A stretch of 51,538 nucleotides of DNA from positions 1 to 51,538 of IMG/VR virus record IMGVR_UViG_3300026078_000021. One strand, 5' to 3'. The position numbers and the translations under genes were made by a program. Each line of letters opens with the position of its first letter. The stretch's first letter is position 1. The stretch is from a virus. Under the pieces are notes generated by a model that was not told the origin of the DNA, ran no database searches, and was given only the letters and a program-made list of their open reading frames with translations. Of this stretch, positions 1 to 51,538 are shown in pieces.

Positions 1-36
1 GGCGAGCCAGTTGCGGGTGACGTCACCGGTGATCAT
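1..36 (-). CDS. 5' end of a leftward gene, cut by the window edge
   Basis: Only the first 12 codons are inside the window (ATG at 36-34, reading MITGDVTRNWLA). A good ribosome binding site (AGGAGG) lies just upstream on the same strand, and a strong leftward promoter sits at 138-166. The product cannot be identified. It is divergent from the GntR-like gene at 204, so it is probably an early or regulatory gene. If the two window ends were joined, the frame would stop after three more codons, so a simple circular closure does not extend it. Confidence 0.55.
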   Translation of the reverse strand, partial: MITGDVTRNWLA

Positions 37-137
37 GGGGGGCCTCCTGGGACGTGGGGGCGGGGTGCTGGAGGTGTCGAGCGACGAATCGGTGTATCAC
101 GGAATGGTTTTCGTTCGGTCTCTTCAAGGTATTGGCT

Positions 138-166
138 AGGCTACTCGCGGCGATCATCTGTGTCAA
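138..166 (-). promoter_or_regulatory. leftward sigma70-type promoter
   Basis: On the - strand the sequence reads TTGACA (166-161), a 17-bp spacer, then TAGCCT (143-138). Both boxes and the spacer length are identical to the leftward promoter at 5019-5047. The -35 flank GCTTGACACAG also occurs at 7226. It would drive the gene that starts at 36. Confidence 0.7.
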
Positions 167-191
167 GCGAGCGCTTTGACCTGCGACGGAG

Positions 192-203
192 TATCATCCG
201 ATC
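192..203 (+). promoter_or_regulatory. -10 box for a probable leaderless transcript
   Basis: TATCAT at 192-197 lies 6 nt before the ATG at 204, and no ribosome binding site is visible between them. This matches eight other sites in the window. No good -35 box is seen at the usual distance. Confidence 0.45.
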
Positions 204-632
204 ATGAAAGCCACCCCCTTCGCTCGCCCCTACGGCACCCGCGTCGAACACCTCGCCAACACACTGACACTCCTCATCGCAACCCGCGAACTGCGGCCCG
301 GCGACCGCCTGCACTACGAGGAGATCGAAAGCCGCTACGGCGTCTCGCGCACCGTCGTACGCGAAGCCCTGCGCGTCCTGGAAGGCAAGGGCCTGGTCGA
401 GGCCCGGCCCCACGTCGGCACCCGCGTCGCCGACGCCGCCGGCTGGAACATCCTCGACCTGAGCCTGCTGCGCGCCATGGCCACCTTCGACGACGAGCTG
501 CGCCTAAGCGCCCAGCGCGTGTGCGACGCCGTCGAGACGCAGCGCGACCTGAACGGGCCCAGTGCGCTGACCGATTACCTCGCCGGCACCATCAACGCCG
601 CGCTCGCCGCGCCGCTGACCGCCTTGACGTAG
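204..632 (+). CDS. GntR-family winged-helix regulator, short form
   Basis: A 142-residue protein. Residues about 10-75 form a GntR-type winged helix, with the family pattern ELRPGDRL, then a recognition region SRTVVREALRVLEGKGLVEARPHVGTRV. GntR proteins normally bind operator DNA as dimers through this domain. The FCD or UTRA ligand-binding half found in full-length members (about 220-250 residues) is missing. Only a short helical tail follows, so it may bind DNA without sensing a ligand. It is divergent from the cut gene at 1-36 and precedes the replication genes. The ATG at 204 is favoured because a TATCAT box lies 6 nt upstream. It could be a repressor of the early region, but its targets cannot be read from sequence. 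Confidence 0.85.
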   Translation: MKATPFARPYGTRVEHLANTLTLLIATRELRPGDRLHYEEIESRYGVSRTVVREALRVLEGKGLVEARPHVGTRVADAAGWNILDLSLLRAMATFDDELRLSAQRVCDAVETQRDLNGPSALTDYLAGTINAALAAPLTALT

Positions 633-715
633 CCCGCCGCGTCGAACGGGGGTAGCATGCGGGACACCTCGCACGGCGCCCAGAAGCGAGGAAGCACAAG
701 CCGTTGAAAGCAGAA

Positions 716-741
716 GGCCCCGGCGACGCATCGCCGGGGCC
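716..741 (+). terminator. GC-rich hairpin between the GntR-like gene and the replication operon
   Basis: A perfect 11-bp inverted repeat (GGCCCCGGCGA / TCGCCGGGGCC) encloses a CGCA tetraloop. There is no T-run after it. It is either a terminator for the GntR transcript or an attenuator ahead of the initiator gene. Confidence 0.5.
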
Positions 742-766
742 CTCAACTCCAAGGAAACGGTACCAC

Positions 767-826
767 GTGAATACAGTAGTAGCAACCTTGGCCTGCCCTC
801 GCGCGGCCGAGGCGGTGACGCCATGA
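767..826 (+). CDS. possible 19-residue leader peptide
   Basis: GTG at 767 opens a 19-codon frame (MNTVVATLACPRAAEAVTP) after an AAGGAAA ribosome binding site. Its TGA overlaps the ATG of the initiator gene as ATGA at 823-826. That spacing suggests translational coupling: ribosomes finishing the leader could restart on the initiator. It follows the hairpin at 716-741. Such a short frame can arise by chance, so it is only a candidate. Confidence 0.3.
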   Translation: MNTVVATLACPRAAEAVTP

Positions 827-1722
827 GCGTCTACGCCACGACCTGGGTCTATGACCACTCCCAGGCCCGCAACGGCGCGCGGCTGGTTCTGCTCGCGATC
901 GCCGACTCGCTCAACCAGAACTCCGGTCGCGCCTGGCTGTCGATGACCGAACTTCAGCGCAAGGCCGCTCTCGCACGCAGTTCCGTCAACGAAGCGCTGA
1001 CCACCCTGCGCGCGCTCGGCGAGATCGAGGCCGTCGAGGAGGAGATCGGGCCCCGGGGCCAGACCGTCTACCGCATGCCGCGCTTCCAACCCGAGCTGCC
1101 CGCCTGGCGCGACGGCGTCACTGGTACGAAATGCGTACCAGTCCAGCACGGGGGTGAGAGCGCCATCGTGTCCGAGATCCGTACTAGTACGGAATCCGAA
1201 CTAGTACGGAATCCGGCGGCCAGCGGTACGGAATTCGAACCGGTCCTGGTAGGGATTCCGGACAGCCACACCTCTATAAGGAAACCGGAATCTAACCGGA
1301 AGAGAACCAAAGTGCAGGCGGCGCCTCGCGGCGGCGCGGCGCACCACGTCCAGTCCCCGCTCGTCGTCGGACTACCGGAGCCACCCGAGAGCGAGGGGCA
1401 GCGAGTCAACCGCCTCGCCCGCGCCTACACCGACCACGTCCCGCTCTCCAGCTTCAACGCCGTCGCCGGAGTCGTGCGCAAAGCCGTGCGCGCCACCGAC
1501 AGCGAAGGCGCCGCGCTCTACAGCGACGAGCAGATCGAACGCGGCCTCGCGCAACTGGCCGACACCGGCTGGTCCGTCACCGCCAACACCCTGCGCACCG
1601 CCATGCAGGGGCCCCCTCGCGCCACCCAGCCGGTCGGCCGCGCACCATGGCAGAACCCTTACACCGAGGAGGACTACCAGAGCGGCTGGGGCAACGGCGC
1701 GCAGAAGGCGGCGTGGGGATGA
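823..1722 (+). CDS. replication initiator or replisome organiser with helix-turn-helix
   Basis: A 299-residue protein. Residues about 8-75 form a winged-helix domain of the helix_turn_helix_36 type (ARLVLLAIADSLN, then a SSVNEALTTLRALGEIE recognition segment). A Ser/Thr-rich, low-complexity linker (about 100-190) follows, then a helical C-terminal part (about 200-290) that could contact the helicase loader. It overlaps the DnaC-like gene by 4 bp (ATGA at 1719-1722), the layout of lambda O/P and other initiator-loader pairs. The linker is encoded by DNA with about five iteron-like repeats, as in lambda gene O. The ATG at 823 has a purine-rich stretch upstream. The initiator role is inferred from fold, neighbour and repeats. 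Confidence 0.75.
   Translation: MSVYATTWVYDHSQARNGARLVLLAIADSLNQNSGRAWLSMTELQRKAALARSSVNEALTTLRALGEIEAVEEEIGPRGQTVYRMPRFQPELPAWRDGVTGTKCVPVQHGGESAIVSEIRTSTESELVRNPAASGTEFEPVLVGIPDSHTSIRKPESNRKRTKVQAAPRGGAAHHVQSPLVVGLPEPPESEGQRVNRLARAYTDHVPLSSFNAVAGVVRKAVRATDSEGAALYSDEQIERGLAQLADTGWSVTANTLRTAMQGPPRATQPVGRAPWQNPYTEEDYQSGWGNGAQKAAWG
1124..1311 (+). other. putative replication origin: iterons plus an A/T-richer stretch inside the initiator gene
   Basis: Copies of a 12-mer close to GTACGGAATYCG begin at 1124 (GTACGAAATGCG), 1187, 1204, 1226 and 1249 (GTAGGGATTCCG). The copies at 1187 and 1204 belong to a 17-bp unit repeated in tandem at 1183-1199 and 1200-1216 with one mismatch. A stretch with more A and T than its surroundings follows at about 1268-1311. 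The order of initiator DNA-binding domain, iterons and A/T-rich element is that of the lambda origin in gene O. Confidence 0.6.
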
Positions 1723-2402
1723 ACGAGCCGACCCTGGCCCTGACCCAGTTGCCTCCCGCTGTGCGCGACCGCATGAACGCCGCGCTCCAGCGCACCGGCG
1801 AGCCCGCCGAGGAGAGGGACCTGTCCGCCGCCAAAACCCGCGCCGACGCGCTGGCCGCATGGCAGGCGGTGCCCCCCCGCTTCCGTAAGGCCGACCCGGC
1901 GCACCCGGACACGCACCCGGCGGTGCGCGCCTGGGCGCGGCACTACGCCGAAGACCCCGCCGAAAGCAACTCGTTGATGTTTCACGGCACCACCGGGTCA
2001 GGCAAGACGCACGCCGCGTACGCGACGCTGCGCGCGGTCGCCGAGAGCGGCACGAAAGCGTACGCGTGGCGGGCGCTGACGCTGCCGAACCTCTTCGGCG
2101 CGCTACGCGGGCGTTCGTTCACCGAAGCGGAGGCATACCTGCGCGCCCTGTGCCGGGTACCGATCCTGCTGCTGGACGACCTGGGCACCAACAAGGTCAC
2201 GGAGTGGACGGAAGAGGTAATCTACCGGGTGATCAACACCCGCTACGAGGACTGCCTGCCGGTGATCTTCACGGGCAACCATCCGCCGAGCGCGCTCGGC
2301 GGGATCGTCGGTGAGCGGGTGGCCTCGCGTATGGCCGAGATGGTCGGGCAGTGGGAGGTCGCTCTGACCGGCGCGGACCGGCGCAGAAGGCCGCCTGCGT
2401 GA
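1719..2402 (+). CDS. DnaC-like AAA+ helicase loader
   Basis: A 227-residue AAA+ ATPase. Walker A is at about residues 90-98 (GTTGSGKTH), Walker B at about 149-156 (ILLLDDLG), a sensor-1-like FTGNH at about 178-184, and a GERVASRM segment that probably holds the arginine finger. Proteins of this DnaC/DnaI/IstB-like group load the replicative helicase at an origin. The start was set at 1719 because its ATG overlaps the stop of the initiator gene. No helicase or polymerase is encoded in the window, so the phage probably recruits the host DnaB. Confidence 0.9.
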   Translation: MNEPTLALTQLPPAVRDRMNAALQRTGEPAEERDLSAAKTRADALAAWQAVPPRFRKADPAHPDTHPAVRAWARHYAEDPAESNSLMFHGTTGSGKTHAAYATLRAVAESGTKAYAWRALTLPNLFGALRGRSFTEAEAYLRALCRVPILLLDDLGTNKVTEWTEEVIYRVINTRYEDCLPVIFTGNHPPSALGGIVGERVASRMAEMVGQWEVALTGADRRRRPPA

Positions 2403-2474
2403 TGCGCGCCCAGCGCCGCCGGGCCTGGGGGGAGTAAGATCAGCAGTGCCCTGACGAGGTGGCGAACGCGAACG

Positions 2475-3005
2475 ATGACGGGAGGCGCTGTGCAGGAGCC
2501 CGAAGCTGCCGACGCGCAGGAGGCCACCGACCAGCACGCGGACGAGGAGAGGCTGACCTGCCTGAAATGCAGGCTGGAGCTGCCCGCCAACTGGTTCGCG
2601 CGCACGCCCGGCCAGGATGGCACCTGGCGGGTGGACGGCTGGTGCCGCGACTGCCGGGGCAAGTTGCGCGCGGCCAACCGCGCGCCGGCGAAGGGCACGC
2701 GGCGCGGGGACCGGGAGTACAGCAACGCGCGCAGCCGTGCGGTGGCCGCCGCGAACCGGCGCCTGCGCGAGGAGCACGAGGCGACCTACCAGCGGTATGT
2801 GCGTGAGGCCGCCGAGCGTACGCCCCTGCCGCCGAGCGATCCGGGCGACGCGAAACGCACGCAGGATCGGATGAACGTACACGCGCAGCACGCGCGGCGT
2901 GCGGCGCAGCGCCTGCGCGAGGACCACGCGGAGGCGTACGAGGATTACGTGGAGACGGAGCTGCGCGCGCAGGGCTATGAGCCGCGTCGGCCGAGGAAGC
3001 GGTGA
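2475..3005 (+). CDS. zinc-finger protein with charged helical tail
   Basis: A 176-residue protein. CLKC and CRDC pairs, separated by an ANWFARTPGQDG segment, at about residues 29-60 look like the zinc-binding knuckle found at the start of many phage HNH/endonuclease VII-like proteins. The rest is very rich in Arg, Glu and Ala with two similar helical blocks (RLREEHEATYQRYV and RLREDHAEAYEDYV), probably a duplicated helix. No catalytic HNH motif follows, so a nuclease role is not shown. It overlaps the WhiB gene by 4 bp (GTGA), which suggests co-translation. Confidence 0.75.
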   Translation: MTGGAVQEPEAADAQEATDQHADEERLTCLKCRLELPANWFARTPGQDGTWRVDGWCRDCRGKLRAANRAPAKGTRRGDREYSNARSRAVAAANRRLREEHEATYQRYVREAAERTPLPPSDPGDAKRTQDRMNVHAQHARRAAQRLREDHAEAYEDYVETELRAQGYEPRRPRKR

Positions 3006-3310
3006 ACCGGCCGGGGCCGCTGCGGTGGGAGCGGTGGCGCTCGCGGGCTGCATGCCAGGGCCTGCCGCTGGGGCTGACGAAGGCGTTCATCGCGGCGGCT
3101 CCGCTGGAGAGCGAGCGCATGTGGGCGCTGGGGTTGTGCGGCGGGTGCCCGGTGAAGCGGGAGTGCTATTTGTGGGCGTGGTCGGCGCGCGGGTTCGAGG
3201 GGATCGCGGGCGGGCGGTGTTGGCCGGCGGCGCGACGCAGTGTGGCGGGGAAGCGGGGGCCGGGTGCGGTGGCGGCGGCGCGGGTTTCGGCCGGCGCGTC
3301 AGGTACGTGA
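3002..3310 (+). CDS. WhiB-family iron-sulfur regulator
   Basis: A 102-residue protein with four cysteines in the WhiB pattern: C18 (RAACQG), then C46, C49 and C55 (CGGCPVKREC). A GFEGIAGGRCW segment follows, matching the Gly-Trp turn of the family in degenerate form, and then a basic tail. WhiB-like proteins hold a 4Fe-4S cluster, bind the principal sigma factor and are confined to Actinobacteria and their phages. In phages they can act as repressors or redirect host promoters. The GTG at 3002 overlaps the upstream stop (GTGA). This gene is a strong pointer to an actinobacterial host. Confidence 0.85.
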   Translation: MNRPGPLRWERWRSRAACQGLPLGLTKAFIAAAPLESERMWALGLCGGCPVKRECYLWAWSARGFEGIAGGRCWPAARRSVAGKRGPGAVAAARVSAGASGT

Positions 3311-3614
3311 GGCGGTGTGGCGTCGCGCCGCCGGCTGTTGTGAGCGGTGCGGTGCGCCGTTGGCGGGGCGCGCGGCGCTGTGGTGGCGGCGCTGCGCGCC
3401 GGCTCGGGTGGATGCGAGCAATGTGATGTTGGCGTGTGGCGCGCGGGCCGGGACGCCCGGGTGCGCGGCGTGGCTGGCGGCGCATCACGAGCGCGCGGTG
3501 CGCAGCGGGTGGCTGGTGGAGCGGGGAGATGATCCGGCGGCGGTGGCCGTGCGGGTACGGTGGCGCGGTTTCGTGCTACTGGACGCTGCGGGTGGGTGCC
3601 GTCCGGCGCGGTAG
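3264..3614 (+). CDS. HNH-endonuclease-like protein with lost catalytic histidines
   Basis: About 116 residues. It keeps the scaffold of the small HNH proteins common in actinophages: an REAVW..A.GCCERCG zinc knuckle, NVMLACG and CAAW segments, and an ending in which DPAAVAVRVRW is followed by a hydrophobic strand and Asp-Ala-Ala-Gly. The histidines expected in these families (an HHR motif and a C-H-x-W motif) are replaced by LWWRRC and CAAW. It is therefore probably inactive as a nuclease, or has become a DNA-binding protein. It overlaps the end of the WhiB gene. GTG codons at 3240 and 3264 are both possible starts; 3264 fits the usual N-terminus. The next 282 bp, up to 3896, hold no clear gene. 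Confidence 0.6.
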   Translation: MRWRRRGFRPARQVREAVWRRAAGCCERCGAPLAGRAALWWRRCAPARVDASNVMLACGARAGTPGCAAWLAAHHERAVRSGWLVERGDDPAAVAVRVRWRGFVLLDAAGGCRPAR

Positions 3615-3896
3615 CATGGCGGGGCGTTTTCGTAGGCGCGCTGACGGCCGCCGCGCCGCCGGGTTTGACCTTGGCCCGGGGGTGCGGCGGCTGTCTTGAT
3701 GTCGCGGCGCAGTCGATGCGAGTGTTTCCACGCGTGGGCGTGGTTTTTCGTCACAGGTTTACAGGGCGCGGGTGTGTGCGCAGGTGGCGGCCTCTTGCGC
3801 GGCGCGGGGTGCGGCGTCTACGGTCTGCTCACACGTCCCCTCGCGCTGCCGCTGTGCGCCTGGATGCGGGTGGGCCGATCGAAGGAGGAGTCACTC

Positions 3897-4385
3897 GTGA
3901 CGATTGCCGGTACGTGTGACCCGGTACGTTCGCTGCCCGCGCCTCGGTTGCGCGTGGTGCCGTATACGGGTTCGTTCATGCAGCGGCTGACGCAGGATGA
4001 CACCGCGCTCGCGTTGCGCGCGATGAACACGCCCGCGCCGTGGGATGAGGGAGAGGACGATGAGGCGCTGGCGCGTGCGGCGCTCGCGCGGCGCTGGTGG
4101 GCGGTGCGCTGGCAGTGGTATGACCCGGAGATCCTGATGGGGATGCGCCGGCGGCTGAGCGAGGGCGTGCGCGTGGGGGTGGCGGAGGTGGTGCGGCGTA
4201 TGCGGGTGGATGAGCGGCGGCACAACGCGGCGGTGCGCGCGGAGTTGGCGGCGGTGCTGGACCGGTTGGACGCTGCGGCGTTTCGCGCCGGGGTCGAGTC
4301 GGCGGTCACCCGCACGCTGGGGCGGCAGTTTTACCGGAGCCGTTCGGTCGCCGGTGTGCTGCGCGCGTTGCGCGCTACCCTGTAG
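3897..4385 (+). CDS. hypothetical helical protein
   Basis: A 162-residue protein of unknown function. GTG at 3897 was chosen because GAAGGAGGAG lies 7-16 nt upstream; the open frame runs further up but without a ribosome binding site. After about 60 residues it becomes strongly helical and basic (RRMRVDERRHNAAVRAELAA, then LDRLDAAAFRAGVES). This resembles small actinophage proteins of the replication/control region, but no family is recognised. A strong terminator at 4471-4511 follows. Confidence 0.65.
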   Translation: MTIAGTCDPVRSLPAPRLRVVPYTGSFMQRLTQDDTALALRAMNTPAPWDEGEDDEALARAALARRWWAVRWQWYDPEILMGMRRRLSEGVRVGVAEVVRRMRVDERRHNAAVRAELAAVLDRLDAAAFRAGVESAVTRTLGRQFYRSRSVAGVLRALRATL

Positions 4386-4470
4386 CAGGGGTGTCGGGTT
4401 CCCGCTGTCGAGGCTACTCCGGCGGGTCGCGCCGCTCTCTCTCCCCCCCCTTGAGACGCGGCGCGGAAAA

Positions 4471-4511
4471 GGGGTCCTGGGTCGGCGCCGGCCCAGGACC
4501 CCGTGGTTTTT
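4471..4511 (+). terminator. bidirectional intrinsic terminator
   Basis: An 11-bp perfect stem (GGGGTCCTGGG / CCCAGGACCCC) with an 8-10 nt loop is followed on + by GTGGTTTTT, and on - by TTTTCC. It separates the convergent genes ending at 4385 (+) and 4511 (-). Confidence 0.8.
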
Positions 4512-4987
4512 CAGGTGTAGAGCCGGTATCCGCCTTTGAGGACCAGTGCCTCGCGCACCCGCAGTTCGTCCCACACGGCGTACTTGTCGTTGACGTAGTC
4601 CAGCGGTTTGGGGAACCAGGAGTGGAACGTGATGCGCGCGGCGCCGCTGCTGGAGACGCGGATCATCGCGGCGACCTCGGCGACGCCGCACAGCAGTGAC
4701 GGGATGGGCCCGGGTTGCGCCGTCTCCTCCTGCTCCATCAGTGCGATGAGTTCGGTAGGCAGGTAGGCCACGGTCAGCGCGTGGGCGAGGTATGCCCTGG
4801 CGGCGGTGCGCGCGTCCCAGATCGGTAGTTTCCCGCCGCTGATGCGTCCGAGCGGGGCGGGGAACCATAGGCGGCCGGTTTGCAGGTGCGCGGCTTGGCG
4901 GCTGACGCGGCGCCAGGCGGCGAAATCGCCGACGCTGGCCAGCAGGTAGCTGCGCGCGGTGGTGGCCTGGTCGGTTTTGGCGCTCAT
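4511..4987 (-). CDS. double AlpA/MerR-like winged-helix protein, possible phage regulator
   Basis: A 158-residue protein built from two related halves. The first (about 15-65) reads VGDFAAWRRVS...WFPAPLGRISGGKLPIW; the second (about 102-150) reads GVAEVAAMIRVS...WFPKPLDYVNDKYAVW. Each resembles an AlpA or excisionase-type winged helix, in which the FP.P segment precedes the wing and a conserved Trp closes it. Such domains bind DNA as regulators or as directionality factors for integrases. It is transcribed leftward from a strong promoter at 5019-5047 with a GAGGAG binding site, divergent from the ParB-like gene. This makes it a good candidate for the switch regulator of the phage. Confidence 0.7.
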   Translation of the reverse strand: MSAKTDQATTARSYLLASVGDFAAWRRVSRQAAHLQTGRLWFPAPLGRISGGKLPIWDARTAARAYLAHALTVAYLPTELIALMEQEETAQPGPIPSLLCGVAEVAAMIRVSSSGAARITFHSWFPKPLDYVNDKYAVWDELRVREALVLKGGYRLYT

Positions 4988-5018
4988 CGTGGGTTCTCCT
5001 CGGGTTCACGTGACGCCA

Positions 5019-5047
5019 AGGCTACGACCGGCAGTTCGCCGTGTCAA
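5019..5047 (-). promoter_or_regulatory. leftward sigma70-type promoter
   Basis: TTGACA (5047-5042), a 17-bp spacer and TAGCCT (5024-5019) on the - strand. The boxes are identical to those at 138-166. It drives the AlpA-like gene starting at 4987. Confidence 0.75.
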
Positions 5048-5149
5048 GCATCATACGTTGATACTCATGCCAGTTGTCGCGGTAGGAATGTGCTTGATAA
5101 TACTCTGGCCTGCGCAGACACCGGAACGTGGCACGCAACCGCCAGAGGC

Positions 5150-5179
5150 TTGACGTAGCGAAGCGTGCCTGATTAGGGT
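5150..5179 (+). promoter_or_regulatory. rightward promoter of the ParB-like gene
   Basis: TTGACG (5150-5155), an 18-bp spacer and TAGGGT (5174-5179). The region between it and the divergent promoter holds two similar stretches (GTTGATACTC at about 5054 and CTTGATAATACTC at about 5090) that could be operator sites. Confidence 0.65.
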
Positions 5180-5228
5180 GTTGGGTCACACATAAACGCA
5201 CCACCAGCGCAGCAAGGGAGCCCTCACC

Positions 5229-6203
5229 TTGTCGTCCACGGCAACGCTGCCCGTCCTCAAACAGCCCGAACCCATCACCGCCGACGGCGTCGAAGTCAAA
5301 GTCATCACCCTCACCGCCGAACTGGCCGAAGAACTCATCGCCGCCAACGCCGGCAACCGCAACGTCTCGGAAGAGGAAGTCGCCCGCCACTGCCGCAACC
5401 TGCTGAACAACCGGTGGAAATTCAACGGCGACACCTGGCGCATCGACCTGCACGGCAGATTCATCGACGGACAACACCGCGTCCACGGCTACCTGCGCGC
5501 CATCGCGATGCTGGAGGCCCAGGGCCTAGAGCCCTTCACCATGCCCATCATCCTGGTCACCGGCCTACAACCGGAGGCACGCGCCACCATCGACCTGGGA
5601 CGGCGCCGCTCCCTGGCCGACGAACTGCGCATGCGCGGCTACAAGGACACCACCCACCTGGCCTCTTTCACCAGCCTCGTATGGAACTACGACGTCTACG
5701 CCGGTGACCTGCGCGAGGCGGCCGGACGCTCCAAGGGCCTGCCGTCCGTGCCCGAACTGCTCGGCCTGTGGGACGAGCAACTGCACAGCCTGTTCGCCGA
5801 CCCGCTCACCACCCAGGGCAACGACGAAGAGGACCCCGACCTGCTCTCACGCGGACGCACCCTGGCCGCCGGATGCCGGATGCCGGTCAGTAGCTGCATG
5901 CTCGTCCTCTGGATTCTCGACCAGGTCGACCCCATCGACGCGCAGTTCTTCATCGACCGGCTGACCACCGGGGACGGGGTGAGTACGGATGATCTGCGCA
6001 CAAACCCAATCTTCAACCTGCGCCGGCTGATCCACAATAAAAGGAAAGTCAAAAAAATGCGCGTCCCGTCCTGGCTGTGGGTCGCCTGGACGCTGCGCGC
6101 CTGGCACCACTTCCGCAACGGCCAGCGGGTGGAGAACATCACTTTCACCGCCGGCGGCCAGAACCCTGACCCGTACCCCCGGCCGCTGAACGAACTGCAC
6201 TGA
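5229..6203 (+). CDS. ParB-like nuclease-fold protein
   Basis: A 324-residue protein starting at TTG 5229 after a GGGAG binding site. The N-terminal half has the ParB-like pattern seen in many actinophage proteins: NRNVSEEEVARHCRNLLNN, then FIDGQHRVHGYL (the DGQHR motif), then ATIDLGRRRSLADELRMRG. The C-terminal half is helical and carries no recognised domain. The family is widespread in phages, and its exact reaction (CTP binding, nuclease activity or host-chromosome interference) is not settled. No ParA or centromere-like repeat was seen, so plasmid-type partition is not supported. It begins the rightward block that runs to about 10.6 kb. Confidence 0.8.
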   Translation: MSSTATLPVLKQPEPITADGVEVKVITLTAELAEELIAANAGNRNVSEEEVARHCRNLLNNRWKFNGDTWRIDLHGRFIDGQHRVHGYLRAIAMLEAQGLEPFTMPIILVTGLQPEARATIDLGRRRSLADELRMRGYKDTTHLASFTSLVWNYDVYAGDLREAAGRSKGLPSVPELLGLWDEQLHSLFADPLTTQGNDEEDPDLLSRGRTLAAGCRMPVSSCMLVLWILDQVDPIDAQFFIDRLTTGDGVSTDDLRTNPIFNLRRLIHNKRKVKKMRVPSWLWVAWTLRAWHHFRNGQRVENITFTAGGQNPDPYPRPLNELH

Positions 6204-6218
6204 GAGCGGGGGGCGAGG

Positions 6219-6455
6219 ATGGCGACGCGACGCGAGAGGACACGGACAGTAGTGGCGACGGCGGTGGCGATTCTCCCGCTCGGTGCCACCGCGCCCGCGC
6301 TGGCGAACCACGAGGTGCCCGCCGGGGCGCGCGCCGCCCTCAGTTTCGTCGACATGGTGTGGGTGGTCGGGGTGATGATGGTGATCCTGCCCGCCGTCCA
6401 AAAGCGCCGGGAACGCACAGAGCAACACCACGACGAGGACGGACCCGGCACGTGA
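6219..6455 (+). CDS. small secreted or membrane protein
   Basis: A 78-residue protein. It has a basic N-terminus (RRERTRT), a hydrophobic stretch ending in ALA (about 12-28, like a signal peptide or first membrane helix) and a second hydrophobic stretch (FVDMVWVVGVMMVILPAV, about 43-60), then a charged tail. Two membrane spans are likely. A GGGGGGCGAGG binding site precedes it. It overlaps the next gene by 4 bp (GTGA) and is first in a run of four small membrane proteins. Confidence 0.65.
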   Translation: MATRRERTRTVVATAVAILPLGATAPALANHEVPAGARAALSFVDMVWVVGVMMVILPAVQKRRERTEQHHDEDGPGT

Positions 6456-6766
6456 ACGCGATCGCGGGCACCCTCACGCACATCGGCATGCTGCTCTGGG
6501 TGGCGGGTGCGGCATGCACCTACGTCCTGCCGCGTCAGAAAGCCGTATGCGTCTCCCTCGCGTTGGCCACCGGCAGTCTGCTCTGCTACACCGTCAGCGC
6601 GATCCTGGCCGACGACACCCCCATCGCCCTGCTGGAGGCCACGTTCACGGGCGTGGCCGCGTGGGCGTGGTGGACGCGCGGCGGCGGCGACGGCACCAAG
6701 CGCCGGCTGCGCCGCCTGCGTGCCCGGTTCCGCGCGGTGCGACGCACCGCACCGGTTACGACATGA
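6452..6766 (+). CDS. small membrane protein
   Basis: A 104-residue protein starting at GTG 6452, which overlaps the previous stop. About three hydrophobic segments can be seen (IGMLLWVAGAACTYVL, VSLALATGSLLCYTVSAIL and LLEATFTGVAAWAWW), then a strongly basic cytoplasmic tail. Actinophage membrane proteins of this type sit near the immunity region and are sometimes linked to superinfection exclusion, but no such role can be shown here. Confidence 0.65.
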   Translation: MNAIAGTLTHIGMLLWVAGAACTYVLPRQKAVCVSLALATGSLLCYTVSAILADDTPIALLEATFTGVAAWAWWTRGGGDGTKRRLRRLRARFRAVRRTAPVTT

Positions 6767-6781
6767 CGAGGGGGGCCGACC

Positions 6782-6922
6782 GTGTCGGTGCTCTGCATGG
6801 TGCTCGCGCTCGTGCTCGCGGTGCTCGGCGTGGTGGTGCCGGGCTGGCCGGGCCTGGGGTGCGCGCTGGCGGCTCTGCTGCCGCTCGCCGTGCTGGCCCG
6901 GCGCGCACGACACCGGCGGTAG
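6782..6922 (+). CDS. 46-residue membrane peptide
   Basis: GTG at 6782 follows a GAGGGGGG binding site and opens a 46-codon frame. It begins MSVLCMVLALVLAVLGVVV and has a second hydrophobic run ending in RRARHRR. Two membrane spans with a basic end are predicted by eye. It continues the operon of small membrane proteins. Confidence 0.55.
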   Translation: MSVLCMVLALVLAVLGVVVPGWPGLGCALAALLPLAVLARRARHRR

Positions 6923-6958
6923 GCTGCCACAGCGGTGTAAGGCAGGGGGTGTTCGGGG

Positions 6959-7231
6959 GTGGGTATGTGGCGGTCGACGTTGGGTGCGGCCTCTGCGGTG
7001 CTGGGGGCGTCCTCGGCTCTGGCGGTGCTCACGTTCCTGGTGGCACTCGGGGTTTTCCGGGGTCCGGCGCACATGTCGTGGTCGTGGTCGCTGGCTCTCG
7101 CGGGGGTGCTGGGGGGTGTGCCGGCGGCCCTGGGGTGGCTGCTGGCGATGGTGATCGTGCTGGCGGGGCTGGGGCGAGCGGCGTGGGGATCGGCGCGCCG
7201 GCGCGTCGCGGAGCACCAGAAGAAGGCTTGA
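6959..7231 (+). CDS. small membrane protein
   Basis: A 90-residue protein with two long hydrophobic segments (ASSALAVLTFLVALGVF and LAGVLGGVPAALGWLLAMVIVLAGL) and a basic tail ending in HQKKA. Possible starts are GTG 6959 and ATG 6965; a G-rich stretch upstream suits either. It closes the membrane-protein run. Its end overlaps the promoter at 7228-7256. Confidence 0.6.
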   Translation: MGMWRSTLGAASAVLGASSALAVLTFLVALGVFRGPAHMSWSWSLALAGVLGGVPAALGWLLAMVIVLAGLGRAAWGSARRRVAEHQKKA

Positions 7232-7256
7232 CACAGTTGAGTGACGCGCTTACGGT
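7228..7256 (+). promoter_or_regulatory. rightward sigma70-type promoter
   Basis: TTGACA (7228-7233), a 17-bp spacer and TACGGT (7251-7256). The -35 flank GCTTGACACAG is identical to that of the leftward promoter at 138-166. It serves the gene starting at 7289. Confidence 0.75.
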
Positions 7257-7288
7257 GGCTGTGTCGCCACCGCCTGGAAGGGAGCACC

Positions 7289-7516
7289 ATGACCGCCACC
7301 GACACCCCGCGCACACCCGTCGCCCGGCGCCTCGCCGAGCAAGCCGCCGCCGAACTGCGCGAAGCGCTCACCGCCGCCGGGTTCACCACCGCCGAACTGC
7401 GCAACGTGCGCGGAGACACCACCGCCAGCGCCGAACCGTTCGTCGCCCTCGGGCGCCTGACCCCGGCCGCCGCGCTACGGCTCGCCGAGATAGCGCGCGC
7501 CGGCACCCCGCAGTAA
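7289..7516 (+). CDS. small hypothetical protein
   Basis: A 75-residue Ala- and Arg-rich protein, mostly helical (VARRLAEQAAAELREALTAAG). ATG 7289 was chosen because GGAAGGGAG lies just upstream and a good promoter lies 33 bp before it. No family is recognised. It is followed by a terminator, so it is probably a single-gene transcript. Confidence 0.65.
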   Translation: MTATDTPRTPVARRLAEQAAAELREALTAAGFTTAELRNVRGDTTASAEPFVALGRLTPAAALRLAEIARAGTPQ

Positions 7517-7538
7517 CATCAACGCCAACCCCTCCACA

Positions 7539-7572
7539 CCGCGCGGCCCCGCGTACGGGCGGGGCCGCGCGG
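7539..7572 (+). terminator. GC-rich hairpin after the 7289 gene
   Basis: CCGCGCGGCCCCGC and GGCGGGGCCGCGCGG form a stem of about 14 bp with a short loop. No T-run follows, as is common in high-GC actinobacterial terminators. Confidence 0.6.
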
Positions 7573-7639
7573 CCACCCGACGGCGTGACTCAGCCGGTGT
7601 ACACAGCATTTCGCGGCCACCTCTGGAACTGGACACTGC

Positions 7640-8302
7640 ATGCAGACCCCACCCGCGCGCCACACCGGCGCCCTGCTGATCACACCGCACATCGCCGACA
7701 GCCTGATCGAGCAACACCCCCACTGGCCCACCCGCAAAGACCCCGACCTGGACGTGGTCTTCACCCTCGAATCGCGCAGCGCCAACACCGGCAAAGGCCC
7801 GGTCACGCGCCGCGACGCCACCGCGCTGATCCCCGTGAACGACGAACTGCGCGCAGCGCCACTGATCGCCAAGCAGATCCAAGCCGTCGTCGACCAGTTC
7901 CCGACCCGGACCTTCGCCGGTCACATCCAGGCCACCCCCGACGACGGCACGCTGCCCTGGCGTTACACCGTCAACCGGCGCACACGCACCGTCGAGATCA
8001 TCAAACCCCGGACACTGCTGCTGTGGCCCGGAGACCCCGAGCCCGGCGCGCCGCCGCGCACGCCCAGCGGCCTGGCCCGACGGATCATGGCGTTCTTCCA
8101 GGCGCACCCCGGGGAGTTTTTCCACGGCGCGGAAGTCGCCCGGCGCCTTAAATCCCCGCCCGCGTCCCTGTCCAACGCGATGCGCCGCCTGCACGAGCAA
8201 GGGTTGCTGGACGAACAGTGGAATCTGTTGCCGACCGGGCGGGCCACGACCCGCGTGCACCAGTACCGCGTCACCGCCAAGGGCCTGGCGTGGCGCGCCT
8301 AG
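7640..8302 (+). CDS. protein with C-terminal winged-helix domain
   Basis: A 220-residue protein. The first 130 residues form a mixed domain of unknown type (DVVFTLESRSANTGKGPVTR, then LPWRYTVNRRTRTVEIIKPR). Residues about 145-218 look like a winged helix: IMAFFQAHPGEFFHGAEVARRL, SPPASLSNAMRRLHEQGLL, then a wing VHQYRVTAKG. It probably binds DNA. It overlaps the next gene slightly (GTG at 8290). Confidence 0.65.
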   Translation: MQTPPARHTGALLITPHIADSLIEQHPHWPTRKDPDLDVVFTLESRSANTGKGPVTRRDATALIPVNDELRAAPLIAKQIQAVVDQFPTRTFAGHIQATPDDGTLPWRYTVNRRTRTVEIIKPRTLLLWPGDPEPGAPPRTPSGLARRIMAFFQAHPGEFFHGAEVARRLKSPPASLSNAMRRLHEQGLLDEQWNLLPTGRATTRVHQYRVTAKGLAWRA

Positions 8303-8529
8303 CCCCCGGGGTGGGGGAGGGCGCGTACCTGCTGGCGCACTGGCTGGAGCACTACCTGGACGATTGCCCCGGCGGGGTGTTCCCCGAAGACCTCGTGCTG
8401 CGCAGCGGCGCGTTCGTGCAGGCGCATTTCCCCGAGTACACGGCCGCGCTGCGAACGCAGCGCACCGACACCCAGCAGCTGCTGCGCGCGGTGGGCGCCG
8501 TGTGGGCCGATACCGGGGAGACGGTATGA
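8290..8529 (+). CDS. small hypothetical protein
   Basis: A 79-residue protein starting at GTG 8290, inside the end of the previous gene. It has two helical stretches (GAYLLAHWLEHYLDDC and TDTQQLLRAVGAVWADTG). Its stop overlaps the ATG of the metallophosphoesterase (ATGA at 8526-8529), so the two are probably translated together. No family is recognised. Confidence 0.55.
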   Translation: MARLAPGVGEGAYLLAHWLEHYLDDCPGGVFPEDLVLRSGAFVQAHFPEYTAALRTQRTDTQQLLRAVGAVWADTGETV

Positions 8530-9392
8530 GAATCCTGCTCGCGGGCGACACCCACCGCAACCCCCATCACCTGCTGTACCTGCTGGGTATCGCGGTCGAC
8601 GAGGGAGTAACGATCGTGTTCGTGGTCGGTGACTTCGGCGCGCTGGAGCACACCAGCAAAGGGGCTGAGTTCTTCGAAACCACCCAGCATTACGCGCAGC
8701 AGTGCGGTATCACCGTGTACTTCCTCGACGGCAACCACGACAAGACTTCCCTGGTGATCGAGCGTTACGCCGACCGGCTCGACGAGGAGGGGTTCCTCAT
8801 CTGCCGGCCCCGGGTGCGTTACGCGCCGCGCGGGCACCGCTGGAGTTGGGGCGGTGTGCGGTTCATGGCGTTCGGCGGCGCGTACAGCGTGGATAAGATG
8901 CTGCGCCTGGAATGGGAGCACCGCGAGCGCAAACGCCGCATGGAACGGGTCGTCAAATACGGCTCGACGGTCAACCCGGACACCTCGGGCATGCACTGGT
9001 TCCCCGAGGAGCAGGCCACCGAGCAGGACGTGCAGCGTATCCTGGCGGCCGACTCCTCCCCGATCGACGTGCTGCTCACCCACGACAAACCGAACGGTGC
9101 CACGCCGCCGGGCTGGACGTACAACCAGCCGGATGAGTGCTATCCGAATCAGGAACGCATTCAGCGCCTGGCGGAGGCGCTGCGCCCGAAACTGCTGGTG
9201 CACGGGCATCTGCACTACCCGTATCAGCAACTGGTCCCGATCGGCGGCGCCGCGCGGATGCAGGTGATCGGCTTGGACTGCGACGGCCCGAGCTTCTATC
9301 CTCACTATGATCCGACGAATTCGTGGATGGTCCTGGACCTGGACGAGCCCCCGTATCCCCTGGAGGCGGCAGATGGCGTACCGACGGCGTGA
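8526..9392 (+). CDS. calcineurin-like metallophosphoesterase
   Basis: A 288-residue protein with the full metal-ligand set of the family in order: GDTH at 7-10, GDFG at 35-38, GNHD at 69-72, LLTHDKP near 184 and HGHLH near 222. Enzymes of this fold hydrolyse phosphomono- or diesters with two metal ions; substrates range from nucleotides and RNA ends to phosphoproteins. Actinophages often carry such a gene among early functions, where roles in nucleotide or nucleic-acid end processing have been suggested. The substrate cannot be read from the sequence. The start is set by the 4-bp overlap with the upstream stop. Confidence 0.88.
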   Translation: MRILLAGDTHRNPHHLLYLLGIAVDEGVTIVFVVGDFGALEHTSKGAEFFETTQHYAQQCGITVYFLDGNHDKTSLVIERYADRLDEEGFLICRPRVRYAPRGHRWSWGGVRFMAFGGAYSVDKMLRLEWEHRERKRRMERVVKYGSTVNPDTSGMHWFPEEQATEQDVQRILAADSSPIDVLLTHDKPNGATPPGWTYNQPDECYPNQERIQRLAEALRPKLLVHGHLHYPYQQLVPIGGAARMQVIGLDCDGPSFYPHYDPTNSWMVLDLDEPPYPLEAADGVPTA

Positions 9393-9777
9393 CCCGACCG
9401 CCAACACCGGGTGCGTCCGCTGGCCGGTAGACCAACCGGGCGTCATCGACACCGGCGAGGGCGGCATGAGCGTCTACGCGTTCTGGACTCAGGCACCCGA
9501 CTTCGACAGGGAAGACTTCGTCGTGTGCTGCGAGGGTTTCGAGCTGCGCGCCGAACTGCGCGACACCCCGATCAGTCCCGACCCACAGCGGTTCGAGCGC
9601 AACCTGCTCGGGGCGCTGCTGCTGGGTACCAGCGGAGGCTCCTGGTTCGACCACGCCGCCGACCGAACCTGGCAGGCCGCCACGGGCGATCTGACCGAGG
9701 CGGGCCAGATCGCCGTCGCAACGCTGAGCCGGATCTACGGCCGGGAGGCGACATTGTTCACCGCCCTGGACACCTAG
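9373..9777 (+). CDS. hypothetical protein
   Basis: A 134-residue protein starting at ATG 9373 inside the end of the phosphoesterase gene, with GGAGG upstream. The middle reads as a small mixed fold (FWTQAPDFDREDFVVCCEGFE, then LLGALLLGTSGGSWFDHAAD). No family is recognised. The overlap ties it to the upstream gene. Confidence 0.6.
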   Translation: MAYRRRDPTANTGCVRWPVDQPGVIDTGEGGMSVYAFWTQAPDFDREDFVVCCEGFELRAELRDTPISPDPQRFERNLLGALLLGTSGGSWFDHAADRTWQAATGDLTEAGQIAVATLSRIYGREATLFTALDT

Positions 9778-9784
9778 TCGCCCG

Positions 9785-9813
9785 GTGACAGAGCCCTTCG
9801 TCAATGATACAAA
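9785..9813 (+). promoter_or_regulatory. promoter for a probable leaderless winged-helix gene
   Basis: GTGACA (9785-9790), a 17-bp spacer and TACAAA (9808-9813), then 7 nt to ATG 9821. It argues for a start at 9821 rather than the in-frame GTG at 9785, which lies within the promoter itself. Confidence 0.55.
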
Positions 9814-9820
9814 TGTGTTC

Positions 9821-10111
9821 ATGCGTGAACCGATCCAAGTCACCCACAACACCGTGCCTTTGCTGCGCGCCCTGTGCGAACAGCGCCGACTGTGGTACGG
9901 CTACGAACTCGCGCAGCACACCGGCCTGCGCAGCGCCACCCTCGGCGTCCTACTGCACAGGCTGGTGGAAATCGGTTGGGCCGCCCGTCAGCAGGAGAGC
10001 GAGCAGGCGTGGCGCGCACGCCGGGCCCGCACCGCACGCCGCACGTACTTCATACTCACCGACGAGGGCGCCACCGGCGCCCGGCGCATCCTGAAGGACC
10101 AAGACAGATGA
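9821..10111 (+). CDS. winged-helix DNA-binding protein (PadR/MarR-like)
   Basis: A 96-residue protein that is almost only a winged helix: VPLLRALCEQRRLWYGYELAQ, recognition segment LRSATLGVLLHRLVEIGW, then an Arg-rich wing and RRTYFILTDEGATGARRIL. This is the pattern of small PadR- or MarR-like regulators, which bind as dimers. The probable leaderless start suggests expression early, or as a lone regulator. Its targets are unknown. Confidence 0.75.
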   Translation: MREPIQVTHNTVPLLRALCEQRRLWYGYELAQHTGLRSATLGVLLHRLVEIGWAARQQESEQAWRARRARTARRTYFILTDEGATGARRILKDQDR

Positions 10112-10173
10112 AACACCCCACCCCCTCCTAGTGGGCTTGAGCCGGAGACGCCGGCCGCCCCGAGAGGGAAAGC

Positions 10174-10617
10174 ATGTCGCGCACCGCGCACCACGTGCGG
10201 TACGAGCACTGGAACATCCGCCGCCCCGACTACTACTGGGCGCCGCGCTGGCGCCTGGAGGCAGGGGTCGAGTTCTACCCGCACCGCAAAAGCGGCGGCG
10301 GCGGGTGGGTTCTGGCCCGGCACGAGGAGATCCTGGGCAACGTCGTCTACGACCTGCGCTACTACGCCGGGTGCAAGCGCGTCCCGCGCAAGATCGTGCG
10401 CCGCACCCCGGACTGGGGCGGCTGGCCCTACGCCTGGGGGCACGGCGGGATGGCGGGTGTCAAGCACTGGGCCGACCAGATCGAAGGCGGCATTCGGGCC
10501 GCCGCCCGCGACTACGCCCGCGCCGCCGTCAAAACCCACCGCGCCGGCGGCGACGTCGAAGAACTGCTGGAACCGGACGGGCGCACCCGGGGCAGCGCGC
10601 TGTACGAGGCGTGGTAG
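10174..10617 (+). CDS. hypothetical protein
   Basis: A 147-residue protein rich in Trp, Tyr and Arg (YYWAPRWRLEAGVEFYPHR, WGGWPYAWGHGG), with a helical C-terminus. GAGAGGG precedes ATG 10174. No family is recognised. It is the last + strand gene of the left block and converges on the late operon at the terminator at 10658-10705. Confidence 0.6.
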   Translation: MSRTAHHVRYEHWNIRRPDYYWAPRWRLEAGVEFYPHRKSGGGGWVLARHEEILGNVVYDLRYYAGCKRVPRKIVRRTPDWGGWPYAWGHGGMAGVKHWADQIEGGIRAAARDYARAAVKTHRAGGDVEELLEPDGRTRGSALYEAW

Positions 10618-10657
10618 CATCACCGGCACAGGCTAAGGGACGCACCGAAACGCAAAA

Positions 10658-10705
10658 AAGGCGGCGACCGGCCTCCGGGGTTATCCGGGAGCCGGTCGCC
10701 GCCTT
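10658..10705 (-). terminator. terminator of the leftward late block
   Basis: A 15-bp perfect stem (AAGGCGGCGACCGGC / GCCGGTCGCCGCCTT). On the - strand it is followed by TTTTTTGCG, a classic intrinsic terminator. The stem overlaps the stop codon of the DUF397 gene. It ends leftward late transcription and keeps it from the opposed early genes. Confidence 0.85.
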
Positions 10706-10901
10706 ATGCGGTCACAGGGGTGTGGGTGTCGTACTTGCCGCGTTTGACGTCCTCGACGAACTTGAGCCATGTGCCGGGCGTGAACCACAACGCGCCGTTA
10801 CCGTGCAGTTTGGAGTCGAGCAGGGCCACGCCGTCGGGCAGCAGCGCGACCTCGATCGCCTCGTTGTGGGTGCCCGAACCCAGTTTCACGATAGTACTCA
10901 T
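10704..10901 (-). CDS. DUF397-family protein
   Basis: A 65-residue protein resembling the DUF397 family (KLGSGTHNEAIEVALLPDG, ALLDSKLHGNGALWFTP, then a C-terminal helix). In Streptomyces these small proteins are usually paired with an XRE-type regulator and affect its activity. None is adjacent here, although an XRE protein lies at 41344-41823. On the - strand TACCAT (10913-10908) lies 6 nt before ATG 10901 without a ribosome binding site, which suggests a leaderless start; ATG 10907 is the alternative. A TTGACA box lies further upstream near 10940-10945. It may be transcribed apart from the lysis genes. Confidence 0.75.
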   Translation of the reverse strand: MSTIVKLGSGTHNEAIEVALLPDGVALLDSKLHGNGALWFTPGTWLKFVEDVKRGKYDTHTPVTA

Positions 10902-10955
10902 GGCCATATGGTAACACCCTGATTAAAGGCGCGCCACCCTGTCAAGTCAAGGGGT

Positions 10956-11963
10956 TCACACGTGGAGCGCTGCGGAGGTCACCGGGCCCACGATCCCGTC
11001 CACCATCAGGTGTTTAGCGGTCTGGAACCGGCACACCGCCGCCTCTGTCAGATCCCCTGCCACCCCGTCAAGCGGGCCCGGGGAGAACCCGGCGGCCAGC
11101 AACGCGGTCTGCACCCGCGCCACCCACTCGTCCAGCGCCGTCCACGTGCGCGGACCCGCGACCCCGTCCGCCCACTGCACCTGCGCCAAGTGCGCCTGCT
11201 GCCATTCCACCAGCGCGCCGTGGGTACGCGGCCCGAACGCCCCGTCCGCCGGCCCCGGCCAGCACCCGGCCATCGCCAAATCCCGCTGCAACCGCATCAC
11301 CAGCGGGCCACTGGCCCCCTCACGCACCGTCGCGGGCACGCCCGGTGGCACCTCTACCGGGCTGCTCGACTCCCACTGGCCGAACGCCTGCGCCGTCGCC
11401 TCGTCCAGATCCACATCCGCGTCCGCGACCTTCTGCTCCACCGCGACCTGCCGGATCAGCGCGCGGCTCTCCCACCGGCCGCCCGACCAGGCGTAGGTCT
11501 GCCACAGGTGCGCGAACCCCGCGTCGGCAGCGGCCTTGACCACCTCGTAGCCGCCGTACACCCCGACCCGTGCGTGCGAGCCCTCGGCGTCGGCCGCCCC
11601 GTGCAGGAAATCGAGTACCGCCGTCACCTGCGTAGCGTCAGCGTCGAAATCCGCCGAGTAGTAGATCGGGATGTCCGGGGGCGCGCCGACGGAGGTGGCC
11701 TGCGCGCGCGCGTTGCGCGCGGTGGACAGGCCCGCCGCGTAGCCGCCGAGCATGAAATTCGCGGTGCTCTCGTAGTTCAGGACGATCGCGATGCCGGCCG
11801 CGTGCAACTGCGCCGCCTCGACCGCCGTGAGGTCTTTGCTGTTGTGGTAGCCGGACGTCCCGTCGCTGGAGAGGTACCGGCACGCGAATTTCACGCCGGC
11901 CTGCGCGAGCGCACCGGGAGCCGGGCGCGCGAAAGAGTAGTCGACGCCGGAGATAGCCGTCAT
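10956..11963 (-). CDS. endolysin: DUF1906 glycoside-hydrolase-like domain plus peptidoglycan-binding repeats
   Basis: A 335-residue protein. Residues 1 to about 190 match the DUF1906/Rv2525c-like TIM-barrel group: GVDYSFARP at the start, CRYLSSDG, VLNYEST, and YYSADFDAD with acidic residues at strand ends. Two PG_binding_1 type repeats follow (about 208-265, LQRDLAMAGCWPGPADGAFGP, and about 272-335, VQTALLAAGFSPGPLDG). It should cleave or bind host cell wall at lysis. ATG 11963 was chosen because the fold begins there and AAAGGCG lies upstream. The two holin-type genes next to it complete a lysis cassette. Confidence 0.85.
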   Translation of the reverse strand: MTAISGVDYSFARPAPGALAQAGVKFACRYLSSDGTSGYHNSKDLTAVEAAQLHAAGIAIVLNYESTANFMLGGYAAGLSTARNARAQATSVGAPPDIPIYYSADFDADATQVTAVLDFLHGAADAEGSHARVGVYGGYEVVKAAADAGFAHLWQTYAWSGGRWESRALIRQVAVEQKVADADVDLDEATAQAFGQWESSSPVEVPPGVPATVREGASGPLVMRLQRDLAMAGCWPGPADGAFGPRTHGALVEWQQAHLAQVQWADGVAGPRTWTALDEWVARVQTALLAAGFSPGPLDGVAGDLTEAAVCRFQTAKHLMVDGIVGPVTSAALHV

Positions 11964-11973
11964 AGCAACGCCT

Positions 11974-12405
11974 TTACGTGTTGGAGTGGGCCTGGGCGTG
12001 ATCGTCCTGGGCGTCCAGATGCGCGTGCAGGCCCGCCAGCTCGTGCAAAATCGCCTCGGTGTCGCGGTAGGTGTCCTGTGCACGCCGGTCAGACGCTTTG
12101 GCCTGCGCGTTCTGCCCGACGATGATCACGGGCAGCAAGACGAGCTGGAGGAAATTACTGGATACCCAGGCGATGATGATCGTCAGGTTGTGGGAGGCGA
12201 TCGCGGAGGGCAGCGAGAGCAGCGCCAGCAGCGTGAAGCAGTAGGCGCAGCTCATCGTGCCCACCAGCAGCGTGATGCGCAGCGCGAGGTTCGCGTTGAA
12301 GCGTTGCCACGCGGTGCGCCGGGGGTACTGCTCGGCGCTCGTCGCCGGCCCGGGTGAGCGCCGCTGCGCGATATGCGGGTGGGGGACGTGCCGGTACAGG
12401 CTCAC
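11974..12405 (-). CDS. membrane protein, candidate holin
   Basis: A 143-residue protein. GTG 12405 overlaps the stop of the upstream gene (GTGA). Two hydrophobic spans are seen (ITLLVGTMSCAYCFTLLALLS and LTIIIAWVSSNFLQLVLLPVII), with a basic N-terminus and a charged, probably coiled-coil tail (DTYRDTEAILHELAGLHAHL). Two spans, small size and position just before the endolysin fit a holin, which would form membrane holes to release the enzyme. Confidence 0.7.
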   Translation of the reverse strand: MSLYRHVPHPHIAQRRSPGPATSAEQYPRRTAWQRFNANLALRITLLVGTMSCAYCFTLLALLSLPSAIASHNLTIIIAWVSSNFLQLVLLPVIIVGQNAQAKASDRRAQDTYRDTEAILHELAGLHAHLDAQDDHAQAHSNT

Positions 12406-12701
12406 AGCGCGCCCCCGTGCAGGACTACCGCCAGCACCACGCCGGTGATCGCGACCAGCAGCGGCAGCAGCCAACGCCAATGCTCCTGGCGTTCGCGTTG
12501 CGCACTGCGGGTGGCGTTGCGCGCGGTCTGGTCGGACTCCACGCGCCGCTCCAGCGTGTCGACCCGGTGGTCCAGCGCCGTGAGGTCCGCGCGATCCGCC
12601 TTCAGGTTCAGCACGGTGAACATCGCGTCGATCTTGCGGTCGAGTTTCTCGATCACTTCCTTGAGCGTGTAGCCCACGTCCGGTCCGTGCGGTTCGCTCA
12701 T
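12402..12701 (-). CDS. coiled-coil protein with C-terminal membrane anchor, second holin-type gene
   Basis: A 99-residue protein. ATG 12701 follows GGAAAGGA. Residues about 10-60 form heptad-like helices (VIEKLDRKIDAMFTVLNL, then LDHRVDTLERRVESDQ). One hydrophobic span near the end (WLLPLLVAITGVVLAVVL) is followed by only a few residues. This layout is common for second lysis-cassette membrane proteins (antiholin or pinholin-like). It is translationally coupled to the next gene. Confidence 0.7.
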   Translation of the reverse strand: MSEPHGPDVGYTLKEVIEKLDRKIDAMFTVLNLKADRADLTALDHRVDTLERRVESDQTARNATRSAQRERQEHWRWLLPLLVAITGVVLAVVLHGGAL

Positions 12702-12750
12702 CGCGTCCTTTCCTCCTCGTGGCGGCGGGATGGGGCAACGAGGGGGCAGG

Positions 12751-13239
12751 CTAGGAGGAGACCCACAGGACGGAGAGAAAACTGTCCTGGTCGACACCGA
12801 TCTGCGTGGCGAGGTTGCCGCCGGTGTTCTGGTATCCCTGGAGTTCCAGGTAGTCGCTCGCCGAGCAGGCCACGATGAACCCGGCCGTGCTGATCGACAC
12901 ACCGTGCGCGGTGGAGGCGGAACCGACGAGGCTATACGGGCCCTGAATCGTCGAGCCGTTCTTGACGATCTTCGCGCCGCGATCGCCGGAGGTGTTCAGA
13001 GCGAACGCGACGGTGCCGGACACAAGGTACTTCCCCGGTACTTGGATCGTGTACCGGGAGTTACTGGTCACATTGGAGTGGCCGCCGTAGTTGTCGATCG
13101 TGGACGAATCAAAACCGATTGATGTCCACGCGTTTGTTGGGACGGTGGTGGTAGCGCTGCTCTGCACCAGCACCGCGATCGGCGGATTAGACAGGAAACT
13201 GCCCTGCGCCAACAGCAGCGTCTCGAAAGTCGAGGCCAC
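12751..13239 (-). CDS. tail-tip protein with C1q/TNF-like domain
   Basis: About 162 residues starting at GTG 13239 (AGGAGG lies only 3 nt upstream; ATG 13266 is an alternative that overlaps the previous gene). The body looks like a C1q-type jelly roll: NAWTSIGFDSSTIDN, YTIQVPGKYLVSGTVAF, RGAKIVKNG, and a closing strand DSFLSVLWVSS. Such trimeric domains occur at the ends of phage fibres, where they can bind the host surface. It follows the propeller-type fibre gene and is the last tail gene. Confidence 0.7.
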   Translation of the reverse strand: MASTFETLLLAQGSFLSNPPIAVLVQSSATTTVPTNAWTSIGFDSSTIDNYGGHSNVTSNSRYTIQVPGKYLVSGTVAFALNTSGDRGAKIVKNGSTIQGPYSLVGSASTAHGVSISTAGFIVACSASDYLELQGYQNTGGNLATQIGVDQDSFLSVLWVSS

Positions 13240-13246
13240 ACCCCTC

Positions 13247-15574
13247 CTATGCCAGCACCGTGACACCGGTCGCAGGCCACAGCCCCACGCCCGGCCACGT
13301 GCCGCTGTAGTCGATCTGCGCGACGGAAGAGACCTGCGGCCCCGGGGCCGCCTGAAGGGTGACGGCGGAGGCGTAGAAGATCGCGGTAGCCGGGGGCGTG
13401 CCGCGCTGGTATACCCCGACGGTGGCGTACACCGCCGTGGACGGCGGTGTACCGGTCACCGCGAGCCGCGTCCAGGTGTTCGCCGCCACGCTCGTCGTCG
13501 CGCCGGTCGCAGAGGAGATGAACCCGCCGCTGAATCCCGCCGCCGTGTACCAGTTGACGATGATCTCGCAGTTCGAATACCCGGTCGGCGAGTAGAACCA
13601 GCAGGTACCGGTGTAGGACTGCTGGAGGTTGACCGCCTGAAGCTGCGATTCGATGTCCACCGACGCGGAGACCCCGTTGGGGGTGAACTTCCCCGAGAAC
13701 GGCAACCCGCCCTGCGTGAACGCACTGGACTGGACCAGTGTGCCGTTGCCGGCGTTCCAGAAGTCCACGCCGCCCGAGAAGTCGAAGTTCGGGTTGAGCA
13801 CGGGCCCGGGTTGCACGGTGGCGTCCAGCACACCGACCAGCCGCCGATCCGGGGTGTTCGTGGTAATCAGGGTACTGACGCGGGCGCCGCTGTCCTGCCA
13901 GGTGTGCACCACGCGGTTGTTGCGCGCCCCGGGCGTCCCCGTGCCGTTGGAGTTGTCGTAGATCGTCAGCGGCACCGCGTGCCCGCTCGCGCCCGCGCTC
14001 CAGCTCGTCGACCCGGTCGCGCGCGTGAGCACGGTCGGATTACCGGGAAACACGTCCACATCGTCCGACAGCCACGCGTAGTTGTTCAGGTCGCTGCCCG
14101 GCTGGGAGAGCACGATGTGATACGTGGTGGCGTTGGTCAGCCCGGTGGCGGGCAGCGGCACCGAGATCACCGGGATGCGGGTGAGCGTCGCCGTCAGATA
14201 GGACGTCGGGTTCAGGTCAAAGACCTGCCAGGTGTCCGTACCCGAGGAGAAGATCGCGAACATGGACTGGACCAGGGACTGATCCGGCAGCGTCCCGTTG
14301 TAGGTGCCGCGAAACCAGCTCCCGGGCCCGGAGGAGTCGAAACTGAGCGACTGGAGATCGTTGGTCGGGGAGAAGGAGGGGACCGTCCAACCACCCACGA
14401 TGAACAACCCGCTGTCGGCCGCGACGATGCCGCCGCTGGTGGCCACCGGGCTGCTCGGGCCGGCCTGCCACGCCCCGAGGCTGCCGTTGGTGTTGATCGG
14501 TGCGTAGTACGTGGAGGCCGAGACCGTCACGGTGGCGTTCTGACCGCCGGTCACCACCAGGAAGTTCCCGATCACGGCGACGCTGGGGAAAGTGACGGCG
14601 ATCGGCAGCGGCGGCCCGCTGTTCCAGGAAGTGATCTGCCCGTTCTGCGTCTGCGCCCAATACACGGTGCTGAGCGTGGTACCGCCGCTAGAACCCCCGA
14701 CCAGGTAGACGTAACTATCGTTCCAGGTGGCGGCACCGCTGGTGGTGGATTCAATGGCCTGGGGCAGGGAAGTTTGCTGCGCCCACGCGCCCACGGTGCC
14801 GGCACCGTCCCAACTGGCGGTGTACACGGTGGCCTGGTCGACGCTGTTGACCCCGCCCATGCAGATGATCGTGTCGCTGGTCGCGGCGGCGGCGGCCGAG
14901 GACAGGCCCTGCGGCAGGGAGGGTTGCGCGACGGCGGTGCCCAACGTGGCACCGTCGTAGAAGTAGCTGAACACGTTGCCGACCGGCGGGCCGGTGAAGG
15001 TGGTGCCACCGACGGAGACCATGTAGTTGCCCGACAGCACCACGTTGGTGTTGGGGAACAGCAGACTGGTCGCGCTCACCGACGGGAAAGACCACCCCAC
15101 GCTCGTCCACGCGCCGATGTGGAAGGCGCAGTTGCCAGCGCCGGCGAGCGCGTTGCCGGTGTCCTGCACGACCGGTGCCGTGTTGGACGGGCCCGCGACG
15201 GCGGTCAGCGCCGCCTGCTGCACCAGCCAGGACGCCGGCACCCGGGTCTGGGTGACCAGCGTCCCGGGCACCCCGGCGTTGTTGGTGTACAGGCTCACGA
15301 TCAGGTCAGCGCCAGTGCCACTGGGCAGCAGCGGCAACACGACGCGCCCGATCGCGGTGCCGGACATGGTGAAAGGCTGCGCGAGATCGTAGGCGTCCAG
15401 GTGGTAGGTCCAGTCGGTGCCGCCCAACCCGTTCGGCGTGAGAATCGCGTTGCCCTGATACACCTCGCTGCCGGCGTGCATCCCGAGGAACTGGTTGATC
15501 TGCGCGGAAGCGTCCACCGCGCCGTTGTCGCCGAGCAGGCCGGCGCGCGCAGCGGACCAGTTGGGCGTCGCCAC
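13247..15574 (-). CDS. large tail fibre with Kelch-like repeats
   Basis: A 775-residue protein. Residues 1 to about 120 share the fibre N-terminal module (NQFLGMHAGSEVYQG, LAQPFTMSG, LYTNNAGVPGTLV) with the genes at 15596 and 18082. Residues about 180-440 contain repeated Kelch-like units (YVYLVGGSSGGTTLS, FLVVTGGQNATVTV, LFIVGGWTVP), probably a beta-propeller. A second copy of the module follows at about 470-600 (HIVLSQPGSDLNNYAWLSDD), then a carbohydrate-binding-like region (FDFSGGVDFWNAGNG). It is a likely host-recognition fibre. GAGGTGAG precedes its GTG start. Confidence 0.75.
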   Translation of the reverse strand: MATPNWSAARAGLLGDNGAVDASAQINQFLGMHAGSEVYQGNAILTPNGLGGTDWTYHLDAYDLAQPFTMSGTAIGRVVLPLLPSGTGADLIVSLYTNNAGVPGTLVTQTRVPASWLVQQAALTAVAGPSNTAPVVQDTGNALAGAGNCAFHIGAWTSVGWSFPSVSATSLLFPNTNVVLSGNYMVSVGGTTFTGPPVGNVFSYFYDGATLGTAVAQPSLPQGLSSAAAAATSDTIICMGGVNSVDQATVYTASWDGAGTVGAWAQQTSLPQAIESTTSGAATWNDSYVYLVGGSSGGTTLSTVYWAQTQNGQITSWNSGPPLPIAVTFPSVAVIGNFLVVTGGQNATVTVSASTYYAPINTNGSLGAWQAGPSSPVATSGGIVAADSGLFIVGGWTVPSFSPTNDLQSLSFDSSGPGSWFRGTYNGTLPDQSLVQSMFAIFSSGTDTWQVFDLNPTSYLTATLTRIPVISVPLPATGLTNATTYHIVLSQPGSDLNNYAWLSDDVDVFPGNPTVLTRATGSTSWSAGASGHAVPLTIYDNSNGTGTPGARNNRVVHTWQDSGARVSTLITTNTPDRRLVGVLDATVQPGPVLNPNFDFSGGVDFWNAGNGTLVQSSAFTQGGLPFSGKFTPNGVSASVDIESQLQAVNLQQSYTGTCWFYSPTGYSNCEIIVNWYTAAGFSGGFISSATGATTSVAANTWTRLAVTGTPPSTAVYATVGVYQRGTPPATAIFYASAVTLQAAPGPQVSSVAQIDYSGTWPGVGLWPATGVTVLA

Positions 15575-15595
15575 CGCTCACCTCACCTGCCTCTC

Positions 15596-16318
15596 TTACG
15601 CGACGGAGGTGAGCAGGCCGTTGGTGTAGGAGTAACTGCGGGAGGAGTTCACGTACTGGTTCGCGCCCTGCGCGACGGTGTACTCCTGCACCTGGCTGGG
15701 CGTACCCGCGCCGTTGTAGGTGAAGATCGTCCACCGCGCCCCGGAATCCTCATAGGTGTGCAGCAGACTGCCGCTGGTTCCCGAGTACACCTGGTACACC
15801 AACCCGTAGGTCTGCGCGGCCCACGTCGTGCCGTTCGCGCTCGTGGACGCCCCGGAGACCTGGTTCGACTTGAGCCAGGAATAAAGGTTGGAGGGATCAC
15901 CCACCGCGTTCATCACAATCCAGTACGTGGTGGCGTTCGCCAGCGGCGCGGACAGCGGCATGCTGACGTTCAAACTGCCGGCGGAGGTGAAGCTGCTGGG
16001 CACCTGGATCGTGGCGAGCACCGTGCCGGACGGAGCGCCCGCGTTGTTGCTCTGCAACGAGACCGTCAGGGGTGTCGGTGAGCCTGTGACTGCGAAGTCG
16101 AGCACCACACGGGTGCTGGTATACGCACTGGCCGTCGTGAACGACTGCGCGATGTACAGGCTGTTGGTGCTCGTCGACCCGGAACCGAGCGTCGTCTGCG
16201 CGTTCTGGCTGGTGCCGGTGTAGGCGAGGGTGACCGCGTGCGTTCCCAGGAACTGGTTGATTTGATTGGCGAGCGGCGGCTGCCCAGAGGTCGCGCCGTC
16301 CCACGAGAGCGTGGCCAT
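15596..16318 (-). CDS. minor tail or fibre protein, first of a paralogue pair
   Basis: A 240-residue protein with the shared module: INQFLGTHAVTLAYTG at the start, LYIAQSFTT, LQSNNAGAPSGTVL, TTYWIVMNAVGD, then a C-terminal block YGLVYQVYSGTSG, YEDSGARWTIFTYN and SYTNGLLTSVA. The order of segments is the same as in the 18082-18831 gene, so the two arose by duplication. It is predicted to be a beta-rich fibre component at the tail tip. GGGAGCGGGG precedes the ATG. Confidence 0.72.
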   Translation of the reverse strand: MATLSWDGATSGQPPLANQINQFLGTHAVTLAYTGTSQNAQTTLGSGSTSTNSLYIAQSFTTASAYTSTRVVLDFAVTGSPTPLTVSLQSNNAGAPSGTVLATIQVPSSFTSAGSLNVSMPLSAPLANATTYWIVMNAVGDPSNLYSWLKSNQVSGASTSANGTTWAAQTYGLVYQVYSGTSGSLLHTYEDSGARWTIFTYNGAGTPSQVQEYTVAQGANQYVNSSRSYSYTNGLLTSVA

Positions 16319-16330
16319 GATCCCCGCTCC

Positions 16331-18082
16331 CTAGCGAATCTTTTCCAGGTACCCGCCCTGGCATGAGATCGTGTTGGACGCGGACGCCGTTCCCCACGTG
16401 AACCCGACCGACAGCGCACTGTTCGACGAGGATGACACGGTCGTGCCGACGCCGGGCGTCCCGACGAACGTGCTCGTCGCATCCGTGCTCGTCGATGTGT
16501 CCAGGTTCAACCTGATCACGGCGGTGACCACCGTCGTGGAGCGGAAGTTGACCACGGCGTCGTAGTAGAACGGCGCACTGGTCAGCGTGCCGGCCGTGAT
16601 CGCCGGGATGGACGCGATCAACGTTCCGCCGGTGCCGCCCCAGTACAGCGCGAACGTCATCGTCGGCGTCCCGGTCGTGGAGTAGACCCCGTACCCCACG
16701 ACGCGGTACACGGAACCGGTTTGCGGGTCGTTGCCCGGCACGGTGACCGTCTCCAACGTGCTCAGCGCCGCCGTGTTGGAGATCGTCGTAGATCCGGTGA
16801 TGGCGCTGCTGACCGTTTTGATGGGCAGGAACGACCACGTGCCGCCGACCCGGTAATACAACCGGTTGTTGAGTGTGTCCAGGCCGCCGACACCGTTGAG
16901 CGGCGTCGTGCCGAACGAGCCGTCACTGACCGCGCCGGCCACCTGCGTCAGAGGGCTGCCGGGCGCGTAAATGGCCGTGGACGTGTTGCCGCCGAACTGC
17001 GTGCCGTTATCCGCGCTGCAATCGCTGATGTGCACGGAACCGGTATTGGTGCCGAAATTCACATGCGCGCCGGTCGGTGTCGCGCCACCGGTGTAGGAGC
17101 CGCGAACGTTGTCCAGGAAAACAGTGGACGAAGCCAGTGGCGCGTTCACGGTGACACCGTTGGAGATCGTGGCGTTCGCCGTGGCGTTGAAGATCAGGAC
17201 TTCCTTGAGCGTACCGAACTGCGGGCCGAACACGATCGCGTCCTGCGCGGTCGAATATCCGCCGAAGAAACCGCCGACGTACACGTGAGTGTTCTTAAAG
17301 TGGATGTCGCGCGCCGTGGTGTCCACGAAGATCGTGTTGCCGCCGTTGAGGTTAGTGGTCTCCAGTTTGGAACTGACGAAGTAGAGGCTGTAGGGCTGGC
17401 CGATGTTCGTGCCCAGGCCGCGCTCCACACGGACCGCCCCCGTTTTGTACTGCTCCCACCGGCATCCAAACAGGTAGATGTTGTTGACGGTGTCCGCGCT
17501 GTACCCGAAACCGGAGGTCGCGGCGGAGTTGCGCAGCCACAGGTTCGGGGCGGTCGTGTTGGCGGTGGTGGACCCGTTGGTGTCCCACAGGACGTTGAAA
17601 TAACGGCTGTCCCAGAATTCCGCGCAGTCCTGCACGACGTCCGCGCTACCGGTGAACCGCACATCCCGGAAACACAGGTTGTCGGCGTAGTACGTCTGAA
17701 TGAGCGTCCCGGTCAGCGAGTTGCCGCTGAGCGTCAAATCCTCCAGCGAGCAAAATTCGCAGTGCGTCGCGGCGGTGGTGTCCGTGGACGGCCCCGACAT
17801 GGAGATCACCGGACCGGCGGACAGCCGCTTGATGATAGTCGCCGCCTGGCTGTGGCCGATCAGCCGCACGCCTTTGTATCCGCTGGTGCCGTTGTTCAGG
17901 ACGATCGCGGCGGTCGTAGAACTGACCGGTGTGACGGCGTAGGTGCCCGGCGGGAAGTAAACCACGCCGCCCGTGGACGCCACGGCGGTGATCGCCTGGT
18001 TGATCGCGGAAGTGTCGTCGTTGGACCCGTTAGCCAGCGCGCCATAGTCCTGCGGCGTGACGAACCCGGCCAGGTACGGCAT
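16331..18082 (-). CDS. tail spike with pectate-lyase-like beta helix
   Basis: A 583-residue protein. The start MPYLAGFVTPQDYGA followed by DDTSAINQAITAV and GGVVYFPPGTYAV is the classic entry of right-handed beta-helix spikes (pectate lyase 3 superfamily). The middle repeats short beta rungs rich in Asn, Thr and Val. Residues about 450-583 form a separate beta domain ending at QGGYLEKIR. Such spikes trimerise and may bind or degrade surface polysaccharide; no catalytic site can be assigned. ATG 18082 overlaps the previous stop (TGATG). Confidence 0.78.
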   Translation of the reverse strand: MPYLAGFVTPQDYGALANGSNDDTSAINQAITAVASTGGVVYFPPGTYAVTPVSSTTAAIVLNNGTSGYKGVRLIGHSQAATIIKRLSAGPVISMSGPSTDTTAATHCEFCSLEDLTLSGNSLTGTLIQTYYADNLCFRDVRFTGSADVVQDCAEFWDSRYFNVLWDTNGSTTANTTAPNLWLRNSAATSGFGYSADTVNNIYLFGCRWEQYKTGAVRVERGLGTNIGQPYSLYFVSSKLETTNLNGGNTIFVDTTARDIHFKNTHVYVGGFFGGYSTAQDAIVFGPQFGTLKEVLIFNATANATISNGVTVNAPLASSTVFLDNVRGSYTGGATPTGAHVNFGTNTGSVHISDCSADNGTQFGGNTSTAIYAPGSPLTQVAGAVSDGSFGTTPLNGVGGLDTLNNRLYYRVGGTWSFLPIKTVSSAITGSTTISNTAALSTLETVTVPGNDPQTGSVYRVVGYGVYSTTGTPTMTFALYWGGTGGTLIASIPAITAGTLTSAPFYYDAVVNFRSTTVVTAVIRLNLDTSTSTDATSTFVGTPGVGTTVSSSSNSALSVGFTWGTASASNTISCQGGYLEKIR

Positions 18083-18831
18083 CAGGAAACCCCCGTCAGA
18101 AGACCGTTGGTGTACGAGAGGGTCCGGGTGGACTGGAACGGGGACGCGGGGTTTTGCGCGGTGGTGTATTCCGTGATGGTTGCCACGCGGCCGAAGGCGT
18201 CGTACGTCAGATGCGTCCAGCGGGCGCCGGAGTCCTCGTAGAGGTACTGGACCTGGCCGCTGGTGCCCTGGTCGTACACCTGGTACATCAGCCCGTAGGT
18301 CTGCGCGTTCCATGTGCTGGCGTCCGTGCTCACCGACGCTCCCGAGGTTTGATTCGAGTGCTGCCAGGCGTAGTAGGCGCTGGCGGTGCCGACCGGGGAG
18401 AGCACGAGCTGGTAGGTCGTGCCGGGGGACAGGCCCGTGACGGCGAGCGGGAACTGGACCCAGAACGAGGAGGAGTACACGTACTGCTCATTCAGCGCGA
18501 CGCTGCCCAGCGCGGTTCCGGCCGGGGCTCCGGCGGAGCTGGCGTACAGCGAGAGGGCCAACGGCGCGATGCTCGCGGTCACCGGGGAACCGCCCACTGT
18601 GCTGACCTGGAGGTACACGGCGCCGACGGTGGTCTGTGAGGAACCGGTGGTGAACGACTGCGCCAGGTACTGGCCTGTGGTCGAGCTGTACACGCCGCTG
18701 CCGGTGCTCTGCGAGGCGCGCGAGACTCCCGCGTACAACCACGTGGAAGTGTGCGTTCCCAGGAACTGGTTGACCTGTCCCGCGTTGGCGGCGCTGCCGG
18801 CCGAGGCCGCCAACCAGTTGGCAACCACCAT
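18082..18831 (-). CDS. minor tail or fibre protein, second of the paralogue pair
   Basis: A 249-residue paralogue of the protein at 15596-16318, with VNQFLGTHTSTWLYAG, YLAQSFTTG, LYASSAGAPAGTALG, YGLMYQVYDQGTSG, YEDSGARWTHLTYD and SYTNGLLTGVS in the same order. It is beta-rich and without enzyme motifs. AGGAG precedes ATG 18831. The beta-helix spike gene lies between the two paralogues, which suggests that the module was duplicated around it. Confidence 0.72.
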   Translation of the reverse strand: MVVANWLAASAGSAANAGQVNQFLGTHTSTWLYAGVSRASQSTGSGVYSSTTGQYLAQSFTTGSSQTTVGAVYLQVSTVGGSPVTASIAPLALSLYASSAGAPAGTALGSVALNEQYVYSSSFWVQFPLAVTGLSPGTTYQLVLSPVGTASAYYAWQHSNQTSGASVSTDASTWNAQTYGLMYQVYDQGTSGQVQYLYEDSGARWTHLTYDAFGRVATITEYTTAQNPASPFQSTRTLSYTNGLLTGVS

Positions 18832-18839
18832 CTCGTCTC

Positions 18840-19367
18840 CTACGGGCCGAATCCCAGGCTGACCTCCAGGATCAGCGTGTCCGTGGTAGGCACTGTCACC
18901 GTCGGGGAGAACGACCAGTGGTCAACCATCGCGCCGCTGTTCGTGGTCGAGGTGGCGTTGGCGAACATGCCGGCCTCGCCGACCGTCCAGGTCACCGAGG
19001 GCGAGGGGAAGTAGAAAAGCCACGTCGCCTCGCCGGCGATGCTGCTGGTCGCCGGAAACGACGCCCCGGCGCCCACGACGACGCGCCCGAGTTCCGCTTG
19101 CAGCGCGGTGTCGCTCTTGACCACAGCACCAGTGCCAGAGCCCACTGCGCCGTACAGCGGGGTGAGGTACGTGGGGGTGGTCACGCCCAGGGCGCTGGCC
19201 TGGTCCTGAATACCGGACCACACCAAAGCTGAGGCAAGCACCGTGTATCCGGTAGTGCACACTACGTTGTCGCCTTCGCGGCGATCGCGCACGCTGCCGT
19301 CCGGGCGCAGCACCGTGAGGGTCAGGTGCCCGCGCACCGGGACCGGGTCGCGCCCGCTCAGCTCCAC
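18840..19367 (-). CDS. tail protein, baseplate or fibre attachment
   Basis: About 175 residues from GTG 19367, which overlaps the previous stop; GTG 19382 and ATG 19397 are alternatives. It begins with a strand-rich region (GHLTLTVLRPDGSVRDRRE, then NVVCTTGYTVLASALV). A GSGTGAVVKSDTALQAELGR segment follows that is common in phage proteins linking fibres to the baseplate, then beta strands. No catalytic motif is seen. Confidence 0.65.
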   Translation of the reverse strand: MELSGRDPVPVRGHLTLTVLRPDGSVRDRREGDNVVCTTGYTVLASALVWSGIQDQASALGVTTPTYLTPLYGAVGSGTGAVVKSDTALQAELGRVVVGAGASFPATSSIAGEATWLFYFPSPSVTWTVGEAGMFANATSTTNSGAMVDHWSFSPTVTVPTTDTLILEVSLGFGP

Positions 19368-19570
19368 AGCACGCTGTTCCACTGTCCCTGGTCCCATCCG
19401 GGGTTGAGGTTCGCGGTGGCGAACGCGCTGTCGGTGACGGTCACGCTCTCGTCGACTTCGGCGAAGTCGCCGAGCCCGTTGATCAATTGCGCGCCGTTGT
19501 TCTGGCCGTTCTGCTGGTTGAGGGTGGCGATCACATCGACGAGGGTGTAGGGGCGCAGTACGCCCGGCAT
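19358..19570 (-). CDS. small tail-region protein
   Basis: A 70-residue protein starting at ATG 19570 after GGGAGGTCGGG. It reads MPGVLRPYTLVDVIATLNQ, then a Gln/Asn-rich middle and an acidic ESVTVTDSAF segment. No family is recognised. It lies between the hub-type gene and the attachment protein and overlaps the latter, so it is probably a minor structural or assembly component. Confidence 0.55.
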   Translation of the reverse strand: MPGVLRPYTLVDVIATLNQQNGQNNGAQLINGLGDFAEVDESVTVTDSAFATANLNPGWDQGQWNSVLWS

Positions 19571-19580
19571 CCCGACCTCC

Positions 19581-20969
19581 CTAGATGCGCACGGCGGTGA
19601 TCTGGGCCTGGCGGTACCCGCCGTCACCGAAGGTGATCTGGTTGGCGACCACCAGGAACGTGTCGTTGATGCCCCACGAGTAGGAGTTCTGCGAATCCGG
19701 GACGAACCGGTTGATGACCTGGCAGGTCTGCCCGGCACGCACCCACCCCACGAAATCCTCCGTCGTGGTGAACGTGATGCGCTCAGCGGCGAAGGCGTAC
19801 TCGGTGCGTTCGCGTTGCGCGCGTGCGAGCGCCATCGGGACGGTGACCAGGGAGGTGTCGTTGATGTACTCGGCGAACACCCCGCCGTTCGGCCCGTTGT
19901 ACTGCACCTGGCTGGCGCGATCGGACGCCTGCGCGACGATCGGAACCTGATAGTCGTACCAGATTTTGAGCACCGTCCCGGACGCGGGCGCGGCAACGGT
20001 GTTGATCAGGTAGTAGGCGCCGATCGCGTTCTGCACGACCTGCCACTGCGCGGTGGAGGTGGCGCCGGCCGCGACGGTGACGACCTGCGCGACAGCGACA
20101 CCGTTGACGTGCAACACCGGCGTGCCCGTGACGATGAACCGAAGCGGCCAGGAGTTCTGCGTCCCGTTGCCCAGCCACGTGTCGGTCGGCGGGTTGCTGG
20201 TGTGGTAGTAGCGGACCGTCTGGTTCGCGCCCTGAACCAGAATCCTGTTGTGTACGGAGGTGCCGTCCCACTCGTACCCGAAGGTCGAGTCGGCGTAGAA
20301 GTGCCCTTCGGTCAGCGACCCGCCGACGGTGGGGGTGGTGGTGAAGGTCACGCCGGAGGACTGCGCGGTGGTGGAGTCGTAGAAATGCAGGCGCCTATTC
20401 TCGTCCACGTACCAGCCGTAGGGGGTTACCTGCCCGGCCAGGGACGCGAGCCGGCGCCACGCGTCGGACAGTGTGGTGTAGTTCAGCACGAAGCTGGCCA
20501 ACTGCACGCCGGGGGCGACGAACCCGCCGTTCGCGATCTTCGCGGCGGTGATCCCGCAGTTGGCCTGCGCGGTCAGGTCCACCACGATCGCGTCCACGGT
20601 CCACCCGATGTACGTGCCGTGGACGATCGCGTTGTCCGCGTAGCAGGTGTAGTCGGTGCACTGAAGGTCCCACTCGTTGGAGTTCGGGCCTTCCACGCGC
20701 AGCACCGGGTCGTTGATCACCCCCGCGAACAGGCTCACGTTCGCGGTGTTGTCGAACAGCGAGACCTGCGAGAGCACGGGGATGTGGAAGCTCGGGGTGG
20801 TGGTGTACTCGTCGATGAGCGGGATCAGCGCCGTGTCTCCCTGGCGCCCGAAGTTCTGGCTGACCGACAACTGGTTGTTGGCGCCGGCCCACGCCAGGTG
20901 GCTGGTGTAGTCGGTGGGTGAGCCACCTGGCGCGGTGATGGTCAACGTCAGGTTGGGCACGGCGACCAT
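19581..20969 (-). CDS. minor tail protein, distal tail or hub type
   Basis: A 462-residue protein that follows the tape measure gene directly, the usual place for distal-tail or tail-hub proteins in actinophages. The start reads LTLTITAPGGSPTDYTSHL. Further on are FHIPVLSQVSLFDNT, WDLQCTDYTCYADNAIVHG, an RRLHFYDS strand and a C-terminal GDGGYRQAQITAVRI, features of baseplate hub (gp27-like) proteins. It should sit at the tail tip. Confidence 0.75.
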   Translation of the reverse strand: MVAVPNLTLTITAPGGSPTDYTSHLAWAGANNQLSVSQNFGRQGDTALIPLIDEYTTTPSFHIPVLSQVSLFDNTANVSLFAGVINDPVLRVEGPNSNEWDLQCTDYTCYADNAIVHGTYIGWTVDAIVVDLTAQANCGITAAKIANGGFVAPGVQLASFVLNYTTLSDAWRRLASLAGQVTPYGWYVDENRRLHFYDSTTAQSSGVTFTTTPTVGGSLTEGHFYADSTFGYEWDGTSVHNRILVQGANQTVRYYHTSNPPTDTWLGNGTQNSWPLRFIVTGTPVLHVNGVAVAQVVTVAAGATSTAQWQVVQNAIGAYYLINTVAAPASGTVLKIWYDYQVPIVAQASDRASQVQYNGPNGGVFAEYINDTSLVTVPMALARAQRERTEYAFAAERITFTTTEDFVGWVRAGQTCQVINRFVPDSQNSYSWGINDTFLVVANQITFGDGGYRQAQITAVRI

Positions 20970-20973
20970 GGCG

Positions 20974-23900
20974 TCACATCCTGATGAACGCGCCGGCGGC
21001 AGGCAGGGCGCGTGTGGCGATCCGGGAACCGATCTTGTTGACGAGCCGGTCCATGTCGGCGTCGCCCATCACCTGGCTGCCGCGCAGGTCGACGTAGTTG
21101 CTGTAGGTCACGGCCTGCGTGCCGCGTCCCAGGTTGCTGCCGGCCAGAGTGCCGCCGGGCAGGTTGACGTTCGGGTTGATCGACGTGGTGATCGTGCCGG
21201 TGACCTGTTCAAGTTTTTTGCGTAGCGCTTCGGTCTGCGAGTCCAGACCGGTGATCAGGCCCTGCATGATCAGTTGCCCGTTGGCGACCAGCAGGATCTT
21301 GTCCCGCGCCGGCGGACCTTTCCACGAGGTCAGGTCGTGGGTGAAATTGTTGAGCCAGCCCTTCACGGTGCCCACCACGGATTTCAGACCGCCGAGCAGG
21401 CCGTTGAGGATGTCCTGGCCCGCTTTCCACAGCCACGTGCCGGCGTCGCTGAAGAACGAGACGATCGAATGCCACACGTCTTTCAGTGCTTTGCCGATGC
21501 TGCCGAGCGCGGTTTCGATGGCACCGGTAAAACCGCCCCAGATGCTGGAGGCGGCGCTGGCGACCGTGTGGCCGATTTCCCCGAGGATGGTCTTGAAAAA
21601 GCCCCAGACGTTGTTCCAGACGTCTTTCGCGATCTTCTCGACGTCACCCCACAGTTTGCTCCATTTCCCGGTGACCAGGTCGGCGAAGAGTTTGAAGAGG
21701 TCTTTCAGGAAATCCAACGCCGTGTTGATGGTCGTGGTGATCATCGTCCAGACGATTTTCACCGCGCCTTCGATGATGTCCCATCCGGCTTTCAAAGCGC
21801 CTTCGGTGTAGGTGATACCGGCGCTGATCGTCCCGGAAATCAGGTCCCACGCGACCTTCACGATCCCCCAGATGACGTCCCACGCCATGTGGAAAACGCC
21901 CTGGATGAGGTCCCATCCGGCTTTGAAGTAGCCGATCCACGGCAACACGACGATCTTGATCATGTTGGTGATCAGGTTGAGCTGGGAGCGCAGGAAACCC
22001 GAAATAGATTTCCAGTTCTCGGCGATCAGGCTGACGAGTTTCCCGCCGGTCGCGTCCCAGATCGTGGTCAGCGAACCCCAGATCGAGGAAAGATCGTCGC
22101 TGATGCGCTTCCACTCTTTTTCGAGCGGTGCCGCGATGTCCTTCCAAACGCCGGAGAAGAATTTCGCGACGGTGCCGGCGGTGCCTTTCAGCCAGCCCCA
22201 GAAATCCTCGAACCACGCTTTGACGGTTTTCCAGTGGGTGATGATCTCCAGCGCGACGCCGATGACCAGGCCGAGCGGCCCCATCAGCACCGTCAGTGCC
22301 CCGGCGACCAGGTTGACGTGCGCCTTGATCCAGCCCCACGCCTCGGCGGCGGTTTTCTTCAGCCAGCCCCAGAACGCCTCAAGCCATTTCTTGACCGTCG
22401 ACCAGTGCGTGATGATCAGCAGCGCGACCAGAGCGATCGCCGTGATCACCAGGATGATCGGGTTGGCTTCCAGGAACTCCATCGCGACGCTGAGCGCTTC
22501 CATCGCTTCTTTGACCATTTTGATGATCTTCACGACGGACAGGACCGCCACGAGCAGCGTCGCCAGGGCCCCGACGACGCCGAGGATGACGGCGGCGAGT
22601 TTCTGGTGTTTGCTGATCCAATCGGCGATCGGCTGGATGATCTTCATGATCACGTCGAGCAGTTTGGTGACCGCCGGCAGCAACGCGGTCCCGATGCGGA
22701 TCGCCGCGACCTGGACGGTTTCCTTGAACTGCGCGAGTTTCTGGTTGAAGTTGCTTTGGATCAGTTCCCAGCCATTGACGTCCTTGCCCGCGCCTTTCGC
22801 CGCGTCCGCGACCTTCTGGACGTTCTGCTGGAAAAGCTGGCCGTTTTTCGCCGAAAGCATCAGCATCGTGTTCAGGCCCGTGGCGCCGCCGGTCATCTTC
22901 TGCAACGCGGCGTTGAACGTCATCGCGTCCGGCTGCCCGGCTTTAAGCAGGTCGTTGAACCCGTTGGCCTTATCGGCGAGGGTCTGGAACTGCATCATCG
23001 CGTTGCGCTGAATAGGCGGCAGCGCATACAGCGCGTCACGGAACTGCTTGGCCGACATGCCCCCGGACAGGAACGAGTTCGCCAGGGACTGCATCTGCGG
23101 GGTCATCCCGGCGACCATCGCCTTGAGATCCTGCGCCGCCGCCGCCGACTTGTACCAGGTATTCAGCATGACCGTGCCGTTTTTGGTGTGCGCGGCGATC
23201 GCCTGAAGCAGGGTGTTCATCGTCCCGGTCAGGCCGTTCTTACCCAGATCCTGCGACAACTTGTTGCTGTCAATGCCCATCTGCTGCATCATCTGGATCT
23301 GCACGTTGTTCGGCGCCTGAAGCGAGCGGATGGTGTGCGCGAGATCCTGCGACGCCTGCTGCGCGCTCATGCCCTGCGCGGTCATCGTCGCGAGCGCCCC
23401 GCCGACCTGCGAGAAACTCAGGCCGGCGGCGTTGGCCACGGGCAGCACCGCCGACAGCGAAGCGCTCAGCGCCTCGGTGGTCGTCTTGCCGTTCTGCACC
23501 ACCGCGATGAGCTGGTTCATCGCCGCGACCGGCGTACCGACCGACTTGCCGTAGTCCAGCATGATCGTCGTCAGGGCGTTGCTGACAGTGCCCAGATCCG
23601 CGTTCTCCGCCTTCGCGCCCTCGGCTGCGGCTTTGAGAACATCAAGGCCTTTAGCGCCGGTGAAACCGGCGGACCCGATCATGTACATGCCCTTGGTGAG
23701 CTGATCGGTCGCGGTACCGGTGGACTGCGCGATGTTCAGGATGCCGTTGCGCACGGTGGCCAGCAGCGCCCCGGTCTTGTCCATCTCCCCGCCGGAGGTG
23801 GCCAGCACCGTGGTCATCGACTGGAAGCTCGCGGCGGCTTTCGAGGTCAAGAACCCCAGCGCCCCGACACCGATCGCGGTGGTGGCCGCCGCTGTCTTCA

Positions 23901-24453
23901 ATGCGCCGAGCGACGCCGCCCCGAGCCCGCTCTCACTGGACGCAGCGATCTGCGCGTCCTTCATCTCGGCCGTGCGGACCGTGACTTCCCTCTCGGCGAG
24001 CTGAAGGTCATCCAGCGCCTTGATCTGCGTGAGGGTGGCCTCTTTCACCGCCGCCGCCGCCGCGAGCGCGCTTTCCTTGATGACCCGGTAGGAGAACTCC
24101 TCCTCCTCGCTCAGGGCGGTGGTCGCGGCAGCCAGTTCCTCTTCCGCTTCACGCTGCAACGTCGCCCACTCCACCGCCTGCTCCTGCGCGTCACGCACAG
24201 CGGCGTTGGAGGCGGCCAGTTTCTCCTGCGCCGCCGTCTGCAACTCCACGGCCTGCGCATACGCGGCGGCGGACGCCTCGGCTTTGGCGTTGGCGGCGTC
24301 GATCTCCGCCTGGGAGCGGTTGGCCTTCTCGGCGGCCTCGGAGATGGCGTCGCCCATCGCGGTGAACGTCGCCCCGACGCGCCCGAGAATCCCGGACGCC
24401 TTATCAACCGCCTCCAGCAGCAGCAGGATCGTGACTTCCTCTTTGCCCGCCAT
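20974..24453 (-). CDS. tape measure protein
   Basis: A 1159-residue protein. The ATG at 24453 (MAGKEEVTILLLLEAVD) was preferred because a G-rich ribosome binding site lies before it. Residues about 30-200 form a long coiled coil rich in Ala and Glu. Residues about 260-500 match the core region of phage tape measures (TSGGEMDKTGALLATVRNGI, VLPVANAAGLSFSQVGGALA). Several hydrophobic spans lie at about 630-780 (LAAVILGVVGALATLLVAVL), then many Trp-rich repeats (WKTVKAWFEDFWGWLK). It sets tail length and may line the DNA path into the cell. The length suggests a long non-contractile tail. Confidence 0.93.
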   Translation of the reverse strand: MAGKEEVTILLLLEAVDKASGILGRVGATFTAMGDAISEAAEKANRSQAEIDAANAKAEASAAAYAQAVELQTAAQEKLAASNAAVRDAQEQAVEWATLQREAEEELAAATTALSEEEEFSYRVIKESALAAAAAVKEATLTQIKALDDLQLAEREVTVRTAEMKDAQIAASSESGLGAASLGALKTAAATTAIGVGALGFLTSKAAASFQSMTTVLATSGGEMDKTGALLATVRNGILNIAQSTGTATDQLTKGMYMIGSAGFTGAKGLDVLKAAAEGAKAENADLGTVSNALTTIMLDYGKSVGTPVAAMNQLIAVVQNGKTTTEALSASLSAVLPVANAAGLSFSQVGGALATMTAQGMSAQQASQDLAHTIRSLQAPNNVQIQMMQQMGIDSNKLSQDLGKNGLTGTMNTLLQAIAAHTKNGTVMLNTWYKSAAAAQDLKAMVAGMTPQMQSLANSFLSGGMSAKQFRDALYALPPIQRNAMMQFQTLADKANGFNDLLKAGQPDAMTFNAALQKMTGGATGLNTMLMLSAKNGQLFQQNVQKVADAAKGAGKDVNGWELIQSNFNQKLAQFKETVQVAAIRIGTALLPAVTKLLDVIMKIIQPIADWISKHQKLAAVILGVVGALATLLVAVLSVVKIIKMVKEAMEALSVAMEFLEANPIILVITAIALVALLIITHWSTVKKWLEAFWGWLKKTAAEAWGWIKAHVNLVAGALTVLMGPLGLVIGVALEIITHWKTVKAWFEDFWGWLKGTAGTVAKFFSGVWKDIAAPLEKEWKRISDDLSSIWGSLTTIWDATGGKLVSLIAENWKSISGFLRSQLNLITNMIKIVVLPWIGYFKAGWDLIQGVFHMAWDVIWGIVKVAWDLISGTISAGITYTEGALKAGWDIIEGAVKIVWTMITTTINTALDFLKDLFKLFADLVTGKWSKLWGDVEKIAKDVWNNVWGFFKTILGEIGHTVASAASSIWGGFTGAIETALGSIGKALKDVWHSIVSFFSDAGTWLWKAGQDILNGLLGGLKSVVGTVKGWLNNFTHDLTSWKGPPARDKILLVANGQLIMQGLITGLDSQTEALRKKLEQVTGTITTSINPNVNLPGGTLAGSNLGRGTQAVTYSNYVDLRGSQVMGDADMDRLVNKIGSRIATRALPAAGAFIRM

Positions 24454-24730
24454 CCCCGCCGCCCCCCTCGCGTCGCGCGTCGCGTTCGCGGCGCATGTGT
24501 TCGAAGGCGGCCTGCGTCGCATCCGGGTCGCCCCGGGACTGCTGGCTCTGCACGGACCCCTGGATTTCCAGGAACTTCATCACGTCGTTGAAATGCTGGG
24601 GCGTCCATAGAGCCCAGGCGGTCTCCAACGTGAGACCGAAGCGCGTCCACAACGCCTCGCGGGTCCACACCTCGACCGCGAGCGGATGGCTGGAGCGCCC
24701 CGAGTAGGCGGCGCGGCGAAGCTCACTGGC
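24404..24730 (-). CDS. frameshifted part of the long tail assembly chaperone
   Basis: An open frame of 108 codons continues past the stop of the upstream chaperone in the +1 (equivalently -2) frame and reads ASELRRAAYSGRSSHPLAV, WTREALWTRFGLTLETAW and HFNDVMKFLEIQGS. It overlaps the start of the tape measure gene by 50 bp. It has no convincing start codon at its beginning. In tailed phages this region is made as an extension of the first chaperone by ribosomal frameshifting. The most likely slip is at TTT-C (24734-24731), giving join(24732..25247,24404..24730) on the - strand and a protein of about 280 residues. Confidence 0.7.
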   Translation of the reverse strand, partial: ASELRRAAYSGRSSHPLAVEVWTREALWTRFGLTLETAWALWTPQHFNDVMKFLEIQGSVQSQQSRGDPDATQAAFEHMRRERDARREGGGGDGGQRGSHDPAAAGGG

Positions 24731-25247
24731 GAAAGTCGGCCTCCGCCTCGGCGTCGCGTTCCTGCCCCTGCTCGGCGATCTGCCCCTCGACCGTCTCGAC
24801 CAGCACGTTGTACGGGCCAGACGGCAGGCGCGTGAGCGAGCGGCGTTTCGCGGACGCGGGGGAGAGCGGCAGCACCTGGTCGTGCTCGTCGGTCAGGTTC
24901 CAGTCCGTGACGGCGAGCATGAGCAGTTCGAGGCGGTAGGCGGCCTGGTCGACGGTGACGGCGGTCTGCACCGCCGTCTCCTGCTCTGGTGCCTCCTCCT
25001 GCGGGTCGCCCTCGGGCAGCAGCTTCCGGCGTGCCGCACGGTTACGAAGCCGTGCGGCCTCGGCCGCGCCCGCCGCTTTGGCGGCGTTACCGGTGCCGGT
25101 GGCACTGATCTGGATGCGCTTGCCTTCTGCCACGTCCAGGTCCGCGCCGGGCAGCGCGGCTTTCAGATCCACCCAGTACGGGCCCTCGCCGCTCGGGGAG
25201 GGCAACTCGACACGCACGGTGCCGGCGAAAGCGGACAGGAACCCCAT
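24723..25247 (-). CDS. tail assembly chaperone, short form
   Basis: A 174-residue protein between the tail tube and tape measure genes, the conserved place of the gpG-like chaperone. The start reads MGFLSAFAGTVRVELPSPSG. The middle is basic and helical (AARLRNRAARRKLLPEG) and the C-terminus is acidic (GQERDAEAEADFRQ). The short and long forms coat the tape measure during tail assembly. The rare TTT codon three codons before the stop is the probable shift point. Confidence 0.82.
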   Translation of the reverse strand: MGFLSAFAGTVRVELPSPSGEGPYWVDLKAALPGADLDVAEGKRIQISATGTGNAAKAAGAAEAARLRNRAARRKLLPEGDPQEEAPEQETAVQTAVTVDQAAYRLELLMLAVTDWNLTDEHDQVLPLSPASAKRRSLTRLPSGPYNVLVETVEGQIAEQGQERDAEAEADFRQ

Positions 25248-25265
25248 AGGTTTCCCTTCAGGTCT

Positions 25266-26480
25266 TTATAGTGTGAGGTAGTTCGAATCGATGACGGTCG
25301 CGGAGATCGTCTGGAGGGTGCTCAGGTTCAGGAACGCCTCGTAGGACAGGGACGTCATGATCACGTCTTCCATCTTCACCGCGTCCGTCGCGAGCTTGAT
25401 GTAAACCTTCGGAAGCGTGAAGATGATCGAGCCACCGGACGCCGGGTGCGCAAGCGTGAAGGTCAAAGCGCCGCTGGTGCCGTTGACCATCTGCGTGTAG
25501 TAACCCCACGTCGCGTCGTCCAGACTCGTGAACACCACGTCGATCTTGCCGCTGACGCGGCGGGTGACCGGGGTGAGGAACTGGAGGTTGTGGGAGGCGT
25601 TGAACGTGTACGTGGACACCAGGCCGTTCTCGACATCCATGGAGAAGTCAGTGGCCTGAAGCACACTCTGGCTAAAGAGGCTCACCGTGGCCTCGGCGAA
25701 CACGAACGGCGACTCGTTCACGATCGAGATCGCGGACGGGGAGTCCAGCACGGCGGAGGACTTGGCCACCAGGTCCGCGCTGAACGTCGCCTCGGTGTCA
25801 CCGTTCTGCGTGGAGATGTTGAACTTGTTGATACGCGCGCCGGCGAACTGGAGGCTGTCGAAGCCGCCCAGGTTCTTCTCCACCGTGAACGAGCTGAGGC
25901 TGTTGGCCTGCTGGACGGAGTGCGTGTACGGCGCCACCACACCGATGACCGCGACACCGGTCAGGTGCGCGTACGTCAACGCACTGTCCAACGTCAACGT
26001 GTTGGTGGTGATGTTGGTGATCTTCCGGCATTCCGCCGTCGTCGGCGTCGAGGTGTTGTTCACGTCGATCTGGATGACCTGGTTCTGCGACAACCCGGCG
26101 GCGGAGGTCACCGTGATCGTCGTCGCGCCGGCGGACGACCCGCCGCTCAGCGTCGTCGACCCGGTGCCGACCGTGCCGGTCACCCCGAAGCCGGCCTGCG
26201 CGTCCGGGCCGATCGCGCCGGCGATCAGCATCGCGCCGTTGGACGGGAACAGCGGGGCCGAGAGCGCCCCGGCGAGCTTGTACTGCCCATAGAGGGCAAA
26301 CGTGTTGAGATCCCGCTGGCCGAACATGACCTTCGGGCTGAACAGGCCGACGTCGAGCTGAAGTTCGTTGCCGGTCATCGGCACGAATCCGGTGGGAACC
26401 ACCGGCGTACCGAACGTGGCCTCCCTCGCCAGACCCGTCGCCGACAGCGAGCCATAACGCTCAACAACGGTAGTTGGCAC
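25266..26480 (-). CDS. major tail tube protein with inserted Ig-like segment
   Basis: A 404-residue protein. The first 90 and the last 200 residues look like an actinophage tail tube subunit (LSATGLAREATFGTPVVPTG, SLSSFTVEKNLGGFDSLQF, SGKIDVVFTSLDD). A region at about 105-185 (GSSAGATTITVTSAAGLSQN, then NTNTLTLDSAL-like strands) resembles a small inserted beta domain that could project from the tube. GTG 26480 follows AAAGGAGTTGT, the initiation site shared by several head and tail genes. Confidence 0.85.
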   Translation of the reverse strand: MPTTVVERYGSLSATGLAREATFGTPVVPTGFVPMTGNELQLDVGLFSPKVMFGQRDLNTFALYGQYKLAGALSAPLFPSNGAMLIAGAIGPDAQAGFGVTGTVGTGSTTLSGGSSAGATTITVTSAAGLSQNQVIQIDVNNTSTPTTAECRKITNITTNTLTLDSALTYAHLTGVAVIGVVAPYTHSVQQANSLSSFTVEKNLGGFDSLQFAGARINKFNISTQNGDTEATFSADLVAKSSAVLDSPSAISIVNESPFVFAEATVSLFSQSVLQATDFSMDVENGLVSTYTFNASHNLQFLTPVTRRVSGKIDVVFTSLDDATWGYYTQMVNGTSGALTFTLAHPASGGSIIFTLPKVYIKLATDAVKMEDVIMTSLSYEAFLNLSTLQTISATVIDSNYLTL

Positions 26481-26514
26481 ACAACTCCTTTACATTCGCT
26501 TGTAGCGTTATGGC

Positions 26515-26820
26515 TTACGGGTGGCGCACGGGCACGTCGTCCGGCACGCTCTCGTCGAGCGGCCACGGCGTGAACAGCCGTACGGTCAGTAGCGCGGGCA
26601 CCAGCCGCGCCGGCGCGGCTACGACCTCACCGGGCGACAACTCACCGAACGGCGACACCACGCGGCCCGGGTCGCCGGTGTAAACCAGCAGCACCCGCCG
26701 CTCAGCGGGCGCCGACGGCGCAGTGTTTTGCGCGGGGGAGAGGTCCACGGCTGGAGCAGGGGCCTGCCCGTCCGCTGTCGGCGCGGCCTCGTCCCGGGCC
26801 GGTTTCTTGGAGGCAGGCAT
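26515..26820 (-). CDS. small head-tail region protein
   Basis: A 101-residue protein with a Pro/Ala-rich, probably disordered first half (KKPARDEAAPTADGQAPAPA) and a folded second half (RRVLLVYTGDPGRVVSP, then PARLVPALLTVRLFTPW). Proteins of this shape are common between the tail terminator and tube genes in actinophages. The function is not known. Its ATG overlaps the previous stop (TGATG). Confidence 0.6.
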   Translation of the reverse strand: MPASKKPARDEAAPTADGQAPAPAVDLSPAQNTAPSAPAERRVLLVYTGDPGRVVSPFGELSPGEVVAAPARLVPALLTVRLFTPWPLDESVPDDVPVRHP

Positions 26821-27287
26821 CAGGGCTCCTTAAACAGCTCAGCGAGGGACGCGGTGATCTCCGGCAGCATTCGGTCGGCGACGCGCTGCGGGAACGGGTT
26901 GGGCTGCGCACCGGGATGGTTGACATGCATGCGGAACTGCCAGCCGCCGTAGTCCTCCCACGCCAGCACCCGGGCGCGCACCGGGTCGATGGGGTGCGGC
27001 GGGGTGCCCTCCACCACGTAGCGGGCGTAAGGCAGGTTGGTGTGAAACGCCAGGCGCACCCCGCTGAACGCGGTCTGCCGCTCGTAGCGGATCGAGTCGC
27101 GCAGCGCACCGCCGGTCACCGGCTTGTGCGCGCCCTGCACCGGGGCCTCTTTGCGCAGCTGTGCGAGGATCGGCGGCCCCCAGCGATCCGCCCAGCCCGC
27201 GAGCTTCGCGAACGCCTCGAACCGTTCCAGGAACGTCCTAGCCTTCGAATCGCCGGCCATGCCGACCGCGAGCAGCGGATCGCCCAC
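26820..27287 (-). CDS. HK97 gp10-like neck or tail completion protein
   Basis: About 155 residues. GTG 27287 was chosen because AGGGGGC lies just upstream; ATG 27260 is an alternative. It reads ARTFLERFEAFAKLAGW, LRKEAPVQGAHKPVTGG, LRDSIRYE, then YARYVVEGTPPHPI. The GALRDSI and YA.YVE.GT patterns are typical of the HK97 gp10-like family that sits between head connector and tail tube genes. Confidence 0.72.
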   Translation of the reverse strand: MGDPLLAVGMAGDSKARTFLERFEAFAKLAGWADRWGPPILAQLRKEAPVQGAHKPVTGGALRDSIRYERQTAFSGVRLAFHTNLPYARYVVEGTPPHPIDPVRARVLAWEDYGGWQFRMHVNHPGAQPNPFPQRVADRMLPEITASLAELFKEP

Positions 27288-27301
27288 ACGCCCCCTGATG
27301 T

Positions 27302-27805
27302 TCAGGCTTGAATGAGTTCCTCGACCGTGCACGTCACCTTCGCGACATAGCGCAGCATCCGCTGGTCAGCGGTCGAATGCACCGGCGCATAGTCCCAGTC
27401 CATGCGCTCGCCGATCGCCAGCAGCGTGGAAGGGGCGCCGGTCACCGGGTCCACGACGTTCTGCACCGGCATCAACGTGTTGCGCAGCACGGCGGTCACC
27501 GAGTCGATGATCGCCGGGAACAGCGAATCGGCCTGCGCGTCGTCGGCGTACCCGAACCACGTGATCCACAGGTCGATCTTGTGCATGATTTTCTTGAACC
27601 CGCCGGTCGAGTACTGTCCGGGTTTCGCGCGCGGCATGCTCTGGCGCGCCTCGTCCGCCACCGAACCCCAGATGTACACGGTGGGCACCATGCCCTCGCC
27701 CGGGTCCGGCGGCGTGATCACCGCCGTCAGTACGCCCTCACCCAACGGCAGCGGCGTCTGGTCGAGCAGTGACTTGAGGTACTGCTGGACTGTGTTCAGA
27801 GGCAC
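27302..27805 (-). CDS. tail terminator or head-tail joining protein
   Basis: A 167-residue protein. GTG 27805 follows GAGGGGG. It reads TVQQYLKSLLDQTPLPLGEG, PTVYIWGSVADEARQSMPRA, FKKIMHKIDLWITWFGYADD and FPAIIDSVTAVLRN. The arrangement of a strand-rich core with an N-terminal helix and the position between the connector and gp10-like genes fit a tail terminator. The family assignment comes from position and pattern only. Confidence 0.65.
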   Translation of the reverse strand: MPLNTVQQYLKSLLDQTPLPLGEGVLTAVITPPDPGEGMVPTVYIWGSVADEARQSMPRAKPGQYSTGGFKKIMHKIDLWITWFGYADDAQADSLFPAIIDSVTAVLRNTLMPVQNVVDPVTGAPSTLLAIGERMDWDYAPVHSTADQRMLRYVAKVTCTVEELIQA

Positions 27806-27842
27806 GCCGCACCCCCTCACTTTTCGCGCTTCGCGGTGAGGG

Positions 27843-27918
27843 TTGGACAAGCGCGGGGCCGGTGTGTATGATTAATCCCATGAGCCCCGGGTGAGCCTCT
27901 GGTTGCATGCGCCCCGGG
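27843..27918 (+). promoter_or_regulatory. + strand promoter and hairpin antisense to the head operon
   Basis: TTGGAC (27843-27848), an 18-bp spacer and TATGAT (27867-27872) face right, against the late operon. An ATG follows 7 nt later but opens only four codons (MSPG, then TGA). GCCCCGGG at about 27883 and CCCGGGGC at about 27911 can form a hairpin just downstream. The unit could make a short antisense or regulatory RNA. It fills most of the 135-bp gap between two - strand genes. Confidence 0.45.
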
Positions 27919-27940
27919 GCCCAGCCTTGTCCCGGGCACG

Positions 27941-28909
27941 TCAGATGACACGCCGGTAAGGGTGTAGTAGCCGCTTGGCCGCGTCCTCGAAATCCTTGCT
28001 CGAACCCCACGAACCGACCACGCTGCCCGGCACCGCCTGCACCGCCGTCGCCGTCGACCCGCGCGCCAAAGCCTCGGAAACCGCGTAGAAGATCGTCGCC
28101 TGCTGGATACTGCCCGGCAGCGTCGAGCACATCACCCCGTAGCCGTGCGCGTAACTCAGCGGCGCGGACAGCGACAGGTACCCCGGCCCGGAGACCACGG
28201 ACGCCGCCGTGCAGGTGACGACCTCCTGCACACCCTGGTCGTAGAGGATGCCCGTCGCGCCCGTGGTCGACCCGCTCGGCGGACCCCACCCGGTGCAGTC
28301 ATCCACATGGATCAACCTGTCCCCGGCAGCCGCCGGGGAGACCAGCGACGTATGCGGCCACCCATTGATGTAAGTGACCTGAACGTCGTAAGAGTTACGG
28401 CCGAACAGCCACGTCGCGTTGCCCGGCGCGAGATACACCACCTGGCCGCCGTCGCCGCTGCCACCAGGGGAGGTGGTGCCGTACACCCCGATGACCGGTT
28501 GACGGATACGAAACTGGCTGGCCGCCAGCGGCGTCCACTGCGCCGGGAAAGAACTGGCCGGCGAAATCTGACCGCCGAGAACCGCCGTGACCGGGCCGCG
28601 CGAGAGCAACAACCATGCCCGACCCGTGTTCGTCTCCAGTTGGAAGCGGAAATCACCCGGGCCCGTGAGCTGCTCGGTGTCCACCGTCGCGTGCAACGGC
28701 TGGTTGACGTACCCCGCCGCCGAGGAGGACGCGCGCCGGCAGATGTTCAGCTGCTCCGCGTACTGCTGCTCCTGCGTCGGCCTCGTGGTGCCATCCCCGC
28801 CGATACTGGTCCACGAGATCCCGGTAGCCGCCGAACGCAGCATCGCCGGGGTCACATACGGCGTACCCGGCCCCACGACCGGCACATCCACCGGAGAGTA
28901 AACAGGCAC
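27941..28909 (-). CDS. head-tail connector or adaptor protein
   Basis: A 322-residue protein. GTG 28909 follows AAGGGGG. It reads VDVPVVGPGTPYVTPAMLRS, EQLNICRRASSSAAGYVNQ, LLSRGPVTAVLGGQISP and YDVQVTYINGWPHTSLVS, with beta strands typical of head-tail adaptors. The C-terminal helix (SIQQATIFYAVSEALARG) and tail KDFEDAAKRLLHPYRRV are common in these proteins. It lies between decoration-type genes and the tail terminator, as expected for the gp6-like adaptor of HK97-type phages, but is longer. Confidence 0.7.
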   Translation of the reverse strand: MPVYSPVDVPVVGPGTPYVTPAMLRSAATGISWTSIGGDGTTRPTQEQQYAEQLNICRRASSSAAGYVNQPLHATVDTEQLTGPGDFRFQLETNTGRAWLLLSRGPVTAVLGGQISPASSFPAQWTPLAASQFRIRQPVIGVYGTTSPGGSGDGGQVVYLAPGNATWLFGRNSYDVQVTYINGWPHTSLVSPAAAGDRLIHVDDCTGWGPPSGSTTGATGILYDQGVQEVVTCTAASVVSGPGYLSLSAPLSYAHGYGVMCSTLPGSIQQATIFYAVSEALARGSTATAVQAVPGSVVGSWGSSKDFEDAAKRLLHPYRRVI

Positions 28910-28921
28910 ACACCAACCCCC

Positions 28922-29098
28922 TTACGCTCCGTTGCGCTCACAGCGCGCGCACACCCACGCCCCGTCCACGAACCGCACATGCCGCGTACAAATCCCCGCG
29001 CCGCACCGCAGGCAGTACGCCACCACATCAGCCCGCCGCCCAGCGCGCCCGCGCTGCGGGCCACCACACAGCGCGCACAACCCGCCGGGTTTACCCAT
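28922..29098 (-). CDS. 58-residue double zinc-knuckle protein
   Basis: ATG 29098 overlaps the previous stop (TAATG) and opens a 58-codon frame with four CxxC-type units: CALC near residue 8, CLRC near 29, CTRH near 37 and CARC near 50. The spacing suggests two zinc sites in one small domain. It lies inside the head gene cluster and is translationally coupled. The role is not known; it may stabilise another head protein. Confidence 0.65.
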   Translation of the reverse strand: MGKPGGLCALCGGPQRGRAGRRADVVAYCLRCGAGICTRHVRFVDGAWVCARCERNGA

Positions 29099-29547
29099 TA
29101 CGCCCCGCTCTTGGCGGGACGCCCCGGACCGCGCTTGACCCCGGCCTCTTTCAGCAGCGCGTCCTTCTCCGCCGGGTCCAGATTGGCGAGCAGCCGCACC
29201 AGATCAGCCTTCGACAACGACTCGGCACTCGCCTTCACCGACGCCGCCGGGGAGATCGCGTCCGCCAGCACCGTGGACGCCAACCGCTCACCGATCGCCT
29301 TAGCGGCCAGCGCCTGCGCGGCCAGACCCTGCTGGCGGGTGTCCTCCAGGACCGCCCGCTCATCCGGGGTGAGCATCACGCCCTCCGGGGACGCAGCCCA
29401 ACCCCACAGCTTCAAAGCCCCCGGCTCGCAGTCCGGGCACACGAACCCGCGCCCACCACCAGGCTGCGGCTCCACCGTGTGCCCGTGCCCGCAACCACCG
29501 GGGATCGCGGAAACAGCCCCCGCATCACTTGGCGCGTATGCAGTCAT
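29098..29547 (-). CDS. head-region protein with N-terminal zinc site and basic tail
   Basis: A 149-residue protein. GGCGHGH and FVCPDCEPG near the N-terminus could bind zinc. Residues about 60-135 are helical (MLTPDERAVLEDTRQQGLAA, then SKADLVRLLANLDPAEKDALL). The tail KRGPGRPAKSG resembles an AT-hook. It is probably a DNA-proximal accessory protein of the head cluster; no family is recognised. Confidence 0.62.
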   Translation of the reverse strand: MTAYAPSDAGAVSAIPGGCGHGHTVEPQPGGGRGFVCPDCEPGALKLWGWAASPEGVMLTPDERAVLEDTRQQGLAAQALAAKAIGERLASTVLADAISPAASVKASAESLSKADLVRLLANLDPAEKDALLKEAGVKRGPGRPAKSGA

Positions 29548-29551
29548 TGCC

Positions 29552-29824
29552 TCACTCCTCGCTCGTGGACGCCCCGCAACGCGGGCACGCCGTGTTCCAG
29601 GCGTTCCAACGCCGGTTACACGGCGTGCACACCCTCGTTTTCTTCGTGCCGAACGTGAACCGCTCCCCGCCCGCCATCACACCCGACGAGCCGTACCAGG
29701 ACTTGCCCACGTGCTTGGCATGCTCGGACGGCAACTCCACCCGGCCCCGGCCGTCCGCGTCATAACGGGTACCGTCCGCCATGTCCAGGCCCGTACACCC
29801 ATCCGGCAGGGTGATCTTCGCCAT
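29552..29824 (-). CDS. small protein with C-terminal zinc ribbon
   Basis: A 90-residue protein. The first half reads ITLPDGCTGLDMADGTRYDA and VELPSEHAKHVGKSWYG. The second half ends in CTPCNRRWNAWNTACPRCG, a four-cysteine zinc ribbon. It is the middle of three zinc-binding proteins in a row, which is unusual for a head cluster. The function is unknown. Confidence 0.65.
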   Translation of the reverse strand: MAKITLPDGCTGLDMADGTRYDADGRGRVELPSEHAKHVGKSWYGSSGVMAGGERFTFGTKKTRVCTPCNRRWNAWNTACPRCGASTSEE

Positions 29825-29834
29825 CTGACGCTCC

Positions 29835-30110
29835 CTACGTCTGAAGAACGCCCAGCGTCGCGGTACCGGACGCGGTGATCGCGTACACGGCGTCGCCGGG
29901 GTACAAAGTGATCGGTACGGGCGCGCTCACCGCATGCGTGACCTTCATCCCGTTCGTGGACGTGACGCCCACGCCACCCACATACGCGTCCGTCGTCGCG
30001 TCTGCGAGCACCAGCAGCGCGCCGACCGGCCCCGGCTGGGGTGAGGCCGGCACGCTGCCAATGAGCACGGCGGTCGTGGAGACGGAGTACTGCTGACTGC
30101 CGACGGCCAT
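29835..30110 (-). CDS. small beta-rich structural protein
   Basis: A 91-residue protein reading QQYSVSTTAVLIGSVPASP, GALLVLADATTDAYVGG and ITLYPGDAVYAITASGTATL. This is the pattern of small beta-barrel proteins found near phage decoration proteins. No enzyme motif is seen. It is probably a capsid-surface or connector component. Confidence 0.62.
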   Translation of the reverse strand: MAVGSQQYSVSTTAVLIGSVPASPQPGPVGALLVLADATTDAYVGGVGVTSTNGMKVTHAVSAPVPITLYPGDAVYAITASGTATLGVLQT

Positions 30111-30113
30111 GGT

Positions 30114-30641
30114 CTAACCCACCCGGCGGCAGACCACAGACGCCGAGTAGATCGACGATGCCGTGGCGTTCGCGATCGCCGTCACGTTCACTGTGTCCAC
30201 AGCCGAGAGGTTGAGGACCACCGCCTGCGTGACGATCGCCGTCGAACCGGTCGTGCCATTCACGGGGAACGGAACCGGCGAGATGACCGCGCTAGAGGTC
30301 TGGTTGATCGCGAAGTTGTTGCTGTCGGTCGCCGCCACGGTCGTGCCGGTGACAGCGAGCGTGACCACGCACTCCCACTTGCCAGCGGTACCCGGCGTCA
30401 CCGTCGCGACCACCGTGGCGGCGGTCGGCGCGGTCGCCTTGCCGCTGCCCTGCGCGGTGACGATGGTGTCCCGGTAGAACCCGGTCTCCAACAACGCGTT
30501 GCCACCAGAGGCCAGTTCAGTCAGATAGGCGTTGCCGGACGGGTCGGCGGGCGTCTCAATCTGCTCCGTCACCCCCGGCGAAGGCTGCGCGAAGCCGCCG
30601 GGAACCGGCGTGCCCTGCGCGTTGAAGTTGGTGTTTGGCAC
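30114..30641 (-). CDS. capsid decoration-type protein
   Basis: A 175-residue protein. The first 45 residues are extended and Pro-rich (GTPVPGGFAQPSPGVTEQI); the rest is an all-beta domain with alternating Val and Thr (TAATVVATVTPGTAGKWEC, VVLNLSAVDTVNVTAIA). Its position one gene after the MCP and its composition suit a head-surface protein. GTG 30641 follows AAAGGAGCTGT, one of the shared late initiation sites. Confidence 0.65.
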   Translation of the reverse strand: MPNTNFNAQGTPVPGGFAQPSPGVTEQIETPADPSGNAYLTELASGGNALLETGFYRDTIVTAQGSGKATAPTAATVVATVTPGTAGKWECVVTLAVTGTTVAATDSNNFAINQTSSAVISPVPFPVNGTTGSTAIVTQAVVLNLSAVDTVNVTAIANATASSIYSASVVCRRVG

Positions 30642-30660
30642 ACAGCTCCTTTACGGGGGC

Positions 30661-30686
30661 GGCACCCCGGCTCTCGCCGGGGTGCC
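30661..30686 (-). terminator. intergenic hairpin in the head cluster
   Basis: A 10-bp perfect stem (GGCACCCCGG / CCGGGGTGCC) with a 6-nt loop (CTCTCG). No T-run. It may trim or pause the MCP-region transcript before the decoration gene; it is equally weak as a + strand signal. Confidence 0.45.
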
Positions 30687-30692
30687 CGCCGG

Positions 30693-31001
30693 CTAGGACA
30701 TGTTGATTTCGGTGAAGCACTGGATGTTCGTGACGGCGGCGTTCAGGCTCGCGGCCAGAGCGACACACTCATTGGCGACGAAGTCGCGCACGAGTTCACG
30801 CGCCAGGCGGATACCGGACTCCGGCCAGAAAATGGTCACCACCGCGCCCGATGCGCTCGCGGTGGCGGCGGTGTTGGACACCGCCGGGAAGATGATGCCG
30901 TTGAACGCATTGACGATCGTGGTGGCGTCGCCGTTGGTGTTGCCCGGCGCGCTCAGGGTCACGTACGTGCGGTACGCGAGAGTGCCCGCTGGTGCGGTCA
31001 C
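30693..31001 (-). CDS. small structural or head-completion protein
   Basis: A 102-residue protein. GTG 31001 follows CGGAGGTTGT, close to the shared late initiation site. It reads GTLAYRTYVTLSAPGNTNGD, TTIVNAFNGIIFPAVSN, FWPESGIRLARELVRDFVA and ends TNIQCFTEIN. It should follow the MCP directly, but the homing endonuclease gene now lies between them on the other strand. No family is recognised. Confidence 0.62.
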   Translation of the reverse strand: MTAPAGTLAYRTYVTLSAPGNTNGDATTIVNAFNGIIFPAVSNTAATASASGAVVTIFWPESGIRLARELVRDFVANECVALAASLNAAVTNIQCFTEINMS

Positions 31002-31053
31002 ACAACCTCCGTTGTAAGGCGATGGCATTCTGCAAGATGCCACCGCAGGGCGG

Positions 31054-31065
31054 TATTATGCAGGC
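31054..31065 (+). promoter_or_regulatory. -10 box for the homing endonuclease, probable leaderless start
   Basis: TATTAT (31054-31059) lies 6 nt before ATG 31066, and no ribosome binding site is present. The gene thus carries its own promoter and does not depend on the opposed late operon. Confidence 0.5.
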
Positions 31066-31581
31066 ATGGATGAACTGTCGCTCGCCTACTACGCCGGTCT
31101 TCTCGATGGCGAGGGGCACATCGGCATCCACCGCACGGTCCGCAAGAGGGATCAGGGCGTTCAGTACGGCGGCCGGATGTCGCTGCGCATGTCGGAGAGG
31201 GAAGTGATCGAACAGTTCGCGGAAGATTTCGGTCTCTCTGCCGGGCCCGCGAACTGCGGCACCAGACATGCAAAGCGGGAGGTGTTCGGGGTGTCGGCCG
31301 AAGGCCGACGTTCGAGAGTCCTGCTAGAACAACTCCTGCCCTATCTGCGGGTGAAGCGCGCGCAGGCCGAGCTTGTCATCCGGCTTGAAGCCGAGAAGCG
31401 CGAGCCCGGACTGCGCAGCAGAAAGATCCCCACGAGTCGGCTAATGCCTGGTGGGGTCGTCGTCCGTAGCACCGCCTCAGCCATCGGGCCGGAGACCATT
31501 GCCCGATGGGAGGCGATGTACGTGGAGGTGCGCAAGTTGAACAGGCCGGAGCACGAGATCGCGCCCCGGCCTGCCGGTTAG
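31066..31581 (+). CDS. free-standing LAGLIDADG homing endonuclease
   Basis: A 171-residue protein with one LAGLIDADG helix at residues about 8-17 (YYAGLLDGEGHIGI), including the catalytic acidic residue. Single-motif members act as homodimers and cut long DNA sites of about 18-24 bp. Segments MSLRMSEREVIEQFAEDFG, REVFGVSAEGRRSRVLLEQL and RVKRAQAELVIRLEA match the usual fold. It is on the + strand, against the late operon. Its TAG stop overlaps the MCP TAA stop in antisense (TTAG at 31578-31581). The group I intron in the MCP gene ends only 65 bp further on. The endonuclease is outside the intron. Confidence 0.9.
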   Translation: MDELSLAYYAGLLDGEGHIGIHRTVRKRDQGVQYGGRMSLRMSEREVIEQFAEDFGLSAGPANCGTRHAKREVFGVSAEGRRSRVLLEQLLPYLRVKRAQAELVIRLEAEKREPGLRSRKIPTSRLMPGGVVVRSTASAIGPETIARWEAMYVEVRKLNRPEHEIAPRPAG

Positions 31582-33660
31582 GACCAGGTACCGGTCGAGC
31601 CGGAGCGGTCGGATTTCTGAATGCCCTGCATAATGCCGCAGTACTGCATTTCTGTTACCCACACCCACGACGGATGTGCGGCCACGTCATTTCTGCGCGG
31701 CTCTTACGCTCTCACGCAAGATCAGACCATATCTTGGACTTCTGGAGTCCCACCGTACATGGTCGTTGAACCTTCCCGTCGGGTTTCCCCAGGCGGGCTC
31801 GGCTGCTGATTGCCCCTGCTGCTTGCTTTTCAGGCGTTCACGCTCGGGCTTTCGCCCCACGTTGTAGCGCAAGCAGGTGAATCGGGTGTTCCAGCAATTC
31901 TCGGTGTTTTCATTCGCAGGTCGCCCTGCGACGGCCCCCTACTGAGGCGCGTTTGCAACCAAAGCCCCGTACATAAACATGCTGTAACGGAACGATGCGT
32001 CGATCACCGGCCACGAAATGGACAGGTAGTCCTGGACCGTGACGAACTCCCACACGTTGCTCACGTTCGACCAGGCGAACGGGAGCGTGTAGCTCATCGC
32101 CATGAGCGTGCCCTGCGGCAGCCACGGGTGCACCAACAGCTTGATGACGCTGCGGGTGATCGGGTTCTGGAACTCCGATACGGCTGCTCCGGCGCGGACA
32201 CCGGCCACGTCCGGCTGCTCGACGAACAGACGGTAAGCGGTGGTCGTGCCGCTCTGGACGATGTCGTTGCTCAGGCGCATCAGGTCGCCGCCCTCGCCGA
32301 TCAGCTCGGCCGGGTCGGCGCGGTAGGCCCCGGGGCCGTCCCACAGGCCCTGAAGCATCGTGTTGACATTCGTGATGTGCAGCACGTCGCCGACGGACTG
32401 GTTGATGTAGCCACCGTCCCAGCCGGCCGGGTAGACCTGGCCGTTGCCCTGGGAGTGCCCGGCGATGACCGGGATCAGGCCCTCCTGGGCGTTCGCCGAG
32501 CCCGTGCCGGTGTCGGCGGTCGGAGCCGTCGCGCCGGTGGTGTTCAGGGCGCCCTGGAGCGTGAAGTTCAGGCCGCCGACGCCGGACTGCATCAGGTGGT
32601 AGGTGCCGGCCGATGCGCCTGTGGTGACGTACAGGTTGTACTGGAGGGCGCCGGTGACCGGGGCGATCGTGACGTCCACGACCTGCCCGGAGGACCAGGC
32701 CACCGAAGCGCCGGTGGAGGCCGCCGTCTCACCCCAGTAGTTCGTGGCGGTCACCTCGACGAAAACGTTCGTCGTGATGCCGGTCAACGCGGACTCGCCG
32801 GAGTTGGCGGCGCGGGCCACGAGCGTCGGGGTGCCCGGGGTGGACAGGTTCGTGGAGGTGGCCGCGAGGTGCGCGACTTCCTCGTTGGACATGAACTCCT
32901 GGAGGAGGATCAGGTTTGCCAGGGCACTGATGTCCTCGAACCCCTGGCCGGCGAACTGCGCGAGCCAGGACAGCGACTCGCTCAGGCCCCAGAAGCGGTA
33001 GGGGACGTTGAGGTCGATGGAGTCCTGCACGCCGGAGCCTGGCAGGTTCAGCGGCCAGTTCTGGAGCGAGGAGGACCCGGTGACCAGCTCAGGGATGCCG
33101 AGCTGCACGAACTTGCCACCCGAGGTGCCGGTCTGAGAACCGCTCACGCCCGTGATGACCTTCGTACGGCGGGACGTACCCTGACCCGGGACACGCGGCA
33201 GCTTGTTGCGGATCGGGCTGTAGATCGGGTAGATCAAGCGGCTCGGTGCAACGAGATCGAACGGGACAAGACCCGAAGACAAAGGACTTGTCAACGTCAC
33301 GTTACGACCGATGAAATCGCTGATCTGGCCCGAGAGCTGACCCAGCATCTGCTGCATGCCATACGCCTGCGGCGTGGAGTTCAGGAACGACCCGAACTGT
33401 CCGACGAAGTCGGCCGACAGGCCCTTGACCACGGCCTGCGGGTCCGCGAGGGACTTACGCACCGCGTGCGTCAGGGCCATCTCCGCGCGCATGGAGCGCT
33501 TGAAAACCTCGTCATCGTCCTGCAAGGCGGCGTTGCCGCCGGGCCGGGCGAACCCGACCCCTTTGACCATGCTCGGCATCTTGCCGGCGAGCATGGCGTT
33601 CGGCTCGTCGTACTGGGCGGCCTCAGTCGCCAGCGACGAACCGTCGAGAACAACGGTCAC
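31578..33660 (-). CDS. major capsid protein, HK97 type, split by a group I intron
   Basis: Spliced as complement(join(31578..31646,31945..33660)): exon 1 gives 572 codons and exon 2 gives 22 plus TAA, 594 residues in all. Without splicing the frame stops at a TAG (31941-31939) two codons after the splice site. Exon 1 has a long N-arm (MVKGVGFARPGGNAALQ), a core (LTSPLSSGLVPFDLVAPSR, IYSPIRNKLPRVPGQG) and a region at about 285-400 like an inserted Ig/FN3 domain (VFVEVTATNYWGETAAST, YNLYVTTGASAGTYHL). The end of the joined product reads VANAPQ, YCGIMQ, then SGSTGTWS. GTG 33660 follows AAAGGGGTTGT, the late initiation site. Head identity is supported by the neighbours: protease upstream and decoration downstream. 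Confidence 0.92.
31647..31944 (-). ncRNA. self-splicing group I intron in the MCP gene (298 nt)
   Basis: On the - strand the conserved elements are P AATTGCTGGAAC (31899-31888), Q AATCAGCAGCC (31811-31801), R GTTCAACGACCA (31771-31760) and S AAGATATGGTCT (31735-31724). Helices visible by eye: P1 pairs exon GCGCCU with intron GGGGGC (one mismatch) across a CAGUA loop, with the splice-site U opposite G; P2 CGCAGG/CCTGCG closed by GCGA; P3 CACCG/CGGTG; P4 GCTG/CAGC; P5 extension CTGCTTGC/GCAAGCAG with a GAAA-capped stem; P6 CCCG/CGGG with GGG-GAAA-CCC; P7 GACCA/TGGTC; P8 GGACT/AGTCC; P9 TCTTGCG/CGTAAGA. The exon ends in U and the intron in G, as the family requires. No open frame for an endonuclease lies inside. 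Confidence 0.95.
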
Positions 33661-33691
33661 ACAACCCCTTTCTAGGGGGAGTACGGAATAT

Positions 33692-36286
33692 CTACGGGAT
33701 GATGTAGGTCGACAGGACGCGCTCCGCGTTCATGCGCTGAACCGGGTCGCCACTGTTGGCCAGACCCGTCAGATACCGGATGTACGCGGCACGCTCCTGT
33801 GCGGCCTTCTCCGCGCGCTGGGCGTCGCCGATCGCCTTCTCCACGGGAGAGGCGTCCTCGTCGACGGCCGACTTCCGTACCGCGCCCCGTGGCGGGGCCT
33901 GGGTCGGGTCGGGCTGGCTGCCCAACAGATCAATCTCCGCCTTGAGGGCGGTGATCTGGGTTTCGTACTCGTCGCGCAGCGCGGAGGTGTGCTCCGCGAC
34001 GAGAGCCTTGACGATCTCCGCGACGTCGTTCTTCTCGCCGGGAGCCTTCGGGGTGGTCAAAGGGGTCGCCGCCTTCGGCACGTTGGTCGCGCCCATCGCA
34101 GCGTCCAGCACCGGGCCGGACGGAGCCATTGGGCAGGCGTCCGGGTAGGTGTTCGCGATGTGGTCGTGCAGGCTGGCCAGGGCGTTGCGGGCGGCGTCCT
34201 GGGCGCGTGCGCCGTAGAACCCGCGTGCCGCGCCGCTGCCGGCGATGTTGGTGGGGTTGTTGCCCGCCTTGCTCGCCGGCGACGGGCGCTCCTGGCCGGT
34301 GGTGAGCGGACCCCGGGTGAAGTCGCCCGGCTCCGGGACGTGGCTGGATGGCGGAACGCCGCCGCCGACGCGCGAACCGGTCGCGTTCTGCGCGGCGTGG
34401 CCGCCGGTGATGTACGGGCGGGTGAACTTGCCCGGCGTCACCGCGTCCGCCATCGGCTTGAGCGAGGCAGTGGGGTACAGGGAGGTGAAGGACTTGTGCA
34501 GGGCGGCGCGGGCGTCGGCCAGCAGGTACGGGTCGGTGGCTTTGAGCGACGCGGCGGCCTCGGCCAGCTCGCGCAGCTCGTTCGCCTTGCGTGCCTTGCC
34601 CAGGTCCGCGTGCTCGTCGGCCAGGCCCATCCAGTACGCCGGGTCCAGCGCGTCCGTGAGGGACTTGAGCGAGGGGTAGGCGGCCAGGACATCGTCGCCG
34701 TGGTAGGCGGCGCACAGGGCGTCGTGGGCGCGCTGCTGCGCGTACCCGATTCCCTTCTGGCCGACGGACGCGGGGACTTTGTCCGGCGTCGGGTCCGGGT
34801 CGGTGCCCATCCCGGCGTCGTGCTCCAGCGGTTCCACGGTCGTGGTGCCGTCCGGTTCGCGGTGCGTACCGGCTGGCTCGACGCTGGAGGGCATCGCACT
34901 CTTCGTGGTCGGCGCGGGCAGTTTGGCGCCGCACTTCTTGCAGTATTTGACCTTGGTATCGGCGTGGTAGACCTTGCCGCAATCCGGGCAGGTCTTGCCG
35001 CCTGCCTTCTCGGCCGGCTTGGTCTCGGAGGCGTCGTCGCCGATCGGCTTGCCGCACCCCTTGCACGTGGTGGAGCCGGCCTTGTTGTAGGTGTTGCAGT
35101 CCTCGCACTGCACCGCGCGGCCCTTCGCCGGTTTCTTCGCGGCTTTATCCGCGCTCTCGCCGTTCTTCCACGCATCCGGCAGCTTCGCCTCGAACGCGGC
35201 GCCTTTGCGCTTGGCGATGCGGATGATGTTGGCTTTGATCTGGTCGGCGGAGAAGTTGTCGGAGCCTGCGCGGCCCAGGGAACGCGCCGCGTCGGCGACG
35301 TCCTGTGGGCTGACGATGGGGAAAGAACGGTCTTTGCCGGCGAAGTCCTCGGCGGGGATCTTGTCGCGGTCCGTGCCGCCGCCCACGTTGGGGTCCATGT
35401 CGCGCTTGGCCAGCCACACCGGGTAGCCGTCGTCGGTCAAGCCCTCGGCTTCGCCCTTGGCCCACCAGCGCTGCCATGCGGCGCGTTTGACCAGGTACTC
35501 GGTGCCGTCGGCGGACTCGCCGCGATTCGGCTCGCCCTTGAGCCACGCGTGGCGCTGCGTTTTCCACAGCATCTCAGGGGCGCGGGTTTTGGCGGTCGGG
35601 CCGTCGGGGTTGTCGGCGTCAACGTCTTTCGGGTCGTCGTCGGCGGCTTCGGCGGCGTGCTCGCCGGCCTCTTCGGTGTCCTCGCGGTCCGGTGGTTCCT
35701 CGGGGGAGCCGGTTTTGTGCAGGTGCGTTTCGGCGCTTTTCTCCAGCATGCCGTTCAGGTCGCCGAACTCCCAGTCCGCGTCGATGCCCTCGGATTTGAC
35801 GAGGGTGAAGCCGCAGTTTTTGTTCGCGGGGGAGTCCACGAGGGAGAGTTCGCAGATGGAGGTGCGTTCGTTGCCTCGGATGATGCCGCCGCGTGCCTTG
35901 CCGGACATGTCGCGCTCGATCACCGGGTGCGCGATCCCGACGCTGAAGGCGCGCAGGACGCGGTTCTTCACCAGGGCTTTCGCGGTCGGCTCGACCACCA
36001 GGGCTTTGACGAAGTGTCCGTGGGGGGTGGTCTCGACCTCCAGGCCGCGACCTGCGGGGTAGAGCTTCGGGTTGTGCTGGACGCGCAGGGTGCCGCCGTC
36101 GGAGAGCCAGTCCTGCATGGCTTTGGCGGACCACTGGGGGTCGACGATCTGCTGGTCGGTGTCGATACTGCCGTCGGTGGCCTTGCCGTAGACGACGAGG
36201 TTGCCGTCCGCGTCCTCCTCGGATTTCGTGATGTCGAAGCCGACGTACACCTTGTCGCTGTTGTCGGCGTCGATCAGCTTCGCCAC
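33692..36286 (-). CDS. head maturation protease fused to zinc ribbons and scaffold-like region
   Basis: An 864-residue protein. Residues 1 to about 165 form an HK97-type (U35-like) prohead protease, with a candidate catalytic His at 71 (RVQHNPKLYPAGRG) and Ser at 148 (CELSLVDSPAN). An acidic linker follows to about 230. A domain at about 320-375 (FPIVSPQDVADAARSLGRA) resembles one common in actinophage proteins of this type. Two zinc ribbons lie at 394-411 (CEDC, CKGC) and 433-452 (CPDC, CKKC). The C-terminal 400 residues are helical, with a coiled coil near 755-790, and probably act as scaffold. GTG 36286 follows AAAGGAGTTGT. The protease probably frees itself and the scaffold after assembly. 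Confidence 0.8.
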   Translation of the reverse strand: MAKLIDADNSDKVYVGFDITKSEEDADGNLVVYGKATDGSIDTDQQIVDPQWSAKAMQDWLSDGGTLRVQHNPKLYPAGRGLEVETTPHGHFVKALVVEPTAKALVKNRVLRAFSVGIAHPVIERDMSGKARGGIIRGNERTSICELSLVDSPANKNCGFTLVKSEGIDADWEFGDLNGMLEKSAETHLHKTGSPEEPPDREDTEEAGEHAAEAADDDPKDVDADNPDGPTAKTRAPEMLWKTQRHAWLKGEPNRGESADGTEYLVKRAAWQRWWAKGEAEGLTDDGYPVWLAKRDMDPNVGGGTDRDKIPAEDFAGKDRSFPIVSPQDVADAARSLGRAGSDNFSADQIKANIIRIAKRKGAAFEAKLPDAWKNGESADKAAKKPAKGRAVQCEDCNTYNKAGSTTCKGCGKPIGDDASETKPAEKAGGKTCPDCGKVYHADTKVKYCKKCGAKLPAPTTKSAMPSSVEPAGTHREPDGTTTVEPLEHDAGMGTDPDPTPDKVPASVGQKGIGYAQQRAHDALCAAYHGDDVLAAYPSLKSLTDALDPAYWMGLADEHADLGKARKANELRELAEAAASLKATDPYLLADARAALHKSFTSLYPTASLKPMADAVTPGKFTRPYITGGHAAQNATGSRVGGGVPPSSHVPEPGDFTRGPLTTGQERPSPASKAGNNPTNIAGSGAARGFYGARAQDAARNALASLHDHIANTYPDACPMAPSGPVLDAAMGATNVPKAATPLTTPKAPGEKNDVAEIVKALVAEHTSALRDEYETQITALKAEIDLLGSQPDPTQAPPRGAVRKSAVDEDASPVEKAIGDAQRAEKAAQERAAYIRYLTGLANSGDPVQRMNAERVLSTYIIP

Positions 36287-36304
36287 ACAACTCCTTTACT
36301 TGCC

Positions 36305-37099
36305 CTAGGGCATTGACGTTCCCGGGTCGGCGGGGTCGCGGGTAAGAATGTCTATGAGTTGATCTCTGGCTTGCTGCCAGGACGCCAGGCGCGTGACGCC
36401 TGGCGGGGCCTCGCCGTTTGGCCGGTACGGGCTCGGGGGCGACCACAGTTGCACCCCGGGTGCGGGGATGAGGTATTCGAACGCGGGGTTGTCGTCGATC
36501 AGCACGGCGGGTTTGTCCGCGTCGAAGCGGCGCATCCACGCGGGTTTGTTGCCGTGTCCGACGGTGGCCAGGCCGTCCGCGCTCAGTCCCCACAGTTCCA
36601 GCCACCGGGAGGTGACCTGGTGCAGCGCGGGGTTGCGTTCGGTGCACACCCACACCGGGTAGCCCAGGCGTTGGGCGAGCAGCAGGGTGTCCACCGCGCG
36701 CCAGTCGGGTGCGAGGTTCTCGTACAGATCGCTTTGGGTGAGCTGGTCGCGTAGCCAGGCGCGCTGTTTTTTGGGCAGCAGCAGCGGCCAGTCGTACACG
36801 GTGATGTCAGAGGTTTTGTAGTCGTCGCCGAAAGCGGCGTTCAGGGCGGTGAGCGCGCTTTCCATCATGAACGCGAGGGTGCCGTCGATGTCGAACACGA
36901 TCGTGGGCAGCGTCCAGGTGGTGTGGAACGCGCGCGCCGGGTTGCCGAACGCGTACGCGAGGGTTTTCGGGACGTTCGCGGCGGCCTCTTCGGGGCTGAT
37001 CTCTACCGCTCGCGCGGCGTCGAGCAGTTGCCCGAGCACGATGTTGCGCGGGTCGTGGTGGTGTGCGAGCGGCATGTCGCAGCCGCATGTGAGGCACAC
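36305..37099 (-). CDS. HAD-family phosphatase with N-terminal Cys/His domain
   Basis: A 264-residue protein. GTG 37099 follows GGGAGGGGGC. The first 55 residues (CLTCGCDMPLAHHHDPRNI, then SPEEAAANVPKTLAYA) match a small Cys/His domain found as a separate protein in many Streptomyces phages. Residues about 68-264 are a HAD hydrolase: motif I FDIDGTL near 70-76, motif II in VCTERN, a Lys before the last motif, and motif III in VLIDDNPAFE. HAD enzymes remove phosphate from nucleotides or small substrates; the substrate is unknown. Its place between portal and protease genes is unusual for an enzyme of metabolism. Confidence 0.8.
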   Translation of the reverse strand: MCLTCGCDMPLAHHHDPRNIVLGQLLDAARAVEISPEEAAANVPKTLAYAFGNPARAFHTTWTLPTIVFDIDGTLAFMMESALTALNAAFGDDYKTSDITVYDWPLLLPKKQRAWLRDQLTQSDLYENLAPDWRAVDTLLLAQRLGYPVWVCTERNPALHQVTSRWLELWGLSADGLATVGHGNKPAWMRRFDADKPAVLIDDNPAFEYLIPAPGVQLWSPPSPYRPNGEAPPGVTRLASWQQARDQLIDILTRDPADPGTSMP

Positions 37100-37124
37100 G
37101 GGCTCGCCCCCTCCCACGCGCCTG

Positions 37125-37137
37125 TAGCATCCGTGTT
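37125..37137 (+). promoter_or_regulatory. -10 box for a probable leaderless + strand gene
   Basis: TAGCAT (37125-37130) lies 7 nt before ATG 37138. There is no ribosome binding site and no clear -35 box. Confidence 0.4.
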
Positions 37138-37338
37138 ATGACAATGCGATCGAGCAGCGCTGTCGGGACCGTCTCGGGTTTTCTCGGTCTGGGGGCCGGC
37201 TGCCTTGTCGGTGCGTTGACCGATGGCATGTGGTGGAGGGTGGCCACCATCGCGGCGGGCAACCTGTCGGCCTTCGTCGTCGGCTGGAATTTCGACCGGC
37301 TCGCGGCGCGATTCGAGAAGCGATTCAGTCGCCGCTGA
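37138..37338 (+). CDS. small membrane protein inserted against the late operon
   Basis: A 66-residue protein with a basic start (TMRSSS), two hydrophobic segments (VSGFLGLGAGCLVGAL and VATIAAGNLSAFVVGW), and a basic tail (RFEKRFSRR). Two membrane spans are likely. It sits between the portal-MuF gene and the HAD gene but on the opposite strand, with its own -10 box 7 nt upstream. This looks like a later insertion (a moron). A role such as superinfection exclusion is possible but not shown. Confidence 0.6.
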   Translation: MTMRSSSAVGTVSGFLGLGAGCLVGALTDGMWWRVATIAAGNLSAFVVGWNFDRLAARFEKRFSRR

Positions 37339-37353
37339 CCTGTTTAGAAAACG

Positions 37354-40300
37354 TCACTCATCGTCCACCTTGAGGATGTTGCGGAACTTGTTCAGTTTCG
37401 CCCGGCCCATGGCGGCGGTGGAGAACCCGCCGTCTTTGAGTACTCCGACGTAGGCCGGGGCGGCGTGGCCGCCGGTCTGTTTGATCGCGGCGGTACGGTG
37501 CCACCCGTCGGCGATCAGGTACTTCTCGTGCCCTGGTTCCTCCACGAGGACGACCGGGTCGAGTTTGTGGCCGTCGTCGATGGAGTGCGCGATCATCGCG
37601 ACCTTGTTGGGGTCGCGTGCGCCGCCTTCGCGCCGGTCCATGTCGATCTGGTCGAGTGGAACGTTCACCGGGCCGTGCCATACCGCGCGTTTGACCCATT
37701 CGAGCTGGGCGGCGGGGTAGTGGCGGGCGAGGTAGGCGTAGACGTGATGGGTCTGGTCCGGGACCTTGTGGTTGCCGTGATCCTCGTGTGTGATCTCCTG
37801 CGCGGCCTTGTTCGACTGGTCGTCGGGCAGGGAGGCGATCCACGCGAGGCGCGCGGCGTTGATCAGGGCCGTGAGCCATGAGGGCTGGTTGGTTTCGGAC
37901 GCGGCCGGCGCGAACGCGAGGGCGCCGAGCAGGCCGGGGTCGCCCACGGGGGTCAGGGTGCAGCGGCAGCGCGGGCCGCCCATGCACAGTCCGAGCCCGG
38001 AGGCGGAGATGACGCTGGTGCCGCCGAATCCGCCGTCGCCGGGGAACCCGGGGATGGTGTCGGCGGTGTAGAGCTGTCCGTCGCGCGGCGCGCACAGCAC
38101 GCACGGGTCGGCGGACGTGGTGTTCCAGCGCACGTACCCGTCCGGGCGGCCGGAGAACGCGGTCAGGCCGTAGCCGAGGTTGTACGCGGCGTACGCCTGT
38201 GCGCCGTAGAGGTCGAAGCGCCAGGCCAGGGCCTGGAGGATCTCGTGGATCGCGCCGGCGCGCAGGATGTCTTGGAGCAGACCGGTCAGGAAATCGGTTT
38301 GGTCGCCGGCGCGCTGGTCGGCCAGGTCGGTCAGGTACTGCCCGTAGGGGCCGTCCAGGATCGTGTCCGCGTCGTAGCCGCCGTCCTCGTCCTCGTTCTC
38401 GCCGCCGTCGTCGGCTTTGGTGGCGTGGGCGCGTGGGCGGGCGATGGCGTCGCGGGCGCCGGCGAGGATCGCCTGCCGGATGCCCTCGCGCATGACGCGG
38501 GTGCCGTCGTCGATGACGGCGATACGGGATTCGGAGCCGTCTTTGACCCCGCGCGCCAGGGTGCCGAGCCGGGAGGCGACCTGGGCGGCGATCGGGGCGA
38601 TGACCTGTTCGCGTCGCTGGTCGACGACGTTGGCTTTGACGCGGTCGCGTGCCTTGTTGATCGCGGCGTTCGGGCCGATCACCTCCAGGTCTTCGATCAG
38701 GCTGACCCCGATGTGCTCGGGTACGTCCGCGAACGCCCAGCTCTTAATGCTGCGGCCCTTCTCCAGGCGGCGGCGGATCAGGTCCAGTTCGCGCAGTGCG
38801 CCTTTGACGTTGGCCGGTTTGACCGGGGTGTTGGCGTTCTGCTGGCCGTGCGACGGGGTGCCGCTGGCCTGGTTGGCACGGGCCTGGTCTTTGGCGTCCA
38901 TGACGGCGGCGGCCGGCGTGGGTTCTTTGACGGAGGCGACGACGTTGCCGGTCTGTACCGCGCCGACCGGGGTGGGTGCGGGGATGCCGGATGCGGCGGA
39001 GGCGCTGCCGGTGACGGGGGTGCCGGCTTGGCCGGGCAGCAGCGGCTGCATGGCGGCTGGGCGGCCGGTGAGCGGGTCGATGGAGCCGAGCGGTACGACG
39101 CCCATCTGTGTGGCCCACACCGGGTCGCTGGTCAGCGGCAGGCCCCAGGGCTGTTCGCCGATCTCCACGCGGGCTTCGTCGATGCTCATCATGCCGTGGC
39201 CGACCTGGTCGACCAGGTTTCCGACCAGGGACTCGCGGTCCTGGCCCTCTTCCAAACCGGCCCACATGAACTGCATGTCGTCCTGGCCGCACAGGGTCTG
39301 CAAGACGTAGTCGAACAGGGTTTGTTTCAGCCACATGAGCAGGGGTCGCAGGGCTTTGCGCTGGTTGACCACGGCGGAGGCTTTGGCCATCTGGTTGGCG
39401 GCGCCGGGGGAGGGGGTGAGGGAGACCTGCGGGGTGATGCCCAGTTCCATGGGCATGACGTCGAAGGCCATACACACCTGGTTCATGATCACTTCGTCGA
39501 AGGCGTCGGCGAGTGGCACCGGGCGCATCGGTTCGATCTTCGAACCACCAGGCAGAACAATGATCTTGTGTTTCCACGCCGGGTCGCCGGCCATGGCGTT
39601 CAGCGCGTCCTGCAACGTGCGCAGTTGGTTCGGCGTCGCGTTCGGGTCGCCGGAGGCGATGAACACCCCGGGCACGCTGCCGTCGCCGAAGTAGGAGAGC
39701 TGGTACTGCTGGCGCTGGAGCCCGGAGACGATCGGCACCAGGGCCTTCTCCACCAGGCTGAAGCCGTACGGGGTCCAGGCGCGCGGCGTGTAGGGCAGGT
39801 AGAGCACCTGGTCGGCGCGGTACTCGGCCAGCAGCGAGTCCTTCATGTCGGAGACCTCGGCGCCGCTGATCGCCGTCATCAAGTCAACACGTGGAACACC
39901 GTAGTTGTAGATCTGGACGGCGGGGTTCGGCGGCTGCGGCGTTCCGCCCTGGATGTCCAGCAGCGGACGCGCGGTCGTGCCGTCGATCAGGCACAATGCG
40001 CCCAGGTCCGAGCCGAGCAGGCCCCTGCCCTTTTTCCTCGTCGGCTGGACGTAGAGGGTCAGGGCGTCGATGACGAAGATTTCCTCCAGCACGGCCGAGA
40101 GCCACGCGGAGTAGCCCCGGTATTTGCCCGGGTCGGGGTTCTGGAAGAACGCGACGGCCTCGGCGCGGCGCTGCTGGAAATCCTTGTGCCGGGAGGCCTG
40201 CCCGCGCATCTTTTTCTCTGCCTCGCGCGTGGGCATGATGTCCCACTCCAGGCCCAGGATCTCCTGTTTGCGCACGTTGATGCACGCGCGGGCCACCGAG

Positions 40301-40704
40301 TACTGGTCGGCGAGGGAACGCAGCGTCGCGAACGGCGCCAGCTTCAACCCCTCGCTGCCCGGCTCCCCGACCGGCATGTTCCAGCCGACCTGGTAGGTGT
40401 AGCGGCGCGGCTCGGGGCGCCCGGTGTCCGGGTCCGGGGCGTCGATGCCCACCGGCTCGATCGGCGTCAAAGGCCCGAACGCGCCGGCGAGGAACGTGCC
40501 CGGGTCGCGCGGCAGCCCGATGCCGTAGGGGCGGCCCTGCGACCACTGCTGGTAGGAGGAGATCAGCGGCGAGGGGTTCTGCGTCGCGCCGAGCGTGCCC
40601 ATCGTCGCCGGCACACCGCCGAACCCGCCCGGCACGCTGCCGGTCGGGGCACCGTTGCCGACGGCGCGGCTGGCGCGCGCGACGGCGCGAGGGTTACCGG
40701 ACAC
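37354..40704 (-). CDS. portal protein fused to MuF-like and ParB-like domains
   Basis: A 1116-residue protein. Residues about 100-560 are a portal (SVARACINVRKQEILGLEWD, YVQPTRKKGRG, LPYTPRAWTPYGFSLVEKA, QMAKASAVVNQRKALRPLL); typical portals end there. A helical linker leads to a MuF-like (minor head) domain at about 800-930, recognised by WNTTSADPCVLCAPRDGQ, GGTSVISASGLGLC and GPRCRCTLTPVGD. Residues about 1000-1100 resemble a ParB/sulfiredoxin fold (LDQIDMDRREGG, KLDPVVLVEEPGHEKYLIAD, DGWHRTAAIK). Portal and MuF are often adjacent genes; here they and a third domain form one chain at the capsid vertex through which DNA leaves. The ParB-like part could be a virion-carried effector. Confidence 0.85.
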   Translation of the reverse strand: MSGNPRAVARASRAVGNGAPTGSVPGGFGGVPATMGTLGATQNPSPLISSYQQWSQGRPYGIGLPRDPGTFLAGAFGPLTPIEPVGIDAPDPDTGRPEPRRYTYQVGWNMPVGEPGSEGLKLAPFATLRSLADQYSVARACINVRKQEILGLEWDIMPTREAEKKMRGQASRHKDFQQRRAEAVAFFQNPDPGKYRGYSAWLSAVLEEIFVIDALTLYVQPTRKKGRGLLGSDLGALCLIDGTTARPLLDIQGGTPQPPNPAVQIYNYGVPRVDLMTAISGAEVSDMKDSLLAEYRADQVLYLPYTPRAWTPYGFSLVEKALVPIVSGLQRQQYQLSYFGDGSVPGVFIASGDPNATPNQLRTLQDALNAMAGDPAWKHKIIVLPGGSKIEPMRPVPLADAFDEVIMNQVCMAFDVMPMELGITPQVSLTPSPGAANQMAKASAVVNQRKALRPLLMWLKQTLFDYVLQTLCGQDDMQFMWAGLEEGQDRESLVGNLVDQVGHGMMSIDEARVEIGEQPWGLPLTSDPVWATQMGVVPLGSIDPLTGRPAAMQPLLPGQAGTPVTGSASAASGIPAPTPVGAVQTGNVVASVKEPTPAAAVMDAKDQARANQASGTPSHGQQNANTPVKPANVKGALRELDLIRRRLEKGRSIKSWAFADVPEHIGVSLIEDLEVIGPNAAINKARDRVKANVVDQRREQVIAPIAAQVASRLGTLARGVKDGSESRIAVIDDGTRVMREGIRQAILAGARDAIARPRAHATKADDGGENEDEDGGYDADTILDGPYGQYLTDLADQRAGDQTDFLTGLLQDILRAGAIHEILQALAWRFDLYGAQAYAAYNLGYGLTAFSGRPDGYVRWNTTSADPCVLCAPRDGQLYTADTIPGFPGDGGFGGTSVISASGLGLCMGGPRCRCTLTPVGDPGLLGALAFAPAASETNQPSWLTALINAARLAWIASLPDDQSNKAAQEITHEDHGNHKVPDQTHHVYAYLARHYPAAQLEWVKRAVWHGPVNVPLDQIDMDRREGGARDPNKVAMIAHSIDDGHKLDPVVLVEEPGHEKYLIADGWHRTAAIKQTGGHAAPAYVGVLKDGGFSTAAMGRAKLNKFRNILKVDDE

Positions 40705-40738
40705 CAGGCACCCCCGTTCACGTGTTTACTCATCGGCG

Positions 40739-41014
40739 TTAGCCCACCGGGTAGCGCCACGCGCGTGGCTGCGGCCGGGCACCGTTGTCATGCATAACTT
40801 CGGCAGGTTCGGGGTGCGTGGGGGCGGGCGGCTGCGTTGTCGTCCACGCGGATGCGTGGTGTGTTTCCGGCGAATAGCCGTGCGCCACGAGCCACAGCCA
40901 TCTGCCGTGCGCGTCGTCGTAGACCGCGTGCACGGTGCGCGCACCCAAACGGCACACGCAACTATCCGGCTTCGGCCAGACTGTGTCGCCGACGCCGATC
41001 GCCTTCTCGTGCAT
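40739..41014 (-). CDS. small hypothetical protein
   Basis: A 91-residue protein. It reads VGDTVWPKPDSCVCRLGA, then TVHAVYDDAHGRWLWLVAHG, then a Pro/Thr-rich tail. GAGG lies upstream of ATG 41014. The first part has the look of small actinophage proteins with a strand-rich fold. The function is unknown. Confidence 0.55.
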   Translation of the reverse strand: MHEKAIGVGDTVWPKPDSCVCRLGARTVHAVYDDAHGRWLWLVAHGYSPETHHASAWTTTQPPAPTHPEPAEVMHDNGARPQPRAWRYPVG

Positions 41015-41075
41015 AATGCGGGCCTCTGTGGAATTGATTGATCGGCGTTCGGAACAGTCCTGGAGGGTCGGTCAA

Positions 41076-41342
41076 TCAATCCGTGGCGGGCGTGCGCGCG
41101 GGTTCGTAGGTCTTCTCGAAAATCTCCGGCTTGACCGGGTAGAACTCGTCGTGCACGCCGCGCACCACCCAGTCGCCCGGGGAGGCGAGCACCGCGCCCT
41201 CCAGGGTGGGGATCAGCAGAGCGTCACGCACGATGTGGGGAACGGTTCCGTACCCGAGCATCCAGGTGATCACGCTCGCGGGGTCATCGCCCGGCCACTG
41301 GCGCGCTTCGATGGTCACCGCTCTCTTCGTGTAGGCGGCCAC
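41076..41342 (-). CDS. conserved phage protein of unknown function (PGDWVxRG family)
   Basis: An 88-residue protein reading RAVTIEARQWPGDDPASVI, then TLEGAVLASPGDWVVRGVHD and FYPVKPEIFEKTYEP. Small phage proteins with the pair PGDW and F.P.KP.IF..TYE are very common in phages of many hosts, but their role is not established. It begins with GTG directly after the stop of the XRE gene, so the two are coupled. Confidence 0.72.
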   Translation of the reverse strand: MAAYTKRAVTIEARQWPGDDPASVITWMLGYGTVPHIVRDALLIPTLEGAVLASPGDWVVRGVHDEFYPVKPEIFEKTYEPARTPATD

Positions 41343-41343
41343 G

Positions 41344-41823
41344 TCATGCCTCGCTCTCGGGGTCGACGGCCTGCTCGGGGAAGATCACATGGTCGGTGGG
41401 CCAGCGCCCGTCGGGCCAGAACTCGACCTGCGCGATCTCGCCATTGGTGTGGAAGGAGAACCGTCGCACCCGGGGGCAGGCGTGCAGGTGGTAGCCGCCA
41501 CAGTGCGAGCAGCCCTCACCGCGTTTGAACCGCTCGCGCATCTCGGCGCGGTCCTCGGCCGTCATCTCGGTGGGCGGCGGCGCGGTGATCGCCTCCAGCG
41601 CGTCGGCGTAGGCCAGCGCGTGGCCGGCGGGCACGGCCTCGCCGCGTTCCCAGCGCAGCACGGTCTGCGCTGAGACGCCCACGACGGCGGCCAGTTCACT
41701 GAGCGAGACCCCGGCGCTCTCGCGCAGCAACCGCCGCTGGGCACCCGGGGGGATGCGGCGGCGTGCCTGCGCTGCGGCGTGCAGATCCTGCGCGCTGGTG
41801 AACCGGGGCCGCTTCGCGCTCAT
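41344..41823 (-). CDS. XRE-type helix-turn-helix protein with C-terminal Cys/His motif
   Basis: A 159-residue protein. Residues about 24-75 form a Cro/C1-type helix-turn-helix (QRRLLRESAGVSLSELAAVV, SAQTVLRWERGEAVPAGHAL). Residues about 100-122 (CSHCGGYHLHACPRVRRF) could bind zinc. The protein probably binds DNA. It lies within the late block, four genes after TerL, where it could tune late expression. ATG 41823 overlaps the previous stop (ATGA). Confidence 0.75.
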   Translation of the reverse strand: MSAKRPRFTSAQDLHAAAQARRRIPPGAQRRLLRESAGVSLSELAAVVGVSAQTVLRWERGEAVPAGHALAYADALEAITAPPPTEMTAEDRAEMRERFKRGEGCSHCGGYHLHACPRVRRFSFHTNGEIAQVEFWPDGRWPTDHVIFPEQAVDPESEA

Positions 41824-42440
41824 TTCTTCAGCTTCGCGTCACGTTGCAGCAGGTATGCCAGGGCGTGCTCGTAGTCGCCGGTGGAGTGCAACGCTTTGAA
41901 GCATTCGTCCGGGGTCGCGCTCACGGCGGCGCGCAGCCTGCGGAAATCGTCGATGGTGAACCAGTAGGACGGTTTGAAGGTCTTGAGGTGCTCTGCGGCG
42001 GCGGCCTCGAACAGGCGCCGCGCACTGCGCCGGGCTTCGTAGAGCGTGGGGCACGGCGGGCTGGTGACCGACACCCCGGACAGTTCGTCCTCCCAGGTGA
42101 CCTTCACCATGCCGCTGGTGGCGGCGTAGGCGGGGGGTTTCTCACACACACCCTGCGGGGGGCGCACGAAGTTCGGCGCGCCGGTGCCGGAGAAGGTGAG
42201 CGTGCCGGTGGTGACCAGGTACCGGCCGGCGGTGCCCACCGTGTACCGGCCGGCGGTGCCCACCGTGTGCGTGCCCGTCGCCGTATCGGGGCTCTGCGCG
42301 CAGGCGTCCTTCGGGGTGGGGGTGTAGGCGTCGCGCAGTTTGCGCGGTAGGTCGAGGGCGTCTTCCAGAGCTTTGACGCGTGCCACCAGGGCGGCGAAGT
42401 CGTGCACCATCTGTGCCACTGTACCGTTCTTGTTTTCCAC
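41820..42440 (-). CDS. hypothetical protein with short internal repeat
   Basis: A 206-residue protein starting at GTG 42440. It has an N-terminal helix (MVHDFAALVARVKALEDAL), a Gly/Thr-rich central part with TVGTAGRY twice in tandem (the 24-bp DNA repeat at 42220-42267), and a C-terminal helical part (SARRLFEAAAAEHLKTF, ECFKALHSTGDYEHALAY). The function is unknown. The perfect DNA repeat suggests recent slippage. Confidence 0.58.
   Translation of the reverse strand: MENKNGTVAQMVHDFAALVARVKALEDALDLPRKLRDAYTPTPKDACAQSPDTATGTHTVGTAGRYTVGTAGRYLVTTGTLTFSGTGAPNFVRPPQGVCEKPPAYAATSGMVKVTWEDELSGVSVTSPPCPTLYEARRSARRLFEAAAAEHLKTFKPSYWFTIDDFRRLRAAVSATPDECFKALHSTGDYEHALAYLLQRDAKLKK
42220..42267. repeat. 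24-bp perfect tandem repeat, two copies
   Basis: The unit TACCGGCCGGCGGTGCCCAC plus CGTG occurs at 42220-42243 and 42244-42267 without mismatch. It adds eight codons in frame (VGTAGRYT) to the - strand gene. Confidence 0.9.
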
Positions 42441-42449
42441 GTGTTGATT

Positions 42450-42626
42450 CTATTCGCCCGAGCGCATCGCGGCGATCAACAAATTCGTCACGATGGTCAG
42501 TGCCTGTGCCTCGGTGAACCCGGCGGCCACGTACGCCTTGAACGTCTCGTGCATCACGGACGCGCCGGCGGCCAGCGGGGTGAGGCTGTCGCCGAACGCG
42601 TCGGTCTGCTCACTGGACTCATCCAC
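42450..42626 (-). CDS. 58-residue conserved small phage protein
   Basis: GTG 42626 follows GGTGGGAG and overlaps the end of the upstream gene. It reads DAFGDSLTPLAAGASVMHET, FKAYVAAGFTEAQALTIV, then NLLIAAMRSGE. Small helical proteins with AAGFTE.QA are common next to terminase and portal genes in actinophages. Their function is unknown. Confidence 0.65.
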   Translation of the reverse strand: MDESSEQTDAFGDSLTPLAAGASVMHETFKAYVAAGFTEAQALTIVTNLLIAAMRSGE

Positions 42627-42810
42627 GCTCCCACCTGCGCTTCCCGGTGCCGCCGTCCACGATGAGCATCACGGGGCGCGGCGGCTGGGTTGCCTGCTTG
42701 ACGCGGTTGCGGCGGCGGGAGACCCCGGTGGTGGCGGCGGACTTGTTCTGCTTGACCGTCCTGTGAATACGGTATTTCAATTTAAGCCACGTATATTCCA
42801 CATCGGCCAT
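42619..42810 (-). CDS. small very basic protein next to terminase
   Basis: A 63-residue protein starting at ATG 42810, directly after the TerL stop. It reads MADVEYTWLKLKYRIHRT, KQNKSAATTGVSRRRNRVK and PVMLIVDGGTGKRRWERG. The high Lys/Arg content suggests nucleic-acid binding. It overlaps the start of the next gene by 8 bp. Confidence 0.6.
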   Translation of the reverse strand: MADVEYTWLKLKYRIHRTVKQNKSAATTGVSRRRNRVKQATQPPRPVMLIVDGGTGKRRWERG

Positions 42811-42811
42811 G

Positions 42812-44314
42812 CTAGGCCACCTCCTCGCTCGACTCCGGGACCGGATGCGCCCACCGCGCACGGCAACGCGGACACACGTGCGGATGCAGATCACCCATGA
42901 ACCGGTGGTCACAGGAGGCGCAGATCACGATCCCGTACGCCTCATGCCAATCCCCGGCGCCCAGCCCACGCAGCTCCACACACGCCCACACCAGCGCGTC
43001 CGCGCGGTCCGGGGACTGCCGGCTGCCCGGCATCCACGTGACCATCTGGTCCTCCAGGTGCGCGAACACCCCGACGTGATGCACCCGCTTCTGCTCATAG
43101 AGCGCAGCCACCGGCTCCGCGCGAACCTGTTTGTTACGGGTCGCGCGCACCTGCCGGTAGGGCACGTTCGGGTCCACCGTGCGCAGCAGCGACCCGATGT
43201 AGTCGCCGCCCTGGTTGACCTCGGCCACGATGCAGTCGGCCTCGTGTTCCTCGTAGGCGGTCACCGCGCGGCGCATGCACGCGTCCGGGCTGCCTTTCAT
43301 GCTGTAGTCCGCCAGCACGTAGGCGTGTCCCTCCAGGGACTCCCCGACCACCACGATCCCGGTCTCGTCGCTGGTTTCGCTGCCGGTGACGGCAGGGTCC
43401 ACGCCGATGACGATGCGCAGCAGTTGCGGCACGTCGCTCTCGCGCACCCTGGTCTCGTCGATCACCGAACGCGACCACAGCGCGCCCTCGATGTCCTCCA
43501 GCAGCTCGCCCTCAAGCTCCTGGCGGCCAAGCCGGGTGCCCTCGTAGCGGCGTTTGAGTTCCGCCAGGGCGCTGCCGGAGAGGTTCTTCGCGTTCTCCCA
43601 CGTTGAGCCGCGCGTGACGTGCACGGTGCCGTCGTCGCGGCCGAGCAGGTCACGCAGCAGCGGCGTCGGGCGCGGCGTCGTGGTCACCAGGATGCGCGGG
43701 TGCTCACCGATACGCAGCGCCGGGATCAGGCCCTCATACCACGTCTCGTGATACCGCCAGGAACCGACCTCATCGGCCCATGCCCCGGACAGGTTCGCGC
43801 CACGCACACGCTCCGGCTGATCGGCGGAGTACCCGTAGATCACCGAGTCGTTGGACAACACGATCTGAAGTTCGTTGCGCCGGTACTGGCGCTCCTCGCC
43901 CTCGCGCAACGCCGCCCGGATACCGCTGCTGCCTTCGATACACACCTTGCGAACGTCGCCGAAGGTCGGTGCGAACACGCCCCACTCGGTCCTCGGGGTT
44001 TTCAGTGCCTGCGCGACCAGCCAGTTCGAGCCCGTCCACGTCTTGCCCAGGCCACGCCCGGCCATGATCAGGTGGACCACCCAGTCGGTGTCCACGCCGT
44101 CGCAGCCGCACCGGAACCCTTTCTCGTCGGGCAGGTGGTGGCGGGGGTGATCCGGGGGCAGCTGTTTCGGGCGCGCCATCTTGTAGTAGGGGCGCTCGTC
44201 CAGGTCGGCTGCGCGCGCGCGCAGCCGCTCCAGCAGGAGCAGCTTGTCCACCGACGACCAGGCGCGCCACCCGTCCGGCTCGAAATCCGGGGGCAGGTCG
44301 AAACTGACGGTCAC
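42812..44314 (-). CDS. terL: terminase large subunit
   Basis: A 500-residue protein. Walker A lies at about 84-95 (MAGRGLGKTWTG), Walker B at about 176-183 (LSGAWADEVG), a coupling motif near 211 (TTTPRP), and the first nuclease Asp at about 306 (IGVDPA, then ETGIVVVG). It cuts concatemeric DNA and drives it into the prohead using ATP, docked on the portal. The last 35 residues form a CASC...CPRC zinc ribbon (about 467-490), which is not part of the usual terminase core. It is one gene downstream of TerS. Confidence 0.95.
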   Translation of the reverse strand: MTVSFDLPPDFEPDGWRAWSSVDKLLLLERLRARAADLDERPYYKMARPKQLPPDHPRHHLPDEKGFRCGCDGVDTDWVVHLIMAGRGLGKTWTGSNWLVAQALKTPRTEWGVFAPTFGDVRKVCIEGSSGIRAALREGEERQYRRNELQIVLSNDSVIYGYSADQPERVRGANLSGAWADEVGSWRYHETWYEGLIPALRIGEHPRILVTTTPRPTPLLRDLLGRDDGTVHVTRGSTWENAKNLSGSALAELKRRYEGTRLGRQELEGELLEDIEGALWSRSVIDETRVRESDVPQLLRIVIGVDPAVTGSETSDETGIVVVGESLEGHAYVLADYSMKGSPDACMRRAVTAYEEHEADCIVAEVNQGGDYIGSLLRTVDPNVPYRQVRATRNKQVRAEPVAALYEQKRVHHVGVFAHLEDQMVTWMPGSRQSPDRADALVWACVELRGLGAGDWHEAYGIVICASCDHRFMGDLHPHVCPRCRARWAHPVPESSEEVA

Positions 44315-44332
44315 CCCGGCCCCCTCACTACA

Positions 44333-45292
44333 TCAGCCGTGCGCGTCCATTTCAGAATCGAGCGCGCACTGCGCGTACCGCTTGATCGCGAGGTCGTGGT
44401 AGGCAGGACTCAGGTCGATGCCGACGTACCGGCGCCCGAGCCGGAGCGCCGCTTCGCCTGTGGCTCCGCTGCCCGAGAAAGGGTCGAGCGCGACCCCCCC
44501 CGGTTTACAGCCCGCCTTGACGCACCGAATCGGCACGTCGATTGGGAACGTCGCGAAATGCGCCTCGGGATACGACCGATTGTTGATGCTCCACACGTCG
44601 CCCGGGTTCGCGCCACGCGGGTGACAAGACTGCTCAGGCCGCAGCGAGTTGGGCTTTCGCAAGTCGCCCTGCGTCCGATCGGCCATCAACCGGCGTCCCC
44701 GTGCTCGCAGCAGACTCGCTGATGCGTGCGGTTGACGAATCGCGTCGAGGTCGAACCAATACTGTGGCTGCTTGGCGAACAGGAAGATGCTCTCGTAACG
44801 TTTCGAGAGTCTGTCGCGCACCGCCTCTGGCATCGCATTCGGCTTGTGCCACACAATTGCGTTACGCAGAATCCAGCCGTCGTCCTGCAAAGCGAACGCG
44901 ACGCGCCATGGAATGCCGAGCAGATTTTTGCGCGGTAATCCAAAGGACGGACCGTCAAGGACGCGCTTGCCAGGCCGTCGCGCAGGGTTCTTCAGGTCCG
45001 GCTGCGTGGGTTCGCCTTTGCCGCTGTAGTACGAATCCCCAAGATTGAGCCACAGTGTGCCGTCCCTGGCGAGCACTCGCCGTGCCTCGGCGAACACGGC
45101 GCGCATGGTCTCGACGTACGCGGACGGGGTGGCTTCGAGGCCGTACTGCCCGTCCACGCCGTAGTCGCGCAGCCCGTAGTACGGAGGCGAGGTGACCACG
45201 CAGTCCACGGCCTCGTCCGGCATGCTGCGCAGTATGTCCAGTGCGTCGCCGAGATGCAGCGTGACGTCCTTGCTGGTGTAGTAGGGTGTCAC
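44333..45292 (-). CDS. site-specific DNA methyltransferase (N4-cytosine or N6-adenine)
   Basis: A 319-residue protein. The catalytic motif IV is TSPPYYGLRDY near 34-44, and the AdoMet-binding motif I is DPFSGSGATG near 273-282. This order (IV before I) marks the beta class. Motif form TSPPY is more usual for N4-cytosine enzymes but also occurs in N6-adenine enzymes. A central region (about 190-230) probably recognises the target. GTG 45292 overlaps the TerS stop (GTGA). Placed between the two terminase genes, it may modify DNA before packaging, mainly to protect it from host restriction. No cognate restriction gene is present. Confidence 0.9.
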   Translation of the reverse strand: MTPYYTSKDVTLHLGDALDILRSMPDEAVDCVVTSPPYYGLRDYGVDGQYGLEATPSAYVETMRAVFAEARRVLARDGTLWLNLGDSYYSGKGEPTQPDLKNPARRPGKRVLDGPSFGLPRKNLLGIPWRVAFALQDDGWILRNAIVWHKPNAMPEAVRDRLSKRYESIFLFAKQPQYWFDLDAIRQPHASASLLRARGRRLMADRTQGDLRKPNSLRPEQSCHPRGANPGDVWSINNRSYPEAHFATFPIDVPIRCVKAGCKPGGVALDPFSGSGATGEAALRLGRRYVGIDLSPAYHDLAIKRYAQCALDSEMDAHG

Positions 45293-45972
45293 GGCTTGCC
45301 CTGCGCCGGGTCTTCCACGACCTCCGCGTCCACGATCGCCTCGGTGGTACCGGGCGGCGGTGCGGCGGCGATCCGGTTGGCGATCTGCCGGCGCTCGGGT
45401 TTGGAGGCGGCGGCGATCAGGTTGAGCAGCTGCTCGATCTCGTGGTCCATCGCGTCCTGCGTACGCACCTCCACGCGGGTGACGGCCGGCTTGTCCAGGG
45501 CCTGGATGCGGCGGCGTTCCCGGCTGATGACCACGAGCCGGTCGATCGCGGCGAGCGTCGGGCCGATGTCGATCAGCGGCTCACCGGTGCGGGGGTCCTC
45601 GACCACGCGCCCGGAGTTGGAGATCACGTAGTGCTTCTGGTCGAGCATCCCCATCACGATGCGCGAGAGGTGGTCGTAGCGGGCCAGCTCCAGGGCTACC
45701 GCGACCTCGTTGTCCTCGTGCAGCACGCGCAGGCGTTCGGCGGCGCGGTCGACGGCTTCTTTCGCGGCTTTGGTGGTGGGGTAGGACAGGGCCTTGGCGA
45801 TCTGGGGGTAGGAGTAGTGCTGGCGGCGCAGTTCGAGTGCTTCGGCGTCGCGGTGGGTGCGGGCGAGTTCCGCGTTGCTGGGGCGTTTGGGTTCGTCTTC
45901 GGGTAGCGGCTTGTCGGCCGGGTCGGGGCCGGCGGGCCAGGAGGCGTCGCGCGGCAGCTCGATCTCGTCCAT
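45289..45972 (-). CDS. terS: terminase small subunit
   Basis: A 227-residue protein starting at ATG 45972 after GAGGGGGT. Residues about 35-75 contain a helix-turn-helix (NAELARTHRDAEALELRR, SYPQIAKALSYPTTKAAKE), as expected for the DNA-recognition part of TerS. A long helical region follows (EVAVALELARYDHLSRIVMG, then RERRRIQALD), suitable for oligomerisation. It is close to TerL, with only the methyltransferase between them. Confidence 0.78.
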   Translation of the reverse strand: MDEIELPRDASWPAGPDPADKPLPEDEPKRPSNAELARTHRDAEALELRRQHYSYPQIAKALSYPTTKAAKEAVDRAAERLRVLHEDNEVAVALELARYDHLSRIVMGMLDQKHYVISNSGRVVEDPRTGEPLIDIGPTLAAIDRLVVISRERRRIQALDKPAVTRVEVRTQDAMDHEIEQLLNLIAAASKPERRQIANRIAAAPPPGTTEAIVDAEVVEDPAQGKP

Positions 45973-46018
45973 CACACCCCCTCGTGCGATAAGGTGACGT
46001 CGGGCCAACCCCAGGGGT

Positions 46019-46052
46019 CCGGCTCGGTCCACGTCGTGGGGGTCCGAGCCGG
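46019..46052 (-). terminator. hairpin between the fibre genes and terminase genes
   Basis: A 9-bp perfect stem (CCGGCTCGG / CCGAGCCGG) with a 16-nt loop. No T-run. It may separate the upstream fibre transcript from the terminase transcript or reduce read-through. Confidence 0.4.
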
Positions 46053-46061
46053 GCCGCTGTT

Positions 46062-46526
46062 TTACGTGACCTGGATTTGCCCCGTGTTGATGATCACGGT
46101 TTCCGGGGTGGCTTGGATCTGAATCCACACCGTGTAGGTCAGCCCGGCGCTCAGCGTGATCGTTCCGCCATTGGGGCCCACCAGGCACTGGGCGACGTAC
46201 TGGCCCTGCGCGGTCGTGGTCCAGGACGCAGCTTTCCAGTCCCCGGACGCGGGGTTCGCCGCGCCGTTGATGAACGCCATCTCCACCACGAAACTCGTGG
46301 GGTTGACCACGATCCCGAGCTGGTCGGCGTACACGGGGACACGCACGTACGGCGTGGCGAGCGAGGAGAGCTCGAACGGCACGAACGCCACCCCCTCGCT
46401 CGTGTCGTCGCTGCTGGGCGGTTGTGTGAGCCACTTGCCTTGCGGTTCGGCGACCCGCCACACCGTGACCGGCGGCTGCGCGGTCCATTTGGGGACCGGG
46501 TCGCCGACGTGTACGCGCAGCGACAC
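46062..46526 (-). CDS. small structural or fibre-associated protein
   Basis: A 154-residue protein. GTG 46526 was chosen because AAAGGAG lies 6 nt upstream; the GTG at 46529 is too close. It reads VHVGDPVPKWTAQPPVTVW, TPYVRVPVYADQLGIVVN, then YTVWIQIQATPETVII. It is all beta, with Pro-rich loops. It follows the large fibre gene and probably works with it. Confidence 0.62.
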   Translation of the reverse strand: MSLRVHVGDPVPKWTAQPPVTVWRVAEPQGKWLTQPPSSDDTSEGVAFVPFELSSLATPYVRVPVYADQLGIVVNPTSFVVEMAFINGAANPASGDWKAASWTTTAQGQYVAQCLVGPNGGTITLSAGLTYTVWIQIQATPETVIINTGQIQVT

Positions 46527-46537
46527 CACGGGCTCCT

Positions 46538-49216
46538 TTAGTCCAGGACCCACACGGCGGTCGGGATGGTGGTGCCGCTGGAGGTGTTGATCTTGACGTA
46601 TTGGCCCGGTCCGACGCGCACCGGGAACGGCACGCTGATCGTCCCGGCGGCGGTGAAGTCAGCCACCGTGCTCACCGCCGGCACCGAGTTGCCGCCGGCG
46701 AGCGCGGAGACCTGGATGGTGGTCAGGTTCGCGCCGCCCGTCAGATACACCGTCGCGGGTCTCCAGAGGTTGTTCATCACCGCCGTGTTCGCCGACAAGG
46801 CCGGCGGGGCGGACGCGACACCCGGACTGATCTGCTCTTTGATGACGCGCGCCAGGAATCCGGTGCCGGTGGCCACCGTGATCGCGCTCGGCGAGCCGGT
46901 GATCCGGATCTCGCCCGTCAGCGTGTTCAGGCTCGCGCCGTTGCTCGGGTTGTCCCGAAACTGGATCGTGCCCTCGGTGTCCATCGTCCAGTGCACGATG
47001 GGACCGATGCTCGCCGCACCAGAACCAAACACATTGATGTGGTACGTGCACGCCTCGACGCAGAGTTGATCAAACCAGGACGCGTGCAGCGCCGAGACGG
47101 TCCCGGACGCGGCCGAGTCGCCGTAGGCGCCGCACGGGCAGATCCCCGACCAGCAGTACAGGATCGTCACGTCGTTGCCGACGGTGTGCTCCATGGCCAC
47201 CAGGCCGTAGGTGTATCCGCCGTTGCATACCACGTTGTTGAGATAGTTGCTGGCGTTGTTCCCGTTCGACGGCATCAGCAGCCCGACGGCCAGGCCGCCG
47301 GCAAGCAGGGTGACGTTCGTGAAGTCGCCGTTGTTGCCGTTGAAAAGTTCGATCACACCGGTGGTGCCGTAGGTGAAGTTCCTCGCGTGGAACCTGGCGA
47401 TCCCGAACATGTTCGCGGCCGAATACGTCCAACCCGAGTTGCTGTGTGTGGTCAGGATGCTGATGTCCTGGAAGACCACGCACGTGTTCGAGTACAGCGG
47501 CGTCGGGGTGCCGACACCGTAGCCGTTCTTGCCGGTGCCCCCGCCGATCACGGACGGGTTACCGCCGAAGCCACCGCTCAAACCGTTGATGCTGTTGGAC
47601 TGGGCGGTGGACGAGGTGAACACCCCGAACGAGACGATCGGCGAACCGCTCAGCGCCGGGTAGGTGCTGTTCCAGTACCGCGTCTGGCCGCCGTCGCCGA
47701 CACCCCGGAAGATCAACGTGACCGCGCTGTTGTGCTCGGCGTTGACCGGGATCGTCAACTGGCTGTTATAGACAGCGTTGGTTCCGTCGGTGTTCTTCAG
47801 CACGCCGCCGATCGCGTAGAACAAACCGGCCGGGGCGGGGAAGAACACCTCGCCGACGCCGTGCGTGCCCGCGTAGGTGTTCGCGGACGCGATCGTGCTC
47901 TGGACGGCGGCGGTGTCATCGGTGCCCCACAAAACCTGGAGCCCGCTCGCGGTCTGGGTTGGTGTCGTGTTGAACGTCGCGGTGAACGAGGTCGAGGAGT
48001 TCACGGCGGTGATCGTGCCGACGGCGGTGGTCTGCCCGGAGGTGCTGCGGTCCTGGAGGGCGTTCTTCACCGCGACGACCTTGCCCACGTCGCCTGCGGT
48101 CAGCACCGCCTCGCCGATGGTGACGGTGCTGGAGGAGGCGGTGGTGGCGCCGGTGTTCGACAGCTTCCCGTCGCCTTTCGCGCCGGCCGCCATGACGCTG
48201 AAGCGCCACGCCTCCAACGGGTGCGTGTGGCCGCCGTCCGCCGCCAGGCCCGTCGCCCCGGCGTTCGCCGTGCCCTGCGGTTGCAGATCGGAGGCGTTGC
48301 CGTCCAGACGCAGCGCGCCCTGGGCGCCGGTGGTGCCGGTGGGCAGGTCCCCGGCCGCGATAGCGGCCAGCGACGCGTTGGTGCCATCGGAGCGCAAATA
48401 GTGCCCGGAGGACTGACTACCCGTCAGAGCATTGATGGCCGCCTGCTGCGAGCCCTGGCCGGTGCCGCCCTGGGTGATGGCGAGCGTGCCGGTGACGTCC
48501 GCCGCCTGGAGGCCGGAGAGCGCCGCGTTGGTGCCATCGGACCTTAGATACTTGCCGCTGGACTGCGCGCCAGTGAGGGAGTTGATCGCAGCCTGTTGTG
48601 TCGCAGCCGCCGTACCGCCCTGCGCGAGCGGCAGCGGGGCAGACAGGTGTGTGCCGACCACCTGCGGGCTGGCGTTCGTGCCGCCCAGGTCGCCGGCGAT
48701 CTGCACTCCGCCGGCGGGAGCGGCCCACGTGCCGTCGGCGCGCAGGAAATCCGCCGTGCCCCCCGGCGGGGTCGCGATGCTGGTCGGGCCGAGCGCGAAG
48801 CCACCTGTAAACGTGTTGGTGCCGGTCCACGTGTTGGCCAGGGCCAGCACGCCGAACGGGGAGACCGTCGGCAGCGTCGTGACGGGGGCGATCGCTGCCA
48901 GGTCAACGGTCGCGCCGAGCGTGTGCGGCAGCGAGATCAGGTACTGGCGGCTATCACCGCTGACCGTCTCAACGACCGTGTACACGAAGCCGGTCGGGGA
49001 GAGCGTGGTGTTGTCGGTGCACGGCAGTACCACGCTGAACGCGCCGTTGGACAGGGTCGCGGTGACGGTGACGCCGGAGAGGAACGCCGGCGCGGTCGGG
49101 TCCGCGAACGGGCTGGCAGAGGCGATGAACTGGACGGTGCCGGACAGCGCGTTGCCCTGAAGGTCGTAGAAACTGCCGGTGACCGTGATCGTCGTGACGT
49201 TACCGGGCAGGCTCAC
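46538..49216 (-). CDS. large tail fibre or spike with beta-helix region
   Basis: An 892-residue protein. The start (TTITVTGSFYDLQGNALSGT) is an Ig-like strand region for attachment. Residues about 180-290 hold near-copies of a unit: QGGTAAATQQAAINSLTGAQ and QGGTGQGSQQAAINALTGSQ, each followed by SSG.YLRSDGTNA; this is typical of phage fibres. Residues about 330-780 fit a right-handed beta helix (DDTAAVQSTIASANTYAG, VGEVFFPAPAG, then Asn/Thr-rich rungs). The C-terminus (about 800-892) is a separate beta domain. No catalytic motif can be assigned. It lies upstream of the terminase genes, far from the other tail genes. GTG 49216 overlaps the previous gene by 17 bp. Confidence 0.8.
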   Translation of the reverse strand: MSLPGNVTTITVTGSFYDLQGNALSGTVQFIASASPFADPTAPAFLSGVTVTATLSNGAFSVVLPCTDNTTLSPTGFVYTVVETVSGDSRQYLISLPHTLGATVDLAAIAPVTTLPTVSPFGVLALANTWTGTNTFTGGFALGPTSIATPPGGTADFLRADGTWAAPAGGVQIAGDLGGTNASPQVVGTHLSAPLPLAQGGTAAATQQAAINSLTGAQSSGKYLRSDGTNAALSGLQAADVTGTLAITQGGTGQGSQQAAINALTGSQSSGHYLRSDGTNASLAAIAAGDLPTGTTGAQGALRLDGNASDLQPQGTANAGATGLAADGGHTHPLEAWRFSVMAAGAKGDGKLSNTGATTASSSTVTIGEAVLTAGDVGKVVAVKNALQDRSTSGQTTAVGTITAVNSSTSFTATFNTTPTQTASGLQVLWGTDDTAAVQSTIASANTYAGTHGVGEVFFPAPAGLFYAIGGVLKNTDGTNAVYNSQLTIPVNAEHNSAVTLIFRGVGDGGQTRYWNSTYPALSGSPIVSFGVFTSSTAQSNSINGLSGGFGGNPSVIGGGTGKNGYGVGTPTPLYSNTCVVFQDISILTTHSNSGWTYSAANMFGIARFHARNFTYGTTGVIELFNGNNGDFTNVTLLAGGLAVGLLMPSNGNNASNYLNNVVCNGGYTYGLVAMEHTVGNDVTILYCWSGICPCGAYGDSAASGTVSALHASWFDQLCVEACTYHINVFGSGAASIGPIVHWTMDTEGTIQFRDNPSNGASLNTLTGEIRITGSPSAITVATGTGFLARVIKEQISPGVASAPPALSANTAVMNNLWRPATVYLTGGANLTTIQVSALAGGNSVPAVSTVADFTAAGTISVPFPVRVGPGQYVKINTSSGTTIPTAVWVLD

Positions 49217-49718
49217 CGGTCACCTCCAGGGCGAACGGGCGCATGGTGTTGCGCGCGGCGAGCATGCCCGGGGTGACGGCAGCCGGTGAGCCCTGGCCGC
49301 ACAGCCAGTCGACGCCTGCGGCCTGCCCGCATGCGGCGACGACCTGCGAGCAGATCATGGCGCGCTCGTTGTCGGCGGCGCGGGTGAGCCACCGCCAGCG
49401 CAGTCCGAGCGCGGACAGGCCCAGGCGCACGATGTCCAGGTAGCCGTAGGGCACGCCGAGCAGCGCGGTGGCTTTGGCCACGACGCGCTTGCGCTGCTCG
49501 TCGGTAAGGCTCTCGTCGGTGTCGGCGAGCATCGGGTAGCCGGCGTAGGTGCTCAGCGGGACCTCGCGGCAGCCGCCGGGCTGCGCTTCGATGATGCGCC
49601 CATCGCCGGCGTAGATGAACGCGTGGTCGTAGGGGGAGCGGGTGAACAGGCGAATGGAGAGGGGCACGAACCCGTGGGTGCGTACGCACACGTAGGTGCC
49701 GGGCAGCAGGTCAGCCAC
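49200..49718 (-). CDS. permuted NlpC/P60 (YiiX-like) hydrolase
   Basis: A 172-residue protein. The His part comes first (SPYDHAFIYAGDGRIIEAQP, near 28-47) and the Cys part later (RAMICSQVVAACGQAAG, near 120-136). This order marks the circularly permuted papain-like group (YiiX/YebB type). Family members cut amide or lipid-amide bonds, including cell-wall peptides. It is the first gene of the late block and precedes the large fibre, so a role in wall passage at infection or in lysis is possible. GTG 49718 is preceded by a G-rich stretch. Confidence 0.72.
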   Translation of the reverse strand: MADLLPGTYVCVRTHGFVPLSIRLFTRSPYDHAFIYAGDGRIIEAQPGGCREVPLSTYAGYPMLADTDESLTDEQRKRVVAKATALLGVPYGYLDIVRLGLSALGLRWRWLTRAADNERAMICSQVVAACGQAAGVDWLCGQGSPAAVTPGMLAARNTMRPFALEVTGEPAR

Positions 49719-49767
49719 ACCACCCCCGGAGCTGTGTTGTTATTGGGCTGTTCCTGCACGAGGAATG

Positions 49768-49808
49768 ACGGTGCCCCCGCGTAGCTGTCCGCCACGCGGG
49801 GGCACCGT
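49768..49808. promoter_or_regulatory. 15-bp perfect inverted repeat ahead of the late block
   Basis: ACGGTGCCCCCGCGT and ACGCGGGGGCACCGT flank an 11-nt loop. It lies 50 bp upstream of the first late gene (-) and 26 bp before the + strand gene at 49834. It may be a bidirectional insulator or terminator, or an RNA element in the late leader. No clear -35/-10 pair for the late operon was found nearby. Confidence 0.5.
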
Positions 49809-49820
49809 GCTGTCTGGCGG

Positions 49821-49833
49821 TATGATCGATGTC
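49821..49833 (+). promoter_or_regulatory. -10 box for a probable leaderless zinc-ribbon gene
   Basis: TATGAT (49821-49826) lies 7 nt before ATG 49834, with no ribosome binding site between. No good -35 box is seen. Confidence 0.45.
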
Positions 49834-50163
49834 ATGTGCCGGTACGCGCAGGGCAGGATCTACAAGACGCACTGGGTGTGCACCCGTTGCCGGGTCTCGT
49901 TCAAGTACCTGCCGGACTACGTCGTCGTCTCACTGCTGGACGCCTCGATCGAGCGGATCGAGGCGCGCCGCTGCCCGCACTGCGGGCTGGCGATGATCGA
50001 CGCCGGCCGGGATCTGGCGGTGCCGCGCAAGGCTGATAGGGCCGGATGGCGCACGCTGGTCGCGCTTTTGGAGCGCGGGGTGCGGTTCCACAGTTGCGGC
50101 TGCACGGGCCCGGGTTACCGTCCGCGCACGCCGGGACAGTTGCGGCGCTGGGCGCCCACGTAG
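49834..50163 (+). CDS. zinc-ribbon protein common in actinophages
   Basis: A 109-residue protein. It has CTRC near 16-19 with FKYLPDY after it, CPHCG near 49-53, and a Cys-x-Cys near 89-91 (HSCGCTGPGY). Segments GRIYKTHWVC, RCPHCGLAMIDAGRDLAVP and RTPGQLRRW match a small protein family of Streptomyces phages and plasmids. It is probably a nucleic-acid-binding accessory protein. ATG 49834 was chosen because a TATGAT box lies 7 nt upstream. It is transcribed away from the late block. Confidence 0.72.
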   Translation: MCRYAQGRIYKTHWVCTRCRVSFKYLPDYVVVSLLDASIERIEARRCPHCGLAMIDAGRDLAVPRKADRAGWRTLVALLERGVRFHSCGCTGPGYRPRTPGQLRRWAPT

Positions 50164-50236
50164 CCCGCGCGGCGTGCTACAGTATGACCGCTCCTTCTGG
50201 CGGTGGCGGACACCACGCGAGTTGGGAGTACAGCCG

Positions 50237-50298
50237 GAGGACCCCCGCGTCGTACATCGTTCTAGCCGACGAGTGCGACCAGACAGCGCGGGGGTCTT
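50237..50298. ncRNA. long structured hairpin, possible small RNA or terminator
   Basis: GACCCCCGCG (50240-50249) pairs with CGCGGGGGTC (50287-50296), extended outward with one G-U pair. Inside it GTCGTAC pairs with GTGCGAC (one G-U), and TCGT pairs with ACGA in the apex. The three nested stems make a long rod with one asymmetric bulge. It lies between the convergent genes ending at 50163 (+) and 50308 (-). A TACAGT box occurs at 50178-50183. It is not a tRNA: there is no T-arm sequence. Confidence 0.45.
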
Positions 50299-50307
50299 CT
50301 GTCGTCC

Positions 50308-50787
50308 TCAGCGCACCGGGGCGTCCAACTCGATCAGCGGGCGCAACTCGGCGTGCGGGACGAAGAACGCCGGGGCCCGGCCGCCGTGCTCGCGCAGCCA
50401 CTGCGGGCGTTTCGCATCCCGCCCGAATATCCACCCGTGGATTTGGAAGCGCGGCAGCGTACCGGTCACCAGGATGAACCGGTCGTCGTCGCGGTCATCC
50501 TCGCGCACGATCAACTCATAGTCGTGGCGTGAACGGGTGCGCACCTGAAGCGTGCCGACGTCCCCGCCCGCCTTGAAGGTGCCCACCGGCATCTGCCAGT
50601 AGCGGTCGAGAGCTTTCGCGGCGGCCATCTCGCCGGCCGCGCCCTCGATATGCAGCGTCCAGGAGTCCTCGCCACCGGCGCCGTGCTTATCGGCCAGCCC
50701 GCGCGTGAGGGCATCGATCTGCCGCTCGGCACCGGTGAGGATCGCCGCGCGGGCCTCCGTCGGCGTCAGGGTGATCGAAACGGCCAT
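50308..50787 (-). CDS. conserved phage protein, possible PD-(D/E)XK-like fold
   Basis: A 159-residue protein. It reads SWTLHIEGAAGEMAAAKALD, FKAGGDVGTLQVRTRSRHDY, FILVTGTLPRFQIHGWIFG and FFVPHAELRPLIEL. The order of an early Glu (GAAGEMA), GDVG, then QVRTR (in place of a usual xExK) resembles the core of the PD-(D/E)XK nuclease superfamily; the family occurs widely in environmental phages. The activity is unproven. On the - strand TTGCTA (50822-50817), a 17-bp spacer and TACTCT (50799-50794) lie 6 nt before ATG 50787, so the transcript is probably leaderless. Confidence 0.7.
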   Translation of the reverse strand: MAVSITLTPTEARAAILTGAERQIDALTRGLADKHGAGGEDSWTLHIEGAAGEMAAAKALDRYWQMPVGTFKAGGDVGTLQVRTRSRHDYELIVREDDRDDDRFILVTGTLPRFQIHGWIFGRDAKRPQWLREHGGRAPAFFVPHAELRPLIELDAPVR

Positions 50788-50793
50788 GGCCGC

Positions 50794-50822
50794 AGAGTAA
50801 AGCCCCTGCGGCCATGTAGCAA
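50794..50822 (-). promoter_or_regulatory. leftward promoter of the 50787 gene
   Basis: TTGCTA (50822-50817), a 17-bp spacer and TACTCT (50799-50794), then 6 nt to ATG. This is one of the best-formed leaderless promoters in the window. Confidence 0.6.
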
Positions 50823-50838
50823 CGCTCGTATCTAAAGA

Positions 50839-51414
50839 CTATTCCATACTGTCGAGCGCTTTCCTGGCCAGGGACGAGAGCCCCTCCAAACCCTCGGCGA
50901 GCGAAGCGAGTGCTTCGCGCGCCTTGGCGCGGGTCTCGCGGCTGCGTGAAGCCACCATCTCGTCGATCACGCGCTGGATATCCGCATACGGGTCCTGCTG
51001 CGGCGCCTGGTCGACGACCTGCGGTGCGTCCTGGGCGGCCTGCTCGACCGGCACAGGGACCGGCACGGGGACCGGCCCGTTCCAGGTGTCCGAGACCCAG
51101 AACTTAGACGGCTTCTGGTTGGCTCCCGGCTTGAGCAGCGCCACGTTCACCGCGCTGTAGAGGCGGTCACGGACGGCGTTCCACGCGGCGGCTGTCCCGT
51201 TCACGCTCAGGTGCGGCCACCACTCGCGGATCAGTTTCGACGCGCTGCCGTACCACCACACGCCGGGTCGGCCGTTGTATTTGCGTTCCCCGGGATCGGC
51301 GGTCTCGCGCATGTGGTGCCAGATGGCGTATGCGGCGGCGGCGTAGTCCTGCTCGGGGGAGGAGGGCCTGGAGGCTGGCACTGTGGCGGGCGCCGGGTCG
51401 TCTATGCTTGTCAT
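50839..51414 (-). CDS. hypothetical protein with Pro-Val linker
   Basis: A 191-residue protein. The first 110 residues contain YAAAAYAIWHHMRETADPG, VWWYGSASKLIREWWPHL and AWNAVRDRLYSAVNVALLK, a helical, Trp-rich domain of a winged-helix-like size. A PVPVPVPVPV linker follows near 114-123, then a helical C-terminus (IQRVIDEMVASRSRETRAK). TAATGT (51426-51421) lies 6 nt before ATG 51414, with CAGACA 17 bp further up, so it also looks leaderless. The function is unknown. Confidence 0.65.
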   Translation of the reverse strand: MTSIDDPAPATVPASRPSSPEQDYAAAAYAIWHHMRETADPGERKYNGRPGVWWYGSASKLIREWWPHLSVNGTAAAWNAVRDRLYSAVNVALLKPGANQKPSKFWVSDTWNGPVPVPVPVPVEQAAQDAPQVVDQAPQQDPYADIQRVIDEMVASRSRETRAKAREALASLAEGLEGLSSLARKALDSME

Positions 51415-51420
51415 GCCACC

Positions 51421-51449
51421 ACATTAGTCATATCGGTGCGCCGTGTCTG
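51421..51449 (-). promoter_or_regulatory. leftward promoter of the 51414 gene
   Basis: CAGACA (51449-51444), a 17-bp spacer and TAATGT (51426-51421), then 6 nt to ATG 51414. Confidence 0.5.
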
Positions 51450-51455
51450 CCACGG

Positions 51456-51538
51456 CTACTTGAGCAGTTCGAGAAAGTCGCGGAACTCTCGCGCGCGGGT
51501 TTCCAACCACTCCGCCGTGCCCTCCATCAGGTCTCGCG
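51456..51538 (-). CDS. 3' end of a gene cut by the window edge
   Basis: One - strand frame is open from the edge and ends at TAG (51458-51456). It reads RDLMEGTAEWLETRAREF and then RDFLELLK. The composition is that of an ordinary helical protein. Only 26 residues are visible and no family can be given. An internal ATG (in DLMEG) could also be a start. Confidence 0.45.
   Translation of the reverse strand, partial: RDLMEGTAEWLETRAREFRDFLELLK

Follow-up and report, generated by a model that had tools for sequence, protein, structure and literature searches.

Comparison with related sequences confirmed that positions 31647-31944, on the minus strand of a 51,538-nucleotide stretch of the IMG/VR virus record IMGVR_UViG_3300026078_000021 (hereafter the window), constitute a group I intron near the 3' end of a gene predicted to encode the major capsid protein (MCP), in its C-terminal part. 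The intron is 298 nt long and contains no open reading frame, and its assignment draws on an Rfam match, junction rules, covariation and a leave-one-out profile. We consider it probable that it self-splices from the MCP pre-mRNA and has been spread by collaborative homing through a LAGLIDADG enzyme encoded next to it. This neighbor, and relatives of the MCP gene with several introns, go beyond the earlier note on this DNA, which had proposed the intron.

Splice junctions, fold and interrupted gene

Read on the minus strand from the GTG at 33660, exon 1 (31945-33660) comprises 572 codons ending in NAP. Its end and what follows it read ...GCA AAC GCG CCT CAG TAG, and the unspliced frame stops, as had been claimed, at a TAG (31939-31941) two codons past the 5' splice site. 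The minus strand resumes 298 nt on with ...AAATG CAG TAC TGC GGC ATT, which opens exon 2 (31578-31646, minus strand), a tail of 22 codons (QYCGIMQGIQKSDRSGSTGTWS) closed by the TAA at 31578-31580, to which splicing would extend the frame. A CAGTA repeat at both junctions would allow the cut to shift by up to five bases; the earlier note was right that a single position combines an exon-final U with an intron-final G, namely CCU↓CAGUAG...AAAUG↓CAGUAC (arrows mark the cut), and this rule returns the coordinates 31647-31944. The joined product would carry NAP followed by QYCGIMQGIQKSDRSGSTGTWS at its C-terminus (window product, NAPQYCGIMQGIQKSDRSGSTGTWS before the stop), giving a predicted MCP of 594 residues counted from the GTG, while unspliced RNA would yield one 21 residues shorter (573 residues).

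All 14 of the homologues fetched first from IMG/VR (46-79% identity) have no intron here and read on in the frame that splicing would give, none of them stopping at the TAG. The nearest intron-less relative (locus L002) ends in NAPQYCGILQGIQKSDRSGSTGTWS, against NAPQYCGIMQGIQKSDRSGSTGTWS for the joined window product; the joined C-terminus thus matches that of relatives, precise excision would restore the host gene, and the claim that a group I intron interrupts the MCP gene is supported.

That the interrupted gene encodes the MCP is predicted from distant homology to annotated capsid proteins and from gene order. Its distant homologs include annotated major capsid or head proteins of Arthrobacter phage Mufasa8 and Alicyclobacillus phage MMB025, and a portal gene lies upstream; the AlphaFold model was of low confidence (58) and the fold search uninformative. 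The only match in the bacterial genome collection was a locus in Arthrobacter terricola. This lends indirect support to the earlier description of the virus as an actinophage, and the host is probably actinobacterial. Also upstream of the MCP gene, positions 33692-36286 (minus strand) encode an 864-aa protein whose N-terminus weakly matches head maturation proteases and whose middle carries a double zinc-ribbon motif, possibly an unusual protease/scaffold fusion.

The best Rfam family for the intron is RF00028 (Intron_gpI), which matched over its full model (1-253) with 45.4 bits (E 2.3e-10). The default Rfam scan of the window was empty because this score lies below the gathering score of 50 bits, which is a database threshold and not a structural feature. 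It is the only Rfam group I match in the whole virus record of 115,538 bases, and profiles of both intron subtypes described below found no other intron in the window. A DNA profile built from nine related introns, with the window intron left out, matched 31647-31947 with E 2.3e-66, and the minimum free energy of the intron has a z-score of -3.8.

The conserved core elements P, Q, R and S and helices P1 to P9, reported earlier on the minus strand, were all found, as was P9.1; they form the P3-P8 and P4-P6 core with the guanosine site in P7. All of the following positions are on the minus strand. P1 (31931-31952) pairs the 5' exon ACG-C-GCCU with the internal guide GGGGC-CGU, so that the U of CCU faces a G in GGGGC and forms the U.G wobble at the 5' splice site. 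It would set the 5' cut at CCU↓CAG, where exogenous guanosine would attack, and the joined exons would then encode the 594-residue MCP. P2 (31915-31930) is a hairpin with a GCGA loop in which all six pairs covary. The 5' strand of P3 (CACCG, 31902-31906) pairs with CGGTG at 31751-31755; the P4-P5 domain (31804-31896) has a long P5 extension, with the P4 strands at 31891-31896 and 31804-31809. The 5' strand of P7 (GACCA, 31760-31764) pairs with TGGTC at 31725-31729, the S element, and P8 (31736-31750) and P9 (31703-31720) are hairpins.

In an alignment of ten introns, P2, P3, P4, P5, P6, P6a, P7, P8, P9 and P9.1 are paired in 98.2% of cells and 29 of 45 pairs changed on both sides, on a structure taken from the window sequence and so somewhat biased in its favor. 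All 500 shuffles fell short on each of five covariation measures, and pairing dropped from 98% to 32-44% when the partners were shifted by 1-3 columns; chance is therefore excluded. The view of GACCA/TGGTC in P7 as a compensatory change was borne out, since the relatives have GATCA/TGATC, GACTA/TAGTC and GACTC/GAGTC at these positions.

The adjoining LAGLIDADG gene

Of particular interest is the gene at 31066-31581 on the plus strand, which is convergent with the MCP gene and encodes a free-standing LAGLIDADG homing endonuclease of 171 aa, as judged by profile, PDB and fold matches. Its TAG (31579-31581) overlaps the TAA of exon 2, and it lies outside the intron, 65 nt beyond it. The protein has a single LAGLIDADG motif (YAGLLDGEGHIGI), as in the I-CreI/I-CvuI type; it matched phrog_5046 (E 2.8e-22) and, in the PDB, I-CvuI (E 2.7e-7), and Pfam PF00961 scored below its cut-off. 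Its AlphaFold model (pLDDT 84) matched the folds of I-CvuI, I-CreI and I-MsoI, and in this model AGLLDGEG would form the LAGLIDADG helix, with an acidic catalytic residue, of an alpha-beta-beta-alpha-beta-beta-alpha fold. The motif DGEGHIGI is invariant. In the four closest intron-less relatives (L002, L003, L053, L054), no more than tens of bases separate the MCP stop from the next gene (window 30693-31043), and the endonuclease gene is therefore a clean insertion. One genome thus holds an endonuclease-less intron and a free-standing endonuclease, both of which are missing from the empty alleles.

The pair recurs in a second phage, IMGVR_UViG_3300036857_000457 (L027), found first through its endonuclease and recovered independently in a scan of MCP loci (as L093). 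Its endonuclease is 42-45% identical to that of the window and likewise converges on the end of the MCP gene. The MCP gene of L027 has an intron between the same two codons, although the exact cut is less sure, by one base, as the U before it appears paired with A and not G. Among matches to the window intron this one ranks first (77.5% identity over 231 nt), and it is the nearest neighbor in the intron tree, with weak support. An intron at this site occurs with an adjacent endonuclease in 2 of 2 cases, against 0 of 51 for the remainder of 53 distinct MCP loci, some of whose contigs end short downstream of MCP (Fisher p 0.0007). No such endonuclease was seen at other MCP loci in the scan or in 20 whole records searched. 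This recurrence suggests collaborative homing. The LAGLIDADG enzyme would cut intron-less MCP copies in or close to the insertion site, and the intron and the endonuclease gene would be copied together when the break is repaired from the window phage.

The most serious rival, which we judge unlikely, agrees that a group I intron is spliced here and holds that the LAGLIDADG gene is unrelated to it, having its own target and having arrived by intronless homing at the boundary between the MCP and the next gene; the intron would be an immobile relic or have come by reverse splicing. The pair is known from two phages only and the enzyme could target another sequence. Its gene stands outside the intron and on the other strand, free-standing endonucleases often insert between genes (PMC2988022), and many related MCP introns have no such endonuclease nearby. 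An unrelated neighbor would nevertheless have to be joined to the intron again in L027, where the endonucleases have diverged to 42-45% identity, and at no other MCP locus.

Features of the DNA around the site were also considered. Intron-less MCP DNA reads CCG↓CAGTACTGCGG at the insertion site, and in the empty sites of L052-L055 and L102 a perfect palindrome of 14-16 bp, which no other palindrome in those genes exceeds in length, spans it with its center 4 bp from the insertion point. This is suggestive of the preference of a homodimeric enzyme. The L027-type clade has no such palindrome, and the joined site of L027 itself (CCCT↓TCTACTGC) is not palindromic; for that reason the palindrome was rejected as proof of the endonuclease target. 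Dips in GC3 near the intron were not distinctive as a signal of co-conversion.

It is very unlikely that the intron is a degenerate element that no longer splices, with the 573-residue protein as the true MCP. The score under the Rfam gathering threshold and the frame left open up to the TAG would fit such an element, but every pair of P3, P4, P7, P8 and P9 can form in the window and these helices covary in relatives. The frame and the sequence of exon 2 are both conserved, although it could be expressed only through splicing. We retain the collaborative homing of a self-splicing intron as the preferred reading.

Introns elsewhere in the capsid gene family

An alignment-based scan recovered 62 MCP loci in 52 clusters, or 53 with the window. 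Junctions were placed so that the exon ended in U, the intron ended in G and the protein alignment ran on without a break. On this basis 10 of the 53 distinct loci have introns, about 22 in all, which occupy about 15 sites and number as many as five in a single gene, so that the gene is a hot spot for group I introns. The total is a minimum because the search peptide FRYSMFM spans an insertion site. The window, L059, L089, L101, L106 and L109 have one intron each, L113 two, L098 four, and L027 and L094 five each. Two intron subtypes are visible, and nearly all introns share GTAACA (or TAACA) just upstream of the 3' cut. Introns related to that of the window at other sites of the same gene scored 56-65 bits on RF00028; several others were missed by Rfam and are identified by the shared 3' end, the junction rules and a frame that stays open across the joins. 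The tree shows a tendency, with weak support, for introns from a single site to fall together.

In L027 (3914-7988) the MCP gene has five introns and six exons and is flanked by the LAGLIDADG gene. The joined exons, of which the fourth and fifth measure 38 and 42 nt, encode a 626-aa protein that aligns with the window MCP without a gap at any junction. An even smaller exon of 16 nt (GGGAAATGACCATGGT) lies in L094 (4759-5376) between introns of 306 and 296 nt, and the alignment score is 260 with it and 233 without; of the other introns in this gene, two encode DUF559 proteins and one is short. Altogether, DUF559 (PF04480, Vsr-like) nucleases that have HTH domains are encoded in six long introns of 985-1402 nt (L098:2462-3412, L101:2619-3416, L109:2319-3407, L113:2208-3203, L094:853-1878 and L094:2352-3416), and one of the nucleases also has NUMOD3. 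They are probable homing endonucleases, in a Pfam family still named for its unknown function.

The intron distribution bears on a last alternative, the least probable of all, in which incomplete splicing deliberately yields a mix of full-length and C-terminally shortened MCP. The stop two codons past the 5' splice site would give both products a defined length, but about 43 of the 53 loci have no intron at all, so there is no conserved need, and the introns are spread over about 15 different sites. We put at an even chance a broader reading, in which a phage clade, probably of Actinobacteria, has had its MCP gene colonized at about 15 sites by at least two group I lineages (up to five introns per gene, with a 16-nt exon), spread by the DUF559/Vsr-like nucleases and, at the C-terminal site, by the LAGLIDADG enzyme acting for an endonuclease-less intron.

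Searches by DNA pattern were also made. A strict pattern of the intron core found no match in viral contigs, a relaxed one found eight introns, and DNA searches of phages and plasmids gave partial core matches only (ICP1, LucasX and Bacillus phages). Vibrio phage ICP1 shows group I matches around an HNH gene (L026:1493-1784 and 2914-3246) and Xanthomonas phage LucasX one just after an RNA polymerase beta-like ORF (L025:2905-3243), with no intron annotated in either record. A 101-kb viral contig has four group I matches within about 3 kb (L020:5882-9045), a candidate multi-intron gene.

Related systems and significance

The earlier note knew of no intron at this MCP site in actinophages. We likewise found none described there in the open-licence literature, although a capsid intron at another position is known from mycobacteriophage LittleE, where it was proven by RT-PCR and N-terminal sequencing and considered most likely group I (PMC3706429). 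Its site is close to the N-terminal end of the mature protein, and it contains a LAGLIDADG-like ORF on the opposite strand, whereas the window intron is C-terminal with its endonuclease outside. A tail gene of BAKA carries an ORF-less intron of 265 bp, with spliced RNA seen by RT-PCR (PMC3706429). Both resemble the window intron as probable group I introns in actinophage structural genes with exon-final U and intron-final G. Capsid introns of actinophages being already known, it is the setting that merits follow-up.

Collaborative or trans homing is described for F-CphI with the cyanophage psbA intron and for T4 mobE with the nrdB intron (PMC3984707, PMC2988022, PMC6083498), where a free-standing endonuclease also serves a group I intron whose own endonuclease is absent or defunct. 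Those enzymes are EndoVII-like or HNH, while that of the window is I-CreI-like LAGLIDADG with putative target cleavage; no LAGLIDADG enzyme in a collaborative pair was found in the open-licence literature.

Essential phage genes that hold more than one group I intron and have small exons include Twort orf142, with three introns (Landthaler and Shub, 1999, cited in PMC11878797), and polymerase and terminase genes of the Bastillevirinae, with up to three (PMC11878797). Small exons and exon skipping are reported for such three-intron genes. Three is the maximum there, against up to five with a 16-nt exon in relatives of the window MCP. The MCP gene of Faustovirus E12, a giant virus of amoebae, also holds five group I introns, its smallest exons measuring 13 bp (PMC6247863), but its MCP is unrelated and its other seven introns are of another type. 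In the open-licence literature we found no paper on the window MCP family and no report of five group I introns in one phage gene. The published phage genes that we found carry at most three, and the load of this MCP family is, as far as we found, the densest in phages. If the broader reading is true, we would know of no phage gene in which introns are denser, and the pair would be the first phage collaborative homing pair with a LAGLIDADG enzyme.

The MCP is needed in hundreds of copies per virion, and every intron in its gene must therefore splice very efficiently. How group I ribozymes keep from skipping exons can be probed with a phage gene of six exons, one of them 16 nt long, and the adjoining endonuclease offers a bench route to how endonuclease-less introns gain mobility. 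Such capsid genes are easily mis-annotated in metagenomes, since the reading frame is broken at each intron and Rfam scores many of the introns under its threshold or misses them.
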